A DNA stretch of 64,000 nucleotides from Roseimaritima multifibrata (lineage in GTDB: Bacteria; Planctomycetota; Planctomycetia; Pirellulales; Pirellulaceae). A program made the position numbers and the translations under genes. The stretch lies in NCBI RefSeq assembly GCF_007741495.1, contig NZ_CP036262.1:2976001-3040000 (forward strand), read 5' to 3'. Positions 1 through 64,000 of the stretch are shown piece by piece. The notes under the pieces are model-generated. The model made no database searches and was not told the DNA's origin. It saw only the letters and a list, made by a program, of their open reading frames with translations. Position 1 is the stretch's first letter, and the number at the start of each line of letters is the position of its first letter.

Positions 1-1
1 G

Positions 2-328
2 ACTCGTCTGAAATCTTTGGCCATGGAAACCGTGCAGGATAACGCCCGCTTCTTTGGCAGCGAGGAGAAAGTTCCCCGGTTGGCGATCACGATGGGTGTC
101 GGCACGATCATGGAATCTCGCCAGTGTTTGCTGTTGGCAACCGGCGCGAACAAGGCGACCGCCGTCCGTGAAGCGATCGAAGGTCCGGTCACCGCAAAGG
201 TCACCGCGTCGGCGTTGCAAATGCATCCCGCCACCATCGCGGTGTTGGATGAAGCGGCCGCTGCGGAATTGGAATATGCCGATTACTACCGCGAAGCCGA
301 AGTGTTGCGATTAACACTCGCTTCTTAG
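2..328 (+). CDS. nagB: Glucosamine-6-phosphate deaminase, C-terminal part (5' end outside window)
   Basis: The frame is open from the first bases and ends at TAG 326-328, so only the last ~108 residues are present. The stretch 'TVQDNARFFG' followed by 'AITMGVGTIMESRQCLLLATG' (given here as two blocks), then 'ANKATAVREAIEGPVTA' and 'SALQMHP', matches the C-terminal half of NagB. NagB converts glucosamine-6-phosphate to fructose-6-phosphate and ammonia in amino-sugar catabolism in the cytoplasm. The active-site aspartates of the N-terminal half lie outside the window. The gene precedes a rhomboid gene on the same strand by 40 bp; no functional link is evident. Confidence 0.85.
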   Translation, partial: TRLKSLAMETVQDNARFFGSEEKVPRLAITMGVGTIMESRQCLLLATGANKATAVREAIEGPVTAKVTASALQMHPATIAVLDEAAAAELEYADYYREAEVLRLTLAS

Positions 329-368
329 GATTGTGCTTTAAACGAATTCAAAGCCACTGACGGATGGA

Positions 369-1355
369 ATGATGCGGAAATTTGGGACCCTTGCTAATCA
401 AGAATTGGCACAGAAGTTGACAGACTATTTGCTGATTCAGCAGATCGTTGTATCCGCAGAAGAATCGAGTCAGGGGACTTGGGATATGTGGGTGCGCGAC
501 GAAGACAAACTTCCTATCGCTCGCGGCGTGATGGATCGTTTTCTCAGCGACCCCAATGCGGCAGAATTTCAACAGGCAAGTCAACAAGCGAAACAGATTC
601 GCAAACTGCAGGCGGCCGAAGCACAGCGAAGAGCGAAACTGGTGCGTAAAATGCCTCAGGGGGCGGGACCTGGTATGTTCCTCAGTCGTCCCATCCCGGT
701 AACCATCGGCGTGATCGTGATCGCGATCATCGCGTCTTTGTTAACCAAGTTCGGGGAAATACGCGGTGGACTGGCCTATCGAATTGTCGATGGGAATGTG
801 GTCGTCCAGGACGAACCTTTTGGGCTGAAACTGTATCGAGCGATGATGATGGTCGATCCGCTTGACTATCGGTACACCGATAACAAAGACCCGCTTGCTG
901 AAATTCGCAAAGGACAGGTCTGGCGCCTGATCACTCCGATCTTCTTGCACGGCAGTATCATGCACTTGGCGTTTAATATGCTGGCCATGTATTCGTTGGG
1001 GGGGATTATCGAACGCTTGCATGGTTCGTGGGTGCTGCTGTTGCTGACGTTGGGGACCGGCGCGATAGCCTCGTTGGTGCAGGCGTTTACTCCGGCGGCC
1101 TTGGGTGGGTCTCCCATTGCATTGGGAGCGTCTGGAGCCATTTTTGGATTGTTCGGGTACCTTTGGGTGCGCCCGATGCTGGAACCGATGTTTCCGATCC
1201 GCATCCCGCAGTCGAGTGTCGTCATGATCATGGGCTGGATGTTTTTGTGCATGACTCCGATTATTCCAAACGTCGCCAATGCGGCTCACGTTGGCGGGTT
1301 ACTTGCAGGGATCGCCGTGGTGCCACTGGCGATTAAATTCTGGCCCGTCCGGTGA
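369..1355 (+). CDS. Rhomboid-family intramembrane serine protease
   Basis: A 328-residue membrane protein. The first ~95 residues form a soluble basic and Gln-rich domain resembling the cytoplasmic domain of GlpG-type rhomboids. A first membrane helix follows, then the rhomboid core with 'HGSIMHLAFNM', the nucleophile motif 'GASGAIFG' (Ser about residue 255) and the catalytic His in 'NAAHVGGL' (about residue 307). All expected catalytic residues are present, so it should be active in cleaving transmembrane substrates; the substrate is unknown. Two ATG codons overlap at 369 and 372. Its end overlaps the GTG start of the MATE gene by 4 bp, suggesting coupled translation. Confidence 0.9.
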   Translation: MMRKFGTLANQELAQKLTDYLLIQQIVVSAEESSQGTWDMWVRDEDKLPIARGVMDRFLSDPNAAEFQQASQQAKQIRKLQAAEAQRRAKLVRKMPQGAGPGMFLSRPIPVTIGVIVIAIIASLLTKFGEIRGGLAYRIVDGNVVVQDEPFGLKLYRAMMMVDPLDYRYTDNKDPLAEIRKGQVWRLITPIFLHGSIMHLAFNMLAMYSLGGIIERLHGSWVLLLLTLGTGAIASLVQAFTPAALGGSPIALGASGAIFGLFGYLWVRPMLEPMFPIRIPQSSVVMIMGWMFLCMTPIIPNVANAAHVGGLLAGIAVVPLAIKFWPVR

Positions 1356-2752
1356 ATCGCATCCGTGCTTGGTTCCTCGGTCCCGCAGGTGTTTACCAGG
1401 TCCTTCGGCTCGCCCTGCCTTTGATTATCAGTACCGGGACCTTGTCCTTGGTCTTGTTTATTGATCGTACTTTGCTGCTGCGGTACGAGGGGGCGGCGAT
1501 GAGTGCGGCGATGGCCGCAGGGAATCTGTACTGGACTCTGGTCTGTCTTCCTTTTGGATTGGTGTCGATGACCGGCGCCTTTGTTGCCCAGTACGTCGGC
1601 AGCAATCAACGGCACCAAGTTGGCAAGCTCCTTTGGCAGTCGATCTGGTTTGCGTTGGCAACCGTCCCGCTGTTCATCGCCCTTGCGATCTTTACCCCCT
1701 GGTTTTTTGAAGTCACGGGACAGCCGCCCGAACTGTTGCGTTTGGAAACGATCTACATGCGGATCCTTTTGATTGGAGCGGTGGGGTCGGTGATTGAAAT
1801 GGCGCTCAGTGGTTTTTTCAGCGGCATCGAAAAAACTCAGACGGTCATGTGGGTCAGCATCCTTTCTGCAATCCTGAATATCGTTCTGGATGTGGTTCTA
1901 ATCTTTGGTTGGGGGCCGGTTCCTGAAATGGGAATCGTCGGGGCGGGGATCGCCAGTGCCATCTCGTTTTGGTTTAAAGCGATCCTGTTTGCGGGGCTGA
2001 TTTGGTTTCAGGCGGATGACAAAATCTACGCATTCCGCAGCGGTTGCGTGCTGGATCTGCCTCGGCTGGGACGTTTGCTCTATTACGGGCTACCCGCTGG
2101 ATTGCAGTTTGTGGTCGAAGGGGGCGGGTTCACTCTGATCGTGCTGAAGATAGGAGCGCTGGGGGATATTTCGCTTCGAGCCACCACGATGGCGGTTAAT
2201 TTCAACATGATCGCGTTCATTCCGCTGATCGGATTGTCGGTCGCTACCTCCGTCTTGGTCGGCAGACATTTGACCGAATCCGGGCCGGCGTTGGCTCAGC
2301 GAGCCGTCGCAAGTGCGCTGTCGATCGCGGTGCTTTATTCAGCGACGTGGGCCAGTTGTTACCTCCTGTTTCCCGATCAGTTGCTGCTGCTGTATCGCTT
2401 GCTGGAAATGGATTCCGATTCCGAAGCCGCAATAAAATTGGCGCGTGGACTGCTGGGCTTTGTTGCCATGTACGTCCTCTTTGATGCGATTCAGTTAATC
2501 CTTGCCGGTGCCTTGCGTGGCGCAGGTGACACCTGGTTCGTTTTGGTCGGCACCGGAATCTGTTCGCTTTCGGCGATCCTGTTGGGGTCCTATTTCCAGC
2601 CCGAAAGTGGGCTGCTGAATTGGTGGTGGTGGGTGATTACCGGCTGGGTTTGGATGTTGGCAATGGTCATGATCCTCCGCTTCTTGCAGGGACGTTGGCG
2701 GTCGATGGATATGGTCGGCAAAAACGATCCGATTCCGCCGGTGGAACTGTAA
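1352..2752 (+). CDS. MATE-family multidrug/sodium antiporter
   Basis: A 466-residue protein with about twelve hydrophobic helices in the two-lobed arrangement of the MatE family, which exports organic cations or drugs against Na+ or H+. Recognisable stretches are 'LALPLIISTGTLSLVLFIDR' near the N-terminus and 'MAVNFNMIAFIPLIGLSVAT' at the start of the second half. The GTG start at 1352 overlaps the stop of the rhomboid gene (GTGA), so the two genes are probably co-transcribed and translationally coupled. The substrate cannot be told from the sequence. Confidence 0.9.
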   Translation: MNRIRAWFLGPAGVYQVLRLALPLIISTGTLSLVLFIDRTLLLRYEGAAMSAAMAAGNLYWTLVCLPFGLVSMTGAFVAQYVGSNQRHQVGKLLWQSIWFALATVPLFIALAIFTPWFFEVTGQPPELLRLETIYMRILLIGAVGSVIEMALSGFFSGIEKTQTVMWVSILSAILNIVLDVVLIFGWGPVPEMGIVGAGIASAISFWFKAILFAGLIWFQADDKIYAFRSGCVLDLPRLGRLLYYGLPAGLQFVVEGGGFTLIVLKIGALGDISLRATTMAVNFNMIAFIPLIGLSVATSVLVGRHLTESGPALAQRAVASALSIAVLYSATWASCYLLFPDQLLLLYRLLEMDSDSEAAIKLARGLLGFVAMYVLFDAIQLILAGALRGAGDTWFVLVGTGICSLSAILLGSYFQPESGLLNWWWWVITGWVWMLAMVMILRFLQGRWRSMDMVGKNDPIPPVEL

Positions 2753-2773
2753 TCCTCGTACGGCATAGCCTCT

Positions 2774-4081
2774 TTGAAGAAAGTGGATGTTGCAATTGTG
2801 AATGCGTTTGAATCCCTCACCGGTTGTTTCAGTGCTCGCTGGATTTTGCCGATGATGGCTCCGCTATTAAAAGAGGGCTGGATCCGCGTCGAAGCAGGCC
2901 GAATCGTGGAACGGGCATCTGGAAATCGACCTGACGATTGCCGGGATTTAGGGGACTGTGCACTGATTCCCGGTTTGGTCAATTGTCACACCCATCTTGA
3001 ATTTTCCGATTTTGAAAAACCGCTGGGGCGCCCGGGAATCGAATTGGCTGACTGGATAGGCGAGGTTGTGCGGTCGCGGCAGCAAGCGAATGTGCAATCG
3101 GCGACGCCTGATTCATCCATGCCCGATTCACCCACGCCCGCTTCGCCCACGCCTGAATCACCCACCTCAATCGTGTTGCGGCGGCAGCAATCGATCGCTG
3201 CCGGGCTGCGGGAATCGTATGCGGGAGGAGTCCGTTTGGTGGGCGAAATTGTCACTTTTCCGTGGCTGACTGAATTGCCGGAAGAGCCGATTCCTGAGGT
3301 GATCGGGTTTGCGGAGACGTTGGGATTGTCGCCTGAAAGGTCGGCCGCCACTTTGCAGGCAGCCGTTGAATGGTTTGATTCGGAGGACCGTCCGATCGCT
3401 GAAGGGATCAGTCCGCATGCGCCTTATTCGACTCAGCTTAATCTGGTTACCACGGCTGCGATGTATTCGCTTTTTCGTCAGATCCCGCTTGCCATGCATC
3501 TTGCTGAAAGTCCCGCAGAACGCGAATTGCTTGAATCGGGGACCGGCCCCTTTCGCGAAGCCTTGGAAAGGTTGGGCGTCTGGCGGGAAGGGCTTTTTCC
3601 GCAACCAAAGGGGATTTTGGGGCTGCTGGAAATCATCGCCACCGCCTCCCGTTTTTTGTTGATTCACGGCAATGATTTGAACGCGAAAGAAATCGCGTTC
3701 CTCGCGGATCAAGATCATGGAAGCGTGGTCTATTGCCCTCGAACCCATGCCTATTTTCAGCATGCCGTGCACCCATTGCCAGCTTTGCTAGAGGCCGGCG
3801 TACGCGTCGGATTGGGGACCGATTCAAGAGCCAGTAATCCGGATCTGCGGCTATGGTCGGAAATTCAGTCGGTCCATAAAACCTTCCCGCAGGTGCCGCC
3901 CGAAACGATTTTGCGAATGGCTACACAGTGGGGGGCCGAAGCACTTGGGAGGCAGGATTGCGGGCGGCTGACGGACGGTGCAAAGCCAGGAATCTTGCGG
4001 GTGGACGTTTCTGCGGCGACGGAGCCGGAACTCTGGGGGAAACTGCTGGACGCACCGGAACCCCGTTGGCTTATTTCTTGA
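2774..4081 (+). CDS. Amidohydrolase of the SAH/MTA or aminodeoxyfutalosine deaminase type
   Basis: A 435-residue cytoplasmic metal-dependent hydrolase starting at TTG 2774. It has the metal motif 'HTHLEFS' near residue 75, 'SPHAPYS' in the middle, 'LIHGND' and the terminal aspartate in 'GLGTDSRASNPDLRLW'. This is the ATZ/TRZ branch of the amidohydrolases, which deaminate purine-type substrates; aminodeoxyfutalosine deaminase of the futalosine menaquinone route is one possible identity, not proven. An insertion near residues 110-135 is a Pro/Ser/Thr low-complexity stretch encoded by short DNA repeats at 3105-3165 (repeated 'SPTP'). It follows the MATE gene by 21 bp and may share its operon. 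Confidence 0.75.
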   Translation: MKKVDVAIVNAFESLTGCFSARWILPMMAPLLKEGWIRVEAGRIVERASGNRPDDCRDLGDCALIPGLVNCHTHLEFSDFEKPLGRPGIELADWIGEVVRSRQQANVQSATPDSSMPDSPTPASPTPESPTSIVLRRQQSIAAGLRESYAGGVRLVGEIVTFPWLTELPEEPIPEVIGFAETLGLSPERSAATLQAAVEWFDSEDRPIAEGISPHAPYSTQLNLVTTAAMYSLFRQIPLAMHLAESPAERELLESGTGPFREALERLGVWREGLFPQPKGILGLLEIIATASRFLLIHGNDLNAKEIAFLADQDHGSVVYCPRTHAYFQHAVHPLPALLEAGVRVGLGTDSRASNPDLRLWSEIQSVHKTFPQVPPETILRMATQWGAEALGRQDCGRLTDGAKPGILRVDVSAATEPELWGKLLDAPEPRWLIS

Positions 4082-4286
4082 CGGGGGCATTCTGGACCGT
4101 TCGCTTTGATACAATGGACGGATGAGCTCTGGCACGGAGATTGCTCCAACTTTGTGGTGAACAATCGTATTCGGTGGGATCGATCGACCAGGTCTTTCCT
4201 ATTCTTGATTTCAGTTGCAACTGCAAGCCGTGGATGCCCGCGGTAAGAGCGACACCTACTTGCCTATTCTGTGGAAAATAACAGCC

Positions 4287-5165
4287 GTGAAATCTTTGCA
4301 CACCTTTGTTGGTCTCGGGGAAGTTCTTTGGGACGTTTTTCCAACAGGTCCGCGATTTGGAGGGGCTCCCGCCAATTTTTGTTGCAGTGTGGCAAGCCTG
4401 CTGAATGATCAGGCGGAGGTTTGGATGGTCAGTGCCGTTGGCGACGATGACCTGGGCGAACGAGCCATCCGATCATTGCAAGAGAACGGCGTCGGCACGA
4501 AGTACATGCAGGTGGCACCTCAGGCGACCGGCAGAGTCGATATTGAGCTGGATGATTCGGGCATCGCCACCTACGAATTTGCCGAGGATTCTGCGTGGGA
4601 TCACCTTCGCTGGAATCCAGATCTTCAGCGGCTGGCCAGTCGTACCGATGCGGTTTGTTTTGGCACATTGGGGCAGCGGAACGAAGCGACGAAACAAGTC
4701 ATCCGTCGATTTCTTGCGGGGGTTCCTGAAACGGCATTAAAAGTCTTTGACATCAATTTGCGGCCTCCGTTTTTTAGTGACGAAGTCATCGAGCATTCGT
4801 TGCAGCTGTGCAACGTCCTTAAATTGAACGATTCGGAACTCCCGGTTTTACGGAAGCAGTACCAGCTTCCCGATTCTGCAGAGCAAGCGATTCGGACGTT
4901 GGCCGACCGATTTGATCTGAGCTGTGTCGTCTATACCTGCGGTGCTGACGGGGCCGCCTGCTTGCGAGACGATCGGTACACAACGGTTTCCAGTGAACCG
5001 GTAGAGGTTATCGATACGGTGGGGGCCGGAGACGCATTTACCGCCGCATTTGTCGCCGGGTTACTTGCAAACACAGGCACCGAAGCATTGCTCCGAAAAG
5101 CAAGTCGAGTCGCCGCCTATGTGTGCTCGCAACCAGGAGCCACCCCAAAGGGAATTCTACTGTAG
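4287..5165 (+). CDS. PfkB-family sugar kinase (fructokinase-like)
   Basis: A ribokinase-fold enzyme that phosphorylates a sugar with ATP. The N-terminus 'FVGLGEVLWDVFP' with 'FGGAPANFCCSVA' is the substrate-binding part. The C-terminal PfkB signature 'DTVGAGDAFTAAFVAGLL' carries the catalytic Asp. The chosen start is GTG 4287, giving 292 residues and matching the family's usual beginning; the frame stays open upstream to 4215, but those codons are not family-like. Fructokinase is the closest match by eye, but the sugar is not established. Confidence 0.85.
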   Translation: MKSLHTFVGLGEVLWDVFPTGPRFGGAPANFCCSVASLLNDQAEVWMVSAVGDDDLGERAIRSLQENGVGTKYMQVAPQATGRVDIELDDSGIATYEFAEDSAWDHLRWNPDLQRLASRTDAVCFGTLGQRNEATKQVIRRFLAGVPETALKVFDINLRPPFFSDEVIEHSLQLCNVLKLNDSELPVLRKQYQLPDSAEQAIRTLADRFDLSCVVYTCGADGAACLRDDRYTTVSSEPVEVIDTVGAGDAFTAAFVAGLLANTGTEALLRKASRVAAYVCSQPGATPKGILL

Positions 5166-5190
5166 CGAAACGATGGGACAATCATCAATT

Positions 5191-5446
5191 AAAAGTAGGC
5201 CGGATCAAAGAGCGACAGCGATACCGCTCCGACGCTCATTTTCGCAGTAAAAGTAGGCCGGATCAAAGAGCGACAGCGATACCGCTCCGGCGCTCACTAA
5301 CCACCCCACGACAACGAGTCCCACTTCGCAGTAAAAGTAGGCCGGATCAAAGAGCGACAGCGATACCGCTCCGGCGCTCACTAACTTCGCCGTAAAAGTA
5401 GGCCGGATCAAAGAGCGACAGCGATGCCGCTCCGGCGCTCACTAAC
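5191..5446 (+). repeat. Cluster of four REP-like palindromic repeats
   Basis: Four copies of a ~50-bp unit begin at 5191, 5249, 5333 and 5394. Each starts 'AAAAGTAGGCCGGATCAAAG' and ends in 'CCGCTCCGGCGCTCACT' with minor changes. Within each, GCCGGA pairs with TCCGGC and AGCG with CGCT, so every unit can fold as a hairpin. Spacers differ in length (58, 84 and 61 bp between starts). The rest of 5447-5612 shows nothing recognisable. Confidence 0.85.
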
Positions 5447-5612
5447 CAACCCACCGAAGCCCGAATCGTCCGCGATTGCTCTTCGGTCCAACTTGCTCGC
5501 GGCATGAACTTTTAAACACGCGGATTTGTCTCCGACGTCCTTCCTGCAGGCGGTCGACCGAACAGGCAGCCTGGAGGGGCTTTGAATGGTTTCATGCTGG
5601 CGGCGTTATGGC

Positions 5613-6902
5613 TTACAACTGGTAAGCCATGATCTTGTCATTTTCTCGCAGGTACAGCTTGCCATTAGAAATGACCGGATGCGCCCAGCTTTTGCCCTCT
5701 TGAAATTCAGGCATGAACGAATCGACGACGTCGTATTTCTCCGGATTGGCTTTGATCAAGATCACGTGTCCGCTTTCACGGCGAAGGACGAAATGCCCAT
5801 CCGCATAAATCATGCTTGTTTCGCCTTTCCCTTCGGCTCGTTCTGGGCCCCAGGCGATTTCGCCGTCTCGGACATTCAAGCAGATCGGTAACCCGTTGCC
5901 ATTGCCATGCCCGCAGTAAATGTAGCCATCGTGGTAAGTCATCCCACCATGCTTATTCTGGAATTCGCGGCCGTCCAACCAGTAGACTTCTTCGGTCTTA
6001 AACTGGTCTGCTCCATCTTTTCCATCTTTGAGCAATTTCAGCAACGCGGCTCCGGTGTTGTATCCGGTGCTGGTAAAGACGTAATCGCCTGCAACCAGCG
6101 GCGTTGGGATATTGGCCGTCGTGTTGGCGACTCGATCGTACTGCCACAGCAGTTTTCCCGTTTCCGCATGGATGCCGACTAGGCCGGGGCCGATCAGTTG
6201 GACGTATTGACGGATTCCGCCGGCGTTCGAAATCACTACCGATGAGTAGCCCGCACCATCGTTGGTTTTTTTAGCTGAGCTCTCTCGATCCAGTTCGCTT
6301 CCTTCACAGGCCCAGATCGACTCGCCCGTTTTCTTGTTCAGGGCGACGACCAGTCCTCCTGCGCCACCCGGAGTGCAGATCACTTTATCGCCATCGACCA
6401 GCGGTGATTCACTGAATCCCCAGCCGCTCATCATTTTGCCGTTCCAGTCAGAGAATGGGCGGCTCCAAACTTCCTTGCCATCGGCGGCTTGCAGGCAGAC
6501 GATACGTCCATCGCTGGGGACGACATACAGTAAATCTCCGTCGACCGTTGGCGTGCTGCGGCTGCCGTCGTAACCATGTTTGGGAGGTTTGTCGGTGACC
6601 GAGGTTTTCCAAACGCGTTTACCACTTTCGGTGTCGAAGCAGGTTACAGCTTGCCCGTCATCGAAATTCCCGGTGGTGTAAAGGTGTTTGCCGACCACGC
6701 TAACTCCCGCGTAGCCACTACCGGCTCCGGATTCCATCCAGACCAGCGGAGGCCCTGCGTCGGTCCAGGTTTTAAAGAGTCCCGTTTCATTGGAACGATT
6801 GGATCGCTCAGGGCCTCGCCATTGCGACCAGTCTTCTGCGGTGGCAAGTCCTGAAAATGCGATACAACAGCAGGCAATGCCAAATGATCGAACAAAGGTC
6901 AT
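5613..6902 (-). CDS. Secreted PQQ-binding-like beta-propeller protein
   Basis: A 429-residue protein with a signal peptide at residues 1-22 ('MTFVRSFGIACCCIAFSGLA' then cleavage near 'TAEDW'). The mature part begins 'WSQWRGPERSNRS', the typical opening of planctomycete PQQ-like propellers, followed by repeats such as 'KRVWKTSV', 'KEVWSRPF' and 'GESIWACEG' that form the blades of an eight-bladed propeller related to BamB. It is probably periplasmic or exported and may act as a scaffold; no PQQ enzyme activity can be inferred. The ATG at 6902 has an AGGA ribosome-binding site about 6 bp upstream. Confidence 0.85.
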   Translation of the reverse strand: MTFVRSFGIACCCIAFSGLATAEDWSQWRGPERSNRSNETGLFKTWTDAGPPLVWMESGAGSGYAGVSVVGKHLYTTGNFDDGQAVTCFDTESGKRVWKTSVTDKPPKHGYDGSRSTPTVDGDLLYVVPSDGRIVCLQAADGKEVWSRPFSDWNGKMMSGWGFSESPLVDGDKVICTPGGAGGLVVALNKKTGESIWACEGSELDRESSAKKTNDGAGYSSVVISNAGGIRQYVQLIGPGLVGIHAETGKLLWQYDRVANTTANIPTPLVAGDYVFTSTGYNTGAALLKLLKDGKDGADQFKTEEVYWLDGREFQNKHGGMTYHDGYIYCGHGNGNGLPICLNVRDGEIAWGPERAEGKGETSMIYADGHFVLRRESGHVILIKANPEKYDVVDSFMPEFQEGKSWAHPVISNGKLYLRENDKIMAYQL

Positions 6903-7468
6903 GAGAAATCCTAAGAGGGCAATGGAGAGTTCTCGGGTACAGCACCCGCTCCGAAAATTATACCAATTCCGTTAGCCGATGCTGCGCAGGCCGTCGACTT
7001 AGTGATTGTCGCCTTTTGTTCCGAGAAAGAACGCTCCCTTAAAGCTATTTTCGCGGGGGCGTGAAACCAATAAGTGACGGTTTCGGAGCAGGTTGCTGAT
7101 GTGCGGCAAGGCTTCAAAGATCCCTCGCTGACGCAGCGGGCTGGGATTCCGGGAGCTTAACGTCCCCTGTTTGTTTTCGCCGGGGGGGAGCCCAGAAACG
7201 GAACTGTTTCGGCAGCCTGCAGGTTCAAAGCGTCGGCGCAGGGGGGGGCCAGAGTGAGCGGGACGGAAGCGATCCGGTGCGATTCGGAGCCAGACTTTCG
7301 TCATGTATAAATTTCAGGTTTCGAGTGAAGGTCGTCAATCCTCCTCCGTTTCCGAATGCCGATGCGATCGGGGAGGGGCACAGCAGGCATGCGTTGTTTT
7401 GAAATAGGGACACGCTGACGCGATCTTTTTAGGATCGGGAAAAGCTGGTTTGATGTCGGCGAGCGTGC
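6903..7468. other. Intergenic region with one copy of a dispersed repeat
   Basis: No convincing gene. Bases 7008-7066 contain 'GATTGTCGCCTTTTGTTCCG' followed by words like 'AAGAACGCTCC' and 'TTTCGCGGGGG'. The same order appears in reverse complement at 42358-42424, with partial copies near 40237 and 61491. The region separates the ordinary chromosome from the integron. Confidence 0.6.
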
Positions 7469-8854
7469 TTAGGCTCGCGCGATCACCCGGAGGTTTGCTC
7501 TCCTTTCGGTTGCCAATCGGTCCAGCGGGCTGACAATTTCCAGTCGCTTCGGATCGGGGACGTGCGTGTAGATCTCCGTTGTCTTGACATCGCTGTGCCC
7601 CAGTAGACGTTGGATTTTGCGAATGTCCGTTCCGCTATGCAGCAAGTGCGTGGCGAAACAATGGCGAAAAGTGTGGCTGGTCACATGTTTTAGGATCCCC
7701 GCGGATTCCACCGCGTGACGTAGGTGCCTCGGAAACGTGTCGGAGTGCAGATGGTGGCGGTGCATGTGACCTGTTCGAGGATCGCGTGCCATGCGCTGCG
7801 ACACGAATAGATATTGCCAACGCAGTTGCCTGTGTGCGGACGGATACTTTGTTGCTAACGCATGCGGCAGCCATACCGACGCAACCCCTTCAGCTAGATC
7901 GTGTTCGTGCAGGACTCGTCTGGAATTGACCCAGCGCTTTAGCGGTTCCAGTAATTCCTGGGGCATCGGGACGATACGGCTTTTACCTCCCTTGGATTGA
8001 TGGATTTCGATCAAGCGGTTTTCGAAATCCAGATCTTTCAAACGCAGACGCAAGACTTCGCTGATTCGCATCCCGCACCCATACAGCAATTGAGCGATGG
8101 CTAGGTGGACACCGGCAAGTCCCTCCAGCACGCGATCCACTTCTGGTGGGCTTAGAACGGTCGGTATTTGTTTTCCTTTATTCGCACGGATCGCTTCGAT
8201 TTGCCCCATTTCTCGCTTCAGCACCAGGGTGAAGAATTTTAGCAAAGCGTGGAACGCTCCGTTCTGCGTGGACGGAGCGACATTGCCATCGACGGCAAGG
8301 TCCGTCAGATGGGCTTCAACATCGGCGGAGGTAATGCGTTTAAAGTCGGCCAAGCACGTCAGCCCGCGTTCGTGCATAAACGTCTTCAGCTTGGCGACAT
8401 AGGAGCGTTCGGTATTCAGGGCCAGTCCGTCCTTGCGAACGGCTCGTCGAAATGCTTGGATCGCGTCGGGCTCATTGGGATTGATCTTCCCGACAGCCTC
8501 TTCGATCGAATCGTAGCCCCCATCGCGAGCCCGCTCGATCTGAATGATTTCTACCATTTTCGACTGCAATGGTTTGAGGTCATCCGCCGATTGTTGCTGG
8601 ACTCGTCGGCGGTAGAAGATTAGGCCATCGATGATTCTCATCCTTTTCCAAGCCGGTACCGACGCATCCCGCTTTGTCCGCAAGAAAGAAATCACGTCAT
8701 CCGCCGTAAAACTCCAGTTCGGTTGGTCCTGGCGACGATGGAAGCGAGCAAGCTGTTGGTACCAGGTACAAGCCCATTTCAGATCCGTTTTCTCCCTAGC
8801 CGACTTCGTAAACATCTCCACGACATCGCCCTCGCAGTAGCCGAATTTCGACAA
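7469..8854 (-). CDS. intI: Integron integrase with an N-terminal extension
   Basis: A 461-residue tyrosine recombinase. The catalytic set is visible: Arg about 263 in 'GCGMRISEVLRL', Lys near 288 in 'QSKGGKSR', 'HTFRH' (His 394, Arg 397), His 420 in 'LLGHSD' and the nucleophile Tyr 429 in 'EIYTHV'. Between the Arg and His motifs lies the segment specific to integron integrases, with 'AEGVASVWLPHALATKYP' and 'DPRTGHMHRHHLH' (about residues 321-370), which separates it from XerC/D and phage integrases. IntI proteins are usually 320-340 residues. Here the first ~130 residues are extra and look like a second core-binding module ('WYQQLARF', 'ADDVISFL', 'RIIDGLIFYRRR'). It diverges from the cassette array, as in other integrons. 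Confidence 0.93.
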   Translation of the reverse strand: MSKFGYCEGDVVEMFTKSAREKTDLKWACTWYQQLARFHRRQDQPNWSFTADDVISFLRTKRDASVPAWKRMRIIDGLIFYRRRVQQQSADDLKPLQSKMVEIIQIERARDGGYDSIEEAVGKINPNEPDAIQAFRRAVRKDGLALNTERSYVAKLKTFMHERGLTCLADFKRITSADVEAHLTDLAVDGNVAPSTQNGAFHALLKFFTLVLKREMGQIEAIRANKGKQIPTVLSPPEVDRVLEGLAGVHLAIAQLLYGCGMRISEVLRLRLKDLDFENRLIEIHQSKGGKSRIVPMPQELLEPLKRWVNSRRVLHEHDLAEGVASVWLPHALATKYPSAHRQLRWQYLFVSQRMARDPRTGHMHRHHLHSDTFPRHLRHAVESAGILKHVTSHTFRHCFATHLLHSGTDIRKIQRLLGHSDVKTTEIYTHVPDPKRLEIVSPLDRLATERRANLRVIARA

Positions 8855-9185
8855 TCAGCGGAAGAGGCCCACGCCATTGCCGACGCTTGAACAAGAAAAC
8901 CAGCAAGAAATCCATTCCGCTGCTCGTACGTTCAGCATAGAGGATAGGAACGTGTGTCCACCAGTCCTCCTGGTTTTTATGGATTGACCAGAAAAGGGGG
9001 GGCTAAAACTTGCTACGAGCGAGTCAAGCGGGCATAATCAGGCCTCGGCGGCAGTCACAAGCAGTGAGAACAAGTAAGCAACCGACGAGAATAAGTCACT
9101 TCAAGAAGACTTATTCTCACCGCCAAACCCAGAACAACACCCTAAAACCACATATTCTCACCCGGTACGTCCGGTAAGAAACATA
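8855..9185. promoter_or_regulatory. attI: intI-array intergenic region with hairpin and presumed attI
   Basis: This region should hold the integrase promoter and attI. The recombination point is read as the GTT at 9186 ('AACATAGTTGCAC'), the same GTTGCAC that starts the second cassette. A near-perfect inverted repeat lies at 9088-9119 (GAGAATAAGT ... ACTTATTCTC, loop about 11). Related words GAGAACAAG (9066) and TATTCTCACC (9112, 9153) repeat around it and could be integrase-binding direct repeats. No promoter hexamers are clear enough to call. Confidence 0.55.
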
Positions 9186-10740
9186 GTTGCACTGGCCTAA
9201 CGGGGTTTTTCTTCGGGCGTTTATTTGATTGACGGATTCGTGATGGCAGTCACACTTCAATCGATATTCCAGCAGCACTTCGACGCTTTTGCTGAGAGGC
9301 ATCGTCTCTCACGCGACATGTTTCGTGCGGCTTGGGCGGTACGCCACTGCCGGACCCGTGAGCTCGGTGGCCACGTCAACAGCTGCCCTGACGGTCACTT
9401 CCACCAGATCGCGTACAACTCGTGCCGGCACCGCAGTTGTCCGCAGTGCGGTTGGCTGCCCAAAGAGCAATGGCTCGCCGGTTGGCGGACGCGGTTGCTT
9501 CCCTGTCCCCATCATCACATCATCTTCACCGTCCCTCATTCGCTGAACGATCTCTGGCGATTTAACAAGGCCGCATTCGCCGACACGTTGTTTGCCGCTG
9601 CCTCGCAGACGCTGAGCGAACTGCTCGGTGACGTTAAGTTCCTCGGCGGCCGTGTTGGCGTTCTGGCGGCCCTGCACACGTGGAACCAGGAGCTGAAATC
9701 GCACGTCCACTTGCACACGATCGTGACGGCCGGTGGTCTCGATGGCGACGGACAATGGCGGAAGCCCGTGAAAAAGTGCTTGTTGCCGCGGAAGGTGTTG
9801 ATGATCAAGTTTCGGGGTAAGTTCAAGGCGATGCTCCGCGAGAAGCTTCGGCAGGGACGGATGAAGCTGCCGCCTGGCATGACTGGCGATGCTTTCGAAC
9901 GTTTACTGAGGGAACTGACTGCGGTTCCCTGGAACGTTAAGGTCTTCGACGCCTATCGAAACGGTGTCAGTGTGGCGACGTATCTGGCTCGCTACATCAA
10001 AGGGGGACCGATCGGGAATTCACGCTTACTCTCGCTGAAGAACGGACGTGTTGTGTTCCGGTATCGCTTGCCGCATCGTCGCGGAGGGGATGGGAAGAGG
10101 CAGGCCAAGATGGACCTTCCGGTCGATACGTTTATCGGTCGCTGGCTGCAGCATGTGCCGCCGAGGCGTTTTCAGACGGTGCGTGGCTATGGGCTGTACT
10201 GCGGAAATCAGCACTCGCGTTGGGAGTGTGCCGCCGAAACGCTGGGTGTTCGTGTTGACGTTAACGCCGGAGACGATTTGTCGGTTGAGGAGATTCGCGA
10301 TTGGCAGGATTGGTGCGAAGCGGCAGGGATGAGCGATGTGTGTCGTTGTCCGAAGTGCAATAAGCGGTTGGTCAGTCATCACGAATTCGCGTCGGGTCGC
10401 GGACCGCCGGTGGGAGCTTTGCCGTATCGCCAGAGCGTCAAGCAAGGCAATGTTGCAGGAGGCATGATTGCATGAGCGAGCAACGGATAGCGTATGTCAC
10501 CGACGTCACCGAAGGTGCGGGATCGCCTCACCGGAAGGCTGTCGGAGGCAAGTGTCACGCTCCCCGAATTCACTGTACATCGCTGAAGCGGCCTGGTAAA
10601 ATCCTAAGCTTACGATCTGCAGTGGCAAGCCATCGTCCATAGCAATGGCCCGGCCAGAGCAACCAAGACGTTGCACCAGACTTCGGCGTCAGGCGTTTTT
10701 GTAAGCCAATGTCCATCCGCCGAAGCAGGTGAACTTAAAC
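9186..10740 (+). mobile_element. Cassette 1: IS91-like transposase gene in cassette form, copy A
   Basis: A 1555-bp unit bounded at both ends by GTT and ending in an attC. It repeats head-to-tail as cassette 2. By eye only two base differences were noticed over the whole unit (10239 A versus 11794 G; 10693 G versus 12248 A). The homology begins and ends exactly in the GTTG of the recombination boxes, so it behaves as an integron cassette and not as an IS with its own ends. Confidence 0.75.
9243..10475 (+). CDS. IS91-family HUH (Y2) transposase, copy A
   Basis: A 410-residue rolling-circle transposase. The N-terminal zinc-binding region carries 'HVNSCPDGHFHQ' and 'CRHRSCPQCGWLPKEQW'. The HUH metal motif is 'HVHLHTIV' (about 154-161). 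The paired catalytic tyrosines are in 'YLARYIKGGPI' (Tyr 247 and Tyr 251), the two-tyrosine pattern of IS91/IS801; ISCR proteins have one. The ATG at 9243 is preferred over the in-frame TTG at 9225. It would nick and transfer single-stranded DNA. IS91-type termini and GAAC/CAAG targets were not needed to explain its position, since the gene sits in a unit ended by attC sites. Confidence 0.88.
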   Translation: MAVTLQSIFQQHFDAFAERHRLSRDMFRAAWAVRHCRTRELGGHVNSCPDGHFHQIAYNSCRHRSCPQCGWLPKEQWLAGWRTRLLPCPHHHIIFTVPHSLNDLWRFNKAAFADTLFAAASQTLSELLGDVKFLGGRVGVLAALHTWNQELKSHVHLHTIVTAGGLDGDGQWRKPVKKCLLPRKVLMIKFRGKFKAMLREKLRQGRMKLPPGMTGDAFERLLRELTAVPWNVKVFDAYRNGVSVATYLARYIKGGPIGNSRLLSLKNGRVVFRYRLPHRRGGDGKRQAKMDLPVDTFIGRWLQHVPPRRFQTVRGYGLYCGNQHSRWECAAETLGVRVDVNAGDDLSVEEIRDWQDWCEAAGMSDVCRCPKCNKRLVSHHEFASGRGPPVGALPYRQSVKQGNVAGGMIA

Positions 10741-10747
10741 GTTGCAC
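10657..10747 (+). repeat. attC: attC1
   Basis: R'' GAGCAAC (10657) pairs with R' GTTGCAC (10741). Inner arms CTTCGGCG and CGCCGAAG, flanked by CACC and GGTG, form the stem with one extrahelical base. The left arm aligns with the other attC sites of the array ('AACCAAG' after R''). Confidence 0.75.
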
Positions 10748-12295
10748 TGGCCTAACGGGGTTTTTCTTCGGGCGTTTATTTGATTGACGGATTCGTGATG
10801 GCAGTCACACTTCAATCGATATTCCAGCAGCACTTCGACGCTTTTGCTGAGAGGCATCGTCTCTCACGCGACATGTTTCGTGCGGCTTGGGCGGTACGCC
10901 ACTGCCGGACCCGTGAGCTCGGTGGCCACGTCAACAGCTGCCCTGACGGTCACTTCCACCAGATCGCGTACAACTCGTGCCGGCACCGCAGTTGTCCGCA
11001 GTGCGGTTGGCTGCCCAAAGAGCAATGGCTCGCCGGTTGGCGGACGCGGTTGCTTCCCTGTCCCCATCATCACATCATCTTCACCGTCCCTCATTCGCTG
11101 AACGATCTCTGGCGATTTAACAAGGCCGCATTCGCCGACACGTTGTTTGCCGCTGCCTCGCAGACGCTGAGCGAACTGCTCGGTGACGTTAAGTTCCTCG
11201 GCGGCCGTGTTGGCGTTCTGGCGGCCCTGCACACGTGGAACCAGGAGCTGAAATCGCACGTCCACTTGCACACGATCGTGACGGCCGGTGGTCTCGATGG
11301 CGACGGACAATGGCGGAAGCCCGTGAAAAAGTGCTTGTTGCCGCGGAAGGTGTTGATGATCAAGTTTCGGGGTAAGTTCAAGGCGATGCTCCGCGAGAAG
11401 CTTCGGCAGGGACGGATGAAGCTGCCGCCTGGCATGACTGGCGATGCTTTCGAACGTTTACTGAGGGAACTGACTGCGGTTCCCTGGAACGTTAAGGTCT
11501 TCGACGCCTATCGAAACGGTGTCAGTGTGGCGACGTATCTGGCTCGCTACATCAAAGGGGGACCGATCGGGAATTCACGCTTACTCTCGCTGAAGAACGG
11601 ACGTGTTGTGTTCCGGTATCGCTTGCCGCATCGTCGCGGAGGGGATGGGAAGAGGCAGGCCAAGATGGACCTTCCGGTCGATACGTTTATCGGTCGCTGG
11701 CTGCAGCATGTGCCGCCGAGGCGTTTTCAGACGGTGCGTGGCTATGGGCTGTACTGCGGAAATCAGCACTCGCGTTGGGAGTGTGCCGCCGAAGCGCTGG
11801 GTGTTCGTGTTGACGTTAACGCCGGAGACGATTTGTCGGTTGAGGAGATTCGCGATTGGCAGGATTGGTGCGAAGCGGCAGGGATGAGCGATGTGTGTCG
11901 TTGTCCGAAGTGCAATAAGCGGTTGGTCAGTCATCACGAATTCGCGTCGGGTCGCGGACCGCCGGTGGGAGCTTTGCCGTATCGCCAGAGCGTCAAGCAA
12001 GGCAATGTTGCAGGAGGCATGATTGCATGAGCGAGCAACGGATAGCGTATGTCACCGACGTCACCGAAGGTGCGGGATCGCCTCACCGGAAGGCTGTCGG
12101 AGGCAAGTGTCACGCTCCCCGAATTCACTGTACATCGCTGAAGCGGCCTGGTAAAATCCTAAGCTTACGATCTGCAGTGGCAAGCCATCGTCCATAGCAA
12201 TGGCCCGGCCAGAGCAACCAAGACGTTGCACCAGACTTCGGCGTCAGACGTTTTTGTAAGCCAATGTCCATCCGCCGAAGCAGGTGAACTTAAAC
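10741..12295 (+). mobile_element. Cassette 2: IS91-like transposase gene in cassette form, copy B
   Basis: Second head-to-tail copy of the 1555-bp unit. It is followed at 12283-12308 by a 13-bp tandem duplication of GAACTTAAACGTT, so its attC ends in two successive GTT boxes (12296 and 12309). Confidence 0.75.
10798..12030 (+). CDS. IS91-family HUH (Y2) transposase, copy B
   Basis: Same 410 residues as copy A with a single noticed replacement in the motif 'CAAETLGV' (here 'CAAEALGV'). Zinc-binding Cys/His residues, HVHLH and YLARY are all intact, so both copies could be functional. The near identity points to a very recent duplication. The region 12031-12211 between the stop and attC2 has no gene. 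Confidence 0.88.
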   Translation: MAVTLQSIFQQHFDAFAERHRLSRDMFRAAWAVRHCRTRELGGHVNSCPDGHFHQIAYNSCRHRSCPQCGWLPKEQWLAGWRTRLLPCPHHHIIFTVPHSLNDLWRFNKAAFADTLFAAASQTLSELLGDVKFLGGRVGVLAALHTWNQELKSHVHLHTIVTAGGLDGDGQWRKPVKKCLLPRKVLMIKFRGKFKAMLREKLRQGRMKLPPGMTGDAFERLLRELTAVPWNVKVFDAYRNGVSVATYLARYIKGGPIGNSRLLSLKNGRVVFRYRLPHRRGGDGKRQAKMDLPVDTFIGRWLQHVPPRRFQTVRGYGLYCGNQHSRWECAAEALGVRVDVNAGDDLSVEEIRDWQDWCEAAGMSDVCRCPKCNKRLVSHHEFASGRGPPVGALPYRQSVKQGNVAGGMIA

Positions 12296-12302
12296 GTTGA
12301 AC
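12212..12302 (+). repeat. attC: attC2
   Basis: Copy of attC1 (R'' GAGCAAC, R' GTTGAAC at 12296) with one base change at 12248. A second GTT box follows at 12309 through a 13-bp tandem repeat. Confidence 0.72.
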
Positions 12303-12593
12303 TTAAACGTTCTGCTGTCGAACCGACCGCATCTGTTCGGTCAATGCCCATGCCCGGATGCTCGCAGTCAACGTTCCGGTACGTCGCCAATACTCGAACC
12401 CAACGCCCGGCGATTCTGTCGATGCGCTTTCGATGCCAATGCCCAAAGTGGCTGACGTTGCTCGGTCGATAGCCAATGCTGTCTCTGCCTGTCGATGCGC
12501 GACGATAGTTGCTCGGCCCTGCACTGGTCAGGTACAATCGGCTGGTGACTCGGCCGGGTTGGCAAATCCAAGGTTTGCACCCCAACCCGCGTC
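12303..12593 (+). other. Body of cassette 3: no supported gene
   Basis: About 290 bp between attC2 and attC3. An ATG frame at 12358 runs 95 codons but reads into attC3 and has no ribosome-binding site or recognisable domain, so it is not called. The cassette may be gene-free or carry a decayed gene. Confidence 0.5.
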
Positions 12594-12684
12594 GCAGAAC
12601 CAAACAATTCACACCGAGCGGCGAAGTCTGGTGTTTCGAAGTTGAAAATCTCTCGTCGCCGCCGGGTGATTGTCGCCGTTACCC
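12594..12684 (+). repeat. attC: attC3
   Basis: R'' GCAGAAC (12594), R' GTTACCC (12678). Stem arms CACCGAGCGGCGA and TCGCCGCCGGGTG; the spacer contains 'GAAGTTGAAAATC', a word recurring in other attC sites of this array. Confidence 0.85.
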
Positions 12685-12693
12685 GACTGTAGA

Positions 12694-13125
12694 ATGCGCC
12701 ACGCGAACGTGCAGCAACGCTTAACGCCAAATGACATCGGATGCCTGCTCACAGTGTTCGGCATTGCTGCGTCCGTCCCACTCGCGATCGTCGGACGCCA
12801 TTTTCTGCAGACAGCAACCGAGAACACTGCGACAAACCTGATCGTGGGATGGACGCTCCTTTCGATCTACGCTTTCTTTGCGATCTTAAATTTCTACCTT
12901 TCCGCTATCCGTCCTTGGCTACATTCGCGTAGCGGTGCGACGGATTACAAGCATGTCTCCGGGACACCAATCGTTCACACCATTTTTCTGGCACTTGCCA
13001 TCTTCGCTTTGCCACCGAGTCTTATGGCTGGTATCCTGATGCTTGTACTACTCGCTCTCGATACGGGTGCTGCTCATTGGGCCGCCCTGGCATTTGCACG
13101 CGAATTCTTGCCAAAACGCGGGTAA
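12694..13125 (+). CDS. Cassette 4: unknown four-helix membrane protein
   Basis: A 143-residue protein starting at ATG 12694, ten bases inside the cassette. About four hydrophobic helices are visible ('LLTVFGIAASVPLAIVG', 'LIVGWTLLSIYAFFAIL', 'TIFLALAIFALPP', 'LMAGILMLVLLAL'). No family recognised. Its TAA stop (13123-13125) lies inside the R'' box of the following attC, so the attC supplies the stop codon. Cassette genes of this kind usually depend on an upstream promoter; none was seen here. Confidence 0.65.
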   Translation: MRHANVQQRLTPNDIGCLLTVFGIAASVPLAIVGRHFLQTATENTATNLIVGWTLLSIYAFFAILNFYLSAIRPWLHSRSGATDYKHVSGTPIVHTIFLALAIFALPPSLMAGILMLVLLALDTGAAHWAALAFAREFLPKRG

Positions 13126-13209
13126 CCAAACGATTCAACCGAGCGGCGAAGTCGGGCGTTTTGAAGTGGTTGGTCTTCCGTCGCCGCCGGCTGATCGTCA
13201 ACGTTCTGC
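13120..13209 (+). repeat. attC: attC4
   Basis: R'' GGGTAAC (13120), R' GTTCTGC (13203). Arms CCGAGCGGCGA and TCGCCGCCGGC. Confidence 0.88.
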
Positions 13210-13225
13210 CATTTAGAGTCGGAGA

Positions 13226-13666
13226 TTGAAACTGCAAGCTGCAACGAAACGAGATCTCTCAATCGCCGGCGCTGGGATTCTTGCAACGACATTTTTCGTC
13301 TCGTCGGATGGCGGCGGTCAAAATCCATTCTACGTGTTGCTCTGGATGTTGTTACTGGCGCTCGTTGCCGGCGTTGTCTCATTCATCATGGCGCGATTGA
13401 TACCGACACTTCCACTGGCTGTCACCGCGACCGCGATCATCACGGATTTGCTTTTTCTCATCTATTTCATGTGCAGTGTCGCGTTTCGGGGCCATGCTGA
13501 TCCGCATCTCGCAGAGGCATACTTGCTCATCCCAATTGTGTTTACGATTGTGACCGCACCACTCGTAGGACTCTCATCGTTAGGAATCGGTCGGATTGCA
13601 AACCGCTATTTCTACGCTCGGGCGGATGGTGACGATTCCGTAGACACGAGGACTCTAACGCAATGA
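13226..13666 (+). CDS. Cassette 5: unknown membrane protein
   Basis: A 146-residue protein from TTG 13226 with an upstream GGAG about 2-5 bp before it (13221-13224). The start is therefore tentative. Four hydrophobic segments are visible ('LSIAGAGILATTFFVS', 'VLLWMLLLALVAGVVSFIM', 'TAIITDLLFLIYFMC', 'LIPIVFTIVTAPLVGL'). The C-terminal tail is acidic and hydrophilic. No family recognised. It is the only gene in its cassette and ends just before attC5. Confidence 0.55.
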   Translation: MKLQAATKRDLSIAGAGILATTFFVSSDGGGQNPFYVLLWMLLLALVAGVVSFIMARLIPTLPLAVTATAIITDLLFLIYFMCSVAFRGHADPHLAEAYLLIPIVFTIVTAPLVGLSSLGIGRIANRYFYARADGDDSVDTRTLTQ

Positions 13667-13668
13667 AG

Positions 13669-13759
13669 GCAGAACAATCGGATGCACGACGAGTCGCCGA
13701 GTCGTGATTTTTGAAGTGGAGGATCGCTCGCGGCGACCGCGTGATCCGTGCCGTTATTC
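13669..13759 (+). repeat. attC: attC5
   Basis: R'' GCAGAAC (13669), R' GTTATTC (13753). Inner arms GAGTCGCCGAG and CTCGCGGCGAC; spacer 'TTTTTGAAGTGGA'. Confidence 0.82.
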
Positions 13760-13781
13760 CCTCAAAGCCATGGAGTCGACA

Positions 13782-14249
13782 ATGATCCGAACCAGCTACG
13801 CCTTGTTGCTCGCCATCACCATGTTGATCGGCGTTCCAATGTTGTCCGCGGAGGATGGCTCAAAGAAATCTACGTCTGGCATTGTGGCACTTGCAGATCT
13901 TGGGCTGGGCCACGATGGGAAAGAAGTCACGATGATATTCAAGATCACTGACACTCAACTCATCGCCGGTGAGCGTGAAGGTGCGTTCCCACACGTGAAG
14001 CTGCACTACGATGGCATGAAGAAGCCTCCGTATTTGGGCGTCTACGCGAAAGGTGAACTCGCAGATGCGCTCCACCGTTTTGCATGTGTCGCACCGGACG
14101 ACAGATTCGTTGGCCGATCCATCAAGGCATCAGGGAAGATTAAGATATACAAGGACTTTCCGAAGGGCGAAGATAAGACTCCAGTTTACCTTCTCGACCT
14201 GCGAGACTGGAAGAAGTTCCAGATCCTGCCAGAGGCCGAAGGGGAATAA
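13782..14249 (+). CDS. Cassette 6: unknown exported protein
   Basis: A 155-residue protein. The ATG at 13782 has a GGAG six bases upstream and begins a clear signal peptide ('MIRTSYALLLAITMLIGVPM', cleavage near 'LSAEDG'). The mature part contains 'VALADLGLGHDGKEVTMIFK' and later 'VGRSIKASGKIKIYKD', an OB-fold-like beta-rich pattern; no family is certain. It is probably periplasmic. Its attC is interrupted by the group IIC intron directly downstream. Confidence 0.7.
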   Translation: MIRTSYALLLAITMLIGVPMLSAEDGSKKSTSGIVALADLGLGHDGKEVTMIFKITDTQLIAGEREGAFPHVKLHYDGMKKPPYLGVYAKGELADALHRFACVAPDDRFVGRSIKASGKIKIYKDFPKGEDKTPVYLLDLRDWKKFQILPEAEGE

Positions 14250-14252
14250 ATC

Positions 14253-14258
14253 GGGTAA
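14253..14258 (+). repeat. attC: attC6, left fragment (R'' box cut by intron)
   Basis: GGGTAA at 14253-14258 is the first six bases of an R'' box. The seventh base and the rest of the site resume at 16263. Joining the flanks gives GGGTAACCATGCAATTCACC, which aligns with attC4 and attC8. Confidence 0.88.
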
Positions 14259-16262
14259 GGGGCACCGTTCCCGGTGCCCCTCCCCACACCACGTAGCGTG
14301 CGGGTCCGCACTACGCGGTTCGACGAAGCGGAGCAAGCTGGGCCCACAGAGTCTTCAAGCTGAGTAAGCCTTCCTCTTGGAGCCATTTGTTGGTCAGTCC
14401 AACGTTACTGGCGATGGTTTTAGCCATTCGCCAGTGACCCTTGCGGCTGCGTGCGTGACGGATCGCTTGACGGCGAGGAACTCCCAATCGAATCAACATT
14501 TCCCGTCGACGTTTCGGTCGTTTCCACTGTTTCCAGTAGCACATCCGAATGCGGCGACGGATCCACTGGTCGAGTTTATCGAACAGCTTCAGTTGCGACG
14601 CGATCCCGAAGTAACCCATCCAGCCGCGAACGTATCGTCGCAGCTCGCCCAGTCGGCGGTCCATCGAGATCCCGCGGCTTCTGCCGGTGATCTCGCGGAC
14701 ACGCTGTTTGAAGCGAAGGATGGACTTAACAGCCACGTTGATGTTCGCTCGCGAATTCGGGAACGAGAACCCTAGGAACTCGAACTCCGTGCAAGCCAAC
14801 ACGCGGCTCTTCTCCTCATTGACTACCAAGCGAAGTTTCTTCGCTACGTAACGTCCGACCGACCTCATGATCCGCTCGGCCGCCCGGGGCGACTTCGCGA
14901 AGACCGCAAAATCATCCGCATAGCGAACGAACGGGAGCCCGCGACGTTCCAGTTCTTTGTCCAGATCATCAAGCAGGATGTTGCTTAATATCGGGCTCAG
15001 TGGACCGCCTTGCGGGGTTCCTAGATCGGTCGGTTGCAGCACACCTTCGACCATCACACCGGCTCGCAAGTAGCGTCCGATCAATTGCAGTAGCCGCTTG
15101 TCGCGAACTCGACGAGCCACACGCGACATCAAGACATCGTGTTGGACTCGATCGAAAAACTTCGATAAATCGAAGTCTGCTACGAAGCGGTAGCCGCGCC
15201 GGACCGTCCGGCGTACTTGCTTGGCGGCTCCGTGAGCCGAGCGTTTAGGCCGAAACCCGTGGCTCGAATCGCTAAATTGCGGATCGAACACAGGCGTGAG
15301 AATCTGGACGATGGCCTGTTGAATCAAGCGGTCGACGATGTTTGGAATACCAAGCAAACGCTTGCCGCCATCGGGCTTGTCGATGGTCTTGCGTCGCACC
15401 GGGTCGGGGCGATACGTGCCATCGAGCAGCTGTTGCCGGATCGACTGCCAACGAGGACGAAACCAGTCCGGGAATTCCGCGATCGTAATCCCATCGGGGC
15501 CAGGGGCTCCGCGGTTTCGCTTCACGTTCTTCCAAGCGGCTTCGAAATTGGCGTCGGCGACCACGTGCTGCATCAGCGACTCTGGTGAGTTGCTCAAGGC
15601 TGGCTGCTCGACCCGCGTCGCAGCGGTATCTCCCGGTCGGGATGGTGAACCGGTGGTCTCGGTGCCGACGTTGTCTGGAAAATACAGATCAACTTGCACC
15701 AAGGGGTTCCCTCGCCGTGAGTGGGCCGATGGCTCCTCCTTGTTCTTCATCGTTCGGTCCTTCCTGTTTCCGTTGGGATCGGAAATTCAGTACTATGACC
15801 TCTGCTGAGTTCTGCACCGCCCACGGTGGCTTTCGCCGCCGCGTTCCGCGGTTTCGGGCAAGCCCTACTCGTCGGAGCGTCGCCTGGCCTCGACCAGACT
15901 GTGCAGAGTTCCCCGGATAAGAGCGTGATGTATCGCTGCACAAGCTCGCCATTTACCTGAACGGTCGATTGGGGACGGCTTCGCACGGATGGGCGTGCTC
16001 GCCTGACCGAACCGGCCTTGTATGACGTTTCTGTTCGTAGCCTCGCAGCTTTGACGAGACCGTGTCCGGGTGGCGACAAACAAACCCGGCGTTTACGCAC
16101 ACGGTCGCAGGCTTCCTCTCCACGGTCGGTCGCCCTTCCGCAGTTGCCCTCGTCTAGTACTTCCCTTTCGTGGTCGATCATTTGGTATACTGACACCTGA
16201 AAGTTTCCAATCTCGTACAGGGGACTTGCACCCCAAAACGATCACGCCCATGCCGGGCGTAC
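14259..16262 (-). mobile_element. Group IIC intron inserted in attC6, antisense to the cassettes
   Basis: A 2004-bp intron read on the minus strand. Its 5' end is GTACGCCCGGCATGGGCGTG (16262 leftwards), resembling the GTGTGCCCGGCATGGG start known for group IIC introns. The reverse transcriptase gene follows. Domain V occupies 14288-14321 (ACCGCGTAG ... CTACGTGGT, then GTGTGGGGAGG) and domain VI is the hairpin GGGGCACC/GGTGCCCC at 14259-14280. Exact excision restores a normal attC. Group IIC-attC introns of proteobacterial integrons are known to insert in the bottom strand of attC with this orientation; the exact 5' and 3' bases here are inferred from that restored site. Confidence 0.88.
14311..15750 (-). 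CDS. ltrA: Group IIC intron-encoded reverse transcriptase/maturase
   Basis: A 479-residue multifunctional protein. Reverse-transcriptase blocks are present in order: 'GAPGPDGITI' (about 81-90), 'DKPDGGKRLLGIPNIVDRL' (124-142), 'SSHGFRPKRSAHGA', 'DFDLSKFFDRV', 'GTPQGGPLSPILSN' (244-257) and the catalytic 'YADD' (277-280). A maturase/X domain and the C-terminal 'RRYVRGWMGYFGIA' region follow. There is no HNH endonuclease domain, as usual for group IIC. The stop codon overlaps the start of domain V. All catalytic residues are intact, so the intron may still splice and move. Confidence 0.92.
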   Translation of the reverse strand: MKNKEEPSAHSRRGNPLVQVDLYFPDNVGTETTGSPSRPGDTAATRVEQPALSNSPESLMQHVVADANFEAAWKNVKRNRGAPGPDGITIAEFPDWFRPRWQSIRQQLLDGTYRPDPVRRKTIDKPDGGKRLLGIPNIVDRLIQQAIVQILTPVFDPQFSDSSHGFRPKRSAHGAAKQVRRTVRRGYRFVADFDLSKFFDRVQHDVLMSRVARRVRDKRLLQLIGRYLRAGVMVEGVLQPTDLGTPQGGPLSPILSNILLDDLDKELERRGLPFVRYADDFAVFAKSPRAAERIMRSVGRYVAKKLRLVVNEEKSRVLACTEFEFLGFSFPNSRANINVAVKSILRFKQRVREITGRSRGISMDRRLGELRRYVRGWMGYFGIASQLKLFDKLDQWIRRRIRMCYWKQWKRPKRRREMLIRLGVPRRQAIRHARSRKGHWRMAKTIASNVGLTNKWLQEEGLLSLKTLWAQLAPLRRTA

Positions 16263-16345
16263 CCATGCAATTCACCAGAGCGGCGGATCTGGCGTTTAGA
16301 AGTTGAGAATCACTCATCGCCGCCAGGTGATTGCCGACGTTACCC
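16263..16345 (+). repeat. attC: attC6, right fragment
   Basis: Continues the R'' box broken at 14258 and ends in R' GTTACCC (16339). Arms AGAGCGGCG and CGCCGCCAG; spacer 'TTTAGAAGTTGAGAATC'. Confidence 0.88.
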
Positions 16346-16363
16346 GCATGAGAGTCGCTAAAC

Positions 16364-16846
16364 GTGGCCGAAGAAAACAAGACGCAGCTTGATGTCGCAC
16401 GGGATGCTCTTGACGACCTTCACGACGGTGCGGACCGCGATACCATTCTTGCCGTCGTCCATCGGTCTCTCACAGTCGACCGAGACATTCGGTCAGCGGA
16501 GATGGTGGTCGACGCACGCTCATCTCAGGCTGCAACACATCGACAATCATGGTGGTCCGAGTGGATGGGGTGCTTGATTCCGTTGCTGTTGGTTCCGGCG
16601 CTCTTCATGGCAATGCCGTTGCTCTTCTCGCTCGGCGAGCGAATCGTTTCTCGCCCAGCACGGACTACTGCGACCGGAACAATCGAGCGCATGGAGTACA
16701 CTGACGGCACTGCCGGAGATGATCTGGTAGGATTAGAATGTCGGGTTACCTCGTACCATCTTCTAATTGAACTTTCAGACGGCCATACGTTGGTAATTCC
16801 GAACGATGCCTATCGCACACTTGAGCTGAACGATCGGTCGAAATAG
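16364..16846 (+). CDS. Cassette 7: unknown single-anchor membrane protein
   Basis: A 160-residue protein from GTG 16364. Residues 1-60 are charged and helical; a hydrophobic segment ('CLIPLLLVPALFMAMPLLF') spans about 69-87; the rest is a soluble domain with 'TTATGTIERMEYTDG' and 'YHLLIELSDGHTLVIPNDAY'. No family recognised. Its TAG (16844) comes just before the R'' box. No start-site evidence beyond frame and position inside the cassette. Confidence 0.55.
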   Translation: MAEENKTQLDVARDALDDLHDGADRDTILAVVHRSLTVDRDIRSAEMVVDARSSQAATHRQSWWSEWMGCLIPLLLVPALFMAMPLLFSLGERIVSRPARTTATGTIERMEYTDGTAGDDLVGLECRVTSYHLLIELSDGHTLVIPNDAYRTLELNDRSK

Positions 16847-16847
16847 C

Positions 16848-16937
16848 GGGTAACCAAGCCGTGCACCTGAGGACGGCTTGCGCGGTTTCACGAATGGAAA
16901 ATCAATCGTCCGTCCCAGGTGACGGCCAACGTTACCC
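16848..16937 (+). repeat. attC: attC7
   Basis: R'' GGGTAAC (16848), R' GTTACCC (16931), fully complementary. Left arm 'CACCTGAGGACGG' pairs with 'CCGTCCCAGGTG'. Confidence 0.9.
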
Positions 16938-16955
16938 GACTGAAATGACGCCTCT

Positions 16956-17228
16956 ATGATCCGCCCTAGTTCCCCTAACCGCAGCGAGCCCGGCACCGCA
17001 GCAAGTGATAGCAAGCCACGGCGCTGCCCTGATTGCAACGGCACCGGCATTGGTCGTGATTTGCCTCATCGATACACAAACGGCGGGCATAACGGTCGCG
17101 ATTTCCCGACATGCAAATGGCGAATGCTTCCTTCACATCAGCGAAACGCCGCCCAGACAAGATTGCAACCTCGACTCAGCATTCTCCCCTTGGTAGAATG
17201 GATGCGGAGGACAAACAATGAACGTTGA
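16956..17228 (+). CDS. Cassette 8: doubtful small CxxC protein
   Basis: A 90-codon frame from ATG 16956 with 'RRCPDCNGTGIG', a zinc-knuckle-like CPxC motif. It overlaps the antitoxin start by 11 bp and runs across its likely promoter, so the C-terminal part is suspect. It could be a real small protein, a remnant of one, or chance. Confidence 0.3.
   Translation: MIRPSSPNRSEPGTAASDSKPRRCPDCNGTGIGRDLPHRYTNGGHNGRDFPTCKWRMLPSHQRNAAQTRLQPRLSILPLVEWMRRTNNER
17171..17210 (+). promoter_or_regulatory. Possible promoter and strong RBS of the toxin-antitoxin pair
   Basis: TCGACT (17171-17176), 16 bp, then TAGAAT (17193-17198), followed by GGAGG (17206-17210) seven bases before ATG 17218. An own promoter is expected for addiction modules carried on cassettes. 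The -35 match is weak. Confidence 0.4.
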
Positions 17229-17439
17229 TCAGACTATTTTAGACCTATCCACGCTTCCGATCAGTGATCGACTTCGCGTCGTACATGCAATCTGGGATTC
17301 GCTACCTGACGATGTGGACCTATCAGCGACCCCAGAGCAGCAGGCAGAACTTGATCGCCGACTGGCTGCCCATCGCTCCGACCCCAGTACGGCCATCTCA
17401 CACGATGAACTGATGCGACGCGTCCAAAGTCGTCGCTAG
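17218..17439 (+). CDS. Cassette 8: addiction-module antitoxin (RelB/ParD-like)
   Basis: A 73-residue protein with the pattern of the 'addiction module component' family (TIGR02574): 'LSTLPISDRLRVVHAIWDSL' followed by 'AELDRRLAAHRSDPSTAISH' and a basic C-terminus 'ELMRRVQSRR'. Such antitoxins bind and neutralise the partner RelE/ParE toxin and repress the operon. GGAGG precedes the ATG. The TAG stop overlaps the GTG start of the toxin gene by one base, so translation is coupled. Confidence 0.88.
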   Translation: MNVDQTILDLSTLPISDRLRVVHAIWDSLPDDVDLSATPEQQAELDRRLAAHRSDPSTAISHDELMRRVQSRR

Positions 17440-17735
17440 TGTGGCACCTGTCTTATCGCCCGGAAGTCGAGGATGATGTTGCGGATGCCGTCATTTGGTA
17501 CGACAACAAGCGCTCAGGGCTGGGCGATGAGTTGCTGTTCGAATATTTAGCGGCGATACAACGCATCCGTGACAATCCGCGTTCGTTCGCTATTGCGGCC
17601 AATGGACTTCGGCCATGCCGCCTTAAACGGTTTTCGTACATCATACACTTTGATGTGGATGGCGACGATATCTTGGTGGTTGCCTTGATGGGCGGTGGTC
17701 GTAATGATTCAGCATTCACTCTCCGAAACGGGTAA
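17439..17735 (+). CDS. Cassette 8: RelE/ParE-family toxin
   Basis: A 98-residue toxin from GTG 17439. It shows 'SYRPEVEDDVADAVIWYDNK' at the N-terminus, 'FLEYLAAI'-like helix 'FEYLAAIQRIRDNPRSFA', and 'RPCRLKRFSYIIHFDVDGDD' followed by 'ILVVALMGGGRND', typical for the ParE/RelE fold. It would either poison gyrase (ParE) or cut mRNA on the ribosome (RelE); the sequence does not decide. The TAA stop (17733-17735) is part of the R'' box of attC8. Toxin-antitoxin pairs are common in chromosomal integrons, where they are thought to stabilise the array. Confidence 0.88.
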   Translation: MWHLSYRPEVEDDVADAVIWYDNKRSGLGDELLFEYLAAIQRIRDNPRSFAIAANGLRPCRLKRFSYIIHFDVDGDDILVVALMGGGRNDSAFTLRNG

Positions 17736-17818
17736 CCATGTCGTGCAGCGGAGTACGGCATTAGGCGTCTAGAAGTTGAAAATCGATCGGCCGTACCTGC
17801 TGACGATCGTCGTTATCC
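17730..17818 (+). repeat. attC: attC8
   Basis: R'' GGGTAAC (17730), R' GTTATCC (17812). Arms GCAGCGGAGTACGGC and GCCGTACCTGC; spacer 'TCTAGAAGTTGAAAATC'. Confidence 0.9.
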
Positions 17819-17880
17819 GATGGAGCATCAGACTTGCCGCGACTGAGGCGACGCCCAAGAAGAGAATTCCGCTGAGCGGC

Positions 17881-18219
17881 ATGGAACTCACATCCCTTGA
17901 AAAAAGCATCGTGCGATGGTTTCTTAGGAATTGCGAAGATACTGACATACAACGGCAGCTACCACACATAGTTCTCCGCAAACGAGATTACACAGGCGTT
18001 GGGTTCTTTCTTCATTTCTCGTTGCCATCCGACGTGGTGGAGGCTTCTGACTCCGCTGGTGACTCAACTCCAATCCCCGGACCAGAGATCGTAAGCCCAC
18101 AGCTAGATTCAGGTGCCAGTACTGTCGTGTTCTTAACTGACGGGCGTATTGACTGCATAGAAATCTTTGCGTACGGAAACCACTTCCCCGAGAATCTTAC
18201 TGACTACACACTAGTTTGA
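17881..18219 (+). CDS. Cassette 9: unknown small soluble protein
   Basis: A 112-residue protein if the ATG at 17881 is used; the frame is open further upstream but that part runs through attC8. It contains 'RDYTGVGFFLHFSLP', then a Pro/Ser-rich loop, then 'VVFLTDGRIDCIEIFAYGNH'. This pattern of a 'GVGFF' strand followed by 'DGxI..(I/L)E.(F/Y).YG' recalls a widespread family of small uncharacterised cassette proteins, recognised only by eye. No Shine-Dalgarno is evident. Function unknown. Confidence 0.6.
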   Translation: MELTSLEKSIVRWFLRNCEDTDIQRQLPHIVLRKRDYTGVGFFLHFSLPSDVVEASDSAGDSTPIPGPEIVSPQLDSGASTVVFLTDGRIDCIEIFAYGNHFPENLTDYTLV

Positions 18220-18230
18220 ACCCAAAAATC

Positions 18231-18249
18231 GGATAACAAAAAAATGCAA
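18231..18249 (+). repeat. attC: attC9, left fragment
   Basis: R'' GGATAAC (18231-18237) plus 12 bases, then the ORF-less group II intron. The site resumes after about 19130 and ends in R' GTTGTGC (19194). Confidence 0.7.
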
Positions 18250-19130
18250 GTGCGGACTGGCAAGGTCTGCTTGACTAGCGGGTGTGAACCCCGCCTGGGT
18301 AAACGCTAGCCACGTGCCCAGTATCGAGTGTTGCAGCGGCTGTATAAGACCTTTGGTCGAAGTCGCCGCTTCCGCGTGCACCTAAAGTTAGTGAGGATGG
18401 AGCGATCGTAGGTGGCCCTGCGACGTTGAATGGAATTAGCCCCGAAATTTGGTAACTGTTGGATCTTGCCCAAGGTTTGTTCACGTCTGAAGGCAATATC
18501 GTTTGCAGTATTAGTGGCAAGCTGCAAGGGAAGACCCGGGGTCGGCGGCCCATTCGCACTACACATTAAGTCAAGCAGGCAACCAGTGAGACCCTGATGT
18601 TCTTGGAAGATTCATGAAGCCCAATCATGATCGACCGAGTATGTCTTAGGAGTGGAATAAGCGACGAAGACAAATGACATTCAGGGAGTCGGATGACCGA
18701 ATAGTACTGCAGAAGCTTGATTGCCAATCAAGTGGAATGAAGCTGGGTAATGCAGGTGAAGGGAAGGCGGTCAGGATTTCACGCGATGCCGTTTGGGCAC
18801 CGACCGTACTCAGTGACGGACTCTCGGTGATACCCCGGTTGTATCGCAGTTTTGATTTTGAGATGGGAGTTCAGTAGCACACGACGTTGTTTCGTCCACG
18901 CGTAAGCCTCCGCGTGGCTTCGAGGCAATCGAATGTGACCTGCCTGTCTTCGAGAACGATACCAGGTGAAGTCTGGGAGCCGGATGCTAGAAAGTGGCAC
19001 GTCCGGATCTGAGAGGGGCCGGAGGTCAGTGCGGCGAAGTTGGGGGTTTGGAACACCGCATCGAGAAATCGGTGGTAAACGGTGAACTAAAGCACTAACC
19101 TAAACCAAAGAGACCCCGGTCTACTCGCCC
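18250..19130 (+). mobile_element. ORF-less group II intron-like element in attC9 (copy 1)
   Basis: About 881 bp in sense orientation. It starts GTGCGGACTGGC, matching the GUGYG group II 5' end. A domain V-like element GAGCCGGATGC-loop-GCACGTCCGGATC (18977-19009) has the expected 33-nt hairpin with a GAAA-type loop, comparable to RmInt1-class domain V. The 3' end is placed at CTACTCGCCC (19121-19130), which resembles the branch-site region of domain VI. However, 110 nt separate it from domain V, longer than usual, so the 3' boundary is uncertain. No frame encodes a reverse transcriptase. A second copy lies at 22172-23059. Confidence 0.68.
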
Positions 19131-19200
19131 GGAGCACTCATTTACGCGCCAACTGAAATCAAAGTCTTACGTTCGTGCCCGGTTACGGCGGACGTTGTGC
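19131..19200 (+). repeat. attC: attC9, right fragment
   Basis: Contains the arm CCGGAGCAC (its first bases shared with the intron end) pairing with GTGCCCGG and ends in R' GTTGTGC at 19194. Confidence 0.72.
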
Positions 19201-19249
19201 TATGAGCTTTGGCTTGTCGCCTGCTAGGGAACCCTAATTGGAGAGAATC

Positions 19250-19582
19250 ATGTCCACTGTGCACCCTTCGATACAGTCCGCAAAACCACCGATCACTGGG
19301 CTAGGTTTTCGCAACCTCATCGCGTGCGTCTGTGTTACTGGTGCATATACTTTCGCGGTGTTGAGCGGCACTTTGTTTCTGTTGCCATCGGTATACGTCG
19401 TTCTTGCATTGCTTGCAGTTGCTGCGGTAGTTGCTGCAAGTGTTGCGAATGGACCACTTCTTCAAGTTTGTCGCCGAGAGTCTCGGAAACTGCTGCCAGT
19501 AATTGTCGTCGTTGTCTCGGCCTGCATTTCCATTGCCTCGTCTGTTTGCGTCGGTGCGGTATCCTACAATTTCGTGCACTAA
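19250..19582 (+). CDS. Cassette 10: unknown membrane protein
   Basis: A 110-residue protein from ATG 19250, preceded by GGAGAG at 19240-19245. Three hydrophobic helices are visible ('LIACVCVTGAYTFAVLSG', 'LPSVYVVLALLAVAAVVAAS', 'LLPVIVVVVSACISIASSVC'). No family recognised. It ends about 27 bp before attC10. Confidence 0.62.
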   Translation: MSTVHPSIQSAKPPITGLGFRNLIACVCVTGAYTFAVLSGTLFLLPSVYVVLALLAVAAVVAASVANGPLLQVCRRESRKLLPVIVVVVSACISIASSVCVGAVSYNFVH

Positions 19583-19608
19583 CGGCTTAGTGATGCACGT
19601 ACCCGAGG

Positions 19609-19699
19609 GCATAACAACGACGGTGCACCCGAGTGGCCGAGTCTGGGTGTTTGAAATGGAGCGTCACTCGCGGCCACCGGGTGACCGCGGACGTTATCG
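19609..19699 (+). repeat. attC: attC10
   Basis: R'' GCATAAC (19609), R' GTTATCG (19693). Arms CACCCGAGTGGCCGAG and CTCGCGGCCACCGGGTG. Confidence 0.9.
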
Positions 19700-19702
19700 C
19701 AC

Positions 19703-20332
19703 ATGAAAACAATGCGTTCCTACAGCCTTCGTGCTTTGCTTTGCTCTGTCACGGTTTTTGCATTGTTGTGTGCGCTAGCGGTGTCCATGTACAGGAATTA
19801 CAGTGATCAAGCCGAGTTAGATGTTCTTCGTGCCGAAGTGGGGTCCCTGAACGTCGATGACCCACAAATGGTGCATGTCCGGTACGTTGCCACGAAGGAC
19901 AAGTATTCGTGGAAATGGCGACTTTACGTCCCAAAAAACACGCACGTCGAAGCTGGCGTAGAACTGGACTCAAAGTACCGTGAAGACGGCGAGCCCAAAG
20001 GTGGCATCTCTAGGATTGTGTCGTCCGCCCCAAATGGGGTGGTGATTTCCGTTTCCGTATCACCGACAATTGACGACGTCTCCACCGTGACTCTCCGGCT
20101 AGGGGATGAAATCCTTGGCACCTACGGTACGAACCTTGATCCGATAGAGTGGCTTCCACTTGACGGCAACCGATATATTGCGGCAGAGGCTTCCACTCAA
20201 CAATCCGTGCGCGGCGTCCCGATCCGGCTGCTCACCCGCAAAATACCTGGCAGCTGGAAGGGGGGAGGGCACCCAATGGCCGGGAAAGACATGGGGTTAG
20301 TTGTCTGGATTGTTCCGCGCAAAGAGCGATAA
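19703..20332 (+). CDS. Cassette 11: membrane-anchored protein of unknown function
   Basis: A 209-residue protein whose ATG lies ten bases after the recombination point. The N-terminus 'MRSYSLRALLCSVTVFALLC' is the 'YSLR.LL' membrane anchor often seen in planctomycete proteins. This suggests the cassette was assembled from a planctomycete gene. A helical stretch (about 35-50) precedes a beta-rich exported domain ending 'GLVVWIVPRKER'. The TAA stop (20330-20332) lies in the R'' box of attC11. Function unknown. Confidence 0.68.
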   Translation: MKTMRSYSLRALLCSVTVFALLCALAVSMYRNYSDQAELDVLRAEVGSLNVDDPQMVHVRYVATKDKYSWKWRLYVPKNTHVEAGVELDSKYREDGEPKGGISRIVSSAPNGVVISVSVSPTIDDVSTVTLRLGDEILGTYGTNLDPIEWLPLDGNRYIAAEASTQQSVRGVPIRLLTRKIPGSWKGGGHPMAGKDMGLVVWIVPRKER

Positions 20333-20417
20333 CCATCATATCCCCCGAAGCACGCGATTGGGGTGTTTTGACAATGGCACATCAACTTCGCGTGCTCGGT
20401 GGTGTGTGTCGTTCTGG
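20327..20417 (+). repeat. attC: attC11
   Basis: R'' CGATAAC (20327), R' GTTCTGG (20411). Arms CCGAAGCACGCG and CGCGTGCTCGG. Confidence 0.88.
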
Positions 20418-20431
20418 CACGCAGCGCGCAT

Positions 20432-20472
20432 CGTGCTCGTGCTCAGTGAAACGGTGCTCGTGCTCGTAATCG
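20432..20472 (+). repeat. Inverted repeat, left arm, cassette 12
   Basis: GTGCTC-rich arm ending 'GTGCTCGTGCTCGTAATCG'. Its reverse complement matches the right arm at 20881-20921 with small indels of one GTGCTC unit. It ends 13 bases before the ATG. Confidence 0.85.
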
Positions 20473-20485
20473 AAATGGTGCTTTG

Positions 20486-20974
20486 ATGAACGATCCAATC
20501 TTCGACCACGATCGGCTCGATGTTTATTGTCTCTCGATCGAATACGTTGCTGATGCATTTGACGTTTGCAAATCGCTCAGCGGATTGCATCGTCACGCCC
20601 GCGACCAATGGCTTTGCGCCGCCCAGTCGATTCCGCTGAATATCGCCGAGGGCAACGGCAAACGAAGCTTGAAGGATCGTGCTCGAATTTTCGACATAGC
20701 TCGCGGTTCGTCGTTTGAATGCGCGGCGATTCAAGATGTCTTGGTCGCGACTGGTGGGGTGAACGCCTCAACGAGTCGCGATTTGAAGTCCAAGCTCAAG
20801 CGAATCGTGGCAATGTTGACCCGGATGGCCATGAAGTTTGACGGCGTCAACGAACCTTCGGTAGACTATGCCGTGGCGATCGATTACGAGCACCGCGATG
20901 CTGAGCACGAGCACGAGCACGAAAGCGGGGCAGAACCAAGCCGTGCGCCCGAGGACGGCTTGCGCGGTTTCTGA
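20486..20974 (+). CDS. Cassette 12: four-helix-bundle protein (23S IVS family), copy 1
   Basis: A 162-residue protein from ATG 20486. It shows the four-helix-bundle/23S rRNA intervening-sequence family pattern (TIGR02436): 'FDHDRLDVYCLSIEYVADAF', 'QWLCAAQSIPLNIAEGNGK', 'FDIARGSSFECAAIQDVL', then 'LKSKLKRIVAMLTRMAMKF'. These proteins form barrel-like pentamers that bind nucleic acid; their cellular role is unclear. The C-terminal tail rich in Glu, His and Asp ('EHRDAEHEHEHE') is the translation of an inverted-repeat arm, and the last residues are encoded by attC12. No Shine-Dalgarno precedes the start. Confidence 0.85.
   Translation: MNDPIFDHDRLDVYCLSIEYVADAFDVCKSLSGLHRHARDQWLCAAQSIPLNIAEGNGKRSLKDRARIFDIARGSSFECAAIQDVLVATGGVNASTSRDLKSKLKRIVAMLTRMAMKFDGVNEPSVDYAVAIDYEHRDAEHEHEHESGAEPSRAPEDGLRGF
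20881..20921 (+). repeat. Inverted repeat, right arm, cassette 12
   Basis: Begins CGATTACGAGCAC and runs through GAGCAC units; complementary to 20432-20472. It lies within the coding sequence. Confidence 0.85.
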
Positions 20975-21019
20975 AGTGGAAAGTATTCCGTCCGTGCTCC
21001 GTGATGTCCGCCGTTCTGG
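20930..21019 (+). repeat. attC: attC12
   Basis: R'' GCAGAAC (20930), R' GTTCTGG (21013). Left arm 'CGCCCGAGGACGG' faces 'CCGTCCGTGCTCCG'. Confidence 0.88.
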
Positions 21020-21040
21020 CACGAAGCGCGCATCGTGCAT

Positions 21041-21081
21041 CGTGCTCGTGCTCAGTGAAACGGTGCTCGTGCTCGTAATCG
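21041..21081 (+). repeat. Inverted repeat, left arm, cassette 13
   Basis: Same 41-bp arm as in cassette 12. It pairs with 21490-21536: a run of 21 exact pairs, a 5-6 nt mismatch, then 14 more pairs. Confidence 0.88.
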
Positions 21082-21094
21082 AAATGGGGCTTTG

Positions 21095-21589
21095 ATGAAC
21101 GATCCAGTCTTCGACCACGATCGGCTCGATGTTTATCGTCTCTCGATCGAATACGTTGCTGATGCATTTGACGTTTGCAAATCGCTCAGCGGATTGCATC
21201 GTCATGCCCGCGACCAATGGCTTCGCGCCGCCCAGTCGATTCCGCTGAATATCGCCGAGGGCAACGGCAAACGAAGCTTGAAGGATCGTGCTCGATTTTT
21301 CGACATAGCTCGCGGTTCGTCGTTTGAATGCGCGGCGATTCAAGATGTATTGTTCGCGCCTGGTGGGGTGAACGACTCAACGAGTCGCGACTTAAAGTCC
21401 AAGCTCAAGCGAATCGTAGCAATGTTGATCCGGATGGCCATGAAGTTTGACGGCGTCCAAGAACGTTCGGTAGACTATGCCGTGGCGGTCGATTACGAGC
21501 ACGAGCACCGCGATGCTGAGCACGAGCACGAGCACGAAAGCGGGGCAGAACCAAGCCGTGCGCCCGAGGACGGCTTGCGCGGTTTCTGA
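21095..21589 (+). CDS. Cassette 13: four-helix-bundle protein (23S IVS family), copy 2
   Basis: A 164-residue near-copy of cassette 12 with scattered changes (for example 'QWLRAAQ' for 'QWLCAAQ', 'RFFDIARG' for 'RIFDIARG') and one additional His-Glu pair in the tail ('YEHEHRDAEHEHEHE'). All helices of the bundle are intact. The tandem copies differ enough to suggest the duplication is older than that of the IS91-like cassettes. Confidence 0.85.
   Translation: MNDPVFDHDRLDVYRLSIEYVADAFDVCKSLSGLHRHARDQWLRAAQSIPLNIAEGNGKRSLKDRARFFDIARGSSFECAAIQDVLFAPGGVNDSTSRDLKSKLKRIVAMLIRMAMKFDGVQERSVDYAVAVDYEHEHRDAEHEHEHESGAEPSRAPEDGLRGF
21490..21536 (+). repeat. Inverted repeat, right arm, cassette 13
   Basis: 47-bp arm complementary to 21041-21081, inside the 3' end of the coding sequence. 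Confidence 0.88.
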
Positions 21590-21634
21590 AGTGGAAAGTA
21601 TTCCGTCCGTGCTCCGTGATGTCCGCCGTTCTGG
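21545..21634 (+). repeat. attC: attC13
   Basis: R'' GCAGAAC (21545), R' GTTCTGG (21628). Nearly identical to attC12. Confidence 0.88.
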
Positions 21635-21648
21635 CACGAAGCGCGCAT

Positions 21649-21689
21649 CGTGCTCGTGCTCAGTGAAACGGTGCTCGTGCTCGTAATCG
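21649..21689 (+). repeat. Inverted repeat, left arm, cassette 14
   Basis: Same arm as in cassettes 12 and 13, complementary to 22098-22144. Confidence 0.85.
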
Positions 21690-22097
21690 AAATGGTGCTT
21701 TGATGAACGATCCAAACTTCGACTACGATCGGCTCGATGTTTATCGTCTCTCGATCGAATACGTTGCTGATGCATTTGACGTTTGCAAATCGCTCAGCGG
21801 ATTGCATCGTCACGCCCGCGACTAATGGCTTCGCGCCGCCCAGTCGATTCCGCTGAATATCGCCGAGGGCAACGGCAAACGAAGCTTGTAGGATCGTGCT
21901 CGATTTTTCGACATAGCTCGCGGTTCGTCGTTCGAATGCGCGACAATTCAAGATGTCTTGGTCGCGACTGGTGGGGTGAACGACTCAACGAGTCGCGACT
22001 TAAAGTCCAAGCTCAAGCGAATCGTGGCAATGTTGCCCCGGATGGCCATGAAATTTGACGGCGTCAAAGAACCTTCGGTAGACTATGCCGTGGCGAT

Positions 22098-22144
22098 CGA
22101 TTACGAGCACGAGCACCGCGATGCTGAGCACGAGCACGAGCACG
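22098..22144 (+). repeat. Inverted repeat, right arm, cassette 14
   Basis: 47-bp arm identical in pattern to 21490-21536. Confidence 0.85.
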
Positions 22145-22152
22145 AAAGCGGG

Positions 22153-22171
22153 ACAGAACCATGCCGTGAAC
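22153..22171 (+). repeat. attC: attC14, left fragment
   Basis: R'' ACAGAAC (22153-22159) plus 12 bases, then the second group II intron copy. R' GTTCTGC follows at 23122. Confidence 0.7.
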
Positions 22172-23059
22172 GTGCGGACTGGCAAGGTCTGCTTGACTAG
22201 CGGGTGTGAACCCCGCCTGGGTAAACGCTAGCCACGTGCCCAGTATCGAGAGTTGCAGCGGTTGTATAAGGCCTTCGGTCGAAGTCGCCGCTTCCGCGTA
22301 CATCAAAAGGTAGTGAGGGTGAAGCGATCATCGGTGGCCCTGCGACGTTGAATGGATTTTGGATTTGCTCCGAAATTTGGTAACTGTGGGATTCTGCCCG
22401 AGGTTTGTGAATACCTGGAGGCAACATCTTTTGCAGCATTGATGGCAAGCTGTAAGAGAAGACCCGGGGGCAGCGGCCCATTCGCACTACACATTAAGTC
22501 AAGCAGGCAGCCAGTGAGCCCCTGATGCTCTTGGACGGCCCATGAAACCCAATCATGATCGACCGAGTATGTCTTAGGAGTGGAATAAGCGACGAAGACA
22601 AATGACATTCGGGGAGTCGGATGACCGAATAGTACCGCAGAAGCTTGATTGCCAATCAAGTGGAATGAAGCTGGGTAATACTGGTGAAGGGAAGGCGGTC
22701 AGGATTTCACGCGATGCCGTTTGGGCACCGACCGTACTCAGTGACGGACTCTCGGTGATCCCCCTGTTGCATTGCAGTTTCGCTTTTGGAATAGGAGTTC
22801 AGTAGTACACGACGTTGTTTCGTCCACGCGTAAGGCTCCGCGTGGCATCGAGGCAATCGAATGTGACCTGCCTGTCTCTGAGAGTGATGCCAGGTGAAGA
22901 CTGGGAGCCGGATGCTAGAAAGTGGTACGTCCAGATCTTAGAGGGGCCGGAGGTCAATGCGGCGAAGTTGGAGTTTTGGAGCACGACGATCGAGAAATCG
23001 GTGGCAAACGGTGAGCTCAAACACTAACCTAAACCAAAGAGACCTCGGTCTACTCGCCC
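22172..23059 (+). mobile_element. ORF-less group II intron-like element in attC14 (copy 2)
   Basis: About 888 bp, clearly related to copy 1 at 18250-19130 over its whole length (same 5' GTGCGGACTGGC, same internal words such as 'GAAGCTGGGTAAT', same 3' CTACTCGCCC). Domain V is at 22905-22937 but has changed bases in its lower stem (GTACGTCCAGATC against GCACGTCCGGATC), so this copy may be weakened. No reverse transcriptase frame. It begins exactly 12 bases after the AAC of R'', as in copy 1. Confidence 0.68.
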
Positions 23060-23128
23060 GGAGCGGCGGCAGCGCGTTTCGTAACGCTAAGCTTTACACT
23101 CGCCGTCCGGTGACGGCTGCCGTTCTGC
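23060..23128 (+). repeat. attC: attC14, right fragment
   Basis: Arms CCGGAGCGGCG (its first bases shared with the intron end) and CGCCGTCCGG, then R' GTTCTGC (23122). The sequence differs from the right half of attC12 and attC13. Confidence 0.72.
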
Positions 23129-23151
23129 CAATGAGGATGCTCTAGCGACTT

Positions 23152-23898
23152 GTGAAACGTTTTCTCATTGGGCTACTCTCCCTCGTTTCAATTGCCGTTT
23201 TAGCGTGGTGGCTTCTTCACAAGAGACCACTCAATGCTGACGTTCAAGTCCGTGAACTTACCGTGGACGGCAGCGTTCGCACCTATCGCATCGTGGTTCC
23301 GTACAACTTGGTTTCGCCTGCCCCGGTTTTATTTGCTTTTCATGGTATTGGCGATTCTACCGATTCGATGGCCCAATACTCCCAACTTGATCGTCTTGCG
23401 GCGGGCAACGGATTCATTCTCGTATATCCCGCTGCATTAAATTCGATGTGGTCAACCATCAACATCGATCCAGCCGACCTCGATGCTAACCCGGATGTTC
23501 GGTTCTTCGATGACTTGTATGCTCAGTTAGCTTCCGAACACAGCATCGCCTCCGATCGCATCTACCTTGCCGGAATGCCAAACGGTGGCTCGTTTGTTCA
23601 TATCTTGGCCACTGCTAGGCCGAAAATGATTGCCGCGTTCGTCGCGCACTCGGGATTGCGACCGCGAGAACTTGGCGATTGTGACCATTCAATTCCGATG
23701 GTGCTATTGGCCGGTGCCAACGATTCGGTTGCACCGATCATGAATTTCAATGCTGATCGATATCGCTCCGCTGGATGCACCGTCGATTATATTGAGATCC
23801 CAAGACTGGCGCATGAATGGTCGGCACGGCATAATCGGGTGATATGGCGATTCCTTTCCGCCCACGACCGGGATAGCACGGAAGAGGCAGAACCATAA
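23152..23898 (+). CDS. Cassette 15: PHB-depolymerase/LpqC-like hydrolase lacking the catalytic Ser
   Basis: A 248-residue protein from GTG 23152. An N-terminal anchor or signal ('FLIGLLSLVSIAVLAWWLL') precedes an alpha/beta-hydrolase domain: 'PVLFAFHGIGDSTDSMAQYS' (oxyanion region), 'RIYLAGMPNGGSFVHILA' at the nucleophile elbow, 'LAGANDSVAP' (Asp) and 'RLAHEWSARH' (His). The family motif is GxSNGG, but here the elbow reads GMPNGG, so the nucleophilic Ser is Pro, a one-base change (TCA to CCA would do it). The protein is therefore predicted to be catalytically dead or altered. Confidence 0.8.
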   Translation: MKRFLIGLLSLVSIAVLAWWLLHKRPLNADVQVRELTVDGSVRTYRIVVPYNLVSPAPVLFAFHGIGDSTDSMAQYSQLDRLAAGNGFILVYPAALNSMWSTINIDPADLDANPDVRFFDDLYAQLASEHSIASDRIYLAGMPNGGSFVHILATARPKMIAAFVAHSGLRPRELGDCDHSIPMVLLAGANDSVAPIMNFNADRYRSAGCTVDYIEIPRLAHEWSARHNRVIWRFLSAHDRDSTEEAEP

Positions 23899-23978
23899 TT
23901 TGCATAGGAGAACGGGAGTCGTGTTTAATGGTCTGCTTGCAAGTCTTTTCCCGTCCCCCGTGAATTCCAACGTTATGC
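23887..23978 (+). repeat. attC: attC15
   Basis: R'' GCAGAAC (23887), R' GTTATGC (23972). Arms GAGAACGGGAG and CCCGTCCCC are weaker than in other sites. Confidence 0.75.
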
Positions 23979-23985
23979 CAGCAAG

Positions 23986-24633
23986 ATGTTGCACCCACTA
24001 ACACAGATTGGCAAATGGCTTGCGGTGCTTGTCATCGGCCTTGTTTGTATTTCTTCTCTGACGTTCAGTTCGGTAGGCTCCGGTACTGGCACTGGATTCT
24101 TTTCCCACTGGTTTGGCGCCTCTTTTCGCGTTTGGCCGGAATCTGTTGGTGACGCGTCCGGTACACTTCGTGTTGAGGGAAACGTCGAGCCAGTGTTTCT
24201 TCTGTGGGGACACGTTTGTCCCGCCTACAAAGCAGTGGAGCTTGAGTGGGAGATGTTTCATGTCGCTGAACATAAGGGGGGAGCCACTCTCGATCTCGAG
24301 CAAATGACAGTTGTGGCTGGTGACAAAACGACTGCCATCGATGAGGATTCCCTTTCAGCGTTACTTGGTTTTTCCACTGCAAATCCCCGTGATGCCGAGC
24401 ATGTAGCAACGCTTCTCAAATTTCTACGTTCGGCGAATGACGGAACGCTTCCACCGCCAAGCCACCATGGACACGAATTGCCAGAGCCGCTTCCGGGACG
24501 CATGCAGCATTTCGCTTCTGGCGCAAGCATTCCTCCTCTTCAACTTCTTTGGATGATCGCTTGGCTAATGAGTGGGCTTTGGATTTTGTTTCGACGTCGA
24601 CGTATTGTGCCGGCGGAACCAAGTCGGGCATAA
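23986..24633 (+). CDS. Cassette 16: unknown protein with two membrane anchors
   Basis: A 215-residue protein from ATG 23986. One hydrophobic helix is N-terminal ('WLAVLVIGLVCISSLTF'), a second near the C-terminus ('LLWMIAWLMSGLWILF') is followed by a basic 'RRRR' stretch. The domain between is probably extracytoplasmic and has no recognised family. The TAA stop (24631-24633) lies in the R'' box of attC16. Confidence 0.62.
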   Translation: MLHPLTQIGKWLAVLVIGLVCISSLTFSSVGSGTGTGFFSHWFGASFRVWPESVGDASGTLRVEGNVEPVFLLWGHVCPAYKAVELEWEMFHVAEHKGGATLDLEQMTVVAGDKTTAIDEDSLSALLGFSTANPRDAEHVATLLKFLRSANDGTLPPPSHHGHELPEPLPGRMQHFASGASIPPLQLLWMIAWLMSGLWILFRRRRIVPAEPSRA

Positions 24634-24718
24634 CAAAGCCGAGCACGCCGAACACGCGGTCCGGCGTATTTGACATGGAACATCTCTCGCGCGTACCCGC
24701 TGACGACCAACGTTCTTG
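24628..24718 (+). repeat. attC: attC16
   Basis: R'' GCATAAC (24628), R' GTTCTTG (24712). Arms GAGCACGCCGAACACGCG and CGCGCGTACCCGC. Confidence 0.82.
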
Positions 24719-25063
24719 CGGCCCAGCGTTCTCTTGCAACTTTCGTGATAGCCTAGGGCTCTTCCGTGATAGCGTAGGGCTGTTGCGCAGGCATTGATCA
24801 TTTTCGGTTTAGAGCAACCTGGCGCATCCATTCGCGAAATTGGCGTTATTAGCGGGCAATGTTGCACGCATGTTTTTGCCCGCGAATAACGCTAATCTGC
24901 GCGAATGATAGGGATCGTGATTCGCTGTCGACCTTGATGCTTGTTGTCGCTACTGCACGACGCGGTGTCGATTCTTGTTGATCGGCTCCGTTTTGCCCAG
25001 TATGTTAAGGGCATGCCATATCAATGCGACTGGCGAATTGTTCGATGTGCATTAAGTCCATCG
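24719..25063 (+). other. Body of cassette 17: no gene; contains a chromosomal repeat
   Basis: No supported gene. Bases 24813-24918 are a copy of the palindromic repeat that occurs four times behind polA (53560-54160): 'CGTTATTAGCGGGCAA' opposite 'TTGCCCGCGAATAACG'. A short direct repeat 'CGTGATAGC.TAGGGCT' lies at 24744-24783. Bases 24975-25090 resemble 25395-25510 of the next cassette. Confidence 0.65.
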
Positions 25064-25244
25064 CGAGAACAACGTGGTGCACTTGAGGACTGGCAAGCTC
25101 GGCTTGGTTAGCGGGTGTGAATCCCGCCTGGGGAAATGCTAGCCTAAGCCAAACGGAACGCGGTCTGCTCGCCCGGAGCGGCGAGTCCGGCGGGAATTGA
25201 AATCAACGCGTTACGACACCATCCGGTTATGCCAAACGTTCTTC
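25064..25244 (+). repeat. attC: attC17, carrying a deleted intron remnant
   Basis: R'' CGAGAAC (25064), R' GTTCTTC (25238). Outer arms GTGGTG and CACCAT. The middle (about 25083-25174) is the first ~60 bp of the group II element ('GGACTGGCAAG', 'GCGGGTGTGAATCCCGCC') joined to its last ~40 bp ('CGGTCTGCTCGCCC'). Confidence 0.7.
25077..25174 (+). mobile_element. Remnant of the ORF-less group II element (copy 3)
   Basis: Compared with copies 1 and 2 the central ~780 bp, including domain V, are missing. The junction lies at the similar words GCTAGCC (5' side) and ACTAACC (3' side), so a deletion between short repeats is likely. The A of the presumed branch site CTACTC is G here. 'GGACTGGC' starts 16 bases after the AAC of R'', as in the complete copies. 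Confidence 0.62.
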
Positions 25245-25481
25245 GCTCTCACTTAGGCTGTTCCCGAGAGTCATCTACTTTTGATCTTCCTGCCCCCATT
25301 TTCCTGCTATTTGCTCGGCAGGAGTTGGCAAGAAGATGGGGGCAAGAAAATTCCAATCGTGTTTGAATTGTGGAATGAGTGCTGCGCGGTCGATTGTTGC
25401 TCGGCCTCTCTTCCACCAGTATGTTAAGGTCTGCGGATCCAGGCCGACTGGCGAATGGTTCGATGTGCATTACGTCCATGA
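25245..25481 (+). other. Body of cassette 18: no convincing gene
   Basis: A 63-codon frame from ATG 25336 reads into attC18 and has no known domain. Bases 25282-25350 hold the mirrored words TGCCCCCATTTTC and GATGGGGGCAAGAAAAT, an inverted repeat. Confidence 0.45.
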
Positions 25482-25571
25482 TAAGAACCACGTGGTGGAT
25501 GCGAGCGGCGGTAACGCTTTTTCGTGACCTCTGAATTCTCGGTCGCCGCCATGTGACGACCAACGTTACCC
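25482..25571 (+). repeat. attC: attC18
   Basis: R'' TAAGAAC (25482), R' GTTACCC (25565). Arms GTGGATGCGAGCGGCGG and TCGCCGCCATGTG. Confidence 0.85.
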
Positions 25572-25701
25572 GGACATCAGGAAGCTCGGGTGCAATGCGA
25601 AGCGGTTTTCCTGTTCTTTGCGGCAATTGGCTGATCAGAACCTGTTAACGCTGCACCGAGAGTAGGACTACTGTTTCAATAATTCCAGAGAGGGATCGGA
25701 A

Positions 25702-26229
25702 ATGCTGTTCCAAAAAAAACGTATCTTGATAGCGTGTGCCGTTGCCGTGATTTGGGGAGGCTGGGCGGTATGGGCTAATGTTCCTCACTTTTATGATATT
25801 CAAGTGGCGCGAGCCAAACTTGCCTCGGTTATGCCCAATGCAACGCTTGAACCTGCTAGCGCGGGATTTCCTTTTGCATACATGCGTTACGAATACTCTC
25901 AAAACGGAGCCCTTCTTCCGTACGATTTTGCGCCGTCAGCGGCGTTGCCAAATATTTTGTTTTGCCTAACCGGAATCACGGGCGCGTTGCTACTCGTGTT
26001 TCGGATTCGTCGGTTGTCGATCGGTCTTGTAGGGCTGTTTTGCGTGGTGGGTGCTCCTGCCGTTTTACTCTACGTTTTGTTAAACGGGCCTCATTCAGAT
26101 GTTGTTAGTTATCTCTATCTGACACCGGTTGCTTTGCTGCTCGCTTGTCTGGCCACCGACGGGTGGCGTACGGAAGCTGGCAGGACCACGGAACCTACCG
26201 AAGTTCCGGTGGCTGGCCCCGTTTGTTAA
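25702..26229 (+). CDS. Cassette 19: unknown membrane protein
   Basis: A 175-residue protein from ATG 25702 with AGAGGGA at 25689-25695. It has an N-terminal membrane helix ('ILIACAVAVIWGGWAVWA'), an exported segment with 'YDIQVARAKLASVMP', and three further helices ('NILFCLTGITGALLLVF', 'SIGLVGLFCVVGAPAVLLYV', 'LYLTPVALLLACLA'). No family recognised. Confidence 0.65.
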   Translation: MLFQKKRILIACAVAVIWGGWAVWANVPHFYDIQVARAKLASVMPNATLEPASAGFPFAYMRYEYSQNGALLPYDFAPSAALPNILFCLTGITGALLLVFRIRRLSIGLVGLFCVVGAPAVLLYVLLNGPHSDVVSYLYLTPVALLLACLATDGWRTEAGRTTEPTEVPVAGPVC

Positions 26230-26241
26230 CTTGATCCGTCG

Positions 26242-26348
26242 CGTGAACACGGTCTCGAAGCACGCGCGAAACCATCGGATGCATTCGAGCATGCTGTTTG
26301 GTTATGGTAATGTTGTCTGCGCGTGCCTTCTGATTCGTAACGTTCGGT
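26242..26348 (+). repeat. attC: attC19
   Basis: R'' CGTGAAC (26242), R' GTTCGGT (26342). Arms GAAGCACGCGCG and GCGCGTGCCTTC; spacer longer than in the other sites. Confidence 0.75.
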
Positions 26349-26367
26349 TGAATTGGAGACTGCAGTG

Positions 26368-26850
26368 ATGTGCCAACCATTTGTGTTTATCGTCGCACTG
26401 TTTATTTGCGTAGCAGCATTTGCGGATGATACGTTTACCTCTCCCCAAACGATCGTAAGCGCGGAGATCACTCCGGTTCCCAATCGTGACGGCTTGATCT
26501 TTACGGGAGCACAGCTCTCTTTTAGCACGGTGCATTCCCCTTACCATGTCGAGTCTCAACGGGGGCGACCTGACTTGGCGAATCGGATCCAAGACGTCAC
26601 GATCCTCGAGTCGAAGATTGTACGTTTCGGCGTAAATCAACTGAAATTTTGTTCTGTTGCTGGTACGGAACTTGAGATCGAGGAAGTCAAGACGCGTCTG
26701 AAGGAGAATCCGCTGGCCTTGTTGCTGCCATTCGGCGCTTCCATTCATCCGCAATTAGTTGCTGCGTTGGATCCCAAGACCATCGTTGTGATTCGTGCTG
26801 ATCGTAAGGCCAATCCGCAACGCCTTGTACCTCGGCCCGGCAACGAATAA
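26368..26850 (+). CDS. Cassette 20: unknown exported protein
   Basis: A 160-residue protein from ATG 26368; GGAG at 26355-26358 is nine bases upstream. Residues 1-20 form a signal peptide ('MCQPFVFIVALFICVAAFA', cleavage before 'DDTF'). The mature domain is soluble with 'GAQLSFSTVHSPYHVES' and 'PLALLLPFGASIHPQLV'; no family recognised. It is the last recognisable cassette gene. Confidence 0.65.
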   Translation: MCQPFVFIVALFICVAAFADDTFTSPQTIVSAEITPVPNRDGLIFTGAQLSFSTVHSPYHVESQRGRPDLANRIQDVTILESKIVRFGVNQLKFCSVAGTELEIEEVKTRLKENPLALLLPFGASIHPQLVAALDPKTIVVIRADRKANPQRLVPRPGNE

Positions 26851-27289
26851 GCATGAATTGCATTGGGGGGTGGGGGCTCGTTTTTCCGGCGGTTCCGGAC
26901 AACTGTCTGATGCTAGTGAGCTTGGGCGCTGTGGTAACGAAATGTTAGGCTTCGCTTTCATCGTGAAATTTTGGTTTCACCCGTCGCATTTTTTGCGATC
27001 GATTCGGCCTTTTGGGTACAGAATCATCCTTGTCTGTCGCCCGCTGGGCTTTTTATTTTTGCGATACCCGCTCCGGCGGCTTACGCCGCCGGCAAGTATT
27101 TGCCGCCCTCTGGGCTAGACAATAAGTCAACACAAGCCGCTTTGAAGCAGGCTAAATTACTGCTGATCCGGCCGGACGGCTCGCGCCGTTCCGCTAGGAA
27201 GACAGGCCGGACGGCTTGCGCCGTTCCGCTAAGAAGATAGGCCGGACGGCTTACGCCGCTGGAGAAGAACGGCGATCGGTGAGTATTTT
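26851..27289. other. End of the array and repeat-rich spacer
   Basis: A possible last recombination box, GTTAGGC, lies at 26944, but no clear R'' or arms precede it. Bases 27030-27117 are a repeat ('TGTCGCCCGCTGGGCTTTTT' ... 'GCCGCCGGCAAGTATTTGCC') that recurs at 42215-42301. Three tandem 35-bp units start at 27170, 27205 and 27240 ('GGCCGGACGGCTYGCGCCG'). Confidence 0.65.
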
Positions 27290-27724
27290 TCACTTTCTGA
27301 TTGCGGTGCCTTGCCAGAAACGTTGGATCCGCGGGACTTCCCGTGGCAGGGACTCAGGGCGATCGAGCAATAGAAGGCCCCATTCCGATAATTGGATTCG
27401 CGTCGAGTTCGGGAACCGCGGATCAATTGCCACTAGGTGCAGCAAATTTGCTGGGGGCGCGTTTTGGACGATTGATTGAAGGATTCTTAATTGGGATTGC
27501 AGATCGGCCGGCGATTCCAGAGACCAAAGGGTGACGGCTGGGGATTGGTGTCGCAGACGGGCGGCAACCTGAAATGCGGGTAGCGAGTAAATGATCAGTT
27601 CATCTTCGGGCTCTGCCAAGGTTGCTGCCGCGAACCGACGTACCTGGGTCAGCCAGCGGTTCGATGCGGACGGATGATGATCCGTGTCTTGTTCCGACTG
27701 TGCGACAAACCAATGGCACTTCAT
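27290..27724 (-). CDS. Conserved-looking protein of unknown function, paired with a Fis-type regulator
   Basis: A 144-residue cytoplasmic protein without recognised motifs. It contains 'EDELIIYSLPAFQVAARLRH' and 'LHLVAIDPRFPNSTRIQLSE', which suggests an alternating beta/alpha fold. Its ATG overlaps the stop of the upstream regulator (ATGA), so it is translated from the same mRNA and probably works with that regulator. Confidence 0.6.
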   Translation of the reverse strand: MKCHWFVAQSEQDTDHHPSASNRWLTQVRRFAAATLAEPEDELIIYSLPAFQVAARLRHQSPAVTLWSLESPADLQSQLRILQSIVQNAPPANLLHLVAIDPRFPNSTRIQLSEWGLLLLDRPESLPREVPRIQRFWQGTAIRK

Positions 27725-29172
27725 GATTCCGGAGCCTCTTCGAATTCTTGAAGACGCCGGAGCAAACGCCCGCGGCTGATTCCAAGATTTCTGGCGGCCT
27801 CGGCGCGATTCCCGTCGGCTTGATCGATCGCCTTGAGGATCAGTTGCCGCTCCATTTTCTGCAGGCTTTCGTCCAGGTGCAGAAGCCGTGATTGTGGGTT
27901 GGACGGATCGGGCGGGCGGTAGCTGCGGATCGCAAGCGGGAGGTGTTCTAGAAGGATCGCCGGACCTTGGCAGTTTCGAATCGCGTGCCGAACGGTTTCC
28001 TCAAGTTCTTGGAAGTTTCTGGGCCAGGGATAGATCAGGATCGCCTCCATCGCTTCCCGATTGAATCGTTCGGCTCGGCCTTCTCCTTGCGATCGCCTGC
28101 GCTGCAGGATGGCCGTTGCGATCAGTGGCAGGTCTGCAGCTCGGTCGGCTAGCGATTCGACTTCGATTTGAAAGACGCCCAGCTTTGCTGCCAAAGATGG
28201 GGTCAGCTGGTTTTCTGCTTGCAGCTGTGGAAAAGATTTCCGGCTAAGGGCCGCAATGAATAGTCGCTCGGCAAATAGATCGCATATCTGATCGAACCGC
28301 GACTGAGCCACCAAGGGCATTTGTTCTAGATCCCTCAGTACGACGGTAGCGACCGACGAGGGGGATTCTCTCAGGCGATCGGTCATCGGAGCGAGTGTCG
28401 CTTCTAGCAGCTCCGCATCCATCAACCCGCCGTCAACGACGATTAAGGGGCTGTCCAGGTCGGCGCGGCGTTGAACATCCGAATCTGGTTTGGAATGGTT
28501 GCCAAGCTTTTGCAGCCGATGTTGCCGGATCGCACGCACCATCGATTCGCTTCCGCATCCGGAAGGACCGACAAACAGCAGGTGTTCGTAAGATGCACTG
28601 GCCAGCAGCAGTTGTCGCTGCAGCCGTCCGGCACTGGGGGAAGTCCCGAGTGTGATCGGTAGCTGGGAGAATGGCGGCAATTTTTGTCGCCACGTTTTTA
28701 GTTCGTTTTCCAGCTGGATGGCAAGCTGTTGATCGGCTTGCTGAGAACCGGGGAGCGGGTGTCCGGCAATCGCCAGAACTTGGGTGGCATGTTCATCGAG
28801 CGCGATAAACAAGACGTCCTGAGCTGGTCGTTTTTGACCTTTGGAAATGGGGGTCACCCTGCTGTGAGCCTGACCATTTTCCAGTAACCCAAGCGGGGCC
28901 GCAAGCTGAGTCGCAAGGCCGCTGCGTTGGGTGGCAGAGAGTCCCGCTTCGGCAGTGGAAGGGGAAGGGGAAGGGGAAGGTATTTCGCCATCGTGCGACA
29001 GGGTTGTCGCACAGCCAAGCAGGTCTTCGGGATCGACGCCAAGCCAGGTTTGGCAGGCTGCCGAAAGATAAGCCAACCGGCCCTCCGCATCGATCAACCA
29101 AGTCGGTCGGTCGATACGGTCTAGCACCCGCGCCAGTGGGCGGATGCTTGTTCCTTTTTTTCGCTCAGACAT
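27721..29172 (-). CDS. Fis-family regulator with PAS-like and degenerate AAA+ domains
   Basis: A 483-residue protein with the layout of bacterial enhancer-binding proteins. Residues 15-70 resemble a PAS sensor ('DRPTWLIDAEGRLAYLSAAC'). A central AAA+ domain follows with Walker A 'FVGPSGCGSESMVRA' and the family-typical 'YPWPRNFQELEETVRHAI'. A C-terminal Fis-type helix-turn-helix closes it ('DGNRAEAARNLGISRGRLLR'). The sigma-54 contact loop GAFTGA is absent and Walker A and B are off-consensus ('VVLRDLEQMP' where DE is expected), so sigma-54 activation is doubtful. A Ser-Pro repeat (about residues 66-72) comes from a short DNA repeat. Confidence 0.75.
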   Translation of the reverse strand: MSERKKGTSIRPLARVLDRIDRPTWLIDAEGRLAYLSAACQTWLGVDPEDLLGCATTLSHDGEIPSPSPSPSTAEAGLSATQRSGLATQLAAPLGLLENGQAHSRVTPISKGQKRPAQDVLFIALDEHATQVLAIAGHPLPGSQQADQQLAIQLENELKTWRQKLPPFSQLPITLGTSPSAGRLQRQLLLASASYEHLLFVGPSGCGSESMVRAIRQHRLQKLGNHSKPDSDVQRRADLDSPLIVVDGGLMDAELLEATLAPMTDRLRESPSSVATVVLRDLEQMPLVAQSRFDQICDLFAERLFIAALSRKSFPQLQAENQLTPSLAAKLGVFQIEVESLADRAADLPLIATAILQRRRSQGEGRAERFNREAMEAILIYPWPRNFQELEETVRHAIRNCQGPAILLEHLPLAIRSYRPPDPSNPQSRLLHLDESLQKMERQLILKAIDQADGNRAEAARNLGISRGRLLRRLQEFEEAPES

Positions 29173-29193
29173 AGGGATCCCGTAGAACGGACC

Positions 29194-29520
29194 CTAAAAG
29201 ACGTCCGTGATAAAGTGCGATCCAAAGTGGTAACGTCGATTCGATGGGTACGCGTTGTGCCATTTTTTGTTGTAAACCGGAATCCGCATTTCTGCTGGAT
29301 AGCGATGATACATGCTATCACTGCTCTGGTAGTATTCTTGGCCGTAGAAATTCTGTGGATAGTATACGTACGGGTAGTGATAGAAGCGATTCCAGTCGCG
29401 AGAGCTGGCATCGCCACCCCACGAGCGGCCGTAGGCACGTTGGTCAGCATCGGCTTCGGCGGATAATCCCGCACCCAAGCCCACCAATATGGCCAGCATC
29501 AATAGTGTTCGACGGAACAT
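29194..29520 (-). CDS. Small secreted Tyr/His-rich protein
   Basis: A 108-residue protein with a signal peptide ('MFRRTLLMLAILVGLGAGLS', cleavage near 'AEADA'). The mature part is rich in Tyr, His and Asn ('RFYHYPYVYYPQNFYGQEYY'), a composition common among small exported planctomycete proteins, some of which are annotated as calmodulin-binding-like. No catalytic motif is visible. It ends 21 bp upstream of the Fis-type regulator gene on the same strand. Confidence 0.7.
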   Translation of the reverse strand: MFRRTLLMLAILVGLGAGLSAEADADQRAYGRSWGGDASSRDWNRFYHYPYVYYPQNFYGQEYYQSSDSMYHRYPAEMRIPVYNKKWHNAYPSNRRYHFGSHFITDVF

Positions 29521-29720
29521 GAGCGGATCCCCCTGAATCTGCTGAAAGAATTGTTCGATTTGCGATCGGCGTCAACATGCTTGATAGACGATGACATGCC
29601 GGTCTGATCGGATCTATCGGCAAATCAATCACAATCGGTCCAGCAAATACCAGCGGAAAAACGGGAACCCCCGCGAACGGTCGCTTGAAGCGACTGCAGA
29701 AACGGGACTCAGATACCGTT

Positions 29721-30947
29721 TCAGGCGGCGAAACGGACTTCCGCTGGATTGGACTGGATGCACTCATAACACGCTTCGCGAACGGCTCGTTCACGCGGGT
29801 CATCGAACAAACAGAATCCCATTTTGTTTGTCAGGTAGGCGTATCCCAAATCGATTGCAGGGTCGGCCATTCCAAAAGAACCGCCGGCGCCTGGGCATCC
29901 AAAAGCAGCGGGGGATCGTCCAAACTGCAAGCCTTCGCTGGGACGCGAGAAACCCATCGTGTAACGGGTGTCAAGCTTGAGGATCATGTCCTGTGGTCCG
30001 CCGATTGGTGAGATGGCTGGCGCGACCAGTTCTTGGAACGTGGTGTTCTGAAGTCCTAGCTCGGTGCCACCGCCTGCCAAGACGGAGTAAATTTTGGCGA
30101 CCGCCGCAGCGGTTCCGATCCCGTTGGCGGAAGGGATTTCAAGTTTTCGGAATTCAGGGTCTCCGAGAACCGCAGGGTTCTGAGCCTTCAGCACTCGGAT
30201 CGATTTTGCCACCAACGACCATGGCCAGGCTCCGGACAGAACCATCCTAGCCGGCAGCGATCGCAGGTGAGCAAGCAGTTCGGTCCGATGGAAACCTTCG
30301 ATGGTGCTAAGCCGGTTTGTGTCGACGTGCTCGGGGACGCCAATGTAGAATTCGACGCCCAGCGGAGTCGCGATTTCTTCTTCAAAGAATTGTCCTAGGC
30401 TACGTCCCTGTGGGTCGGTTCGCCGTAGCAATTCGTTCTGGTACCAGCCGAGAGTGAGTGTGTGGTAACCATGTCGTAATCCTGGCTGCCAGAGAGGGGC
30501 TTGCTTGGCGAGGATTTTTGCCAATCCGTCCAGGTCGGCGATTTGATCGGTTTCCAAACGACGGTTGGTCGCGACCAATCCGGCTTGATGTGACAGCAGC
30601 TGACGGACGGTGATCCCTCGCTTACCGGCTTGGGCAAATTCGGGCCAGTATTCCGCTACCGGGGCATCCAGTTCGAAATAGTTTCGGCTGTGGGCGATCG
30701 CCATCGCAGCGGCGGCCATTCCCTTGGTTACCGAAAACGATAGGGAAAGGGTGTCGTCGGTCCATGGGGTCTGTTGACGCTGGCAACGGTAGCCGCCTGT
30801 CAGGTCAATCACTTTTTCGCCACGGTGAAAAATCGTGCAGGCAGCGCCGACCTCACCACGTTCGATAAAGTTGCGTTCAAATTCCTCTTTCACCCGCTCG
30901 AAACCGGGGGCAACGTAACCAGCAACAAAGTTCGGCGACATGTCCAT
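29721..30947 (-). CDS. Serine hydrolase of the beta-lactamase/EstB family
   Basis: A class C beta-lactamase-fold hydrolase. It has the nucleophile motif SxxK in 'LSFSVTKGMAAAAMA', the YxN-type motif in 'GWYQNELLRR', and a C-terminal 'GAGGSFGMADPAIDLGYAYL' typical of EstB-like esterases. Known relatives hydrolyse esters or D-amino-acid amides; the substrate here is unknown. ATG 30947 (409 residues) is preferred; the frame is open to a GTG at 31013 but the extra residues are not family-like. No signal peptide is evident, suggesting a cytoplasmic enzyme. Confidence 0.82.
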   Translation of the reverse strand: MDMSPNFVAGYVAPGFERVKEEFERNFIERGEVGAACTIFHRGEKVIDLTGGYRCQRQQTPWTDDTLSLSFSVTKGMAAAAMAIAHSRNYFELDAPVAEYWPEFAQAGKRGITVRQLLSHQAGLVATNRRLETDQIADLDGLAKILAKQAPLWQPGLRHGYHTLTLGWYQNELLRRTDPQGRSLGQFFEEEIATPLGVEFYIGVPEHVDTNRLSTIEGFHRTELLAHLRSLPARMVLSGAWPWSLVAKSIRVLKAQNPAVLGDPEFRKLEIPSANGIGTAAAVAKIYSVLAGGGTELGLQNTTFQELVAPAISPIGGPQDMILKLDTRYTMGFSRPSEGLQFGRSPAAFGCPGAGGSFGMADPAIDLGYAYLTNKMGFCLFDDPRERAVREACYECIQSNPAEVRFAA

Positions 30948-31077
30948 GCGAGACTGCCCAGAGATACTAGATTGCCGAGAGATGGAAGTGCGGTGGAAGA
31001 ATACCTTGTGCACGGTGCCGGCCTTCTGGATTAGAGGTTTTTGGCGATGCTACGAAGAGGCCTTCAAAATCGCAAGT

Positions 31078-32274
31078 TCAATTTTTGCGGTCTCCATGCG
31101 ACGCCGAGTAGAGGACTTCCTCATAGCGATCGACCATCGCTGGCCAGCCGTAGCGTTTTACAACGTTTCGAGCGGCATTCCCCAGTTCCTGACGTTTGTC
31201 GGGAGCCTTCATTAATTGTGCGAGACCTTCGGAAAATGTCTCGGCGTTGACCAGCATGCCATCCACTCCATCCTGGATGATTTCACGCGGTCCGGTGGGG
31301 CAATCGATAGCAATCGCGGGGAGCCCCGCGGACATCGCCTCTAGCAATGCCGACGGAAACCCTTCGTAGCGACTTGGCAATGCAAAAACGTCCGCTTGTT
31401 GGTAAAGCGGTTCGATGGGGCGTTGCCATCCAGGCATCCGGATGCGGTGGCGATGGGGGCTGTCTGAATAAAGGTTTTCTAGTTCGATTCGATCAGGCCC
31501 TTCTCCGGCGATGACCAAGTCCCATTCTGGATTCGATTCCGCATGTTGCAGAAAGGCTTTGATTAAACGGTCGAATCCTTTTTGATCGACCAAGCGTCCG
31601 ACGCCAAGGATCGTTCGTCGCTTTGTCGATCCGGGGGGTGTGGAAGTTTCCCCAGGGCTGGATTCTTTACTGACGGCGGGGATAGCGTCGATCGCCGAAG
31701 GGATGACTTCGATAGGGTGCCGGTTCCAGGATTGCATGCTTTCGGCATTGCGTTCGGTTAGGGCGATTAGTCTTGCCGCCGAGCGATAGCTCCAGCGGCG
31801 CATGGTTTCCCAAACCGTCCCTAATTTTTGTTCTTTGGGATCGTTCCGTTCGGCGGCGACCACCGGGATCGATAGCGGTTTGGCGGCGATCAGCGTCAGG
31901 ATGTTCATGCGATCGCAAAAACTGAGCACGACATCGGGTTGCTGTGCTGCGATTGCACTGCGGAGGGCCGTGATTCGTCGCCGTGTATTGCGGATGGCAT
32001 CAAGGGGCGAGGTGCTGACCCGCATCAGCCGGAGGCAATTCCGTTCGACTCGGGGGTCGACAAGGTGCCGATCCGCAGACCCATCATCCAGAGTCAGTAG
32101 GCAAACTTGGTGGTTTCGGTCCGCCAGGTGGCCCGTTAAACCCGCCATAACCCGTTCTGCCCCCCCGCCAGCCAAGGAGTGGATCGTGCAACAGATCTTG
32201 AGAGGACCGTTATAATCGTTACGATCGGTATCAGAACCTACCGATTTGTGGTGCGGCAACGATTGAATGGGCAT
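31078..32274 (-). CDS. Glycosyltransferase family 4
   Basis: A 398-residue GT-B glycosyltransferase. The N-terminal domain has the glycine-rich acceptor loop 'HSLAGGGAERVMAGL'. The C-terminal domain has 'ILGVGRLVDQKGFDRLIKAF', 'LVIAGEGPDR', and the nucleotide-sugar motif 'SRYEGFPSALLEAMSAGLP' with the paired Glu residues. It probably adds a sugar to a lipid or polysaccharide during envelope or exopolysaccharide synthesis. No other glycan genes adjoin it. The upstream gene at 32380 is divergent. Confidence 0.88.
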   Translation of the reverse strand: MPIQSLPHHKSVGSDTDRNDYNGPLKICCTIHSLAGGGAERVMAGLTGHLADRNHQVCLLTLDDGSADRHLVDPRVERNCLRLMRVSTSPLDAIRNTRRRITALRSAIAAQQPDVVLSFCDRMNILTLIAAKPLSIPVVAAERNDPKEQKLGTVWETMRRWSYRSAARLIALTERNAESMQSWNRHPIEVIPSAIDAIPAVSKESSPGETSTPPGSTKRRTILGVGRLVDQKGFDRLIKAFLQHAESNPEWDLVIAGEGPDRIELENLYSDSPHRHRIRMPGWQRPIEPLYQQADVFALPSRYEGFPSALLEAMSAGLPAIAIDCPTGPREIIQDGVDGMLVNAETFSEGLAQLMKAPDKRQELGNAARNVVKRYGWPAMVDRYEEVLYSASHGDRKN

Positions 32275-32379
32275 TGGAACGAGACTAGGGTAAAAATTGT
32301 CCGCGAAATTTTGACAATCGCGAAAACGTTAAAACGTCTATTGTAACTCCCCGCTCCCGCCTCCTGCGAGATCAACATC

Positions 32380-32832
32380 ATGAAGTCGCTTTGCATGACC
32401 GCTCTATTTGCCTTGGCTGCCACCGCGGTGTGCGGTTCGTCCGCCGAAGCTGGTAGTCCCGCGCCGTATTCGTATGGCAACCTGGGTTTCTTTAACCCGT
32501 ACACGTTCCCTTCCAATGGAAATGTTCGCACTCCGCCGTACTTTTCGGTACATCCGCCCGTTTATTATTCCACGCGGCATGCTCGTCCTTATGGGATGAG
32601 CCCTTTCGCTGCACCGCCAATGGTGATGCCAGCAGAAAATTATCGTGGTCGCCAGGATGCGCAGTTCACTCCGCGTTCCTTGCCAAACCCATTCTGCACC
32701 GTTTCGCCTGTCGTCGAGCCTGTCGAGGATTCGGAAGTGATTCCAGTGAACGCGGTCGATCATCCGGACTTCGTCATCGGCGACATTCAATCGAACCCGT
32801 TTGCCGGCACTCAACGCGTTGCAGGTCGGTAG
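32380..32832 (+). CDS. Small secreted planctomycete-type protein
   Basis: A 150-residue protein with a signal peptide ('MKSLCMTALFALAATAVCGS', cleavage after 'SAEA'). The mature part includes 'RTPPYFSVHPPVYYS' and 'ARPYGMSPFA', a Pro/Tyr-rich pattern known from exported proteins of Pirellulaceae whose role is undetermined. It ends 80 bp before the 8-bp microsatellite. Confidence 0.75.
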   Translation: MKSLCMTALFALAATAVCGSSAEAGSPAPYSYGNLGFFNPYTFPSNGNVRTPPYFSVHPPVYYSTRHARPYGMSPFAAPPMVMPAENYRGRQDAQFTPRSLPNPFCTVSPVVEPVEDSEVIPVNAVDHPDFVIGDIQSNPFAGTQRVAGR

Positions 32833-32914
32833 GTTTTCACGGCTGTTTGGACGCTAGCTTGCGGTTGCCGGGAAGGGTTTTTGGGAACTGGAACTGGGGC
32901 TAGCTGTTTGGCTG

Positions 32915-33072
32915 GGGAGACAAGGAGACATGGAGACAAGGAGACAAGGAGACATGGAGACATGGAGACATGGAGACATGGAGACATGGAGACATGGAGA
33001 CATGGAGACATGGAGACATGGAGACATGGAGACATGGAGACATGGAGACATGGAGACATGGAGACATGGAGA
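32915..33072. repeat. 8-bp microsatellite (GGAGACAT)n
   Basis: About 19-20 tandem copies of GGAGACAT, with some GGAGACAA units at the left end. Because 8 is not a multiple of 3, all three plus frames read the same peptide (METWRHGD) and the minus strand reads MSPCLHVS; the resulting frames are not called as genes. The surrounding spacer 32833-33167 holds nothing else. Confidence 0.95.
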
Positions 33073-33167
33073 GGGTTTGCTCTTTGTGGTTTTTTTCCTT
33101 GTTGTTGACGCTGTTGGAACCTTGCTTCTTTGGAGTTGATCGTTGCGGATGGGATTTCTTGATTGAT

Positions 33168-34841
33168 TTATGTGGCGATGGCTTGCCTTGCCTGGTCGAT
33201 TGAGTTGACTAAAGTTTCGATCGATCGTGAATCCGAGAAGGGGCTCATGATGTAGGATTTTAGGGCGACGATCGGTTCTCCATTTTCCGACTCTCTGTAG
33301 CAGTCGGTCATGCTTAGAATCGTTCCTTCGCCTTGCAGTGCATTGCTTCGCAGCTGATGGAAAATTTGTCGGTTGTATTCATTGTGTTTGCGGAGCACTG
33401 CCGTGTGATTGCGGTTGTTCCGTTCCTGAATTTCCGTTTCTGTCTTTTCAATTCCATCCGGGTAGACGCGGAATAGAGTTACCGGTCCATGGTTCTGCCG
33501 GTTCACCACGACGATCGAGGGATGTGTTGAAAGCTGGTCACGGAGGTCGGCGGCGACCGTGACTAAGTGACCTAGTAAACATCTCAATCCTGTCTTGCCT
33601 AGCAAGCGAAGGCTGCCGATCGCGGACATCGGGCCACTTCCCGATCGCGAGGTTTCCAGCGTAAATCGGCCCGGGTTGTAATCGCCCGTCTGGAACAGAT
33701 AGGGACTTAATGTTGCGTCGCGGGAAATTCGTTGTAGGTCTTTGCGTTCTTTGGTGAATATCGCACTGGAAACGTACGATGCGAATCCTGTCTTGTGGTA
33801 GTCGACGCCGATTGAATCGGCTTGTCCTAGGTGCCGCACGCGGTGGTTGGTCTGTGTCAGCGCGTCTAGAGTTTTTTCGGGAAAACCGAGAGGGTTCGTT
33901 TCAAAGTCGTAATCTGCAAACACCGACCACGCCCATCCGATTACGGCATCGGCATGTAAATGCGGGAGGTAAGGCAAATGGAACCGCTTCGCAACTTGAT
34001 CACGAACCTTGCGAATTTCCTCGAGAGGATCGATTCCAAACGCGTCGGTGGTTCCCATCGTTGCAATGATGGCTGCGACCTTTTGACCTTTGCCCAGGAC
34101 GTCGCAGAGCGTCTGTTGCAATGCGTCCAGTCGCATCGAATGTTCGCTGGTTGAAGGGATTGCAATCACTTGCTCCAGCCCTAGACCAAGCCAACTGGCG
34201 GCAGTTTTTGTCGCGTAGTGAGCTCGATCGGAACAGAGGACAACCGGACGATCGGTGATCCCGTGTTGTGCCGTCCCTGGGCACGATTTTTCAATCCCGA
34301 TACGGATGGCATACAGCAGCGTTCCGGTCCCACCGAACGTGAACACGCCGTCAGATTGTTCGGGGTCATATCCCATCAAAGCGGCGGTCATGCTGATCAC
34401 CTCCGCTTCTGCTAGGGCAACGCCTTGGCTCCCTTCTTCGCTGCACAGATTGGGATTATGGATTGTGGTCAGCAGCGTCCCAAGGATCGCGGGGATCGAG
34501 GGTGGGGGAATCACATTGGACTGAGTCTGGGGATGGCCCCAGAGGAACATCCCGGAAAGGTAGTTGACGAGGACTTCGAAAACTTCTGGGATTGTGCTGG
34601 AATCTTCAGGCATCCGGGCGGCGGAAGCATGCGAGAAATCACCTTGCGTACGGTCTCCTAAAGTCGGGCGATCCGACTTCATGGATTCGATTCGGGTGAG
34701 TGCACCGATGATCTCTGACGCAAGCCAACGATCGTGGGTTGGGCTGGCAATCGGTTGCGGAAACGACCGACGAAGATGGACTAGGTGGTCGTGGTACTTG
34801 GCGCTGTCGGGATTCAAATTCGTTTGCGTCGATTCGTCCAT
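33168..34841 (-). CDS. PLP-dependent group II decarboxylase
   Basis: A 557-residue pyridoxal-phosphate enzyme. Recognisable parts are 'MGTTDAFGIDPLEEIRKV', 'LHADAVIGWAWSVFADYDFE' and the PLP-lysine motif 'IGVDYHKTGFASYVSSAIF'. Group II decarboxylases act on amino acids such as glutamate, 2,4-diaminobutyrate or aromatic amino acids, and the substrate here is not certain. The ATG at 34841 is chosen: it lies 22 bp after the nadB stop, whereas the longer open frame (to 35087) would overlap nadB by 224 bp. It is probably in one operon with nadB. Confidence 0.82.
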   Translation of the reverse strand: MDESTQTNLNPDSAKYHDHLVHLRRSFPQPIASPTHDRWLASEIIGALTRIESMKSDRPTLGDRTQGDFSHASAARMPEDSSTIPEVFEVLVNYLSGMFLWGHPQTQSNVIPPPSIPAILGTLLTTIHNPNLCSEEGSQGVALAEAEVISMTAALMGYDPEQSDGVFTFGGTGTLLYAIRIGIEKSCPGTAQHGITDRPVVLCSDRAHYATKTAASWLGLGLEQVIAIPSTSEHSMRLDALQQTLCDVLGKGQKVAAIIATMGTTDAFGIDPLEEIRKVRDQVAKRFHLPYLPHLHADAVIGWAWSVFADYDFETNPLGFPEKTLDALTQTNHRVRHLGQADSIGVDYHKTGFASYVSSAIFTKERKDLQRISRDATLSPYLFQTGDYNPGRFTLETSRSGSGPMSAIGSLRLLGKTGLRCLLGHLVTVAADLRDQLSTHPSIVVVNRQNHGPVTLFRVYPDGIEKTETEIQERNNRNHTAVLRKHNEYNRQIFHQLRSNALQGEGTILSMTDCYRESENGEPIVALKSYIMSPFSDSRSIETLVNSIDQARQAIAT

Positions 34842-34863
34842 TGGGAGCGGCAACCGAGATCGC

Positions 34864-36528
34864 TCACGGGACTCGCGTTGAAATCTGGGGGTGCCCCCCG
34901 CCGCTATCGATCTGGATGGATAAGTGTCTTCGCCAGTTTTCATCATCCGGGGCGGGGAAGTCCATCCGGTAATGGACTCCACGCGATTCTTCGCGAGCAA
35001 GAGCGGCGGTTGCCATGATTCGCGAAGTTTGCAGCATGTTCTGCGTTTCCCAGCCCTCTTCCGTTTGGAATTGCTGAGGCATGACATAGGCGAAGAATGA
35101 ATCGATCATGGTGATCGCTTCACGTAGGTCTTCTCCGGTCCGCTGGACTCCGACAAATCGTCCCATCAAGCTTTTTAGTGATGCCTGGATATCGCTTAAG
35201 TCCAAAGCCTGAGAGGGCTGGTTTCTCGGTGAGCTTTCAATCGGTAGGGCTTCCAGCGAATTTGGCATTTCTGCGGCAGCTCGAGCAGCCCCTTCGCCGG
35301 CATGAGCTCCGTAGACCAACGCTTCTAGTAGGCTGTTGCTTGCCAACCGGTTCGCGCCATGCAGTCCGCTGCTGGTGATCTCGCCAGCGGCCCACAATCC
35401 TGGCAGGCTGGTGCGACCGGCGCGATCGACGGTCACTCCGCCGACCATGTAGTGAGCTCCCGGACGGACTGGAATTCGATCGGTAGCGATGTCCAGGCCA
35501 AATTCAGCACAGGTTTTTGCGATTCCTGGAAATCGATTTTTTACCTGAGCGCCATCGAGGTGGGACATGTCCAGGTAGACACAGTTGTGTTTTGTTTTAC
35601 CCATTTGGCGGAGGATCGATTGGCTGACGATATCGCGCGGCGCTAGTTCCTTGCGTTCGTCATATTCGGCCATGAACCGATGCCCATTAATATCAACCAG
35701 ATGAGCTCCCTCACCTCGGATCGCTTCGGTGATCAGGGACCGTGAGGATCCGGCTAGGTAGAGTACCGTTGGATGGAATTGGATAAATTCCATATCCCGG
35801 AGCTCCACCCCGGCACGGTAGGCTAGGGAGAAACCGTCTCCCGTTGCGACAGGGGGATTCGTCGATTCGCGAAAGACCTGCCCAGCACCACCGGTGCAAA
35901 GGATTGTCTGCTTGGCCCATACCAGTGTTGGCGGCCCTTCGTTGCGGGAAATTACGGCACCGCGGCAACGGCCATCGTGTGTTAGTAGGTCAAGGGTAAA
36001 AGCTTGTTCCCAGATTTCGCTATGCGAGCTATCGCGTGTGTGCTGTTCCATCGCCCGCATCACTTCGCGGCCGGTCGCGTCGCCATGGGCATGGACAATT
36101 CTTTGATGGCTATGTCCGCCTTCGCGCCCGAGGGCAAGGCCGTTTAGGCCTTTGTCGAATTTGGTTCCCCAGGAAATCAATTCTTCGATTCTCCGTGGCC
36201 CTTCACGGATCACCATTTCGACGACATCCGCATCGCACAGATTGGCACCTGCGATCATCGTATCGGAGACATGGCTGGCGAAATCGTCTTCAGGCCCGAG
36301 AACTCCGGCAATCCCGCCCTGGGCGTAATTACTGTTGGATTCGCGAATTTTGTCTTTGGTTACTAGCAGGACGCGCTGGTGAGGGTTCGCCGCATTCGCC
36401 GCGCGCAATCCGGCTAATCCGCTCCCGATAACCAAAATGTCGACAAAGTGGTGAGGAACGTGCTTCGGGTGAAAGGGAACCAAATAGCGCGGCGTCATGG
36501 GCAGTTGATAATAGGAGATGCTGTTCAA
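34864..36528 (-). CDS. nadB: L-aspartate oxidase
   Basis: A 554-residue FAD enzyme that oxidises L-aspartate to iminoaspartate, the first step of de novo NAD synthesis. It shows the FAD-binding 'DILVIGSGLAGLRAANAA', 'SNSNYAQGGIAGVLGPEDD', 'GREGGHSHQRIVHAHGDATG', 'IQFHPTVLY', 'SEAIRGEGA'-type 'ITEAIRGEGAHLVD', and 'RPGAHYMVGGVTVD'. The length fits the family. Two starts (36528 or 36498) are possible. The C-terminal tail is followed by the decarboxylase gene. Confidence 0.93.
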   Translation of the reverse strand: MNSISYYQLPMTPRYLVPFHPKHVPHHFVDILVIGSGLAGLRAANAANPHQRVLLVTKDKIRESNSNYAQGGIAGVLGPEDDFASHVSDTMIAGANLCDADVVEMVIREGPRRIEELISWGTKFDKGLNGLALGREGGHSHQRIVHAHGDATGREVMRAMEQHTRDSSHSEIWEQAFTLDLLTHDGRCRGAVISRNEGPPTLVWAKQTILCTGGAGQVFRESTNPPVATGDGFSLAYRAGVELRDMEFIQFHPTVLYLAGSSRSLITEAIRGEGAHLVDINGHRFMAEYDERKELAPRDIVSQSILRQMGKTKHNCVYLDMSHLDGAQVKNRFPGIAKTCAEFGLDIATDRIPVRPGAHYMVGGVTVDRAGRTSLPGLWAAGEITSSGLHGANRLASNSLLEALVYGAHAGEGAARAAAEMPNSLEALPIESSPRNQPSQALDLSDIQASLKSLMGRFVGVQRTGEDLREAITMIDSFFAYVMPQQFQTEEGWETQNMLQTSRIMATAALAREESRGVHYRMDFPAPDDENWRRHLSIQIDSGGGHPQISTRVP

Positions 36529-36748
36529 ATAAGCAGTTGGATCGAAGAAAAGTATAGCGACCCGGCCTTCGGCTAGGTTCTCCGCGGGCCAATTGAGCGG
36601 AATCTAGTGCGAATTCGGTTCAGTCTGTAACGAACAGGACTCCTTGTTTGACAAAAAACGTTTGGAGGATCTTGGCAAACCGGTGGCGTACCGGTCATTC
36701 TGGCGTAATATCCTTTGTACCCGCTCCCAGCGTATTCGACTCTTTGCC

Positions 36749-36754
36749 TATAAT
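36749..36754 (+). promoter_or_regulatory. Possible -10 box upstream of pssA
   Basis: TATAAT about 70 bp before the GTG of pssA. No convincing -35 hexamer at the usual distance, so only the -10 is noted. Confidence 0.3.
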
Positions 36755-36822
36755 GATTGTTTTACTGGCGGAGTCCATGAAAGGGGATTGGCATCCAATG
36801 CGATCGACCCGAAAGAAACCAC

Positions 36823-37722
36823 GTGAGTGAACTGAAACGACGAATTTGGCCCCGACGCCGCGGATTGGGCAGTCGGAGAAGATCCCCGCGACTGATGCTG
36901 GCGGTTCTGCCGACCATGTTGACGCTTGGTAATGGCGTTTGCGGGATGGCCTCCATCGCGGTGGCCGTCAGTGTGAATCTGCCATGGGAAATCGAGCAAA
37001 AGTTGTTTGTGGCGGGGATCCTGATTTTTGTCGGGATGATTTTCGATGCCTTGGATGGCTCGGCTGCCCGGATGACCAATCAATCCAGCCAGTTTGGTGC
37101 CGAACTGGATAGTTTGTGCGATGCGATCACCTTTGGTGCCGCACCGGCGGTGATTCTTTGGCGGTATAGCGCTTTGTTGCCAAACCGCTTGACCTGGGCG
37201 ATTGGAGTCGTGTTCACGCTTTGTGTGCTGATGCGGCTGGCAAGATTTAATGTCGAAACCGAAGAAGACGATGCGCATGATGGTTTTGAAGGTTTGCCAA
37301 GTCCTGCGGCGGCCGGAACCATCGCAGCTTTCGTGATTTCCATTCCCCATTTGGCATCTCTGACTTCTCCCGAATATCCGGAACGAGTCCAATCTATTGC
37401 TTCGATCGCTTTGACGGTCTTTCAGTACCTGATTCCGTTGGTTGCGCTCGGATTGGCCTACCTGATGGTTTCTCGGTTCCATTACCCTCACCTCGTGCAA
37501 CAATGGTTGCGGGGGCGTAAGGCACCGCACCAAATCGGCAAAGCCCTTTTTGCGATCGGGGGGATTTTCCTGTTTAATGAACTGGCGTTGCCGCTGGCAC
37601 TTTGCTGGTACGCGTTTAGTTTCCCGCTGAAGCACCTGCTGGTAAAAGCCGGCTGGTTGAAGGCTTCGGAACTTTCGCATGCTCTGCAGGCCGAGGAACC
37701 GCCGGCAGCTTCGGGCAATTAG
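36823..37722 (+). CDS. pssA: CDP-diacylglycerol-serine O-phosphatidyltransferase
   Basis: A 299-residue integral membrane enzyme from GTG 36823. It contains the CDP-alcohol phosphatidyltransferase signature 'DALDGSAARMTNQSSQFGAE' continuing 'LDSLCDAITFGAAPA', in which the Asp residues bind the metal and CDP. About eight hydrophobic segments are visible. It makes phosphatidylserine, precursor of phosphatidylethanolamine. The following gene is a SAM methyltransferase likely to act on phosphatidylethanolamine, which suggests a phospholipid head-group locus. Confidence 0.93.
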   Translation: MSELKRRIWPRRRGLGSRRRSPRLMLAVLPTMLTLGNGVCGMASIAVAVSVNLPWEIEQKLFVAGILIFVGMIFDALDGSAARMTNQSSQFGAELDSLCDAITFGAAPAVILWRYSALLPNRLTWAIGVVFTLCVLMRLARFNVETEEDDAHDGFEGLPSPAAAGTIAAFVISIPHLASLTSPEYPERVQSIASIALTVFQYLIPLVALGLAYLMVSRFHYPHLVQQWLRGRKAPHQIGKALFAIGGIFLFNELALPLALCWYAFSFPLKHLLVKAGWLKASELSHALQAEEPPAASGN

Positions 37723-37903
37723 GCGCCCTCGATATCAAGGATTGGAGTCTCCAACGAATATCTGAGAACGGACAGCACGCACGACAATTGTCAGCGGTTC
37801 GCAAATGTTCTAAAAAGTTGGAGGCTTTTAACTGAGACAATGGTACCGCTAGGACCGGAATAGCGACGGTGGGGTTGCTTGGTTCTGAGGAATTTTGACA
37901 CCT

Positions 37904-38608
37904 ATGAAGACAACGATGGACGGAAGTCAAAATTCTGCGCAAGAATATTCGGTGCCGAATGGCCACCCGAAGGGGAAACTGGTCAGGAAGGCGAACCCTG
38001 AAAGAAGTCATTTCTACAGCAAGTTCACGCCCGCTTACGAGGCGGTCTGGCCGTTGCTTCTGCAGAAACGCATTCTGCGATCGATCGAGAAACTGCACAT
38101 TCCCGCGAGGGCAAAGGTTCTAGAAGTTGGGATAGGGACAGGGATTTCGATGTCCGCGTATCCCCAGCACGCGGAAGTTGTCGGAATCGATCTTTCCAAT
38201 GGGATGCTGGACCAGGCACGGCAAAAAATCGAACGAGAAGGCTGGAAGCATATCCATGTGGAAGCGATGAACGCGGAAGAATTGACTTTTCCCGATCAAA
38301 CGTTCGATTTCATCACCACGTTTCATGTCCTGAGTGTCGTGGCGAACCCGTTAAAAATGATGTCCGAGGTGACTCGAGTTCTAAAGCCTGGCGGCAAGGT
38401 GCTGATCATCAATCATTTGCGGAGCGAAACGCCATGGTTGGCCAAAGTGATCGACCAGGCAGACCCTTTAACGCGGCATTTAGGTTGGAGAACCAAAGTA
38501 GGTGTAGAGGATGTCGTGGGGGACCTGCCGTTGGACATCCGAGTGCAGCGAAAATCTTCGCCTCTTTCCCTATTTACGATTTTGCAGGCGACGAAACGCC
38601 AAGGTTAG
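37904..38608 (+). CDS. SAM-dependent methyltransferase, probably phosphatidylethanolamine N-methyltransferase
   Basis: A 234-residue cytoplasmic methyltransferase. 'YSKFTPAYEAVWPLL' opens the domain; the SAM motif is 'VLEVGIGTGISMSAYP', followed by 'VVGIDLSNGMLDQAR', 'FDFITTFHVLSVV' and 'RVLKPGGKVLIINHL'. The sequence and position after pssA agree with PmtA, which methylates phosphatidylethanolamine towards phosphatidylcholine; this assignment is an inference. The start is either ATG 37904 or TTG 37895, the latter having GAGG at a better distance. Confidence 0.78.
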   Translation: MKTTMDGSQNSAQEYSVPNGHPKGKLVRKANPERSHFYSKFTPAYEAVWPLLLQKRILRSIEKLHIPARAKVLEVGIGTGISMSAYPQHAEVVGIDLSNGMLDQARQKIEREGWKHIHVEAMNAEELTFPDQTFDFITTFHVLSVVANPLKMMSEVTRVLKPGGKVLIINHLRSETPWLAKVIDQADPLTRHLGWRTKVGVEDVVGDLPLDIRVQRKSSPLSLFTILQATKRQG

Positions 38609-38735
38609 AAATCGTATCGCGACGCGTTCCACACTTCATCGGGAGGTGTTGAACGATGAGGGGGTTACGCTTTACCCTATTACACACCGATTTGTCTCTT
38701 GCTTCTTTTGTTTCCACTTAGGCCGTTTGTCGATC

Positions 38736-40148
38736 ATGTCCGCATCGAGTACCGACGTTTTTCAGAGTCTACAGAATCGCCTGAAGCCCTATTCTCAGTC
38801 GCATCTGCTGCAGTTTTGGGAGCAGCTTTCGGCGTCCGAAAAGGAATCGCTGCAGGCTCAGATCGAGGCAATCGATTTCGCGGAGCTTTCGCAGTTGGTC
38901 GCCGATCAAACGGAGGGAATCGATTTCGGTGCGTTGGCGGCTCGAAGTGAAACGCCACCTGCTGTGAACGCGGATGGGACCGGCGCGTCGTGGTCAACCG
39001 AGCAGGCGATTAAGCTGGGCGAGCAGGCCATCGCCGCTGGCGAAGTGGCTGCGATCATCGTTGCGGGAGGGCAGGGGACGCGTCTGGGGTTTGACCTCCC
39101 CAAGGGAATGTACCCGCTGGGACCGCTTTCCAATCGGACCTTGTTTCAGATCTTTGCCGACCGTCTGTTGGCAATCGGAGACGCATACGGCGTTTCAATT
39201 CCGCTGTACCTGATGACCAGCCCCGCAACCCACGAAGCGACGGTGGAGTACTGGGAAACGAATCAGTGGTTGGGCCTCTCGCCAGATGATGTCCATGTCT
39301 TTTGCCAGGGAACGATGCCTGCGGTCGACGCACAGTCCGGGAATGTTCTGCTTGCTTCCCCAGGCGAAATTGCCCTCAGTCCTGATGGACATGGTGGGAC
39401 GGTCGCCGCATTGAAAAAATCGGGTTGCTTAGAGGACGCGAAGCGTCGTGGTGTTCGGTACCTAAGTTATGGACAAGTCGATAATCCGCTTGTCGATTTG
39501 TGCGAACCAAAATTGATCGGCCATCACATCGCGGCCGAGAGCGAGTTAACGACTCAGGTTGTCCGGAAGCGATATCCACTTGAAAAAGTGGGGAACGTGG
39601 TTCTGGCAGATGGCCGAGTTCAAATCATCGAATACAGTGATCTGCCAGAATCGGCAGCCGTGCAAACCAATGACGCGGGCGAGTTGAAATTATGGGCGGG
39701 AAGTATCGCCGTCCATGTGTTTGATATTCCGTTTCTAGATCGAGTCAGTGATCAAGCGGACGCGCTCCCATTTCATCGGGCGAATAAGAAGGTTCCCCAT
39801 CTTGATACTAGCGGCAATTTGATTGAACCGGGCGAGCCAAACGCAACGAAGTTTGAACGTTTCATTTTTGATCTGCTGCCGCAAGCCAAGAATGCGTTTG
39901 TCGTTGAAGGGTTACCTGAAGACATTTTTGCGCCAGTAAAGAATGCCGATGGAGCTCCCGCCGACACGCCGGACCTGGCCAAGCAAGCGATCTGCAGGCA
40001 AGCGATCCGCGATCTAGCGGCGGCTGGCATCGAAGTCGCAGAAGGGGTGCAGGTCGAGATCAACCCAAGGTTCGCAATGAACCCAAACTCGCTTCGCAAT
40101 CAGTTGCCTGGAATCAAGACGGTTACAAGCGATACCTATTTCGCATAG
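38736..40148 (+). CDS. UTP-sugar-1-phosphate uridylyltransferase (UDPGP/Agx family)
   Basis: A 470-residue cytoplasmic enzyme. The nucleotide-binding motif is 'IIVAGGQGTRLGFDLPKGMY'; 'VFCQGTMPAVD', 'GHGGTVAALKKSG' and 'YGQVDNPLVDLCEP' are typical of eukaryote-like UDP-N-acetylhexosamine or UDP-glucose pyrophosphorylases. It forms UDP-sugars from UTP and a sugar-1-phosphate, for envelope glycans. Which sugar is used is not certain. The ATG at 38736 matches the family start ('MSASSTDVFQSLQNRL'); upstream codons are not family-like. Confidence 0.88.
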   Translation: MSASSTDVFQSLQNRLKPYSQSHLLQFWEQLSASEKESLQAQIEAIDFAELSQLVADQTEGIDFGALAARSETPPAVNADGTGASWSTEQAIKLGEQAIAAGEVAAIIVAGGQGTRLGFDLPKGMYPLGPLSNRTLFQIFADRLLAIGDAYGVSIPLYLMTSPATHEATVEYWETNQWLGLSPDDVHVFCQGTMPAVDAQSGNVLLASPGEIALSPDGHGGTVAALKKSGCLEDAKRRGVRYLSYGQVDNPLVDLCEPKLIGHHIAAESELTTQVVRKRYPLEKVGNVVLADGRVQIIEYSDLPESAAVQTNDAGELKLWAGSIAVHVFDIPFLDRVSDQADALPFHRANKKVPHLDTSGNLIEPGEPNATKFERFIFDLLPQAKNAFVVEGLPEDIFAPVKNADGAPADTPDLAKQAICRQAIRDLAAAGIEVAEGVQVEINPRFAMNPNSLRNQLPGIKTVTSDTYFA

Positions 40149-40346
40149 TGGCAAAAGAATCGAGCCGTCCTCCGATGTCGGTTTAACAGGCACGCATACG
40201 AGAGCGATTTTGGGGCCGTCGTTTTGCGAGCTGTGGTTTTAGTGGTTGTCGCCTTTCGCTCGGGGGGGATTTATAGGTGACGATTTCAACCTTGCCCATC
40301 CGAGTCGAGTGCAGTGGTTTTAGCCCAGCGGGCGGCAGATACTTGC
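40149..40346. other. Spacer with dispersed repeats
   Basis: No gene. Bases 40237-40258 carry part of the 'TTGTCGCCTTTCGCTC' repeat, and 40322-40350 are the end of the 'CCCAGCGGGCGGCAGATACT' repeat that recurs at 27030 and 42215. Confidence 0.55.
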
Positions 40347-42168
40347 CGTTGGCGTAACGGGCTGTTGATTTATTCATGTCGAATGGAGTTTCTGACAGCC
40401 TTCCCCCTTTCCCCCACGTTCGCTGACTGCGCAGCGATTCTAGGGAGAGAGCGACGCGGGTTGGAAGAATGACGGACGGGAAAAATGGGCTACGATGCCG
40501 GACACGCCAGCGGCGGATCGGGGTTGCTTTGGATGAGTGCCATCAAGAGGTCTAGGTTCAACGCGGTGGTCAGCCAATGCCATTGCTGACGCACCTTGGA
40601 GCGACCTCGCACCGAGAATTGACGGATCCCGAGGTGTTGCTTGATCACTGCGAAAGGACGCTCACCCGGATGACGGCGGCGAGCATATTTTTCCTGTGAT
40701 GACTCCTCGGCCATCTTTTCGGCATGCTCGATCCGATCGGCTTCGTGCTCTGTGTGACGAATCTTGCGGCGGCCAGTTTTTGCGTCGACGCATTGTTCCA
40801 ACAACAGGCAACCGCTGCACGACGGGGCGTCGGATTGGTAGTGGTGCCGAATCACTTGGCGGCCGTTTTCGGTTTCCGTCGTCTGACCAGTACGAGATAA
40901 AACTTCGCCCTGCGGACAGCGATAGAGATCCTCTGCGGGCACGAACACGAACGCTTCTTTGTCTAACTTGACAACTTTCTTGCCCCCCACGCGAACCGTC
41001 CTAGTGGGCAATTTGTCGTGCTCTTCGTTCGGCACCGGTTGGCTCAAGTCCTCGCGAATTGCTGGGTTATCTTGAGCCTTGTTTAAGCTGATCGGTGAGA
41101 ACAAGTTCACGCCTCGCTCTTTGCAGCCGACGATATTCTCTCCGCTGCTCATTAAGCCATCAGCAAGCACCTCATCGATCGGAGCTGGGAGACCGAACCT
41201 TTCCTGCACCGCGTCGATCGACTGAAGCATGTCACGGTCTTCATGGTGCCCGAAGACGACGTCGGCATCGACCACGATCCCGCTGTCAATATCGACCGTG
41301 GCGGTGGGCGTGTAATTGGGAGCAAAGCCGCCCTCTTTGTTCGGAGCGACTCGGCTTTGTGGATCGGTAATGGGCAGCCGGGCTGGCTCTTTAAGTCCTC
41401 GAGCTTTGATCTCATCGAGTTCAGCGACCGCCGCGTCGACCTTTGCCTTGCGGGCAGCGATGTCCCGAAGCGACTCAGGCAAACGACCTCGGCACCGCTC
41501 GCCATACATTTCTGTCTGCTGGGCGTCGGTTTGACGAGCCTGTTCTTCAGCCTTGTCATAGAGTTCAGCAAGTTCTTGCTGTTGCTGCCGCAGTCGTTCG
41601 GGGGTGCGAGTTCCAGTGCGTCGATTATTCGCTCGCATTCGGGTCCCATCAAAGCCTAGGGCAGCCAGCGGCAGGTGCCCCATTTGCCGAGCGATCAGGA
41701 CGATCTGAGTGAAGAGATCTTTGAGCGGCTCTTGATTGTCAACGCGAAAGTTGCAGATCGTGGTGTGATCGAGATTGGTGCCGTGAGCGAGCCAACGAAA
41801 ATCCAAGCGCACAGTGATCGCTTCTTCGAGGTCTCGGGAGGAATGAGTGCGACGGAGGATCCCGTAGAGAATGACCGAAGCGACGATTCGGGGATGGATC
41901 GGCGGCCGCCCTCTCTGCAGTTTGTAACGCCGGGTCCAGGGACTCCAATTGATTCGGCCGAGTAAGTCGTCGAGCAACCGTACGCTATGATCGCGCGGGA
42001 TGGCTTCATCAAGACGCTCAGGAAAAAGGATCGCCTGCTGCCGGTCCAGTGGTCGTTTCGCAAAACCCATAGAATGCTCGAAAAGAGAAGCCAAAAGTCT
42101 ATCGCAAAACGCCAAAATCACTAAGTGGAAAAGAGAATAAATCAACAGCCCGGTAAGCCAACGGAAAC
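40347..42168. mobile_element. IS1182-type insertion sequence
   Basis: Terminal inverted repeats of about 30 bp: left 'CCGTTGGCGTAACGGGCTGT' continuing 'TGATTTATTC', right the reverse complement with three or four mismatches ending near 42168. The perfect inner part CGGGCTGTTGATTTATTC is 40358-40375 and 42135-42152. One transposase gene fills the element. Flanks on both sides are pieces of a palindromic intergenic repeat. No clear target duplication was seen. Confidence 0.78.
40490..42070 (-). CDS. IS1182-family transposase
   Basis: A 526-residue DDE transposase. It begins 'MGFAKRPLDRQQAILFPERL', then 'RGRPPIHPRIVASVILYGIL', 'DFRWLAHGTNLDHTTICNFR', a coiled-coil region near 'LRQQQQELAELYDKAEEQAR', a Cys cluster ('CSGCLLLEQCVD'), and the C-terminal 'KYARRRHPGERPFAVIKQHL' with the last acidic residue. 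The chosen ATG 42070 is the family start; the frame is open 25 codons further up. It appears intact. Confidence 0.88.
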   Translation of the reverse strand: MGFAKRPLDRQQAILFPERLDEAIPRDHSVRLLDDLLGRINWSPWTRRYKLQRGRPPIHPRIVASVILYGILRRTHSSRDLEEAITVRLDFRWLAHGTNLDHTTICNFRVDNQEPLKDLFTQIVLIARQMGHLPLAALGFDGTRMRANNRRTGTRTPERLRQQQQELAELYDKAEEQARQTDAQQTEMYGERCRGRLPESLRDIAARKAKVDAAVAELDEIKARGLKEPARLPITDPQSRVAPNKEGGFAPNYTPTATVDIDSGIVVDADVVFGHHEDRDMLQSIDAVQERFGLPAPIDEVLADGLMSSGENIVGCKERGVNLFSPISLNKAQDNPAIREDLSQPVPNEEHDKLPTRTVRVGGKKVVKLDKEAFVFVPAEDLYRCPQGEVLSRTGQTTETENGRQVIRHHYQSDAPSCSGCLLLEQCVDAKTGRRKIRHTEHEADRIEHAEKMAEESSQEKYARRRHPGERPFAVIKQHLGIRQFSVRGRSKVRQQWHWLTTALNLDLLMALIQSNPDPPLACPAS

Positions 42169-42477
42169 CTAGTTTGCTTGCGCATGAAAGCCCAGCGGGC
42201 GACAGACAAAGGTGGTTCTGTCGCCCGCTGGGCTTTCCTTTTCGCGATACCCACTCCGGCGGCTTGCGCCGCCGGCAAGTATCTGCCGCCCTCCGGGCTA
42301 CGTGTTCACTCGGCCCTATGTAGACTCGTCAACTGCTGTAAACCCTTCATTCATAAATTTTACGTCCCCCGCGAAAGTAGCTTTGGGAGGCGTTCTTTTG
42401 CGGAGCGAAAGGCGACAATCGCTGTCTGGTTTGCAACCAACGTTTTGCTGTATCCGCTCGGTTGCCACCGCTTCCTA
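42169..42477. other. Spacer with a strong palindrome and dispersed repeats
   Basis: 42188-42233 is a perfect inverted repeat with 18-bp arms (AGCCCAGCGGGCGACAGA and its complement, loop 10). 42215-42301 repeats 27030-27117. 42358-42424 is a reverse copy of 7008-7066. No gene. Confidence 0.75.
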
Positions 42478-43488
42478 CTACAAGGTTCCTGGAAGGTTGG
42501 TGCCTCTTTGGATATCGACGGCCCAGGTTTCGATGAGGGTGGCTTGGTTTGCGTTGCGTTCGATTTCGTTTAGGGCATCTAGCGAGCGATTTAGGCGGTA
42601 CAGGATCCTATCGGTTGGCTGTTCGTTGGCGGCTCCTGCGCGTAGGGCCCGACGGAAAAACTGCACGGCAACTCCGAAGACTTCTCGCAGTCGCGTTCGT
42701 CGTGCGGGAGCGTCCTTGCCGGCTTCGTCGACGTAGGTCGAAACGCTCCGAGCTAGGCGGATGCCATCGATTGGGTGTCGCTCGAGCGACGTTTTCAGCC
42801 CCGACTGAAAGGTTCCTGAATCGGGTTGCAACAAAGCGACGGCTTGATGAATGTCGCCTCCGGCCAAAGCGATCGCATGTTCCGCTTCCGCGACGTTTTC
42901 TACCGTGACCCCGTGTATTTTCAGCAATTGCAATGCATCTTCGCCTCGGGGTGTTGCGAAGCGAATGGTCCGGCAACGCGAGCGAATGGTTGGCAATTGC
43001 CTTTGGGGGCTGGTTCCAATCAGAATTAGAACTGCCGCAGCTGGCGGTTCTTCCAGCGTCTTCAGCATGCTGTTTGCGGATTCGATGCTGAGAAAATCAG
43101 CGTCTTGAATGATCCCAACTCGGCGACGTCCGCGGAAAGGACGCAGGTAGATGTCATGGCAGAGTCCTGACTGCATCCGCGCATCGCGTGGGCCAATCAA
43201 AAGTTCCACCGGAATCATCGCTCGATCTGCCGGTTTGGCAACCTGCAATAAATCGGGGTGGGTTTCGGCTTCGACCTGTGCACACCCTTCGCAGACTCCG
43301 CACGGATTAAAGTCGGCAGCGGAGTGATTTTCACACAGCAGGGTCTTGGCCAGAAGTTTCGCAAACGTCCGCTTGCCGACACCTGCAGGGCCAACGAATA
43401 AGAAAGCGCCCCCCAGCCGTTTTTTAGCAATGGCTGTGATAAACCACTCACGTTGCTGTTGGTGTCCAAGTAGTTGGGTCCAGTCCAT
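42478..43488 (-). CDS. holB: DNA polymerase III subunit delta'
   Basis: A 336-residue clamp-loader subunit. The AAA+ N-terminal part has 'LLGHQQQREWFITAIAKKRL' and 'LFVGPAGVGKRTFAKLLAKT' (Walker A), a zinc-binding 'CGVCEGCAQVEAETHPDL', and 'GRRRVGIIQDADFLSIESAN' with 'LKTLEEPPAAAVLILIGTSP' (sensor region). It works in the replication clamp loader. It begins six bases after the tmk stop, so both belong to one operon, as often seen for tmk and holB. Confidence 0.92.
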   Translation of the reverse strand: MDWTQLLGHQQQREWFITAIAKKRLGGAFLFVGPAGVGKRTFAKLLAKTLLCENHSAADFNPCGVCEGCAQVEAETHPDLLQVAKPADRAMIPVELLIGPRDARMQSGLCHDIYLRPFRGRRRVGIIQDADFLSIESANSMLKTLEEPPAAAVLILIGTSPQRQLPTIRSRCRTIRFATPRGEDALQLLKIHGVTVENVAEAEHAIALAGGDIHQAVALLQPDSGTFQSGLKTSLERHPIDGIRLARSVSTYVDEAGKDAPARRTRLREVFGVAVQFFRRALRAGAANEQPTDRILYRLNRSLDALNEIERNANQATLIETWAVDIQRGTNLPGTL

Positions 43489-43494
43489 CCTGCC

Positions 43495-44109
43495 TTATTC
43501 CTTTGCCATAGTGCGTTTCAAGGATTGAACCGCTTCGATGATATCGTTGTGCATCGCCTGAATCGACTGGGTGGCATCCACGATGACGTGATGGGGCCCG
43601 CTGCGTGAGAGTTGGCTAAGGAAAGCTTGCCGAACCTTTTCCAGGTATTCCACGCCGCGAGATTCCATGCGGTCCGCCGGTCCCTTTAGTCGCGTGATCG
43701 CGAGTTCGGCAGGCAGGTCCAGCAGAATGGTCAAGTCGGGCTGTAGCCCATCGGTGGCAAGTTGTCCTAGGTCCCATAATCGCTCGACCGATTCATTCCC
43801 GCCGACGCTCTGGTAGACAACGTTTGCCAACAGGAATCGGTCACTTAATACGGTCGCTTGATTCTCGAGAGCGGGGCGAATGCGTTCTTCCACCAATTGG
43901 CTGCGGGCCGCCATATAGAGGAGCGCTTCGGTCCTTCGATGCATTTCTAGATCGGAATCGAGCAGTAATCCGCGGATCGCTTCGCCAGGGGCCGTGCTGC
44001 CAGGGTCGCGCACCGAGACGACCGGTCCGGACGGGAGAAGCCAATCCTTCAGTAAACCGATCTGAGTCGATTTGCCTCCGCCATCGATGCCATCCAGGGT
44101 GATAAACAT
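43495..44109 (-). CDS. tmk: Thymidylate kinase
   Basis: A 204-residue dTMP kinase giving dTDP for DNA synthesis. P-loop 'FITLDGIDGGGKSTQIGLLK', the substrate-binding 'VVSVRDPGSTAPGEAIRGLL' with the Arg, and 'VLSDRFLLANVVYQSVGG' (DR motif) are all present. It lies 11 bp after the stop of the upstream membrane-protein gene and 6 bp before holB, so it is part of a minus-strand operon. Confidence 0.93.
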   Translation of the reverse strand: MFITLDGIDGGGKSTQIGLLKDWLLPSGPVVSVRDPGSTAPGEAIRGLLLDSDLEMHRRTEALLYMAARSQLVEERIRPALENQATVLSDRFLLANVVYQSVGGNESVERLWDLGQLATDGLQPDLTILLDLPAELAITRLKGPADRMESRGVEYLEKVRQAFLSQLSRSGPHHVIVDATQSIQAMHNDIIEAVQSLKRTMAKE

Positions 44110-44120
44110 ACGAATGGTCC

Positions 44121-44708
44121 TTAGAAGTCGCGATAGGATTTGGTCAGATCGGTATGCGGTGAAAAACCATCCGGGCCACCGATGACAGGAAGGTGGGTGT
44201 AGTCGACCACAAGCCAGCGGTCGTCTCTTTTCTGAAACCGGAGAATCAAGCGGCGTGAGACCTCTTGTTCTCCGAAGGCGCCGCTGCGGGCGCGGACCGT
44301 CACGTTTGCCGTGATATCCACTTGAGCTTCGAGGGGGACTGCGTTTTGGTTAAATACCAGCGACCGAATCTGTCCGACTTGGGCGCGTTTGAATTCGTAG
44401 TTCGACATTTCGGATGTCGCCAGCCTCCGGATCTCTTCCAGTTCGGGAGCGATCACTGCGGCGACTTTGTCCGCATCATTTTGCTCCACCGCGAGGGCGG
44501 TCTCGTAGACCAGAGCCGTGATTCGCTCACGGTCGGTTTCCCAGTTAGCGGCGATCCAAAAGCCGAGCGGAATCAGAACAAAAAAAAGGGCTCCGGCCAG
44601 CAACGCTGCTCGTTTACCTGACTGCAGCCAACCGTACAGGCAACCAACCCCAAGCACTGCCAACACAATCGCTAACAAAACGGGCTGCTCTGCTAACAAT
44701 TTGGTCAT
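44121..44708 (-). CDS. Membrane-anchored protein of unknown function
   Basis: A 195-residue protein with two N-terminal helices ('LLAIVLAVLGVGCLYGWL' and 'LLAGALFFVLIPLGFWIA') and a C-terminal soluble domain resembling the SnoaL/NTF2-like fold ('VYETALAVEQNDADKVAAVI' and 'KRDDRWLVVDYTHLP'). No specific family is identified. It sits between eno and tmk in the same direction, 83 bp after eno. Confidence 0.65.
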   Translation of the reverse strand: MTKLLAEQPVLLAIVLAVLGVGCLYGWLQSGKRAALLAGALFFVLIPLGFWIAANWETDRERITALVYETALAVEQNDADKVAAVIAPELEEIRRLATSEMSNYEFKRAQVGQIRSLVFNQNAVPLEAQVDITANVTVRARSGAFGEQEVSRRLILRFQKRDDRWLVVDYTHLPVIGGPDGFSPHTDLTKSYRDF

Positions 44709-44791
44709 GGCGGATCCTGAGGTTGGTATTGTGCCATCGCCGGCAGGAAGTGGTTGTCAAAACCTGCGGGCGGTCTGGTTTCGGGTACCGG

Positions 44792-46162
<1,371 letters not shown>

Positions 46163-46348
46163 CTAGGGCATCCGAAGCCGTCTTAGCGTTCCTCAGCCCT
46201 AGAATCGCTAAAACGCTAATCTTCGCTGGTTGCCGAACAGCCGATTTTCTCAAAACTTCATTGACTCCGGAATCCACCGGCCTACATACACACAGGAAAA
46301 AGCTCCGTAGTCCAGTAAGTTTTTAAGTTAGCGAATCAAGGATTTCCT

Positions 46349-47812
46349 GTGTTTGAATTTTTCGTCGCCCTCAGTTGTGGATTTGGTGGCCTGCTTGCAG
46401 GCTGCTACTTGCGAGGAATCACTCACCATTCGGCCGCGGATACGGTCGAAGCGGAGCCAGGGGCCGAACTGGACGGCGCGGCGAAAATTGCTCAGGACCA
46501 AAGCAAACTGAAGCGGGTCGCTGAACAATTACGCCAGGTTTCGATGCGGGTCGCCGCGGATGTCGATGAACATCAGTCAAAAGTCCAGCATGCAAGTCGG
46601 GTTCTGTCGGGAAATCAAAACCTGCTCGACTCCGATACGATCCTGGAGGCGGTCAACCAGCTGGTTCGTGCCAATGAAGAAATGCAAATTCGGTTGAACA
46701 TGGCCCAGGAGCGGATTCAGAAACAAGCTTCGCAAATTCAATCGGCCGAAGCCAAGGCCGCGACCGACGCGCTGACTAAGCTCCACAACCGCCGCGCCTT
46801 TGATGCCTACATCGAAAAATGTCAGAGCAACGGTTCGATCGAGAATTGTGTGTTGATGATCCTGGATGTCGATAAATTTAAATCCTTCAATGACAACCAT
46901 GGCCATCTTGCCGGTGACGAAGTGCTGCGACGCGTTTCCACAATCTTGAGTGTTCGGCTTTCGGACGTTGCCTTTGTGGCCCGCTACGGTGGCGAAGAAT
47001 TCGCCGCGGTCTTCACCGGAAAGAGTTACGAGGAATGCCAGAAGATCGCAGAGGAGACGCGATGTCTGATCGGTACGCGGTCCATTCACTTTGAGGGACA
47101 GGACTTGGCCGTGCGAGCGTCGATGGGGCTAGCTAAGTGGAATCCTGGCGAAGAAAGAAATGGCTGGATCAAACGGGCCGATTCGGCGTTGTACCATTCC
47201 AAGCAGACCGGTCGCGATCGAGGGCACTGGATGGATGGCAATAAACCTCGCCCCATCGGTCAATTGAAAACCGAGCCCGCTAGCGAAAATTCACAGCGGT
47301 TGTCGGTTTCACTGAAAACAAAAGAGCAAGCCATTGTCAGTACGGAAGGGGCTCCAAATGCGGTTACCAGAATCCCTGCAGAACCGAAAATGCGGGAAAT
47401 GTTCAGTGAACTAAAGGCTCGACTGCAGCACGTCAGCGTGGACCTTTTTGTGATCCTTATCAGTTGCGATCAAGAGCCCACCAAGGCTGCCAATCATCCT
47501 CATATCCTTCGTGTGACAAGAGCGACTGTGCGTTCTTTGGACCATGTTGGGAAATCGGCAAACGGAGACTTGATGGTCTATATGCCAAGTGCAGATGTGC
47601 GGGGCGCTATCGATCGTGCAGATCGAATCTGCCAAGGTATCTTTAGCGCGACTCAGTCCAGTTCAGGATCCCCGATCACTGTAAGCATTGGGATCACTTG
47701 GGTTCCCGACAATGAGTCGTTTGATGAAATCCGCAGTCAAGCTGAGAAGGCGGTTACCAAGGCGAGACAGGCTGGTGGGAATCAAGTGGTTGTTCAAGGT
47801 TGCCCAGCTTAA
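46349..47812 (+). CDS. GGDEF-domain diguanylate cyclase with a second degenerate GGDEF domain
   Basis: A 487-residue protein from GTG 46349 with AAGGA six bases upstream. Residues 1-22 form a membrane anchor. A coiled coil (about 50-140) leads to a GGDEF domain: 'DALTKLHNRRAFDAYI', 'LMILDVDKFKSFNDNHGHLA' and the active-site 'ARYGGEEFAAVF'. All residues for cyclic-di-GMP synthesis are present. The C-terminal third ('HPHILRVTRATVRSLDHVGK', 'ITVSIGITWVP', 'AEKAVTKARQAGGNQVVV') has the same fold but lacks GGDEF, so it is likely regulatory. Confidence 0.88.
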   Translation: MFEFFVALSCGFGGLLAGCYLRGITHHSAADTVEAEPGAELDGAAKIAQDQSKLKRVAEQLRQVSMRVAADVDEHQSKVQHASRVLSGNQNLLDSDTILEAVNQLVRANEEMQIRLNMAQERIQKQASQIQSAEAKAATDALTKLHNRRAFDAYIEKCQSNGSIENCVLMILDVDKFKSFNDNHGHLAGDEVLRRVSTILSVRLSDVAFVARYGGEEFAAVFTGKSYEECQKIAEETRCLIGTRSIHFEGQDLAVRASMGLAKWNPGEERNGWIKRADSALYHSKQTGRDRGHWMDGNKPRPIGQLKTEPASENSQRLSVSLKTKEQAIVSTEGAPNAVTRIPAEPKMREMFSELKARLQHVSVDLFVILISCDQEPTKAANHPHILRVTRATVRSLDHVGKSANGDLMVYMPSADVRGAIDRADRICQGIFSATQSSSGSPITVSIGITWVPDNESFDEIRSQAEKAVTKARQAGGNQVVVQGCPA

Positions 47813-48398
47813 CGGCGGAGGTTTTTGGGGGTCGTAACGCCAAAAAAACTTTCGTCCGTCAGGTACCCGGATTACTGGGAATGCGGCCTGCTCTTTCCAA
47901 AAAAACGGAATATCTTGCAAAGCCGTCTTGACCTGAAATTCAATGTCCGCGTATGTTCCCCTCATCGCCGGTGAGGCAAGCCCAAGCGGCTTAACTCTGC
48001 TGGCGATGTGCTTATGGTAAGCGGTCTCGCATGGGTGCTTTGGCGCTGCGGACACGATTAACAATGGCAACGCACACGGACGTGTTGTTGGCATCAATCG
48101 GCGACACTTATAAGCATTCCGCTCGACGACGGAGGGTTGCAAGGATGCAACTTGATATCGTCGAAACGAAAAACCACCGGCTCCCGGATTTTCAGCACGT
48201 CGTCCTCCGCCCCCCTGGGACACGTACTATCCGGGGGCTTTTTTTATGCGCTGACAGTTTCGGCTATAATCTTGCCAACAGGCTCGCAGTAGCGGTCGCT
48301 TGTCCAGCCATATTCTATCTGAAGGAAGGATTCCGGCTGCCGTTTCCCTTCTGCCTTCAGTAAAACTTGCCTTTGACTTTTTTACCGGAGCTTTCCCG
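47813..48398. other. Intergenic region with a terminator-like hairpin
   Basis: Nothing coding is supported; a minus-strand frame over 47663-48223 is antisense to the GGDEF gene. TATAAT lies at 48265-48270 without a clear -35. The terminator-like hairpin is listed separately. Confidence 0.5.
48208..48247 (+). terminator. Rho-independent terminator-like hairpin
   Basis: GCCCCC (about 48209) pairs with GGGGGC (about 48234), followed by a run of seven T. The loop is long (~18 nt). It lies 400 bp after the GGDEF gene and 160 bp before the oxidoreductase gene, so it might end an untranslated leader or a small RNA. Confidence 0.5.
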
Positions 48399-49862
48399 AT
48401 GTCCACCGTCCGTTCTGATCGCCGTAACTTTATTCGTACCACTGCCGCGGGGATGGCCGTTGTCGGCGCGTTGCCCGCGACTCGTGCCATTGCTGCCAAT
48501 GAGGAACTTCGTGTCGCAGTGGTCGGTGCAGGAGGGCGTGGGACCGGCGTTGCTGCCGCGTTTGCCGCGACCCCCGGTGTCCGTCTGGTGATGGTCGCCG
48601 ATCCCGATTCCGGGCGGGCTAATAAATTGGCTGCGAAGCATGACGCGGTCCCTGTTGCCGACATGCGGAAAGTATTTGATTCCGACGATGTCGATGCGGT
48701 CGTGATCACCACCTGTAATCATTGGCACTGCTTGGCAGCTATCTGGGCCTTGCAGGCTGGCAAGCATGTCTACGTTGAAAAACCTCTTTCCCATACTCAG
48801 TGGGAAGGGCGTCAGCTTGTCGAGGCGGCTCGCAAGTCTGGGTTGGTGTGCACGATCGGAACGCAACAGCGAAGCGATCCGATGCAAGCCGAAGCGAAGC
48901 AGTTTTTACATCAGGACAAAGGGTTGGGGAAAATCGAGTACGTCCAGGCGAATCGACTTGGCCGGCGCGAAGCGATTGGCCGCCGTGCGACCCCGCTGAC
49001 ACCCCCCGCAGAAGTCGACTACAACCTCTGGCTTGGACCGGCTGCAGAACAGGCGATGTACCGAGATAATCTCCATTACGATTGGCACTGGGATTTTAAT
49101 ACGGGAAGTGGCGAAATGGGCAATTGGGGTGTCCACATCCTGGATGATATCCGCAACGTCGCCTATCAAGATTCTGTCAGTACCCCCAGCCGAATCGTGG
49201 CGGCTGGCGGACGCGTCGCCTGGAACGACGGTGGGAATACCCCGAACGTCCATTACGCCGTGTTAGAAACCGATTCATTCCCGACCCTGATGGCACTTAG
49301 TAATCTTGCCGATCAGCCCGACGGAAAGGGGAGCTGGAATTGCCCCATCCATCCGCGAGTCAAAAACCCTGGAAGCGGCTATGTCGTCGTGTGTGAAGGA
49401 GGCTATTACTGTGGTCAGCGGCAGGCCGGCAAAGCCTACGACAAGGATGGGAAAGTGATTCGGACGTTCAAGGGAGGGAACATCGTCCCTCTGCATGTTA
49501 AGAACTTTGTTGAATCGGTCTTGGCGAGGGATCCCTCGAACCTAAACGTGTCGATTGAAGAGGGGCACAACAGTACCGGGTGGTGCAACCTAGCGAATGT
49601 CGCTTTCCAGGTAGGGCGTTCGTACGATTCCGGAGCTTTGGCAAATGCGAGCGACGTCGCTGGCTGGTCTCGCTTAGTCGAGCAGATGGAATCCCAGCTG
49701 AAACCGTTTGGTGTGAACGCCGATAGCCTGTCGGCGTCGGCAGTGCTGACGCATGATCCGAAGACCGAGCGTTTTGTTGGCAACGGTTCCGAAGCTGCAA
49801 ATGCAATGCTGAAAAGAACTTATCGCAAAGGATTTGAAGTCCCTGAAATCGTTTCGGCATAA
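48399..49862 (+). CDS. Tat-exported Gfo/Idh/MocA-family oxidoreductase
   Basis: A 487-residue NAD(P)-dependent dehydrogenase family member. The start at ATG 48399 (CGGAG about 9 bp upstream) gives a twin-arginine signal 'SDRRNFIRTTAAGMAVVGAL'. The Rossmann motif is 'LRVAVVGAGGRGTGVAAAF', then 'HVYVEKPLSHTQWEGRQLVE' with the family Lys of the EKP motif, and 'GTQQRSDPMQAEAKQFL'. Planctomycetes have many such exported proteins, presumed to act on sugars; the substrate is unknown. Confidence 0.9.
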   Translation: MSTVRSDRRNFIRTTAAGMAVVGALPATRAIAANEELRVAVVGAGGRGTGVAAAFAATPGVRLVMVADPDSGRANKLAAKHDAVPVADMRKVFDSDDVDAVVITTCNHWHCLAAIWALQAGKHVYVEKPLSHTQWEGRQLVEAARKSGLVCTIGTQQRSDPMQAEAKQFLHQDKGLGKIEYVQANRLGRREAIGRRATPLTPPAEVDYNLWLGPAAEQAMYRDNLHYDWHWDFNTGSGEMGNWGVHILDDIRNVAYQDSVSTPSRIVAAGGRVAWNDGGNTPNVHYAVLETDSFPTLMALSNLADQPDGKGSWNCPIHPRVKNPGSGYVVVCEGGYYCGQRQAGKAYDKDGKVIRTFKGGNIVPLHVKNFVESVLARDPSNLNVSIEEGHNSTGWCNLANVAFQVGRSYDSGALANASDVAGWSRLVEQMESQLKPFGVNADSLSASAVLTHDPKTERFVGNGSEAANAMLKRTYRKGFEVPEIVSA

Positions 49863-50046
49863 TCGGAATATTTCTCCAATTCGGCTTAAGGCGGACCATC
49901 GACACATCCGATAGGTTCGTAGACGGGATCCTCCTGCACGTGTGTAGGAGTGGGGTCGCATGGATGCGATGCTTGATTTTATCCCTTGGCAACGAGTCGT
50001 TAAAAGCGTATTTGCTTTGTTGCCCCACGACTCACAGCACAGATGG

Positions 50047-50286
50047 ATGAGCAATAACATGAGTTCAAGTCGTCTCAAGGTTTTTAAACCAGGAAATGAA
50101 AAATCCCGCCGTACTGAACCCGAGATTAATCTGACGGTTGCCCAAATCGTTCCGCTGTTGGTGGATGCCTACCAAACCGATCGAGTTTGGCTAAACGATT
50201 TCGGTGACGAGCCCGTACGCGTGACGTCGGATTTGTACGAAATTTTGCTGGCTTATCAGCAGATGCGACGCAGCGACGCCGCCTAG
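50047..50286 (+). CDS. Small conserved-looking protein of unknown function
   Basis: A 79-residue protein ('MSNNMSSSRLKVFKPGNEKS'), then 'INLTVAQIVPLLVDAYQTDR' and 'DEPVRVTSDLYEILLAYQQM'. Composition and length fit a real small cytoplasmic protein. The start could also be 50059. No domain recognised. Confidence 0.55.
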   Translation: MSNNMSSSRLKVFKPGNEKSRRTEPEINLTVAQIVPLLVDAYQTDRVWLNDFGDEPVRVTSDLYEILLAYQQMRRSDAA

Positions 50287-50689
50287 TTGCCGTGGTCGTT
50301 ACTGGGGCATTACGGGCTATGATCGTTTGCGTTCCTAAGCCCTTCCGCGGCGATCGGTCCAGCCTTTGCGACGGCTGGGCCCTCTAAGTCGTTCGCAAAA
50401 GGTCCTGGCATTTCGGGTCAAAGAACCGATTTTATCCGACGCGAGTGCCGCTTGGCTTTCCTGGGGCTTTTGCGTCTGGGCCTTTCGCGTCTGGAGCTCC
50501 GCATTCTTTTTCACAGCCAAGCGTGCAGTCTGCGGACGCGTGCCTTTCTTGAAACTGCCTGCGCAGTTTATCCATTTTGCGTTCTTGCCGAATTCAGCGT
50601 TCCTTATCGGGTCGGTCGCTGAATCGCATTCGCTTGCTTACAATGCTCGTCTTTGCCAGTTTGTGCGACTCCAGCATTGTTAGTGACGG
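50287..50689. other. Spacer upstream of polA
   Basis: No supported gene. A minus-strand frame at 50335-50520 (61 codons, Lys/Arg/Gln-rich, ending 'RRKGWTDRRGRA') could encode a small basic protein but has no other support. A TACAAT word lies at 50639-50644, about 45 bp before polA. Confidence 0.4.
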
Positions 50690-53515
50690 ATGACTGAAGA
50701 TTTACTGGGGTTTCCCCGCAACGAACCCGATTTGCTTGATTCGCAGCCACGCTTGTTTTTGCTTGACGGCATGGCGTTGGTCTACCGAGCCCACTTCGCA
50801 CTCATTCGCAGCCCGCGAAGAAATTCTGCAGGGCTTTGCACGTCCGCCGTTTTTGGGATGACCAACACGGTTATGGACATCCTGAAAAAGGAGCGACCGA
50901 CGCACATCGCCGTAGCCTTTGATACGAGCGAACCGACCGAGCGTCACCGTATGTTCCCTGCCTATAAGGCACAACGTGATGCCATGCCGGAGGAGATTGC
51001 ACTCCAGTTGCCGATCATCGATCGACTGTTCTCTGCGTTGAAAATCGAATCGCTGCGCAACCCGGGTTACGAAGCGGACGACATTATTGGCACGCTGGCA
51101 ACCGAAGCGGCCAAGCAACAAGTTGAAACCTGGATGGTGACCCCCGACAAGGATTACGACCAGTTGGTGGGGGAACATGTTTCGATCTTTAGGCCCGGAA
51201 GAAAGGGATCGGATTTTGAACGAATCGGAGTCCCTGAAGTTCTTCAAAAATGGGGAATTGAACGGGTCGATCAAGTGATTGATGTGCTTGGGTTGATGGG
51301 GGATGCGAGCGATAACATTCCCGGCGTTCCCGGCATCGGTCCGAAAACCGCTCAGAAGTTGATTCAGCAATTTGGATCGATCGAATCCCTGTTGGACAAT
51401 GCAGACCAACTGAAAGGGAAGCAGCGTGAACGAGTCGAAGAAAATCGCGAACTTGCGTTGCAGTCGAAACAGTTGGTGACGATTCAGTTGGACGTTCCAC
51501 AAGACGTCAGTATCGAATCGCTTCGTTGGGACGGCCCGGACGAAGCCGCCTTGCAGTCGCTGTTCATGGAATTGGAATTCGACACGCTGGGGAAGAAATA
51601 TTTCGGAGCGAAATTCTCTTCGGCGGCCAACCGTTCGGCAAACTTGCGAACGCAACGCGTCAAGGAAATCCAAACATCGCTGTTCGATGAACCGGTAACC
51701 GAGAAAACGATCGTTGATGTTCCCCACAATTATCAAATCGTTGAATCGTTCGAAGACCAAGATGCATTGATTGAAAAGTTGCAGGCGCAGCCGGCGTTTG
51801 CATTTGATACGGAAACAACCGGTTTGGATCCCCGCACCGCGGACCCGCTGGGGTTGGCTTTTTCTTTTGCCAGCCATGAAGCGTATTACGTCGTCTGCCC
51901 CGATGACCCGCAAGCTGCAAAAGATGTTTTGAAACGATTTGAAGTGGTTCTAAACGATCCAAAAATCAAGAAGATCGGGCACAACCTGAAGTACGATCTC
52001 TCGTTGCTGAAGTGGCAAGGGATTTCGTATTGCGGCCCGCTCTTCGACACCATGCTTGCCCATACGGTCAAGGAACCGGAAATGCGGCATGGCTTGGATG
52101 AATTGGCGAGGATTTACTTGGGGTATCAACCGATTCCCACCAGCGACCTGCTTGGCCCGAAAGGGAAAGAGCAGCGGACGATGCGTGATGTGCCGCAGGA
52201 AAAGGTCGTTGAATATGCCTGTGAAGATGCCGACGTCACCTGGCAGGTGGCTCAGATTCTAGAAAAAGAGCTGGATGGGGCGGAACTGACGCGGCTGTGT
52301 GAAGACGTTGAATTCCCGTTGGTGTCGGTGCTGATCGACATGGAGTTTGAAGGGATTCGATTGGATACGGATGCCCTGGCAGCGTACTCGGATGAATTGA
52401 GTATCGAAATCGAACAACTGCGGAGCGAAATTTTTGCTGCAGCAGGTCATGAATTCAATATTGATTCCCCTAAGCAAATGGGAGTCGTACTGTTTGACGA
52501 AATGCAGCTAGAAGCCAACCCAAAAAAGACGGCTACCGGGCAGTACTCGACAAGAGAATCGGAGCTTGAGCGGTTGTCGGCTAGACATCCGATCATCGCG
52601 AATATTTTGGAGTATCGCAACGCTGTCAAACTGAAATCCGTTTACGTCGATCAACTGCCCACCCATGTCGATCCACGCACCAAACGGATTCATACGCACT
52701 ATTCGCAGTCGTGGACGGCGACCGGACGAATGCAATCCAATGACCCCAACCTGCAGACCATCCCCATTCGCAAGGCGCGCGGCCGGGGGATTCGAGCAGC
52801 CTTTATCGCAAGAGATGATTCGCATCGATTGCTCTCAGCGGATTACTCGCAAATTGAACTTCGAGTCATGGCAGAGCTGAGCCAAGATGAAGCGATGCTT
52901 GAGGCTTTTCGGGAACAGATCGACATCCATACCGCAACGGCCGCCAAGGTCTATAAAGTCGACTTGGAAGACGTGACGCGTGAAATGCGCGACAAAGCGA
53001 AAACGGTCAACTTTGGCATCATCTATGGGATTTCAGCGTTTGGGTTGCAGCAACGATTGAACATCCCTCGAGACGAAGCGAAGCAGTTGATCGACAACTA
53101 CTTTGAAAAGTATCCGGGCGTACAACGGTACATCGATGAGACGATTGCGTTTGCCAAAGAGCACGGGTACGTCCAGACGCTGACTGGCCGGCGACGTTAT
53201 TTGCGAGACATCGATTCCCGCAATCGAGGGTTGGCGTCGGCAGCAGAACGCTTGGCAATGAACAGTCCAATTCAGGGTACCGCTGCGGACATGTTGAAAC
53301 TGGCGCTTATCAAAGTTCATCAAGAACTACAGGATCGCAAGCTGGAAACCAAGATGTTGTTATCGGTCCATGACGAAATCGTGTTCGATATGCCGCTAGA
53401 GGAAGAGGCGACCGTGATCCCCGTCATCGAAGAAGCGATGCGAAACGCGCTTCCCATGTCGGTCCCAATCGTCGTCGAAGTCGGAATGGGAACCAACTGG
53501 CTGGAAGCGCACTAA
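50690..53515 (+). CDS. polA: DNA polymerase I
   Basis: A 941-residue repair and replication polymerase with all three domains. The 5'-3' nuclease has 'LFLLDGMALVYRAHFALIRS', 'YEADDIIGTLA' and 'PGVPGIGPKTAQKLIQQFGS'. The 3'-5' exonuclease has intact 'AFDTETTGLDP', 'GHNLKYDLSLL' and 'YACEDADVTW', so it should proofread. The polymerase has 'LLSADYSQIELRVMAELSQD', 'MRDKAKTVNFGIIYGISAFG' and 'LLSVHDEIVFD'. The ATG at 50690 is preceded by a weak GACGG. Confidence 0.96.
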   Translation: MTEDLLGFPRNEPDLLDSQPRLFLLDGMALVYRAHFALIRSPRRNSAGLCTSAVFGMTNTVMDILKKERPTHIAVAFDTSEPTERHRMFPAYKAQRDAMPEEIALQLPIIDRLFSALKIESLRNPGYEADDIIGTLATEAAKQQVETWMVTPDKDYDQLVGEHVSIFRPGRKGSDFERIGVPEVLQKWGIERVDQVIDVLGLMGDASDNIPGVPGIGPKTAQKLIQQFGSIESLLDNADQLKGKQRERVEENRELALQSKQLVTIQLDVPQDVSIESLRWDGPDEAALQSLFMELEFDTLGKKYFGAKFSSAANRSANLRTQRVKEIQTSLFDEPVTEKTIVDVPHNYQIVESFEDQDALIEKLQAQPAFAFDTETTGLDPRTADPLGLAFSFASHEAYYVVCPDDPQAAKDVLKRFEVVLNDPKIKKIGHNLKYDLSLLKWQGISYCGPLFDTMLAHTVKEPEMRHGLDELARIYLGYQPIPTSDLLGPKGKEQRTMRDVPQEKVVEYACEDADVTWQVAQILEKELDGAELTRLCEDVEFPLVSVLIDMEFEGIRLDTDALAAYSDELSIEIEQLRSEIFAAAGHEFNIDSPKQMGVVLFDEMQLEANPKKTATGQYSTRESELERLSARHPIIANILEYRNAVKLKSVYVDQLPTHVDPRTKRIHTHYSQSWTATGRMQSNDPNLQTIPIRKARGRGIRAAFIARDDSHRLLSADYSQIELRVMAELSQDEAMLEAFREQIDIHTATAAKVYKVDLEDVTREMRDKAKTVNFGIIYGISAFGLQQRLNIPRDEAKQLIDNYFEKYPGVQRYIDETIAFAKEHGYVQTLTGRRRYLRDIDSRNRGLASAAERLAMNSPIQGTAADMLKLALIKVHQELQDRKLETKMLLSVHDEIVFDMPLEEEATVIPVIEEAMRNALPMSVPIVVEVGMGTNWLEAH

Positions 53516-53559
53516 AGGCGATTCGAACACACGCTCAATCTGACCGGAAGTTGCCAGTT

Positions 53560-54160
53560 TAATTTTCCCGAGGCAAGCTGACGTATCGATTCCCGTTATT
53601 GGCGGGCAAATAGGCGCATGGTATTTTTGCCCGCGAATCACGCTAATCTACGCGAATGAAGGTATCCGTGATGGGCGTTCGATTCCAACACGATCCCAAT
53701 CAAGCCATTCATTTTTCGCTCAGGTAACCTGGCGCATCGATTCGCGAAATTCGCGTTATTAGCGGGCAAATTTGTGCATGGTGTTGTTGCCCGCGAATGA
53801 CGCTAATCTACGCGAATAAAAGGACTGGTGATGCGCGGTCGATGCCAACACGATCCCAAGCAAGCCATTCGGTTTGTCCGAGGCAACCTGGCGCAACTAT
53901 TCGCGAAATTCGCGTTATTAGCGGGCAAATATGCGCATGGTATTTTGCCCGCGAATCACGCTAATCTACGCGAATGAAAGTACCCGTGATGCGCGTTCGA
54001 TTCCAAGACGATCCCAATCAAGCCATTCATTTTTCGCTCAGGTAACCTGGCGCATCGATTCGCGTTATTCGCGGGCAAATTTGTGCATGGTGTTTTTGCC
54101 CGCGAATGACGCTAATCTACGCGAATGAAAGGTCCCGTGATGCGGGGGCGATTTGCACAT
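53560..54160. repeat. Four tandem ~160-bp palindromic repeat units
   Basis: Units are aligned by 'CGTTATTNGCGGGCAAA' at 53594, 53754, 53913 and 54063. Each has the mirrored 'TTTGCCCGCGAATNACG' about 45 bp later and continues with a common tail such as 'CGATCCCAATCAAGCC'. The palindrome arms are well conserved, the linkers less so. A fifth relative lies inside integron cassette 17 (24813-24918). No gene in 53516-54182. Confidence 0.9.
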
Positions 54161-54182
54161 GAGGGAAATTTTAATCCGTTTT

Positions 54183-54878
54183 TTATTTGACGCCGAAGAA
54201 TAGCCAATCGGTTTGTTCGTGATTGACCAGGGCGTTGAATGTTCGGATTGGTTCTACGTAAACGGAGTCGAACGATTGCTTTAATGCTTCGGAGAAAGGG
54301 CTGCTTTCATCGTAGGACCAGACGGCCAGGACGCCGCCGTCGGTTAAGTGTGCTTTGGCTTTGGCTAGGCCCTTCGCTGTATAAAATTCATGTTCGTCTT
54401 CGTCCAGTTGATCGCTTGGAGAATGATCGACGTCGATAACGATTAAATCGAATTCTTCCTTGGGATCGCTCTGCAGTCGTTGATAGATGTCGCCGGGGGT
54501 AAGTCGCAGGTGTGGGACGGCGTTCAATTCCTTTGATAAGGGAATCAGCCCTTCACGCAGCCAGTCAAGGACCTGCGGCAAATATTCGACAACCTCGACC
54601 GATGCAACGTTCGCATGTTGCAACAGTTCCCAGGCGGTGTATCCAAGACCGAAGCCGCCGACCAACGCTTTTAGGTTGCTGCCGCCGTGGATCTCGATGG
54701 AGCGATTCGAAATCGCTCGTTCCGAATCGGTGTTGTAACTGCTCATCAGGAATTCGTGGTTTAGGGTCACTTCCGTGACCACGGTCCCTGGGTCTGACAA
54801 CAGTTCGCGGCGACGAAGACATAGCGGCCCCAGCTTTGTTTCTTCGTATGCCAAGATTTCCAAGTTAGGTCGGCTCAT
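54183..54878 (-). CDS. Spermidine-synthase-like protein
   Basis: A 231-residue Rossmann-fold protein. 'LGPLCLRRRELLSDPGTVVT' and 'ALVGGFGLGYTAWELLQHAN' give the nucleotide-binding Gly-rich loop; 'VASVEVVEYLPQVLDWLREG' carries the acidic residue for the cofactor ribose; 'EFDLIVIDVDHSPSDQLDED' is at the position of the catalytic Asp region. This is the polyamine synthase/SAM methyltransferase family, but the true substrate is open. Two decades of similar bacterial proteins are annotated only as 'spermidine synthase-like'. Confidence 0.72.
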   Translation of the reverse strand: MSRPNLEILAYEETKLGPLCLRRRELLSDPGTVVTEVTLNHEFLMSSYNTDSERAISNRSIEIHGGSNLKALVGGFGLGYTAWELLQHANVASVEVVEYLPQVLDWLREGLIPLSKELNAVPHLRLTPGDIYQRLQSDPKEEFDLIVIDVDHSPSDQLDEDEHEFYTAKGLAKAKAHLTDGGVLAVWSYDESSPFSEALKQSFDSVYVEPIRTFNALVNHEQTDWLFFGVK

Positions 54879-55246
54879 AAGATCGATTCCTTGACATCTG
54901 GATAGAAGCTGACAATGGATTCAGCAATACCGTCAACAGACGTATCGATGGCGGGCAGAATTCGCGTTCAGCCTAGCAGAATCGTTCAGTGAGAACTTGA
55001 TTCTTTATGGTCTTGGCGGAACTGGATTGGGGTTGTTCCGATTCGTTCATGAAATAAGGTGGCGAGGTACTGTGCGACGGATTTGTCCGGAGCGACGGCG
55101 ATACAATCTACACGCACAGCGTTCTTCGCAGGTCTGTCGACCGCGGGGGACGTTTCGGGTTGAGTAGACTGTTTTCTGGTTAAATCTCCTTGTTTCATGC
55201 CGCCGATAATTCAATGCGACAAAATTTTAATTGTGTGGTTCATCTG
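54879..55246. other. Intergenic region
   Basis: Nothing recognisable; a 70-codon minus-strand frame at 54986-55198 has no supporting features. Confidence 0.4.
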
Positions 55247-57394
55247 ATGTCGATCGTTCGCTGTGCGATGTTTTTCCTAATCGGTAGTGGGTGCTTGATA
55301 CTTGCTGTGCCGCCCGCTGCCTATGCGAATGATGCGGCGTTGGAAGAATCGCCCGCGTTGGCTTTCTTTTCCGCGGTTGAAACCGATTCGTTTCGTCCCG
55401 GTAAAAGAATCTTTACGGATCGACCCTACACCTGTCCCGATATTCCCGAGGAACTGAAAGAGCTGATTTTCATCCGAACGGAGATTAATGGCTATCAGTT
55501 TGAATGTCTACGCGCAGGTGTTGTTTACGCGCTCACTCCAGCGGCCAGCCGCGAAAAGGCTGCTAGTCAAGAAGGCTATTTGTTAGAGCATGGATTTGAG
55601 CAGATTGACGACAACGAATTTCAGCTGTTTGGAAAGAATGCTATCGACAGGGTGACTGTGTATCGCAAGTCGTTGGCAGTGGGAGACCAGCTGGCGGTTG
55701 GTAAATGGGCAGTCTTGTTAGTTCCTCGCGGAAGTAAAATCACCCAGTGGAAGCCGCGTCCTTGGCAGGAAAATGATGGGGAGTTGTTGTACAACGGCAT
55801 CCGCCTGCCTCGCGTCTGGCCGCCAGCAAATCTGGGTGGGCAAGGGGACGATCCCCTGCCGGTTCCCTATCTGGATTACCCGCCGGCCGAATTACCGATT
55901 GATATTGGCCGTCAGTTGTTCGTCGATGATTTTCTGATCGATAGCACGACATTGCAGCGGACCTGGCACAAGGCCGTCAAATATGAGGGCAATCCCGTAT
56001 TAAAACCTGAGACCGAACTTGAATTGGGAACGAATAGCGGTCACGCTCCCATGGCGGCTCCGTTTAGTGGCGGCGTTTGGTATGACCCGACCGATCAGCT
56101 TTATAAAATGTGGTACTGTGCTGGCTGGTTTGACGGGACTGCCTATGCGGTCAGCGACGATGGGATTTCTTGGCGGCGACCCGTGTTGGATGTTCAGCCA
56201 GGGACCAATCGTGTTATCCCACCGAGCGGACAACGTGACTCGGCGGCGGTGGTTCTTGATCCTTTTGCGAAGGGACAAGAACCACGTTTTAAGATGCTTG
56301 TCTGGGGGCGACCGCAGGGAGGCAAATTGTTCACATCCGCCGACGGGATCGGATGGAGCGATCCTGTGGCGACCGGTCCAATGGGCGACCGGAGCACCAT
56401 TTTCTTTAACCCGTTTAGAAAGAAGTGGGTTTATAGCATCCGCTCTTCATGGCAAGCCCGGAGTCGCAACTACAGTGAGCATGAGGACTTTCTAGAAGGT
56501 GCTGCGGTTTCGAAACAAGTGAAATGGATGCGAGCAGATAACCTTGATCTTCCCGATACCCATTGGTTTTATGCTTTTCCGGATCGCGACCAGAAACCGC
56601 TCGACCCTCAATTGTACAACCTGGATGCGGTTGCCTATGAGTCTCTGATGCTTGGTGCATTTGAAATTTACCAAGGGCCTCCAAATTCGGACTGCGCGAA
56701 AGAAGGGGTACCGAAACTGACGGAGATTCACCTTGGTTTCAGCCGTGATGGATTTCATTGGCACCGGCCGACAGATCGTACGCCCTTTATCCCCGCCAGT
56801 CGGAAAGAAGGCAGTTGGGATCGTGGGTATTTGCAATCGAACGCCGCTGTTTGCGTGGTCGTGGGCGACGAATTGTGGTTTTACTATACAGGGTTTGCTG
56901 GAGATTCAGCACGTAAGGGACGTGAAGCCCGGGACAACGGGATGTATGCAAATGCCTCGACGGGGATCGCCAAGTTGCGGCGAGACGGGTTCGCCAGTAT
57001 GGATGCAGGGACCGACGGCGGAACACTGACCACAAAACAGGTTACGTTCAGCGGGAACCGGTTGTTTGTCAACGTTGATTGTCCTGAGGGGCGTCTTCGT
57101 GTCGATGTGCTGGATAAAAATGGCAAACCGATAGAAGGATTCTCCGCAGCGAATTGCCGTCCTCTGTCTGTCGACAGCACCTTGTCGGAAGTGACTTGGG
57201 AAGGAACCAAGGATCTATCCCGTTTGGCTGGCAGACCGGTCCGCTTCCGCTTTCATCTTCAGGACGGGCAGCTGTATTCCTTTTGGGTTTCCTCTGACGA
57301 AGATGGAGCCAGCAACGGATACGTCGCCGGTGGAGGACCAGGATTTGAGGGAGGTGTCAACGCCGGTGCAGATAGAAATGTGAGTGAACGTTGA
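55247..57394 (+). CDS. Large secreted protein with a GH32/GH43-like five-bladed propeller
   Basis: A 715-residue exported protein. ATG 55247 begins a signal peptide ('MSIVRCAMFFLIGSGCLILA', cleavage after 'AYA'); earlier in-frame starts exist at 55190 and 55214. Residues ~30-190 are an N-terminal beta-rich domain. The propeller part starts near 'IGRQLFVDDFLID' and includes 'NPVLKPETE', 'GGVWYDPTDQLYKMWYCAGW', 'YAVSDDGISWRRP' and 'GFSRDGFHWHRP'. The pattern is that of glycosidase-like families found in planctomycetes; the activity is unproved. A C-terminal beta-sandwich follows. Confidence 0.72.
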   Translation: MSIVRCAMFFLIGSGCLILAVPPAAYANDAALEESPALAFFSAVETDSFRPGKRIFTDRPYTCPDIPEELKELIFIRTEINGYQFECLRAGVVYALTPAASREKAASQEGYLLEHGFEQIDDNEFQLFGKNAIDRVTVYRKSLAVGDQLAVGKWAVLLVPRGSKITQWKPRPWQENDGELLYNGIRLPRVWPPANLGGQGDDPLPVPYLDYPPAELPIDIGRQLFVDDFLIDSTTLQRTWHKAVKYEGNPVLKPETELELGTNSGHAPMAAPFSGGVWYDPTDQLYKMWYCAGWFDGTAYAVSDDGISWRRPVLDVQPGTNRVIPPSGQRDSAAVVLDPFAKGQEPRFKMLVWGRPQGGKLFTSADGIGWSDPVATGPMGDRSTIFFNPFRKKWVYSIRSSWQARSRNYSEHEDFLEGAAVSKQVKWMRADNLDLPDTHWFYAFPDRDQKPLDPQLYNLDAVAYESLMLGAFEIYQGPPNSDCAKEGVPKLTEIHLGFSRDGFHWHRPTDRTPFIPASRKEGSWDRGYLQSNAAVCVVVGDELWFYYTGFAGDSARKGREARDNGMYANASTGIAKLRRDGFASMDAGTDGGTLTTKQVTFSGNRLFVNVDCPEGRLRVDVLDKNGKPIEGFSAANCRPLSVDSTLSEVTWEGTKDLSRLAGRPVRFRFHLQDGQLYSFWVSSDEDGASNGYVAGGGPGFEGGVNAGADRNVSER

Positions 57395-57778
57395 TTACCG
57401 CATCAGATGGTTGTGGGGATTTTGACTATCCCGAGGATCCTATTTCGGATGGGTATGTCCGTTAACCCGCACGGCTCTTAACCATCGTGACTTTGCGCGA
57501 ATTGCCCACCAACCATAGCTGGGGAATAAGGAGATCTTATTGCCGTTTTGTGCAGGATCTTGGTCCGTTCGATGCGTTCCGTTTGATCTTCGAAACGCTT
57601 TGTTTTCGGAGTAATGTTGGGGGCAATCGTCAGGCGATTCGATTTGCTGGTGGCCGATGGGCTTGGTATGATTTGTCAACGTTGATCGAATAGGTCGGCG
57701 AGCACGCGTTTCGAATGCGGCGAACCTTCGGCTATGAGGCTGTCCTACGACGACGGTCGATCGATCCACGAGGATTTC
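57395..57778. other. Intergenic region
   Basis: No gene, repeat or RNA recognised. Small frames on either strand lack ribosome-binding sites and family features. Confidence 0.4.
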
Positions 57779-58804
57779 ATGAGGTCAGCTCTTTTCATAT
57801 TGGTCTTTGTCGGCACTGTGCAGACTAGTTTTGCTGTGGATGCCGAGACGGCAGTACGTCGCGGGCTCAACCGCGTGCAACTTGCTGCGGTTAACTGGCA
57901 TTCGAACGAAGACTGCTTTTCCTGTCATCATCACACGCTTCCTATGTTGGTGTCTGTGGAAGCTGACGCCGTTGGGCTGGCGTTGGATAGGGACTGGATG
58001 GAGGAACAGGCGGACGCGACTCATGCTTATTTCGAACCACGCATCGACGACATGAATGTTGGGGCACACGTTCCCGGTGGTGCTGCCACGGTTGGTTACG
58101 GACTTTGGGCGTTGAGCTTGGACAAACGTCCCCCCGACGCGACAACTATGGCGATGGTCAGCTATCTGCTGCAGATTCAAGGCGTTGCACGACTGAAAGA
58201 CCGTCAAGGCGAAGAAAACAGAAAAGTGAGCCACGGACGTTGGATTGCATCGTGCCGCCGAGCGCCCATGCAAGCCTCGGTGGTCGCCGACACGGTGTTG
58301 GCGCTGATGGGGATCGAGCGTTACGCTTCGCAGGAACAGCGGGCCCGTGCGGCAAAAGCTCGTGCCGACGCCGACAGATGGTTAGATAGTGTTCCCCTTA
58401 CGAGTCAGCAAGATCGCCTTTGGCGGCTATGGGGACTGCATCACCTTGGCGGGGAAGAAACGTCGAAAGCACGGGTTCTAAAAGCGGTTTTGGCGGCGCA
58501 AAACAAAGATGGTGGTTGGGGCGAGACAAGTGAACTTCTGAGCGACACCTTTTCTACAGGGCAAACGATTTTCATGTTGTGCGACACTGGCACGGCGCTC
58601 GACGATCCAGCAATCACCAGCGGGCGGGACTTTTTGCTGCGGACTCAACAGACTGACGGATCATGGAAATTTGTGAGTCACGCAATACCCGCGCAGCAAT
58701 TCTTCGACAATGGTGACCCGCACGGTAAAAATCAGTTTATCTCTGTTGCCGCCACTGCATGGGCGACCTCTGCTCTTATCCAGTTGATGCCACAGCCCGA
58801 ATGA
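57779..58804 (+). CDS. Secreted prenyltransferase/squalene-cyclase-repeat protein with CxxCHH motif
   Basis: A 341-residue protein. GAGG at 57770-57773 precedes ATG 57779, which starts a signal peptide ('MRSALFILVFVGTVQTSFAV'). Residues ~30-45 contain 'DCFSCHHHTLPM', a cytochrome c-like CxxCH motif. The rest is alpha-helical with QW-type repeats ('LAAQNKDGGWGE', 'RTQQTDGSWKFVSH') of the terpenoid-cyclase/protein-prenyltransferase toroid fold. Similar planctomycete proteins are known only from genomes; whether haem is attached is not known. Confidence 0.75.
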   Translation: MRSALFILVFVGTVQTSFAVDAETAVRRGLNRVQLAAVNWHSNEDCFSCHHHTLPMLVSVEADAVGLALDRDWMEEQADATHAYFEPRIDDMNVGAHVPGGAATVGYGLWALSLDKRPPDATTMAMVSYLLQIQGVARLKDRQGEENRKVSHGRWIASCRRAPMQASVVADTVLALMGIERYASQEQRARAAKARADADRWLDSVPLTSQQDRLWRLWGLHHLGGEETSKARVLKAVLAAQNKDGGWGETSELLSDTFSTGQTIFMLCDTGTALDDPAITSGRDFLLRTQQTDGSWKFVSHAIPAQQFFDNGDPHGKNQFISVAATAWATSALIQLMPQPE

Positions 58805-59291
58805 CAAGCGCTGGAAACAGATGCCAAGGGAACCAGAGTATTGAATGGAGGATCGATTCAGTGGAGGACGCTCGCTCCTGGCTTAGATGCGGCTCTCCCA
58901 GGTGCTGAGAAATGGATGTTGCATCCTGTAGATCTGTGGCTATTCAGGAAAGCCAACTCTTTCCCAAAAAATAGTGAGTGAGAGGCCATGCTTTTCCATC
59001 TTATTGGCCGGCGCGTCGGGGAGGCCGGCTGATCCTGGCGGGATTGCGGATTCGCCGATCGTTGCTCGGCCCCCAACAGACCGGTATGTTGGTTGTGGGC
59101 AAGATCGAATCGCTTGACGCGTCTTTTGTCACTTCAAGGAGCCTTTGTGAGAACAATGGCTTGGGCTGGAGATTGGGCGTGAAGCAGATCGACCGTTTGC
59201 AAATCCTTCTCTCAATCGATAGAAATTTTGCTGTGTTGCGACTCGTTCAACCTCTTCTGGTACTCTTCGCTATCTGCACTGGAACCCTGGC
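58805..59291. other. Intergenic region
   Basis: No supported gene. 59009-59031 has two GCCGGC words that could close a small hairpin. Confidence 0.4.
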
Positions 59292-59747
59292 ATGAATGCT
59301 CAAACCGACGTCATACAGAAACAAAAACGAAGCTGGATATCTGCGATTTTGATTTCGGTTGTTCACTTACTAGCCTTCGGGATGCTCTACCTTGTACTTG
59401 TCCAGATAAATCAGTCGTTTCAGGAATACTACCGTTCTGCGGAAATCAACCTGACTCCCGAGTTTGGCAAGATCGCGATCATGTCGGATACCATTGCCGC
59501 ATTCACGCTGCTCGTTTTGTTTGCGATAGCTGTGGATATCTTTGTCGTTTTTAATCTCGCCTCAAAGCGTAGCAGGTGGACTTCGGGCTATTCGCATGCT
59601 GTATTGATTTGCATGGGCTTCGCTGGATTTTACTGGACTGCAAATAGTATTGGGCCAATGATTTCTAGCTTACCCGTAGTCGGCGACGTACCTGCCGCGG
59701 TTGCCGTGGACCCAGCTATCGACCAGGTTCTGAGCGATGAATCATGA
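59292..59747 (+). CDS. Unknown four-helix membrane protein
   Basis: A 151-residue protein from ATG 59292. Hydrophobic segments are 'AILISVVHLLAFGMLYLVLV', 'TIAAFTLLVLFAIAVDIFVV', 'HAVLICMGFAGFYW' and, less clearly, the stretch around 'MISSLPVVGDVPAAVAV'. No family is recognised. It is followed by a second unknown membrane protein on the same strand. Confidence 0.6.
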   Translation: MNAQTDVIQKQKRSWISAILISVVHLLAFGMLYLVLVQINQSFQEYYRSAEINLTPEFGKIAIMSDTIAAFTLLVLFAIAVDIFVVFNLASKRSRWTSGYSHAVLICMGFAGFYWTANSIGPMISSLPVVGDVPAAVAVDPAIDQVLSDES

Positions 59748-59839
59748 CATGGAGCGGAATACGATCCACTTCTGCGCCAGTGCCCTTCCTGACCTCGCAC
59801 GCTTGTTGAAATTGATCCGTAGAAAGGAAACTTTGTTCC

Positions 59840-60322
59840 ATGCGATCTGAGAATGGCTCTTCTGAGTCTTTGAACGTGGCTATAACCAAACAGCATCACC
59901 TTCGTTTTGGCGTGGCGTTTTATATTACCGCGGCCGTCGTTGCGATCGGCTCACTGGTTCTTTGTGCTCAGGCAGACCCTTTCTACGCGGGGCTTTCTTT
60001 CTTGCCGTTTTCGTTTGGACCGCTTGTGATCACCGCAGCGCTCTGCGTTGCCCTCCGTACGTTTTACGCGCAGCTCGTTCTGGCGATGAGTTCATTGGTG
60101 TATGCTGTCTGGTTCAGCTACGTCTTCGCACACACGTTTTATATTAATCCTGATCCGCAGTCGCCCATCGCTTTTGTTTTTTTGGGCATCTATGCTTCGC
60201 CGGTTCTAGCTGCTTTTTGGTTGGGCGCGATCCTCGTCTATTGCCTGACGAAAACGAAATCCGTGGACGAAAGATCGACCGACGAATCGATCCTTGAGAT
60301 CCGCGAAATCAAACCTTCCTGA
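59840..60322 (+). CDS. Unknown membrane protein
   Basis: A 160-residue protein from ATG 59840; GAAAGGAAA lies about 13-20 bp upstream. Four helices: 'VAFYITAAVVAIGSLVLCAQ', 'GLSFLPFSFGPLVITAALCV', 'LVLAMSSLVYAVWFSYVF' and 'IYASPVLAAFWLGAILVYCL'. The C-terminus is acidic. No family recognised. Confidence 0.6.
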   Translation: MRSENGSSESLNVAITKQHHLRFGVAFYITAAVVAIGSLVLCAQADPFYAGLSFLPFSFGPLVITAALCVALRTFYAQLVLAMSSLVYAVWFSYVFAHTFYINPDPQSPIAFVFLGIYASPVLAAFWLGAILVYCLTKTKSVDERSTDESILEIREIKPS

Positions 60323-60710
60323 AATAGAGGCGTTGCTTGCCATATCTGGCAAGCTCCGGTTGCACTGCATTGGTTATCGTCTGTAGACCGGCGGAAATTT
60401 GGAAACTAGGAAATTTTGGAAGCTAGGCAGAAACGGATTGCGAAGTTTGTTTCTATTCGAATCGATGGGACTCTCTGCCAGATTCTCTGCTGTTGAACAC
60501 GCTGCGCTGACGGTGGATGTGCTTTCAGGTAAAAAGGATTTCGGATTTCAGCTTTCGACAAAATCATTTGAATACTTGGTCGCAGAATTGATTAGATCGG
60601 TTCCGACCTAGCGTGTCGTACCAAGCGTCGACGGCGACATCCAAACAGGCATAGGGTCGCACTTTGCCTGCTGTCAAAGAGGAATCACCAACGAATCGCA
60701 GGCTAGAACT
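60323..60710. other. Intergenic region
   Basis: A 70-codon frame at 60399-60611 on the plus strand lacks a good start and is not called. Nothing else seen. Confidence 0.4.
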
Positions 60711-61070
60711 TTGATAAATCCCTATCGCCCAACAGATGGAATTGCGACAGCCCGTGGTCGATCGTTGGGGGGTTTTCGCCGAGTGTTGGCCGGATTACTG
60801 CTGCTGTGTGGAGCGATGATTGGATTGAGTGCGCTCGTGCGGTTCAGCCAATACGGTGGCTTCGCCACTTTGGGAACGATGTCGGCGAGAGAATGTGCGA
60901 TCGCCGGGCTTTGGCTGGCCACCCATCTCGTTGCTATTTTAAGCACGCTAATTGTCGCCTCTGGTATTTTGGTCCGAAGCAAACGATTGGTCTTGTTTGG
61001 CTTTTTTGCGTTCGGAGCCGTCTGTCTGTTTGCATGGAGTTGGCCGATGGATTTTCTTTGGTTCGGCTGA
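60711..61070 (+). CDS. Unknown membrane protein with 'NPYRPT' N-terminus
   Basis: A 119-residue protein from TTG 60711 ('MINPYRPTDG'), a motif that begins many short planctomycete membrane proteins. Three helices: 'VLAGLLLLCGAMIGLSALV', 'GLWLATHLVAILSTLIVAS' and 'LVLFGFFAFGAVCLFAWSW'. The TTG start is supported by the motif only; no Shine-Dalgarno is evident. Confidence 0.6.
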   Translation: MINPYRPTDGIATARGRSLGGFRRVLAGLLLLCGAMIGLSALVRFSQYGGFATLGTMSARECAIAGLWLATHLVAILSTLIVASGILVRSKRLVLFGFFAFGAVCLFAWSWPMDFLWFG

Positions 61071-61207
61071 CTCAGAAATGGTCTGCGTTGAACTCTAACG
61101 CCTGCAACGATCTTCGGAATATTTTCAATGACTTCAATGATTTCAAGGCTTCACGATGGGGGACATCTCTTGCGCCATGCTTGGCATCGCATTCGAGGTA
61201 CAAGGCA

Positions 61208-61459
61208 ATGCTGATGGTGGCCATTTTGTACTTGGGAATTATGTTTGTGTATGTCCCTTGGAACGAACGTCAGCGGCGACGCCGCCTGGAGAAACGGCGT
61301 GAGCGGTACGAGCGTTTGATGGCGTTGGGCGATGAAGAGGATCCCCTAGCGACGGTTCCTTCGGCTTCAAGTCCGCTCAGGTCGTCGACGCCAAAGGCTC
61401 GGCCCAAACCAGCGGATTCAGGGAATCCTTACCAGCCGCCCGATGATCAGGCGGAGTAA
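61208..61459 (+). CDS. Small membrane-anchored protein ending in 'NPYQPP'
   Basis: An 83-residue protein with one N-terminal helix ('MLMVAILYLGIMFVYVPW'), a strongly basic stretch ('ERQRRRRLEKRRERYERL') and a Pro/Ser-rich tail containing 'GNPYQPPDDQAE'. Composition and position suggest a real small anchor protein. Function unknown. Confidence 0.55.
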   Translation: MLMVAILYLGIMFVYVPWNERQRRRRLEKRRERYERLMALGDEEDPLATVPSASSPLRSSTPKARPKPADSGNPYQPPDDQAE

Positions 61460-61636
61460 CCGGGGCGATAGGGGGTGTGGTTTTTATCGGAAGCGGAGCG
61501 AAAGGCGGCAATTGCTAAATCGACTGCCCGGACGGCGATGGGGATTGTCCAACCAATCGATTTTTTGGGGAAATAGATTTCGATCGCTGTGGTCCAAATA
61601 AGCACGGGGCTTTTTAAAGCACGTGCGGGTGCGATG

Positions 61637-62959
61637 TTATCCTTCTTGGGGATAGATCAAAAATGCTTTTCGTCGTTGGATGAATTTTTCTAGGCCGTCC
61701 CAGTATCCGGCTTGTAGATCGTCGACACTTTTCCCCGCGATAATTCCGTCGTAGGTTGCTTTGTGATTTAGCAATCGGTTTAGCGATTTCGTTTCCCATT
61801 CTGTGGGGTAGTGGCGACGGAGATGGACGGCAACGGTCAGCCCGGTGCGTAAAGAATCGAATTGACTTTGATCGGTCACGATGATGCGTACGCCGCCGCA
61901 AATCTGAGCGGCATACTTGCTGGACTGGGGAGTAAACTGAAGGGGGACGAATCGCACTCCTGGTAATCCTTCCAGGTTCAATCCTGCTGCAAAGGTCAAT
62001 GGTTGAAGCCAAGGGGCTCCGATGATTTCAAACGGCGTGTCCGTGCCGCGTCCGACCGAAACGTTGGTTGTTTCGATCAGTCCGATTCCCGGGTAGAGGA
62101 GGGCCTGTGTCAAGTTCCGCATGTTCGGAGAAGGATTGATCCACAGAAGACCTGTGCTGTCATACATTTCGTCTCGCTGCCAGCTTTCAACGGGGACGAC
62201 GGTTAAGTCCAGGTCCAGATTCAAATCTTGTTTCAACATTTGGGCTAATTCGCCGACGGTCATCCCATGGCGGACCGGGATCGGATGGAAGCCGACAAAG
62301 GATTCGCTCCCCGCGTCCAGGATCGGACCTTGGACGCTGATTCCGTTGATTGGATTCGGGCGATCCAAGACGACAAATCGGATCTCCTGTTCGGCGGCCG
62401 CTTGCATCGCCAAACCCATCGTGGAGACATAGGTATAGAACCGGGCTCCGATGTCTTGGATATCAAAAACCAACGTATCGACATTTTGAAGGCTGTCAGG
62501 TGTTGGCTTGCGGGTTTTTCCGTACAAGCTGAAAATTGGTAACCCGGTTGTCGAATCCTGTTGATCATCGATCCGAGCTTGATCGAGGATTCCAGCAAAT
62601 CCATGTTCGGGGCTGAAGAGGGCGGTCAGATCGACTTCGGGGGCATCCTGCAAGATTTTTACCAAACTTTCACCGCGACGATTTACGCCCGTGTGATTGG
62701 TGATCAATCCGACACGTTGTCCCTTTAGTTGGACAAAACGGTCGCGTTGCAAAATATCCAGTCCCGTTAGGAGGGTGGAGGTAGGTGTTTCCAAGGGAGG
62801 GACTTGAGCGGACGCGGGTTCAGCCGGTTTGACTGTTTCTTGGCAAGTGGCGACCGTCGTTCCCATCCATAGCAGTAACACCGACACGGCGGTGCGTCCA
62901 GCCATTCGCGAGAAGCAGGAGGATTGCATTTCTATAATGGGAGAGTGCCAAAAAGTCAT
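61637..62959 (-). CDS. namZ: DUF1343 exo-beta-N-acetylmuramidase (NamZ-like), exported
   Basis: A 440-residue protein with an N-terminal signal sequence (about residues 20-40). The family pattern is complete: 'GLITNHTGVNRRGES', 'ALFSPEHGFAGILDQ', 'LPIFSLYGKTRKPTPDSLQN', 'VDTLVFDIQDIGARFYTYVS', 'VVLDRPNPINGISVQGP', 'WINPSPNMRNLTQALLYPGI' and 'GTDTPFEIIGAPWL'. NamZ proteins release MurNAc from the non-reducing end of peptidoglycan fragments. Its ATG overlaps the stop of the upstream symporter gene (ATGA), implying coupled synthesis with a transporter, which fits uptake of the released sugar. Confidence 0.88.
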   Translation of the reverse strand: MTFWHSPIIEMQSSCFSRMAGRTAVSVLLLWMGTTVATCQETVKPAEPASAQVPPLETPTSTLLTGLDILQRDRFVQLKGQRVGLITNHTGVNRRGESLVKILQDAPEVDLTALFSPEHGFAGILDQARIDDQQDSTTGLPIFSLYGKTRKPTPDSLQNVDTLVFDIQDIGARFYTYVSTMGLAMQAAAEQEIRFVVLDRPNPINGISVQGPILDAGSESFVGFHPIPVRHGMTVGELAQMLKQDLNLDLDLTVVPVESWQRDEMYDSTGLLWINPSPNMRNLTQALLYPGIGLIETTNVSVGRGTDTPFEIIGAPWLQPLTFAAGLNLEGLPGVRFVPLQFTPQSSKYAAQICGGVRIIVTDQSQFDSLRTGLTVAVHLRRHYPTEWETKSLNRLLNHKATYDGIIAGKSVDDLQAGYWDGLEKFIQRRKAFLIYPQEG

Positions 62960-64000
62960 GTGGATCGACTTTCAGCCGCCGTTTGAGGCGGCTTTGCGGA
63001 AGGGGAGAAAAACAGGTTGCTTGACCAGCCAATGAAATAAGTGAAAAGGGCGCCCAGGGGAGCAAACCAAGTCCATGCCAAGGTGGTTCCAAATTTCGCG
63101 TAAACCAATATGACAAATCCACCCAGCATGCCGAGAAAAGCCGCACGCCGATCGATTCCGTTTCCCCACACGCCAAGTAAAAAGACGCCGACCAAGATTC
63201 CGGCGGCAAATCCGGCAATCGCTAACGCATCTCCGATGACACTTTTGGAGAGTGCACTGGCGCCCAAGCCAATCGCAATCTGAAGCACTCCGAAGGCGAT
63301 CGTGAAAGCTCGGCTGGCTGTCACCATTTTTTCCGGCCGGACGGTGGTACCTTTGTAGGTATGCCATGGTGCATAGAGATCGTTCACTGCGGCACTTGCA
63401 GAGGAGTTTAATGAACTGGAAAGCGTTGACATTGCCGCAGCAAAGACGGCGGCCAAAGTCAAACCGATAAGTCCCGTGGGGAGGTATTCGACAATGTAAG
63501 AAGCAAGGACTTCGTCGGCATGTTCGAAGGTTCGCGGGTCGACTTGGGTGTAAAAGCAGGCAAGGGCGACGCCCAGCAGGAGGAACAATGCGAACTGCCC
63601 AAATGCGGCGAATCCGCTGAGGATCAATGCGCGCCGAGCGGCACGTTCGTTCCTCGCGCAGAGAAATCGTTGAACCATCATTTGGTCTGTGCCATGGGTT
63701 CCAAAACTAAGGACGGCTCCACCCAATAAACCTGCGATCAGAGTGTAGGGTTCGCTCCAGAACGAGAAGTTGTCGGTCGATCGTATCCGCAGGTCGAACA
63801 AGTGCCAGCGTCCTGTTTCGTGTCCGAACTCCCAAAGTCCGGCCCAGCCTGTTGGGAGTGCTTGGACCAGCAAGTACAGGGCGATCAGCCCGCCGGAGAC
63901 ATAGACAACCAACTGAATACAATCGCTCCAGACAACCGCTTTCATGCCTCCGAAAAAGGTATAGAGGATTGTCAGTAAACCGATCAGAACGATGCACCAA
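62956..64000 (-). CDS. Sodium:solute symporter (SSS family), N-terminal part outside window
   Basis: The frame is open to the window edge, giving 348 residues of the C-terminal two thirds. 'YTFFGGMKAVVWSDCIQLVV' is the conserved SSS segment; 'FGTHGTDQMMVQRFLCARNE' and 'AAAMSTLSSSLNSSASAAVN' (sodium-site helix) follow. About nine hydrophobic helices are present. The gene is coupled to the NamZ-like muramidase, so MurNAc or another sugar is a plausible substrate (inference). Confidence 0.88.
   Translation of the reverse strand, partial: WCIVLIGLLTILYTFFGGMKAVVWSDCIQLVVYVSGGLIALYLLVQALPTGWAGLWEFGHETGRWHLFDLRIRSTDNFSFWSEPYTLIAGLLGGAVLSFGTHGTDQMMVQRFLCARNERAARRALILSGFAAFGQFALFLLLGVALACFYTQVDPRTFEHADEVLASYIVEYLPTGLIGLTLAAVFAAAMSTLSSSLNSSASAAVNDLYAPWHTYKGTTVRPEKMVTASRAFTIAFGVLQIAIGLGASALSKSVIGDALAIAGFAAGILVGVFLLGVWGNGIDRRAAFLGMLGGFVILVYAKFGTTLAWTWFAPLGALFTYFIGWSSNLFFSPSAKPPQTAAESRST

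Follow-up and report, generated by a model that had tools for sequence, protein, structure and literature searches.

The window analysed here, a 64-kb stretch of the Roseimaritima multifibrata genome, contains an integron array with the integrase ORF at its head (7469..8854, minus strand; TIGR02249 422 bits, Phage_integrase). A group IIC-attC-type intron (14259..16262, minus strand, matched by RF02001 and RF01998, its ends approximate and placed by eye at the junctions) lies antisense in the array, splits R'' of one attC and carries a class C-type RT (14311-15750; 454.7 bits against the GsI-IIC RT). Three other attCs are interrupted on the plus strand, two by ORF-less group II introns, W1 (18250..19129, 880 nt) and W2 (22172..23058, 887 nt), and one by an internal-deletion remnant, W3 (about 25083..25173, 91 nt).

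W1, its ends set by comparison of the flanks, lies in the L'' box of its attC, with the 5' half of the site (18235..18249) consisting of the R'' AAC (18235-18237) and 12 further nucleotides, and the 3' half (19130..19196) running from CGGAGC to the L'/R' end at GTT. The 5' half contains IBS2, ACAAAA (18236-18241), and IBS1, ATGCAA (18244-18249), both on the plus strand like the features within W1: EBS2, TTTGGT (18448..18453), pairing with its own IBS2 at 5/6 positions; EBS1, GTTCAC (18479..18484), pairing with its own IBS1 at 3/6; domain V with its AGC triad (18976..19010); and domain VI (19013..19126), in which the A at 19123, 7 nt before the intron's 3' end, is a candidate branch point. W2 occupies the L'' box of a different attC, between a 5' half (22157..22171) reading AAC (22157-22159) followed by CATGCCGTGAAC and a 3' half at 23059..23124, the site measuring 81 nt from AAC to GTT once the intron is subtracted. 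Its EBS2 is again TTTGGT (22376..22381), its EBS1 is GTGAAT (22407..22412; 4/6 pairs), and one stem pair is broken in its domain V (22904..22938), all on the plus strand. W1 begins GTGCGGACTGGC at 18250 and W2 begins with the same word at 22172, with both 3' ends reading ...CTACTCGCC, at 19129 and 23058; comparison with empty sites assigns the CGGAGC that follows to the attC rather than the intron.

The initial annotation had placed both long copies exactly 12 nt past the R'' AAC, in sense to the cassettes and without an RT gene, and all three statements hold, no RT-sized ORF being found inside W1 or W2 in a scan of ORFs of at least 80 aa. Its length of ~885 bp and W1 end near 19131 were close to the boundaries given above and are replaced by them. 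The third copy, proposed as a 92-98 bp remnant with an offset of 16, is indeed a remnant at AAC+12 of its attC, shortened to 91 nt by an internal deletion that fused ~60 nt of the 5' end to ~30–35 nt of the 3' end, with the R1 model matching at 25085-25191 (33.1 bits). The GGACTGGC word appears at offset 16 because TTGA replaces GTGC as the first four bases.

Group II identity and a fixed position in attC

Covariance models confirm W1 and W2 as group II introns. The Rfam D1-D4 model RF02005, with a threshold of 49 bits, accepts W1 (71.7 bits at 18285-18551) and W2 (52 bits at 22207-22479), and is above threshold in all seven copies of this genome. The domain V proposed for both long copies is accepted by RF00029 in W1 (43.8 bits at 18975-19129, threshold 40), with W2 falling below the threshold (30.5 bits at 22903-23058, E 0.005) as the sole exception among the seven. 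In an alignment of 20 sequences, domains V/VI show two-sided changes at 15 of 34 pairs, with all five covariation measures reached by none of 500 shuffles; over the initial 88 nt of domain I, no shuffle reached three of the five, and the remaining two were reached by 22 and by 414 of the 500. All seven copies begin with GTGCG, matching the group II GUGYG, and end with CTACTCGCC, which is not the usual group II RAY, and an unpaired A 7 nt upstream of the 3' end is the branch-point candidate. EBS1 and EBS2 of 6 nt are a group IIB trait, which is also found in IIA and so is not diagnostic alone. The ORF-less copies of this genome may be decaying, since they score 52–71.7 bits with RF02005 compared with 109.4 bits for an RT-bearing copy, although the ORF-less L026 of another genome reaches 105.9 bits.

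The seven copies, six ORF-less and one RT-bearing, occupy different attCs, all at AAC+12 in L'' and in sense, unlike group IIC-attC introns, which lie in the bottom strand at R'' and antisense. With the introns subtracted, these attCs measure 81–83 nt from AAC to GTT (W1 82, W2 81, B3 83), and empty attCs measure 81–85 nt in 32 of the 36 sites found, the other four being 78 or 99 nt. The empty sites come from a stem-score attC finder that misses known sites, making these counts a lower bound only, and a reverse-strand run of the finder provides no control because attC is palindromic.

The link between insertion point and R'' drawn by the initial annotation extends across many genomes. Among 61 family 5' boundaries, which are the loci read and in part even draws from longer lists of matches, AAC lies 11–13 nt upstream in 45 and exactly 12 nt upstream in 42 (L184 among the latter). 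The 45 include L039, at 13 through a one-base shift, and L182 (genome G683), at another type of site and probably coincidental. The remaining 16 comprise seven copies inserted in domain V of other introns, L178, cut by the contig end, and eight loci with another triplet or no match at the AAC slot (L034, L042, L186, L154, L165, L190, L040, L185). In a rough control, AAC at 11–13 nt was seen in none of 16 weaker matches from the phylum and in four of 25 flanks of RT relatives; L'' is absent from all four of these (L067, L083, L095, L096), two of which, L095 and L096, have a model start beyond GTGCG. Chance is a poor account of a shared AAC+12 offset in seven different attCs and, with the cross-genome boundaries, is rejected.

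Replication strand was considered as a cause of the orientation. Measured over 20 stretches of this genome, the GC skew switches sign at the contig start and again somewhere from 3.6 to 3.96 Mb, with two DnaA-like matches, one at position 91 and one at 1.88 Mb, both below the cut-off; if the origin lies near 0, the three arrays of this genome run with replication. A search for dif-like patterns found none. This explanation fits this genome, but in CA13 copies occur on either strand within 1.16–1.38 Mb, and the five read there are all sense to their attC, which argues that attC polarity decides orientation.

Proposed pairing of intron guides with the R''-L'' half-site

When 4214 exon/intron windows across 28 introns were scanned blind, the EBS1/IBS1 register came out on top (z 6.0). 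With the domain V copies removed, EBS1 ranked only eleventh (z 2.8), a drop attributable to the near invariance of L''. In other genomes, EBS1/IBS1 forms 112 of 120 possible pairs, compared with a mean of 102.7 after shuffling (p 0.00026, n=20), and EBS2/IBS2 110 of 132, compared with 95.8 (p 0.00002, n=22), the latter p-value being partly post hoc because the EBS2 slot was chosen after the blind scan. Thus across other genomes EBS1 covaries with L'', and EBS2 with the end of R'' and the spacer. Within the R. multifibrata genome, pairing is no better than shuffled (EBS1 p 0.97, n=7; EBS2 p 0.80, n=6), with only 3/6 EBS1 positions paired in W1, B1 and C1.

The covariation test used 30 rows, with L039 moved by one base, drawn from 58 boundaries (the 61 above less L040, L184 and L185), of which 28 were left out, namely the seven domain V copies, L065 (guides and site end the same as in L029), and 20 with EBS loops or flanks missing, truncated or unreadable. 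Outside this test, L178 and L180 pair at 6/6 EBS1 positions, and L190 and L194 at 3/6, at a slot taken for a pattern mis-hit.

The seven domain V copies form a sister branch inserted not in attC but at the antisense domain V of group IIC introns. Their EBS1, CGGACC, faces GGTCCG in all seven, and their EBS2, GCATGT, faces ACATGC or GCATGC in the two read. Group IIC, whose introns are the target of this branch, has a member in the present array, which itself occupies an attC.

Probable mobility in trans and competing explanations

The genome search suggested for a full-length relative with an RT gene located one at 5729600-5731671, also at AAC+12. Its RT matches TIGR04416 (355.9 bits, cut-off 300) and PF00078, with GIIM at 19.2 bits, below cut-off. 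It scores 149.3 bits against the GsI-IIC RT, compared with the 454.7 bits of the IIC RT in the window, and a tree rooted on the IIC RTs places it outside them; on these comparisons it is a group II RT and not of class C. Its best plasmid relative, among the best 5000 records, is 44.3 percent identical, and no match was obtained when plasmids were searched at the DNA level. A tree of domains I–III groups all six ORF-less copies together, with support 99, beside the RT-bearing copy; they share one domain IV in six different attCs, which fits a single deletion followed by movement. Judging from the content of the genome, they are most likely spliced and moved in trans by its RT.

We therefore consider, with a probability of roughly 85%, that these introns represent a group II lineage outside class IIC for which the attCs of planctomycete integrons form a dispersed homing site, its ORF-less satellites probably being moved in trans. 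In the mechanism proposed, the intron RNA would read the top strand of R''-L'' through two 6-nt guides, EBS2 pairing with positions -14 to -9, which span the final two bases of R'' and the four that follow, and EBS1 with L'' (-6 to -1). Reverse-splicing between L'' bases would leave the intron in sense with the cassette and presumably able to splice out of array transcripts. No endonuclease domain is recognised in the RT, and retrohoming is therefore assumed to prime its cDNA at replication forks; the RT from 5729600-5731671 would serve the six ORF-less derivatives, two of them in the window, in trans.

The trans component of this reading faces a minor possibility of some weight, that RT-bearing introns lost their ORF after insertion, or that an ORF-less domain IV spread by homologous recombination. 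ORF loss has probably recurred, with domain IV differing among ORF-less forms elsewhere (41.5, 22.6 and 50.3 percent identity to W1 in L047, L030 and L031, from other genomes), and the domain IV of L026 and L027 is ~72 percent like that of W1 despite their separate placement in the domain I–III tree. The single domain IV and well-supported clade of the six copies, spread over six attCs, speak against both routes. A folded attC hairpin bound by the RNP, as with group IIC-attC introns, and with EBS pairing secondary, is unlikely. Whilst attC is palindromic and able to fold, IIC-attC introns recognise a stem-loop according to the cited passages of PMC7923331, and the 422 IBS1-like hexamers on both strands of the window mean that IBS1 alone cannot confer specificity, the covariation of EBS2 with the R'' end and spacer raises the paired length to ~12 nucleotides, both guides of the domain V branch fit its different site, and the insertion strand is the top strand, not the strand that recombines (PMC7923331, in the passages cited). 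On this evidence, the intron more probably finds the top-strand R''-L'' half-site by pairing through EBS1/EBS2 than by the folded shape of the attC stem, and the second intron lineage suggested by the initial annotation is supported as a separate lineage targeting attC, with guide pairing replacing the stem as the probable basis of recognition.

Passive spread, in which one insertion was copied by integrase-driven shuffling or duplication of cassettes, is very improbable. An intron-bearing attC would move along with its cassette, but each of the two half-sites varies between the seven copies of this genome, the five places of equal BLAST score in CA13 lie in attCs with differing upstream flanks, and guides covary with targets across genomes; we reject this explanation on the flanks and the covariation. 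Also very improbable is a divergent group IIC-attC intron in the opposite strand. Class C contains the classic attC introns, and the cited part of PMC7923331 mentions one intron of class IIC, though not of the IIC-attC type, in the top strand of an attC; however, the RT score and tree, the AGC of domain V, the presence of EBS2, and the different insertion point and strand all oppose it, and membership of IIC-attC is rejected on RT score and tree, strand, site and EBS2.

Taken further, and held with less assurance than the lineage itself, a non-IIC family has probably specialised on integrons, with guides that would encode R''-L'' and make every attC a homing site, ORF-less satellites depending on one RT, and a nested branch that reprogrammed both guides to the IIC domain V.

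Relation to known introns and implications

Group IIC-attC introns, described in the cited passages of PMC7923331 as entering R'' (TTGT/T) on the bottom strand of attC, antisense to the cassettes, with a short IBS1 and no known IBS2, resemble the present introns in being group II introns with repeated insertion into attC, one of them in the same array (14259-16262). The introns here differ in their use of the top strand and the L'' box, their sense orientation, 6+6 nt guides and non-class-C RT. Non-IIC introns in cassette arrays were reported by Sonbol and Siam (2021), with the passages cited (PMC7923331) describing UHB.I2 (IIB/CL1) as a sense, single copy just past an attC, with exons poorly conserved among relatives, and H.ha.F1/F2 (IIB/class E) as 5'-truncated; in contrast, the present introns form a family at a fixed position inside attC with matching guides.

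The ORF-less satellites may be likened, by description, to TeI3/TeI4 of another organism, Thermosynechococcus elongatus, an ORF-less lineage that arose by a single ORF deletion and is moved by IEPs from relatives, and whose families differ in the targets set by their EBS, some being nested within other introns; integron targets are not mentioned in the cited part of that account (PMC2882425). The RT of RmInt1 from Sinorhizobium likewise lacks an endonuclease domain, and for RmInt1/RmInt2 the site of another mobile element serves as a multi-copy homing site, the targets being insertion sequences rather than attC, according to the passages cited (PMC5894124).

The attC would accordingly serve as a homing site recognised by guide pairing, in sense, for a lineage different from the IIC-attC introns, and the sense orientation makes splicing from array transcripts possible. 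The natural guide/target pairs, including one retargeted branch, make attC specificity directly testable. Furthermore, repeated intron copies within arrays may act as recombination substrates, which could reshape the cassettes.

Intron copies within the attC sites

The source genome is a single contig of 7,216,590 bases, with the window covering positions 2976001-3040000, and the integron of the window is headed by an integrase ORF (7469-8854, minus strand), with the cassettes then lying on the plus strand. The ORF-less group II intron copies W1 (18250-19129) and W2 (22172-23058) both start GTGCGGACTGGC, exactly 12 nt past the AAC of R'' (AAC+12) as stated in the initial annotation, and the third copy claimed there is present as a deletion remnant at about 25083-25173, with an identical offset. 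The CGGAGC found 3' of the intron is attC sequence, being present in the empty sites TGCAA|CGGAGC, GTGAAC|CGGAG, and TGCAC|CGGAG, and the intron therefore finishes with CTACTCGCC; an A located seven bases from this end is a candidate branch point.

Three arrays of this genome (2.99, 5.03, and 5.73 Mb) hold six copies that lack an ORF and a single copy with the RT, and remnants and two weaker relatives are also present; two integron integrases score above the family cut-off (2.98 and 5.04 Mb), with matches at 5.736 Mb falling below it. All seven copies are located at AAC+12 and in the sense orientation originally claimed for the window copies, with both attC halves varying between copies, and removal of the intron leaves an attC of 81-83 nt in all seven, with 32 of 36 empty attCs from a rough finder measuring 81-85 nt. 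One remnant (genome 5026209-5026239, minus) preserves nothing but the 31 nt at the 3' end of the intron, and an attC-like right half follows it.

An IIC-attC-type intron with an RT (about 14259-16262, minus) lies antisense in the same array and interrupts the bottom strand of one attC within R''; W1 and W2 interrupt the top strand of other attCs within L'', at a point about 12 nt deeper into the site. Two intron lineages in one array use one kind of site, the attC. The window also carries three tandem, near-identical cassettes (20417-22180; ~608 bp spacing, 96-97% over 300 nt), the last with W2 in its attC; the small ORF of these cassettes may resemble four-helix-bundle proteins. It further carries tandem ORFs of identical length (416 aa; 9225-10475 and 10780-12030) between integrase and array, which may represent a duplicated element.

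Intron class, RNA structure and ORF-less forms

The search for a full-length relative with an RT gene was successful, with the RT-bearing copy (genome 5729600-5731671, minus) encoding an intact 488-aa RT that matches TIGR04416 (355.9 bits) and RVT_1, with GIIM sub-threshold (19.2 bits) and no endonuclease domain found by Pfam. This RT scores 149.3 bits to the GsI-IIC RT, compared with 454.7 bits for the IIC intron RT of the window array, which together with the RT tree places it outside class C; its scores to LtrA and to another RT chain from a group II intron (7uim) are 160.3 and 160.5 bits. In the tree (37 RTs, root placed on the window's IIC RT), the RTs of planctomycete attC copies and of sister introns sited at the antisense domain V of group IIC introns ("domain V copies") form one clade (support 99), neighboured by Cupriavidus, Acetobacteraceae MAG, and Sinorhizobium plasmid RTs. 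The fixed AAC+12 site and the non-class-C RT support the proposal of a second intron lineage targeting attC.

Covariance models accept both window copies with RF02005, which exceeds threshold for each, but only W1 with RF00029, W2 scoring 30.5 bits against a threshold of 40. Across 20 sequences of domains V-VI, pairing is retained in 94.5% of 673 cells, with two-sided changes in 15 of 34 pairs, each value reached by 0 of 500 shuffles. In the 88 nt at the 5' end, compared over 25 distinct sequences, 98.2% of 550 cells pair, with three measures exceeding all 500 shuffles, the two-sided-change pair count reached by 22, and pair types by 414. This covariation points to a functional RNA.

A single domain IV is common to the six ORF-less copies, that of W1 retaining a readable remnant of the RT N-terminus, and the six group as one clade (support 99) adjacent to the copy with the RT. 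Genomes G037, G077, G013, G009, and G025 also carry ORF-less copies, 784-884 nt long, with a domain IV like that of W1 at loci L026 and L027, and unlike it at L047, L030, and L031. The ORF-less copies are probably trans-dependent satellites, their closest parallel being the T. elongatus introns described in PMC2882425.

Guide-exon pairing

The exon is matched by two domain I loops, with EBS1 (GTTCAC, GTGCAT, TTGCAT) pairing with L'' (-6 to -1) and EBS2 (TTTGGT, CTTTGT, CATGGT) with the end of R'' and the spacer (-14 to -9). In attC copies of other genomes, EBS1 forms 112 of 120 pairs (shuffled mean 102.7, p = 0.00026, n = 20) and EBS2 110 of 132 (shuffled mean 95.8, p = 0.00002, n = 22), exon position -12 showing an A-T or C-G match in 20 of 22. 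The EBS2 slot was picked after looking, making its p-value partly post hoc; in a register control, the -14 to -9 register comes out highest with 4.90 pairs, the runner-up having 3.45. Inclusion of the own genome gives p = 0.015 for EBS1 (n = 27) and 0.00016 for EBS2 (n = 28), with no pairing excess within that genome alone (p = 0.97 and 0.80 respectively), and a smaller first EBS1 test, from which the domain V copy was omitted and in which G087 (a genome of the same family, taken to be Planctomycetes bacterium CA13) was collapsed, gave p = 0.11. A blind scan (4214 windows, 28 introns) puts EBS1/IBS1 in the top two places (z 6.0 and 5.3), with a drop to eleventh (z 2.8) once the two domain V rows are removed.

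W1 and two further own-genome copies, B1 (5028207-5029092) and C1 (5727855-5728741), occupy TGCAA sites with which EBS1 pairs at 3 of 6 positions, and their rejoined attC stems are weak (best scores 19, 19, and 21.5, versus 27-32 in the other four). Genome G715 combines a TGCAA site with a matching EBS1, TTGCAT. Recombination between copies could account for this.

Distribution and probable retargeting

Counting the own genome each time, matches were found in 21 of 100 genomes drawn from its family (DNA search) and, with the 88-nt model R1, in 12 of 297 genomes of the class (1e-5) and 18 of 392 of the phylum (E 0.001), many weaker phylum matches being other introns at other sites. Two families of the class have attC-sited copies, that of the source genome and one other (G411, G641, G646). 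The insertion point is tied to R'' as anticipated, with AAC lying 11-13 nt upstream in 45 of the 61 5' boundaries read (exactly 12 in 42), against 0 of 16 weaker phylum matches and 4 of 25 RT relatives, those four without L''. At L175 (G037), two family starts lie ~830 nt apart (8164-8251 and 8990-9079, minus), both at AAC+12, one with TCCAGC replacing the usual L'' hexamer. Family-like introns at L182 and L190 (G683) start GAGTAAAC at a different type of site, CAACATGGT...TTTACG, which is apparently not an attC.

Among the titles and abstract openings listed from the accessible, mostly open-access literature on group II introns with integrons, attC, or Planctomycetes, none describes this lineage. 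PMC7923331 describes cassette arrays that contain non-IIC introns, including one placed in sense directly after an attC, and speculates that the top-strand hairpin may play a role. On the sequence evidence, the observation is real, and a non-IIC intron lineage most likely homes specifically to attC.

Six G403 copies and one G032 copy (L035) are located not in attC but after GGTCCG, within a word that corresponds to domain V of group IIC introns read in antisense; the window's IIC intron carries this word at 14278-14320 (plus). Both G403 loci checked have an IIC RT adjoining the copy on the opposite strand, whole at L173 (63.7% identity) and reduced to the last 59 residues at L172. EBS1 is CGGACC in all seven domain V copies and pairs at 6 of 6 positions. 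In the two copies whose EBS2 was read (L172, L035), it is GCATGT and matches ACATGC or GCATGC at -13 to -8, a shift of one base towards the intron relative to attC copies. The RT tree groups both domain V RTs as a pair (support 90) nested among attC-targeting RTs (supports 93 and 97), and attC targeting therefore looks ancestral in this planctomycete clade.
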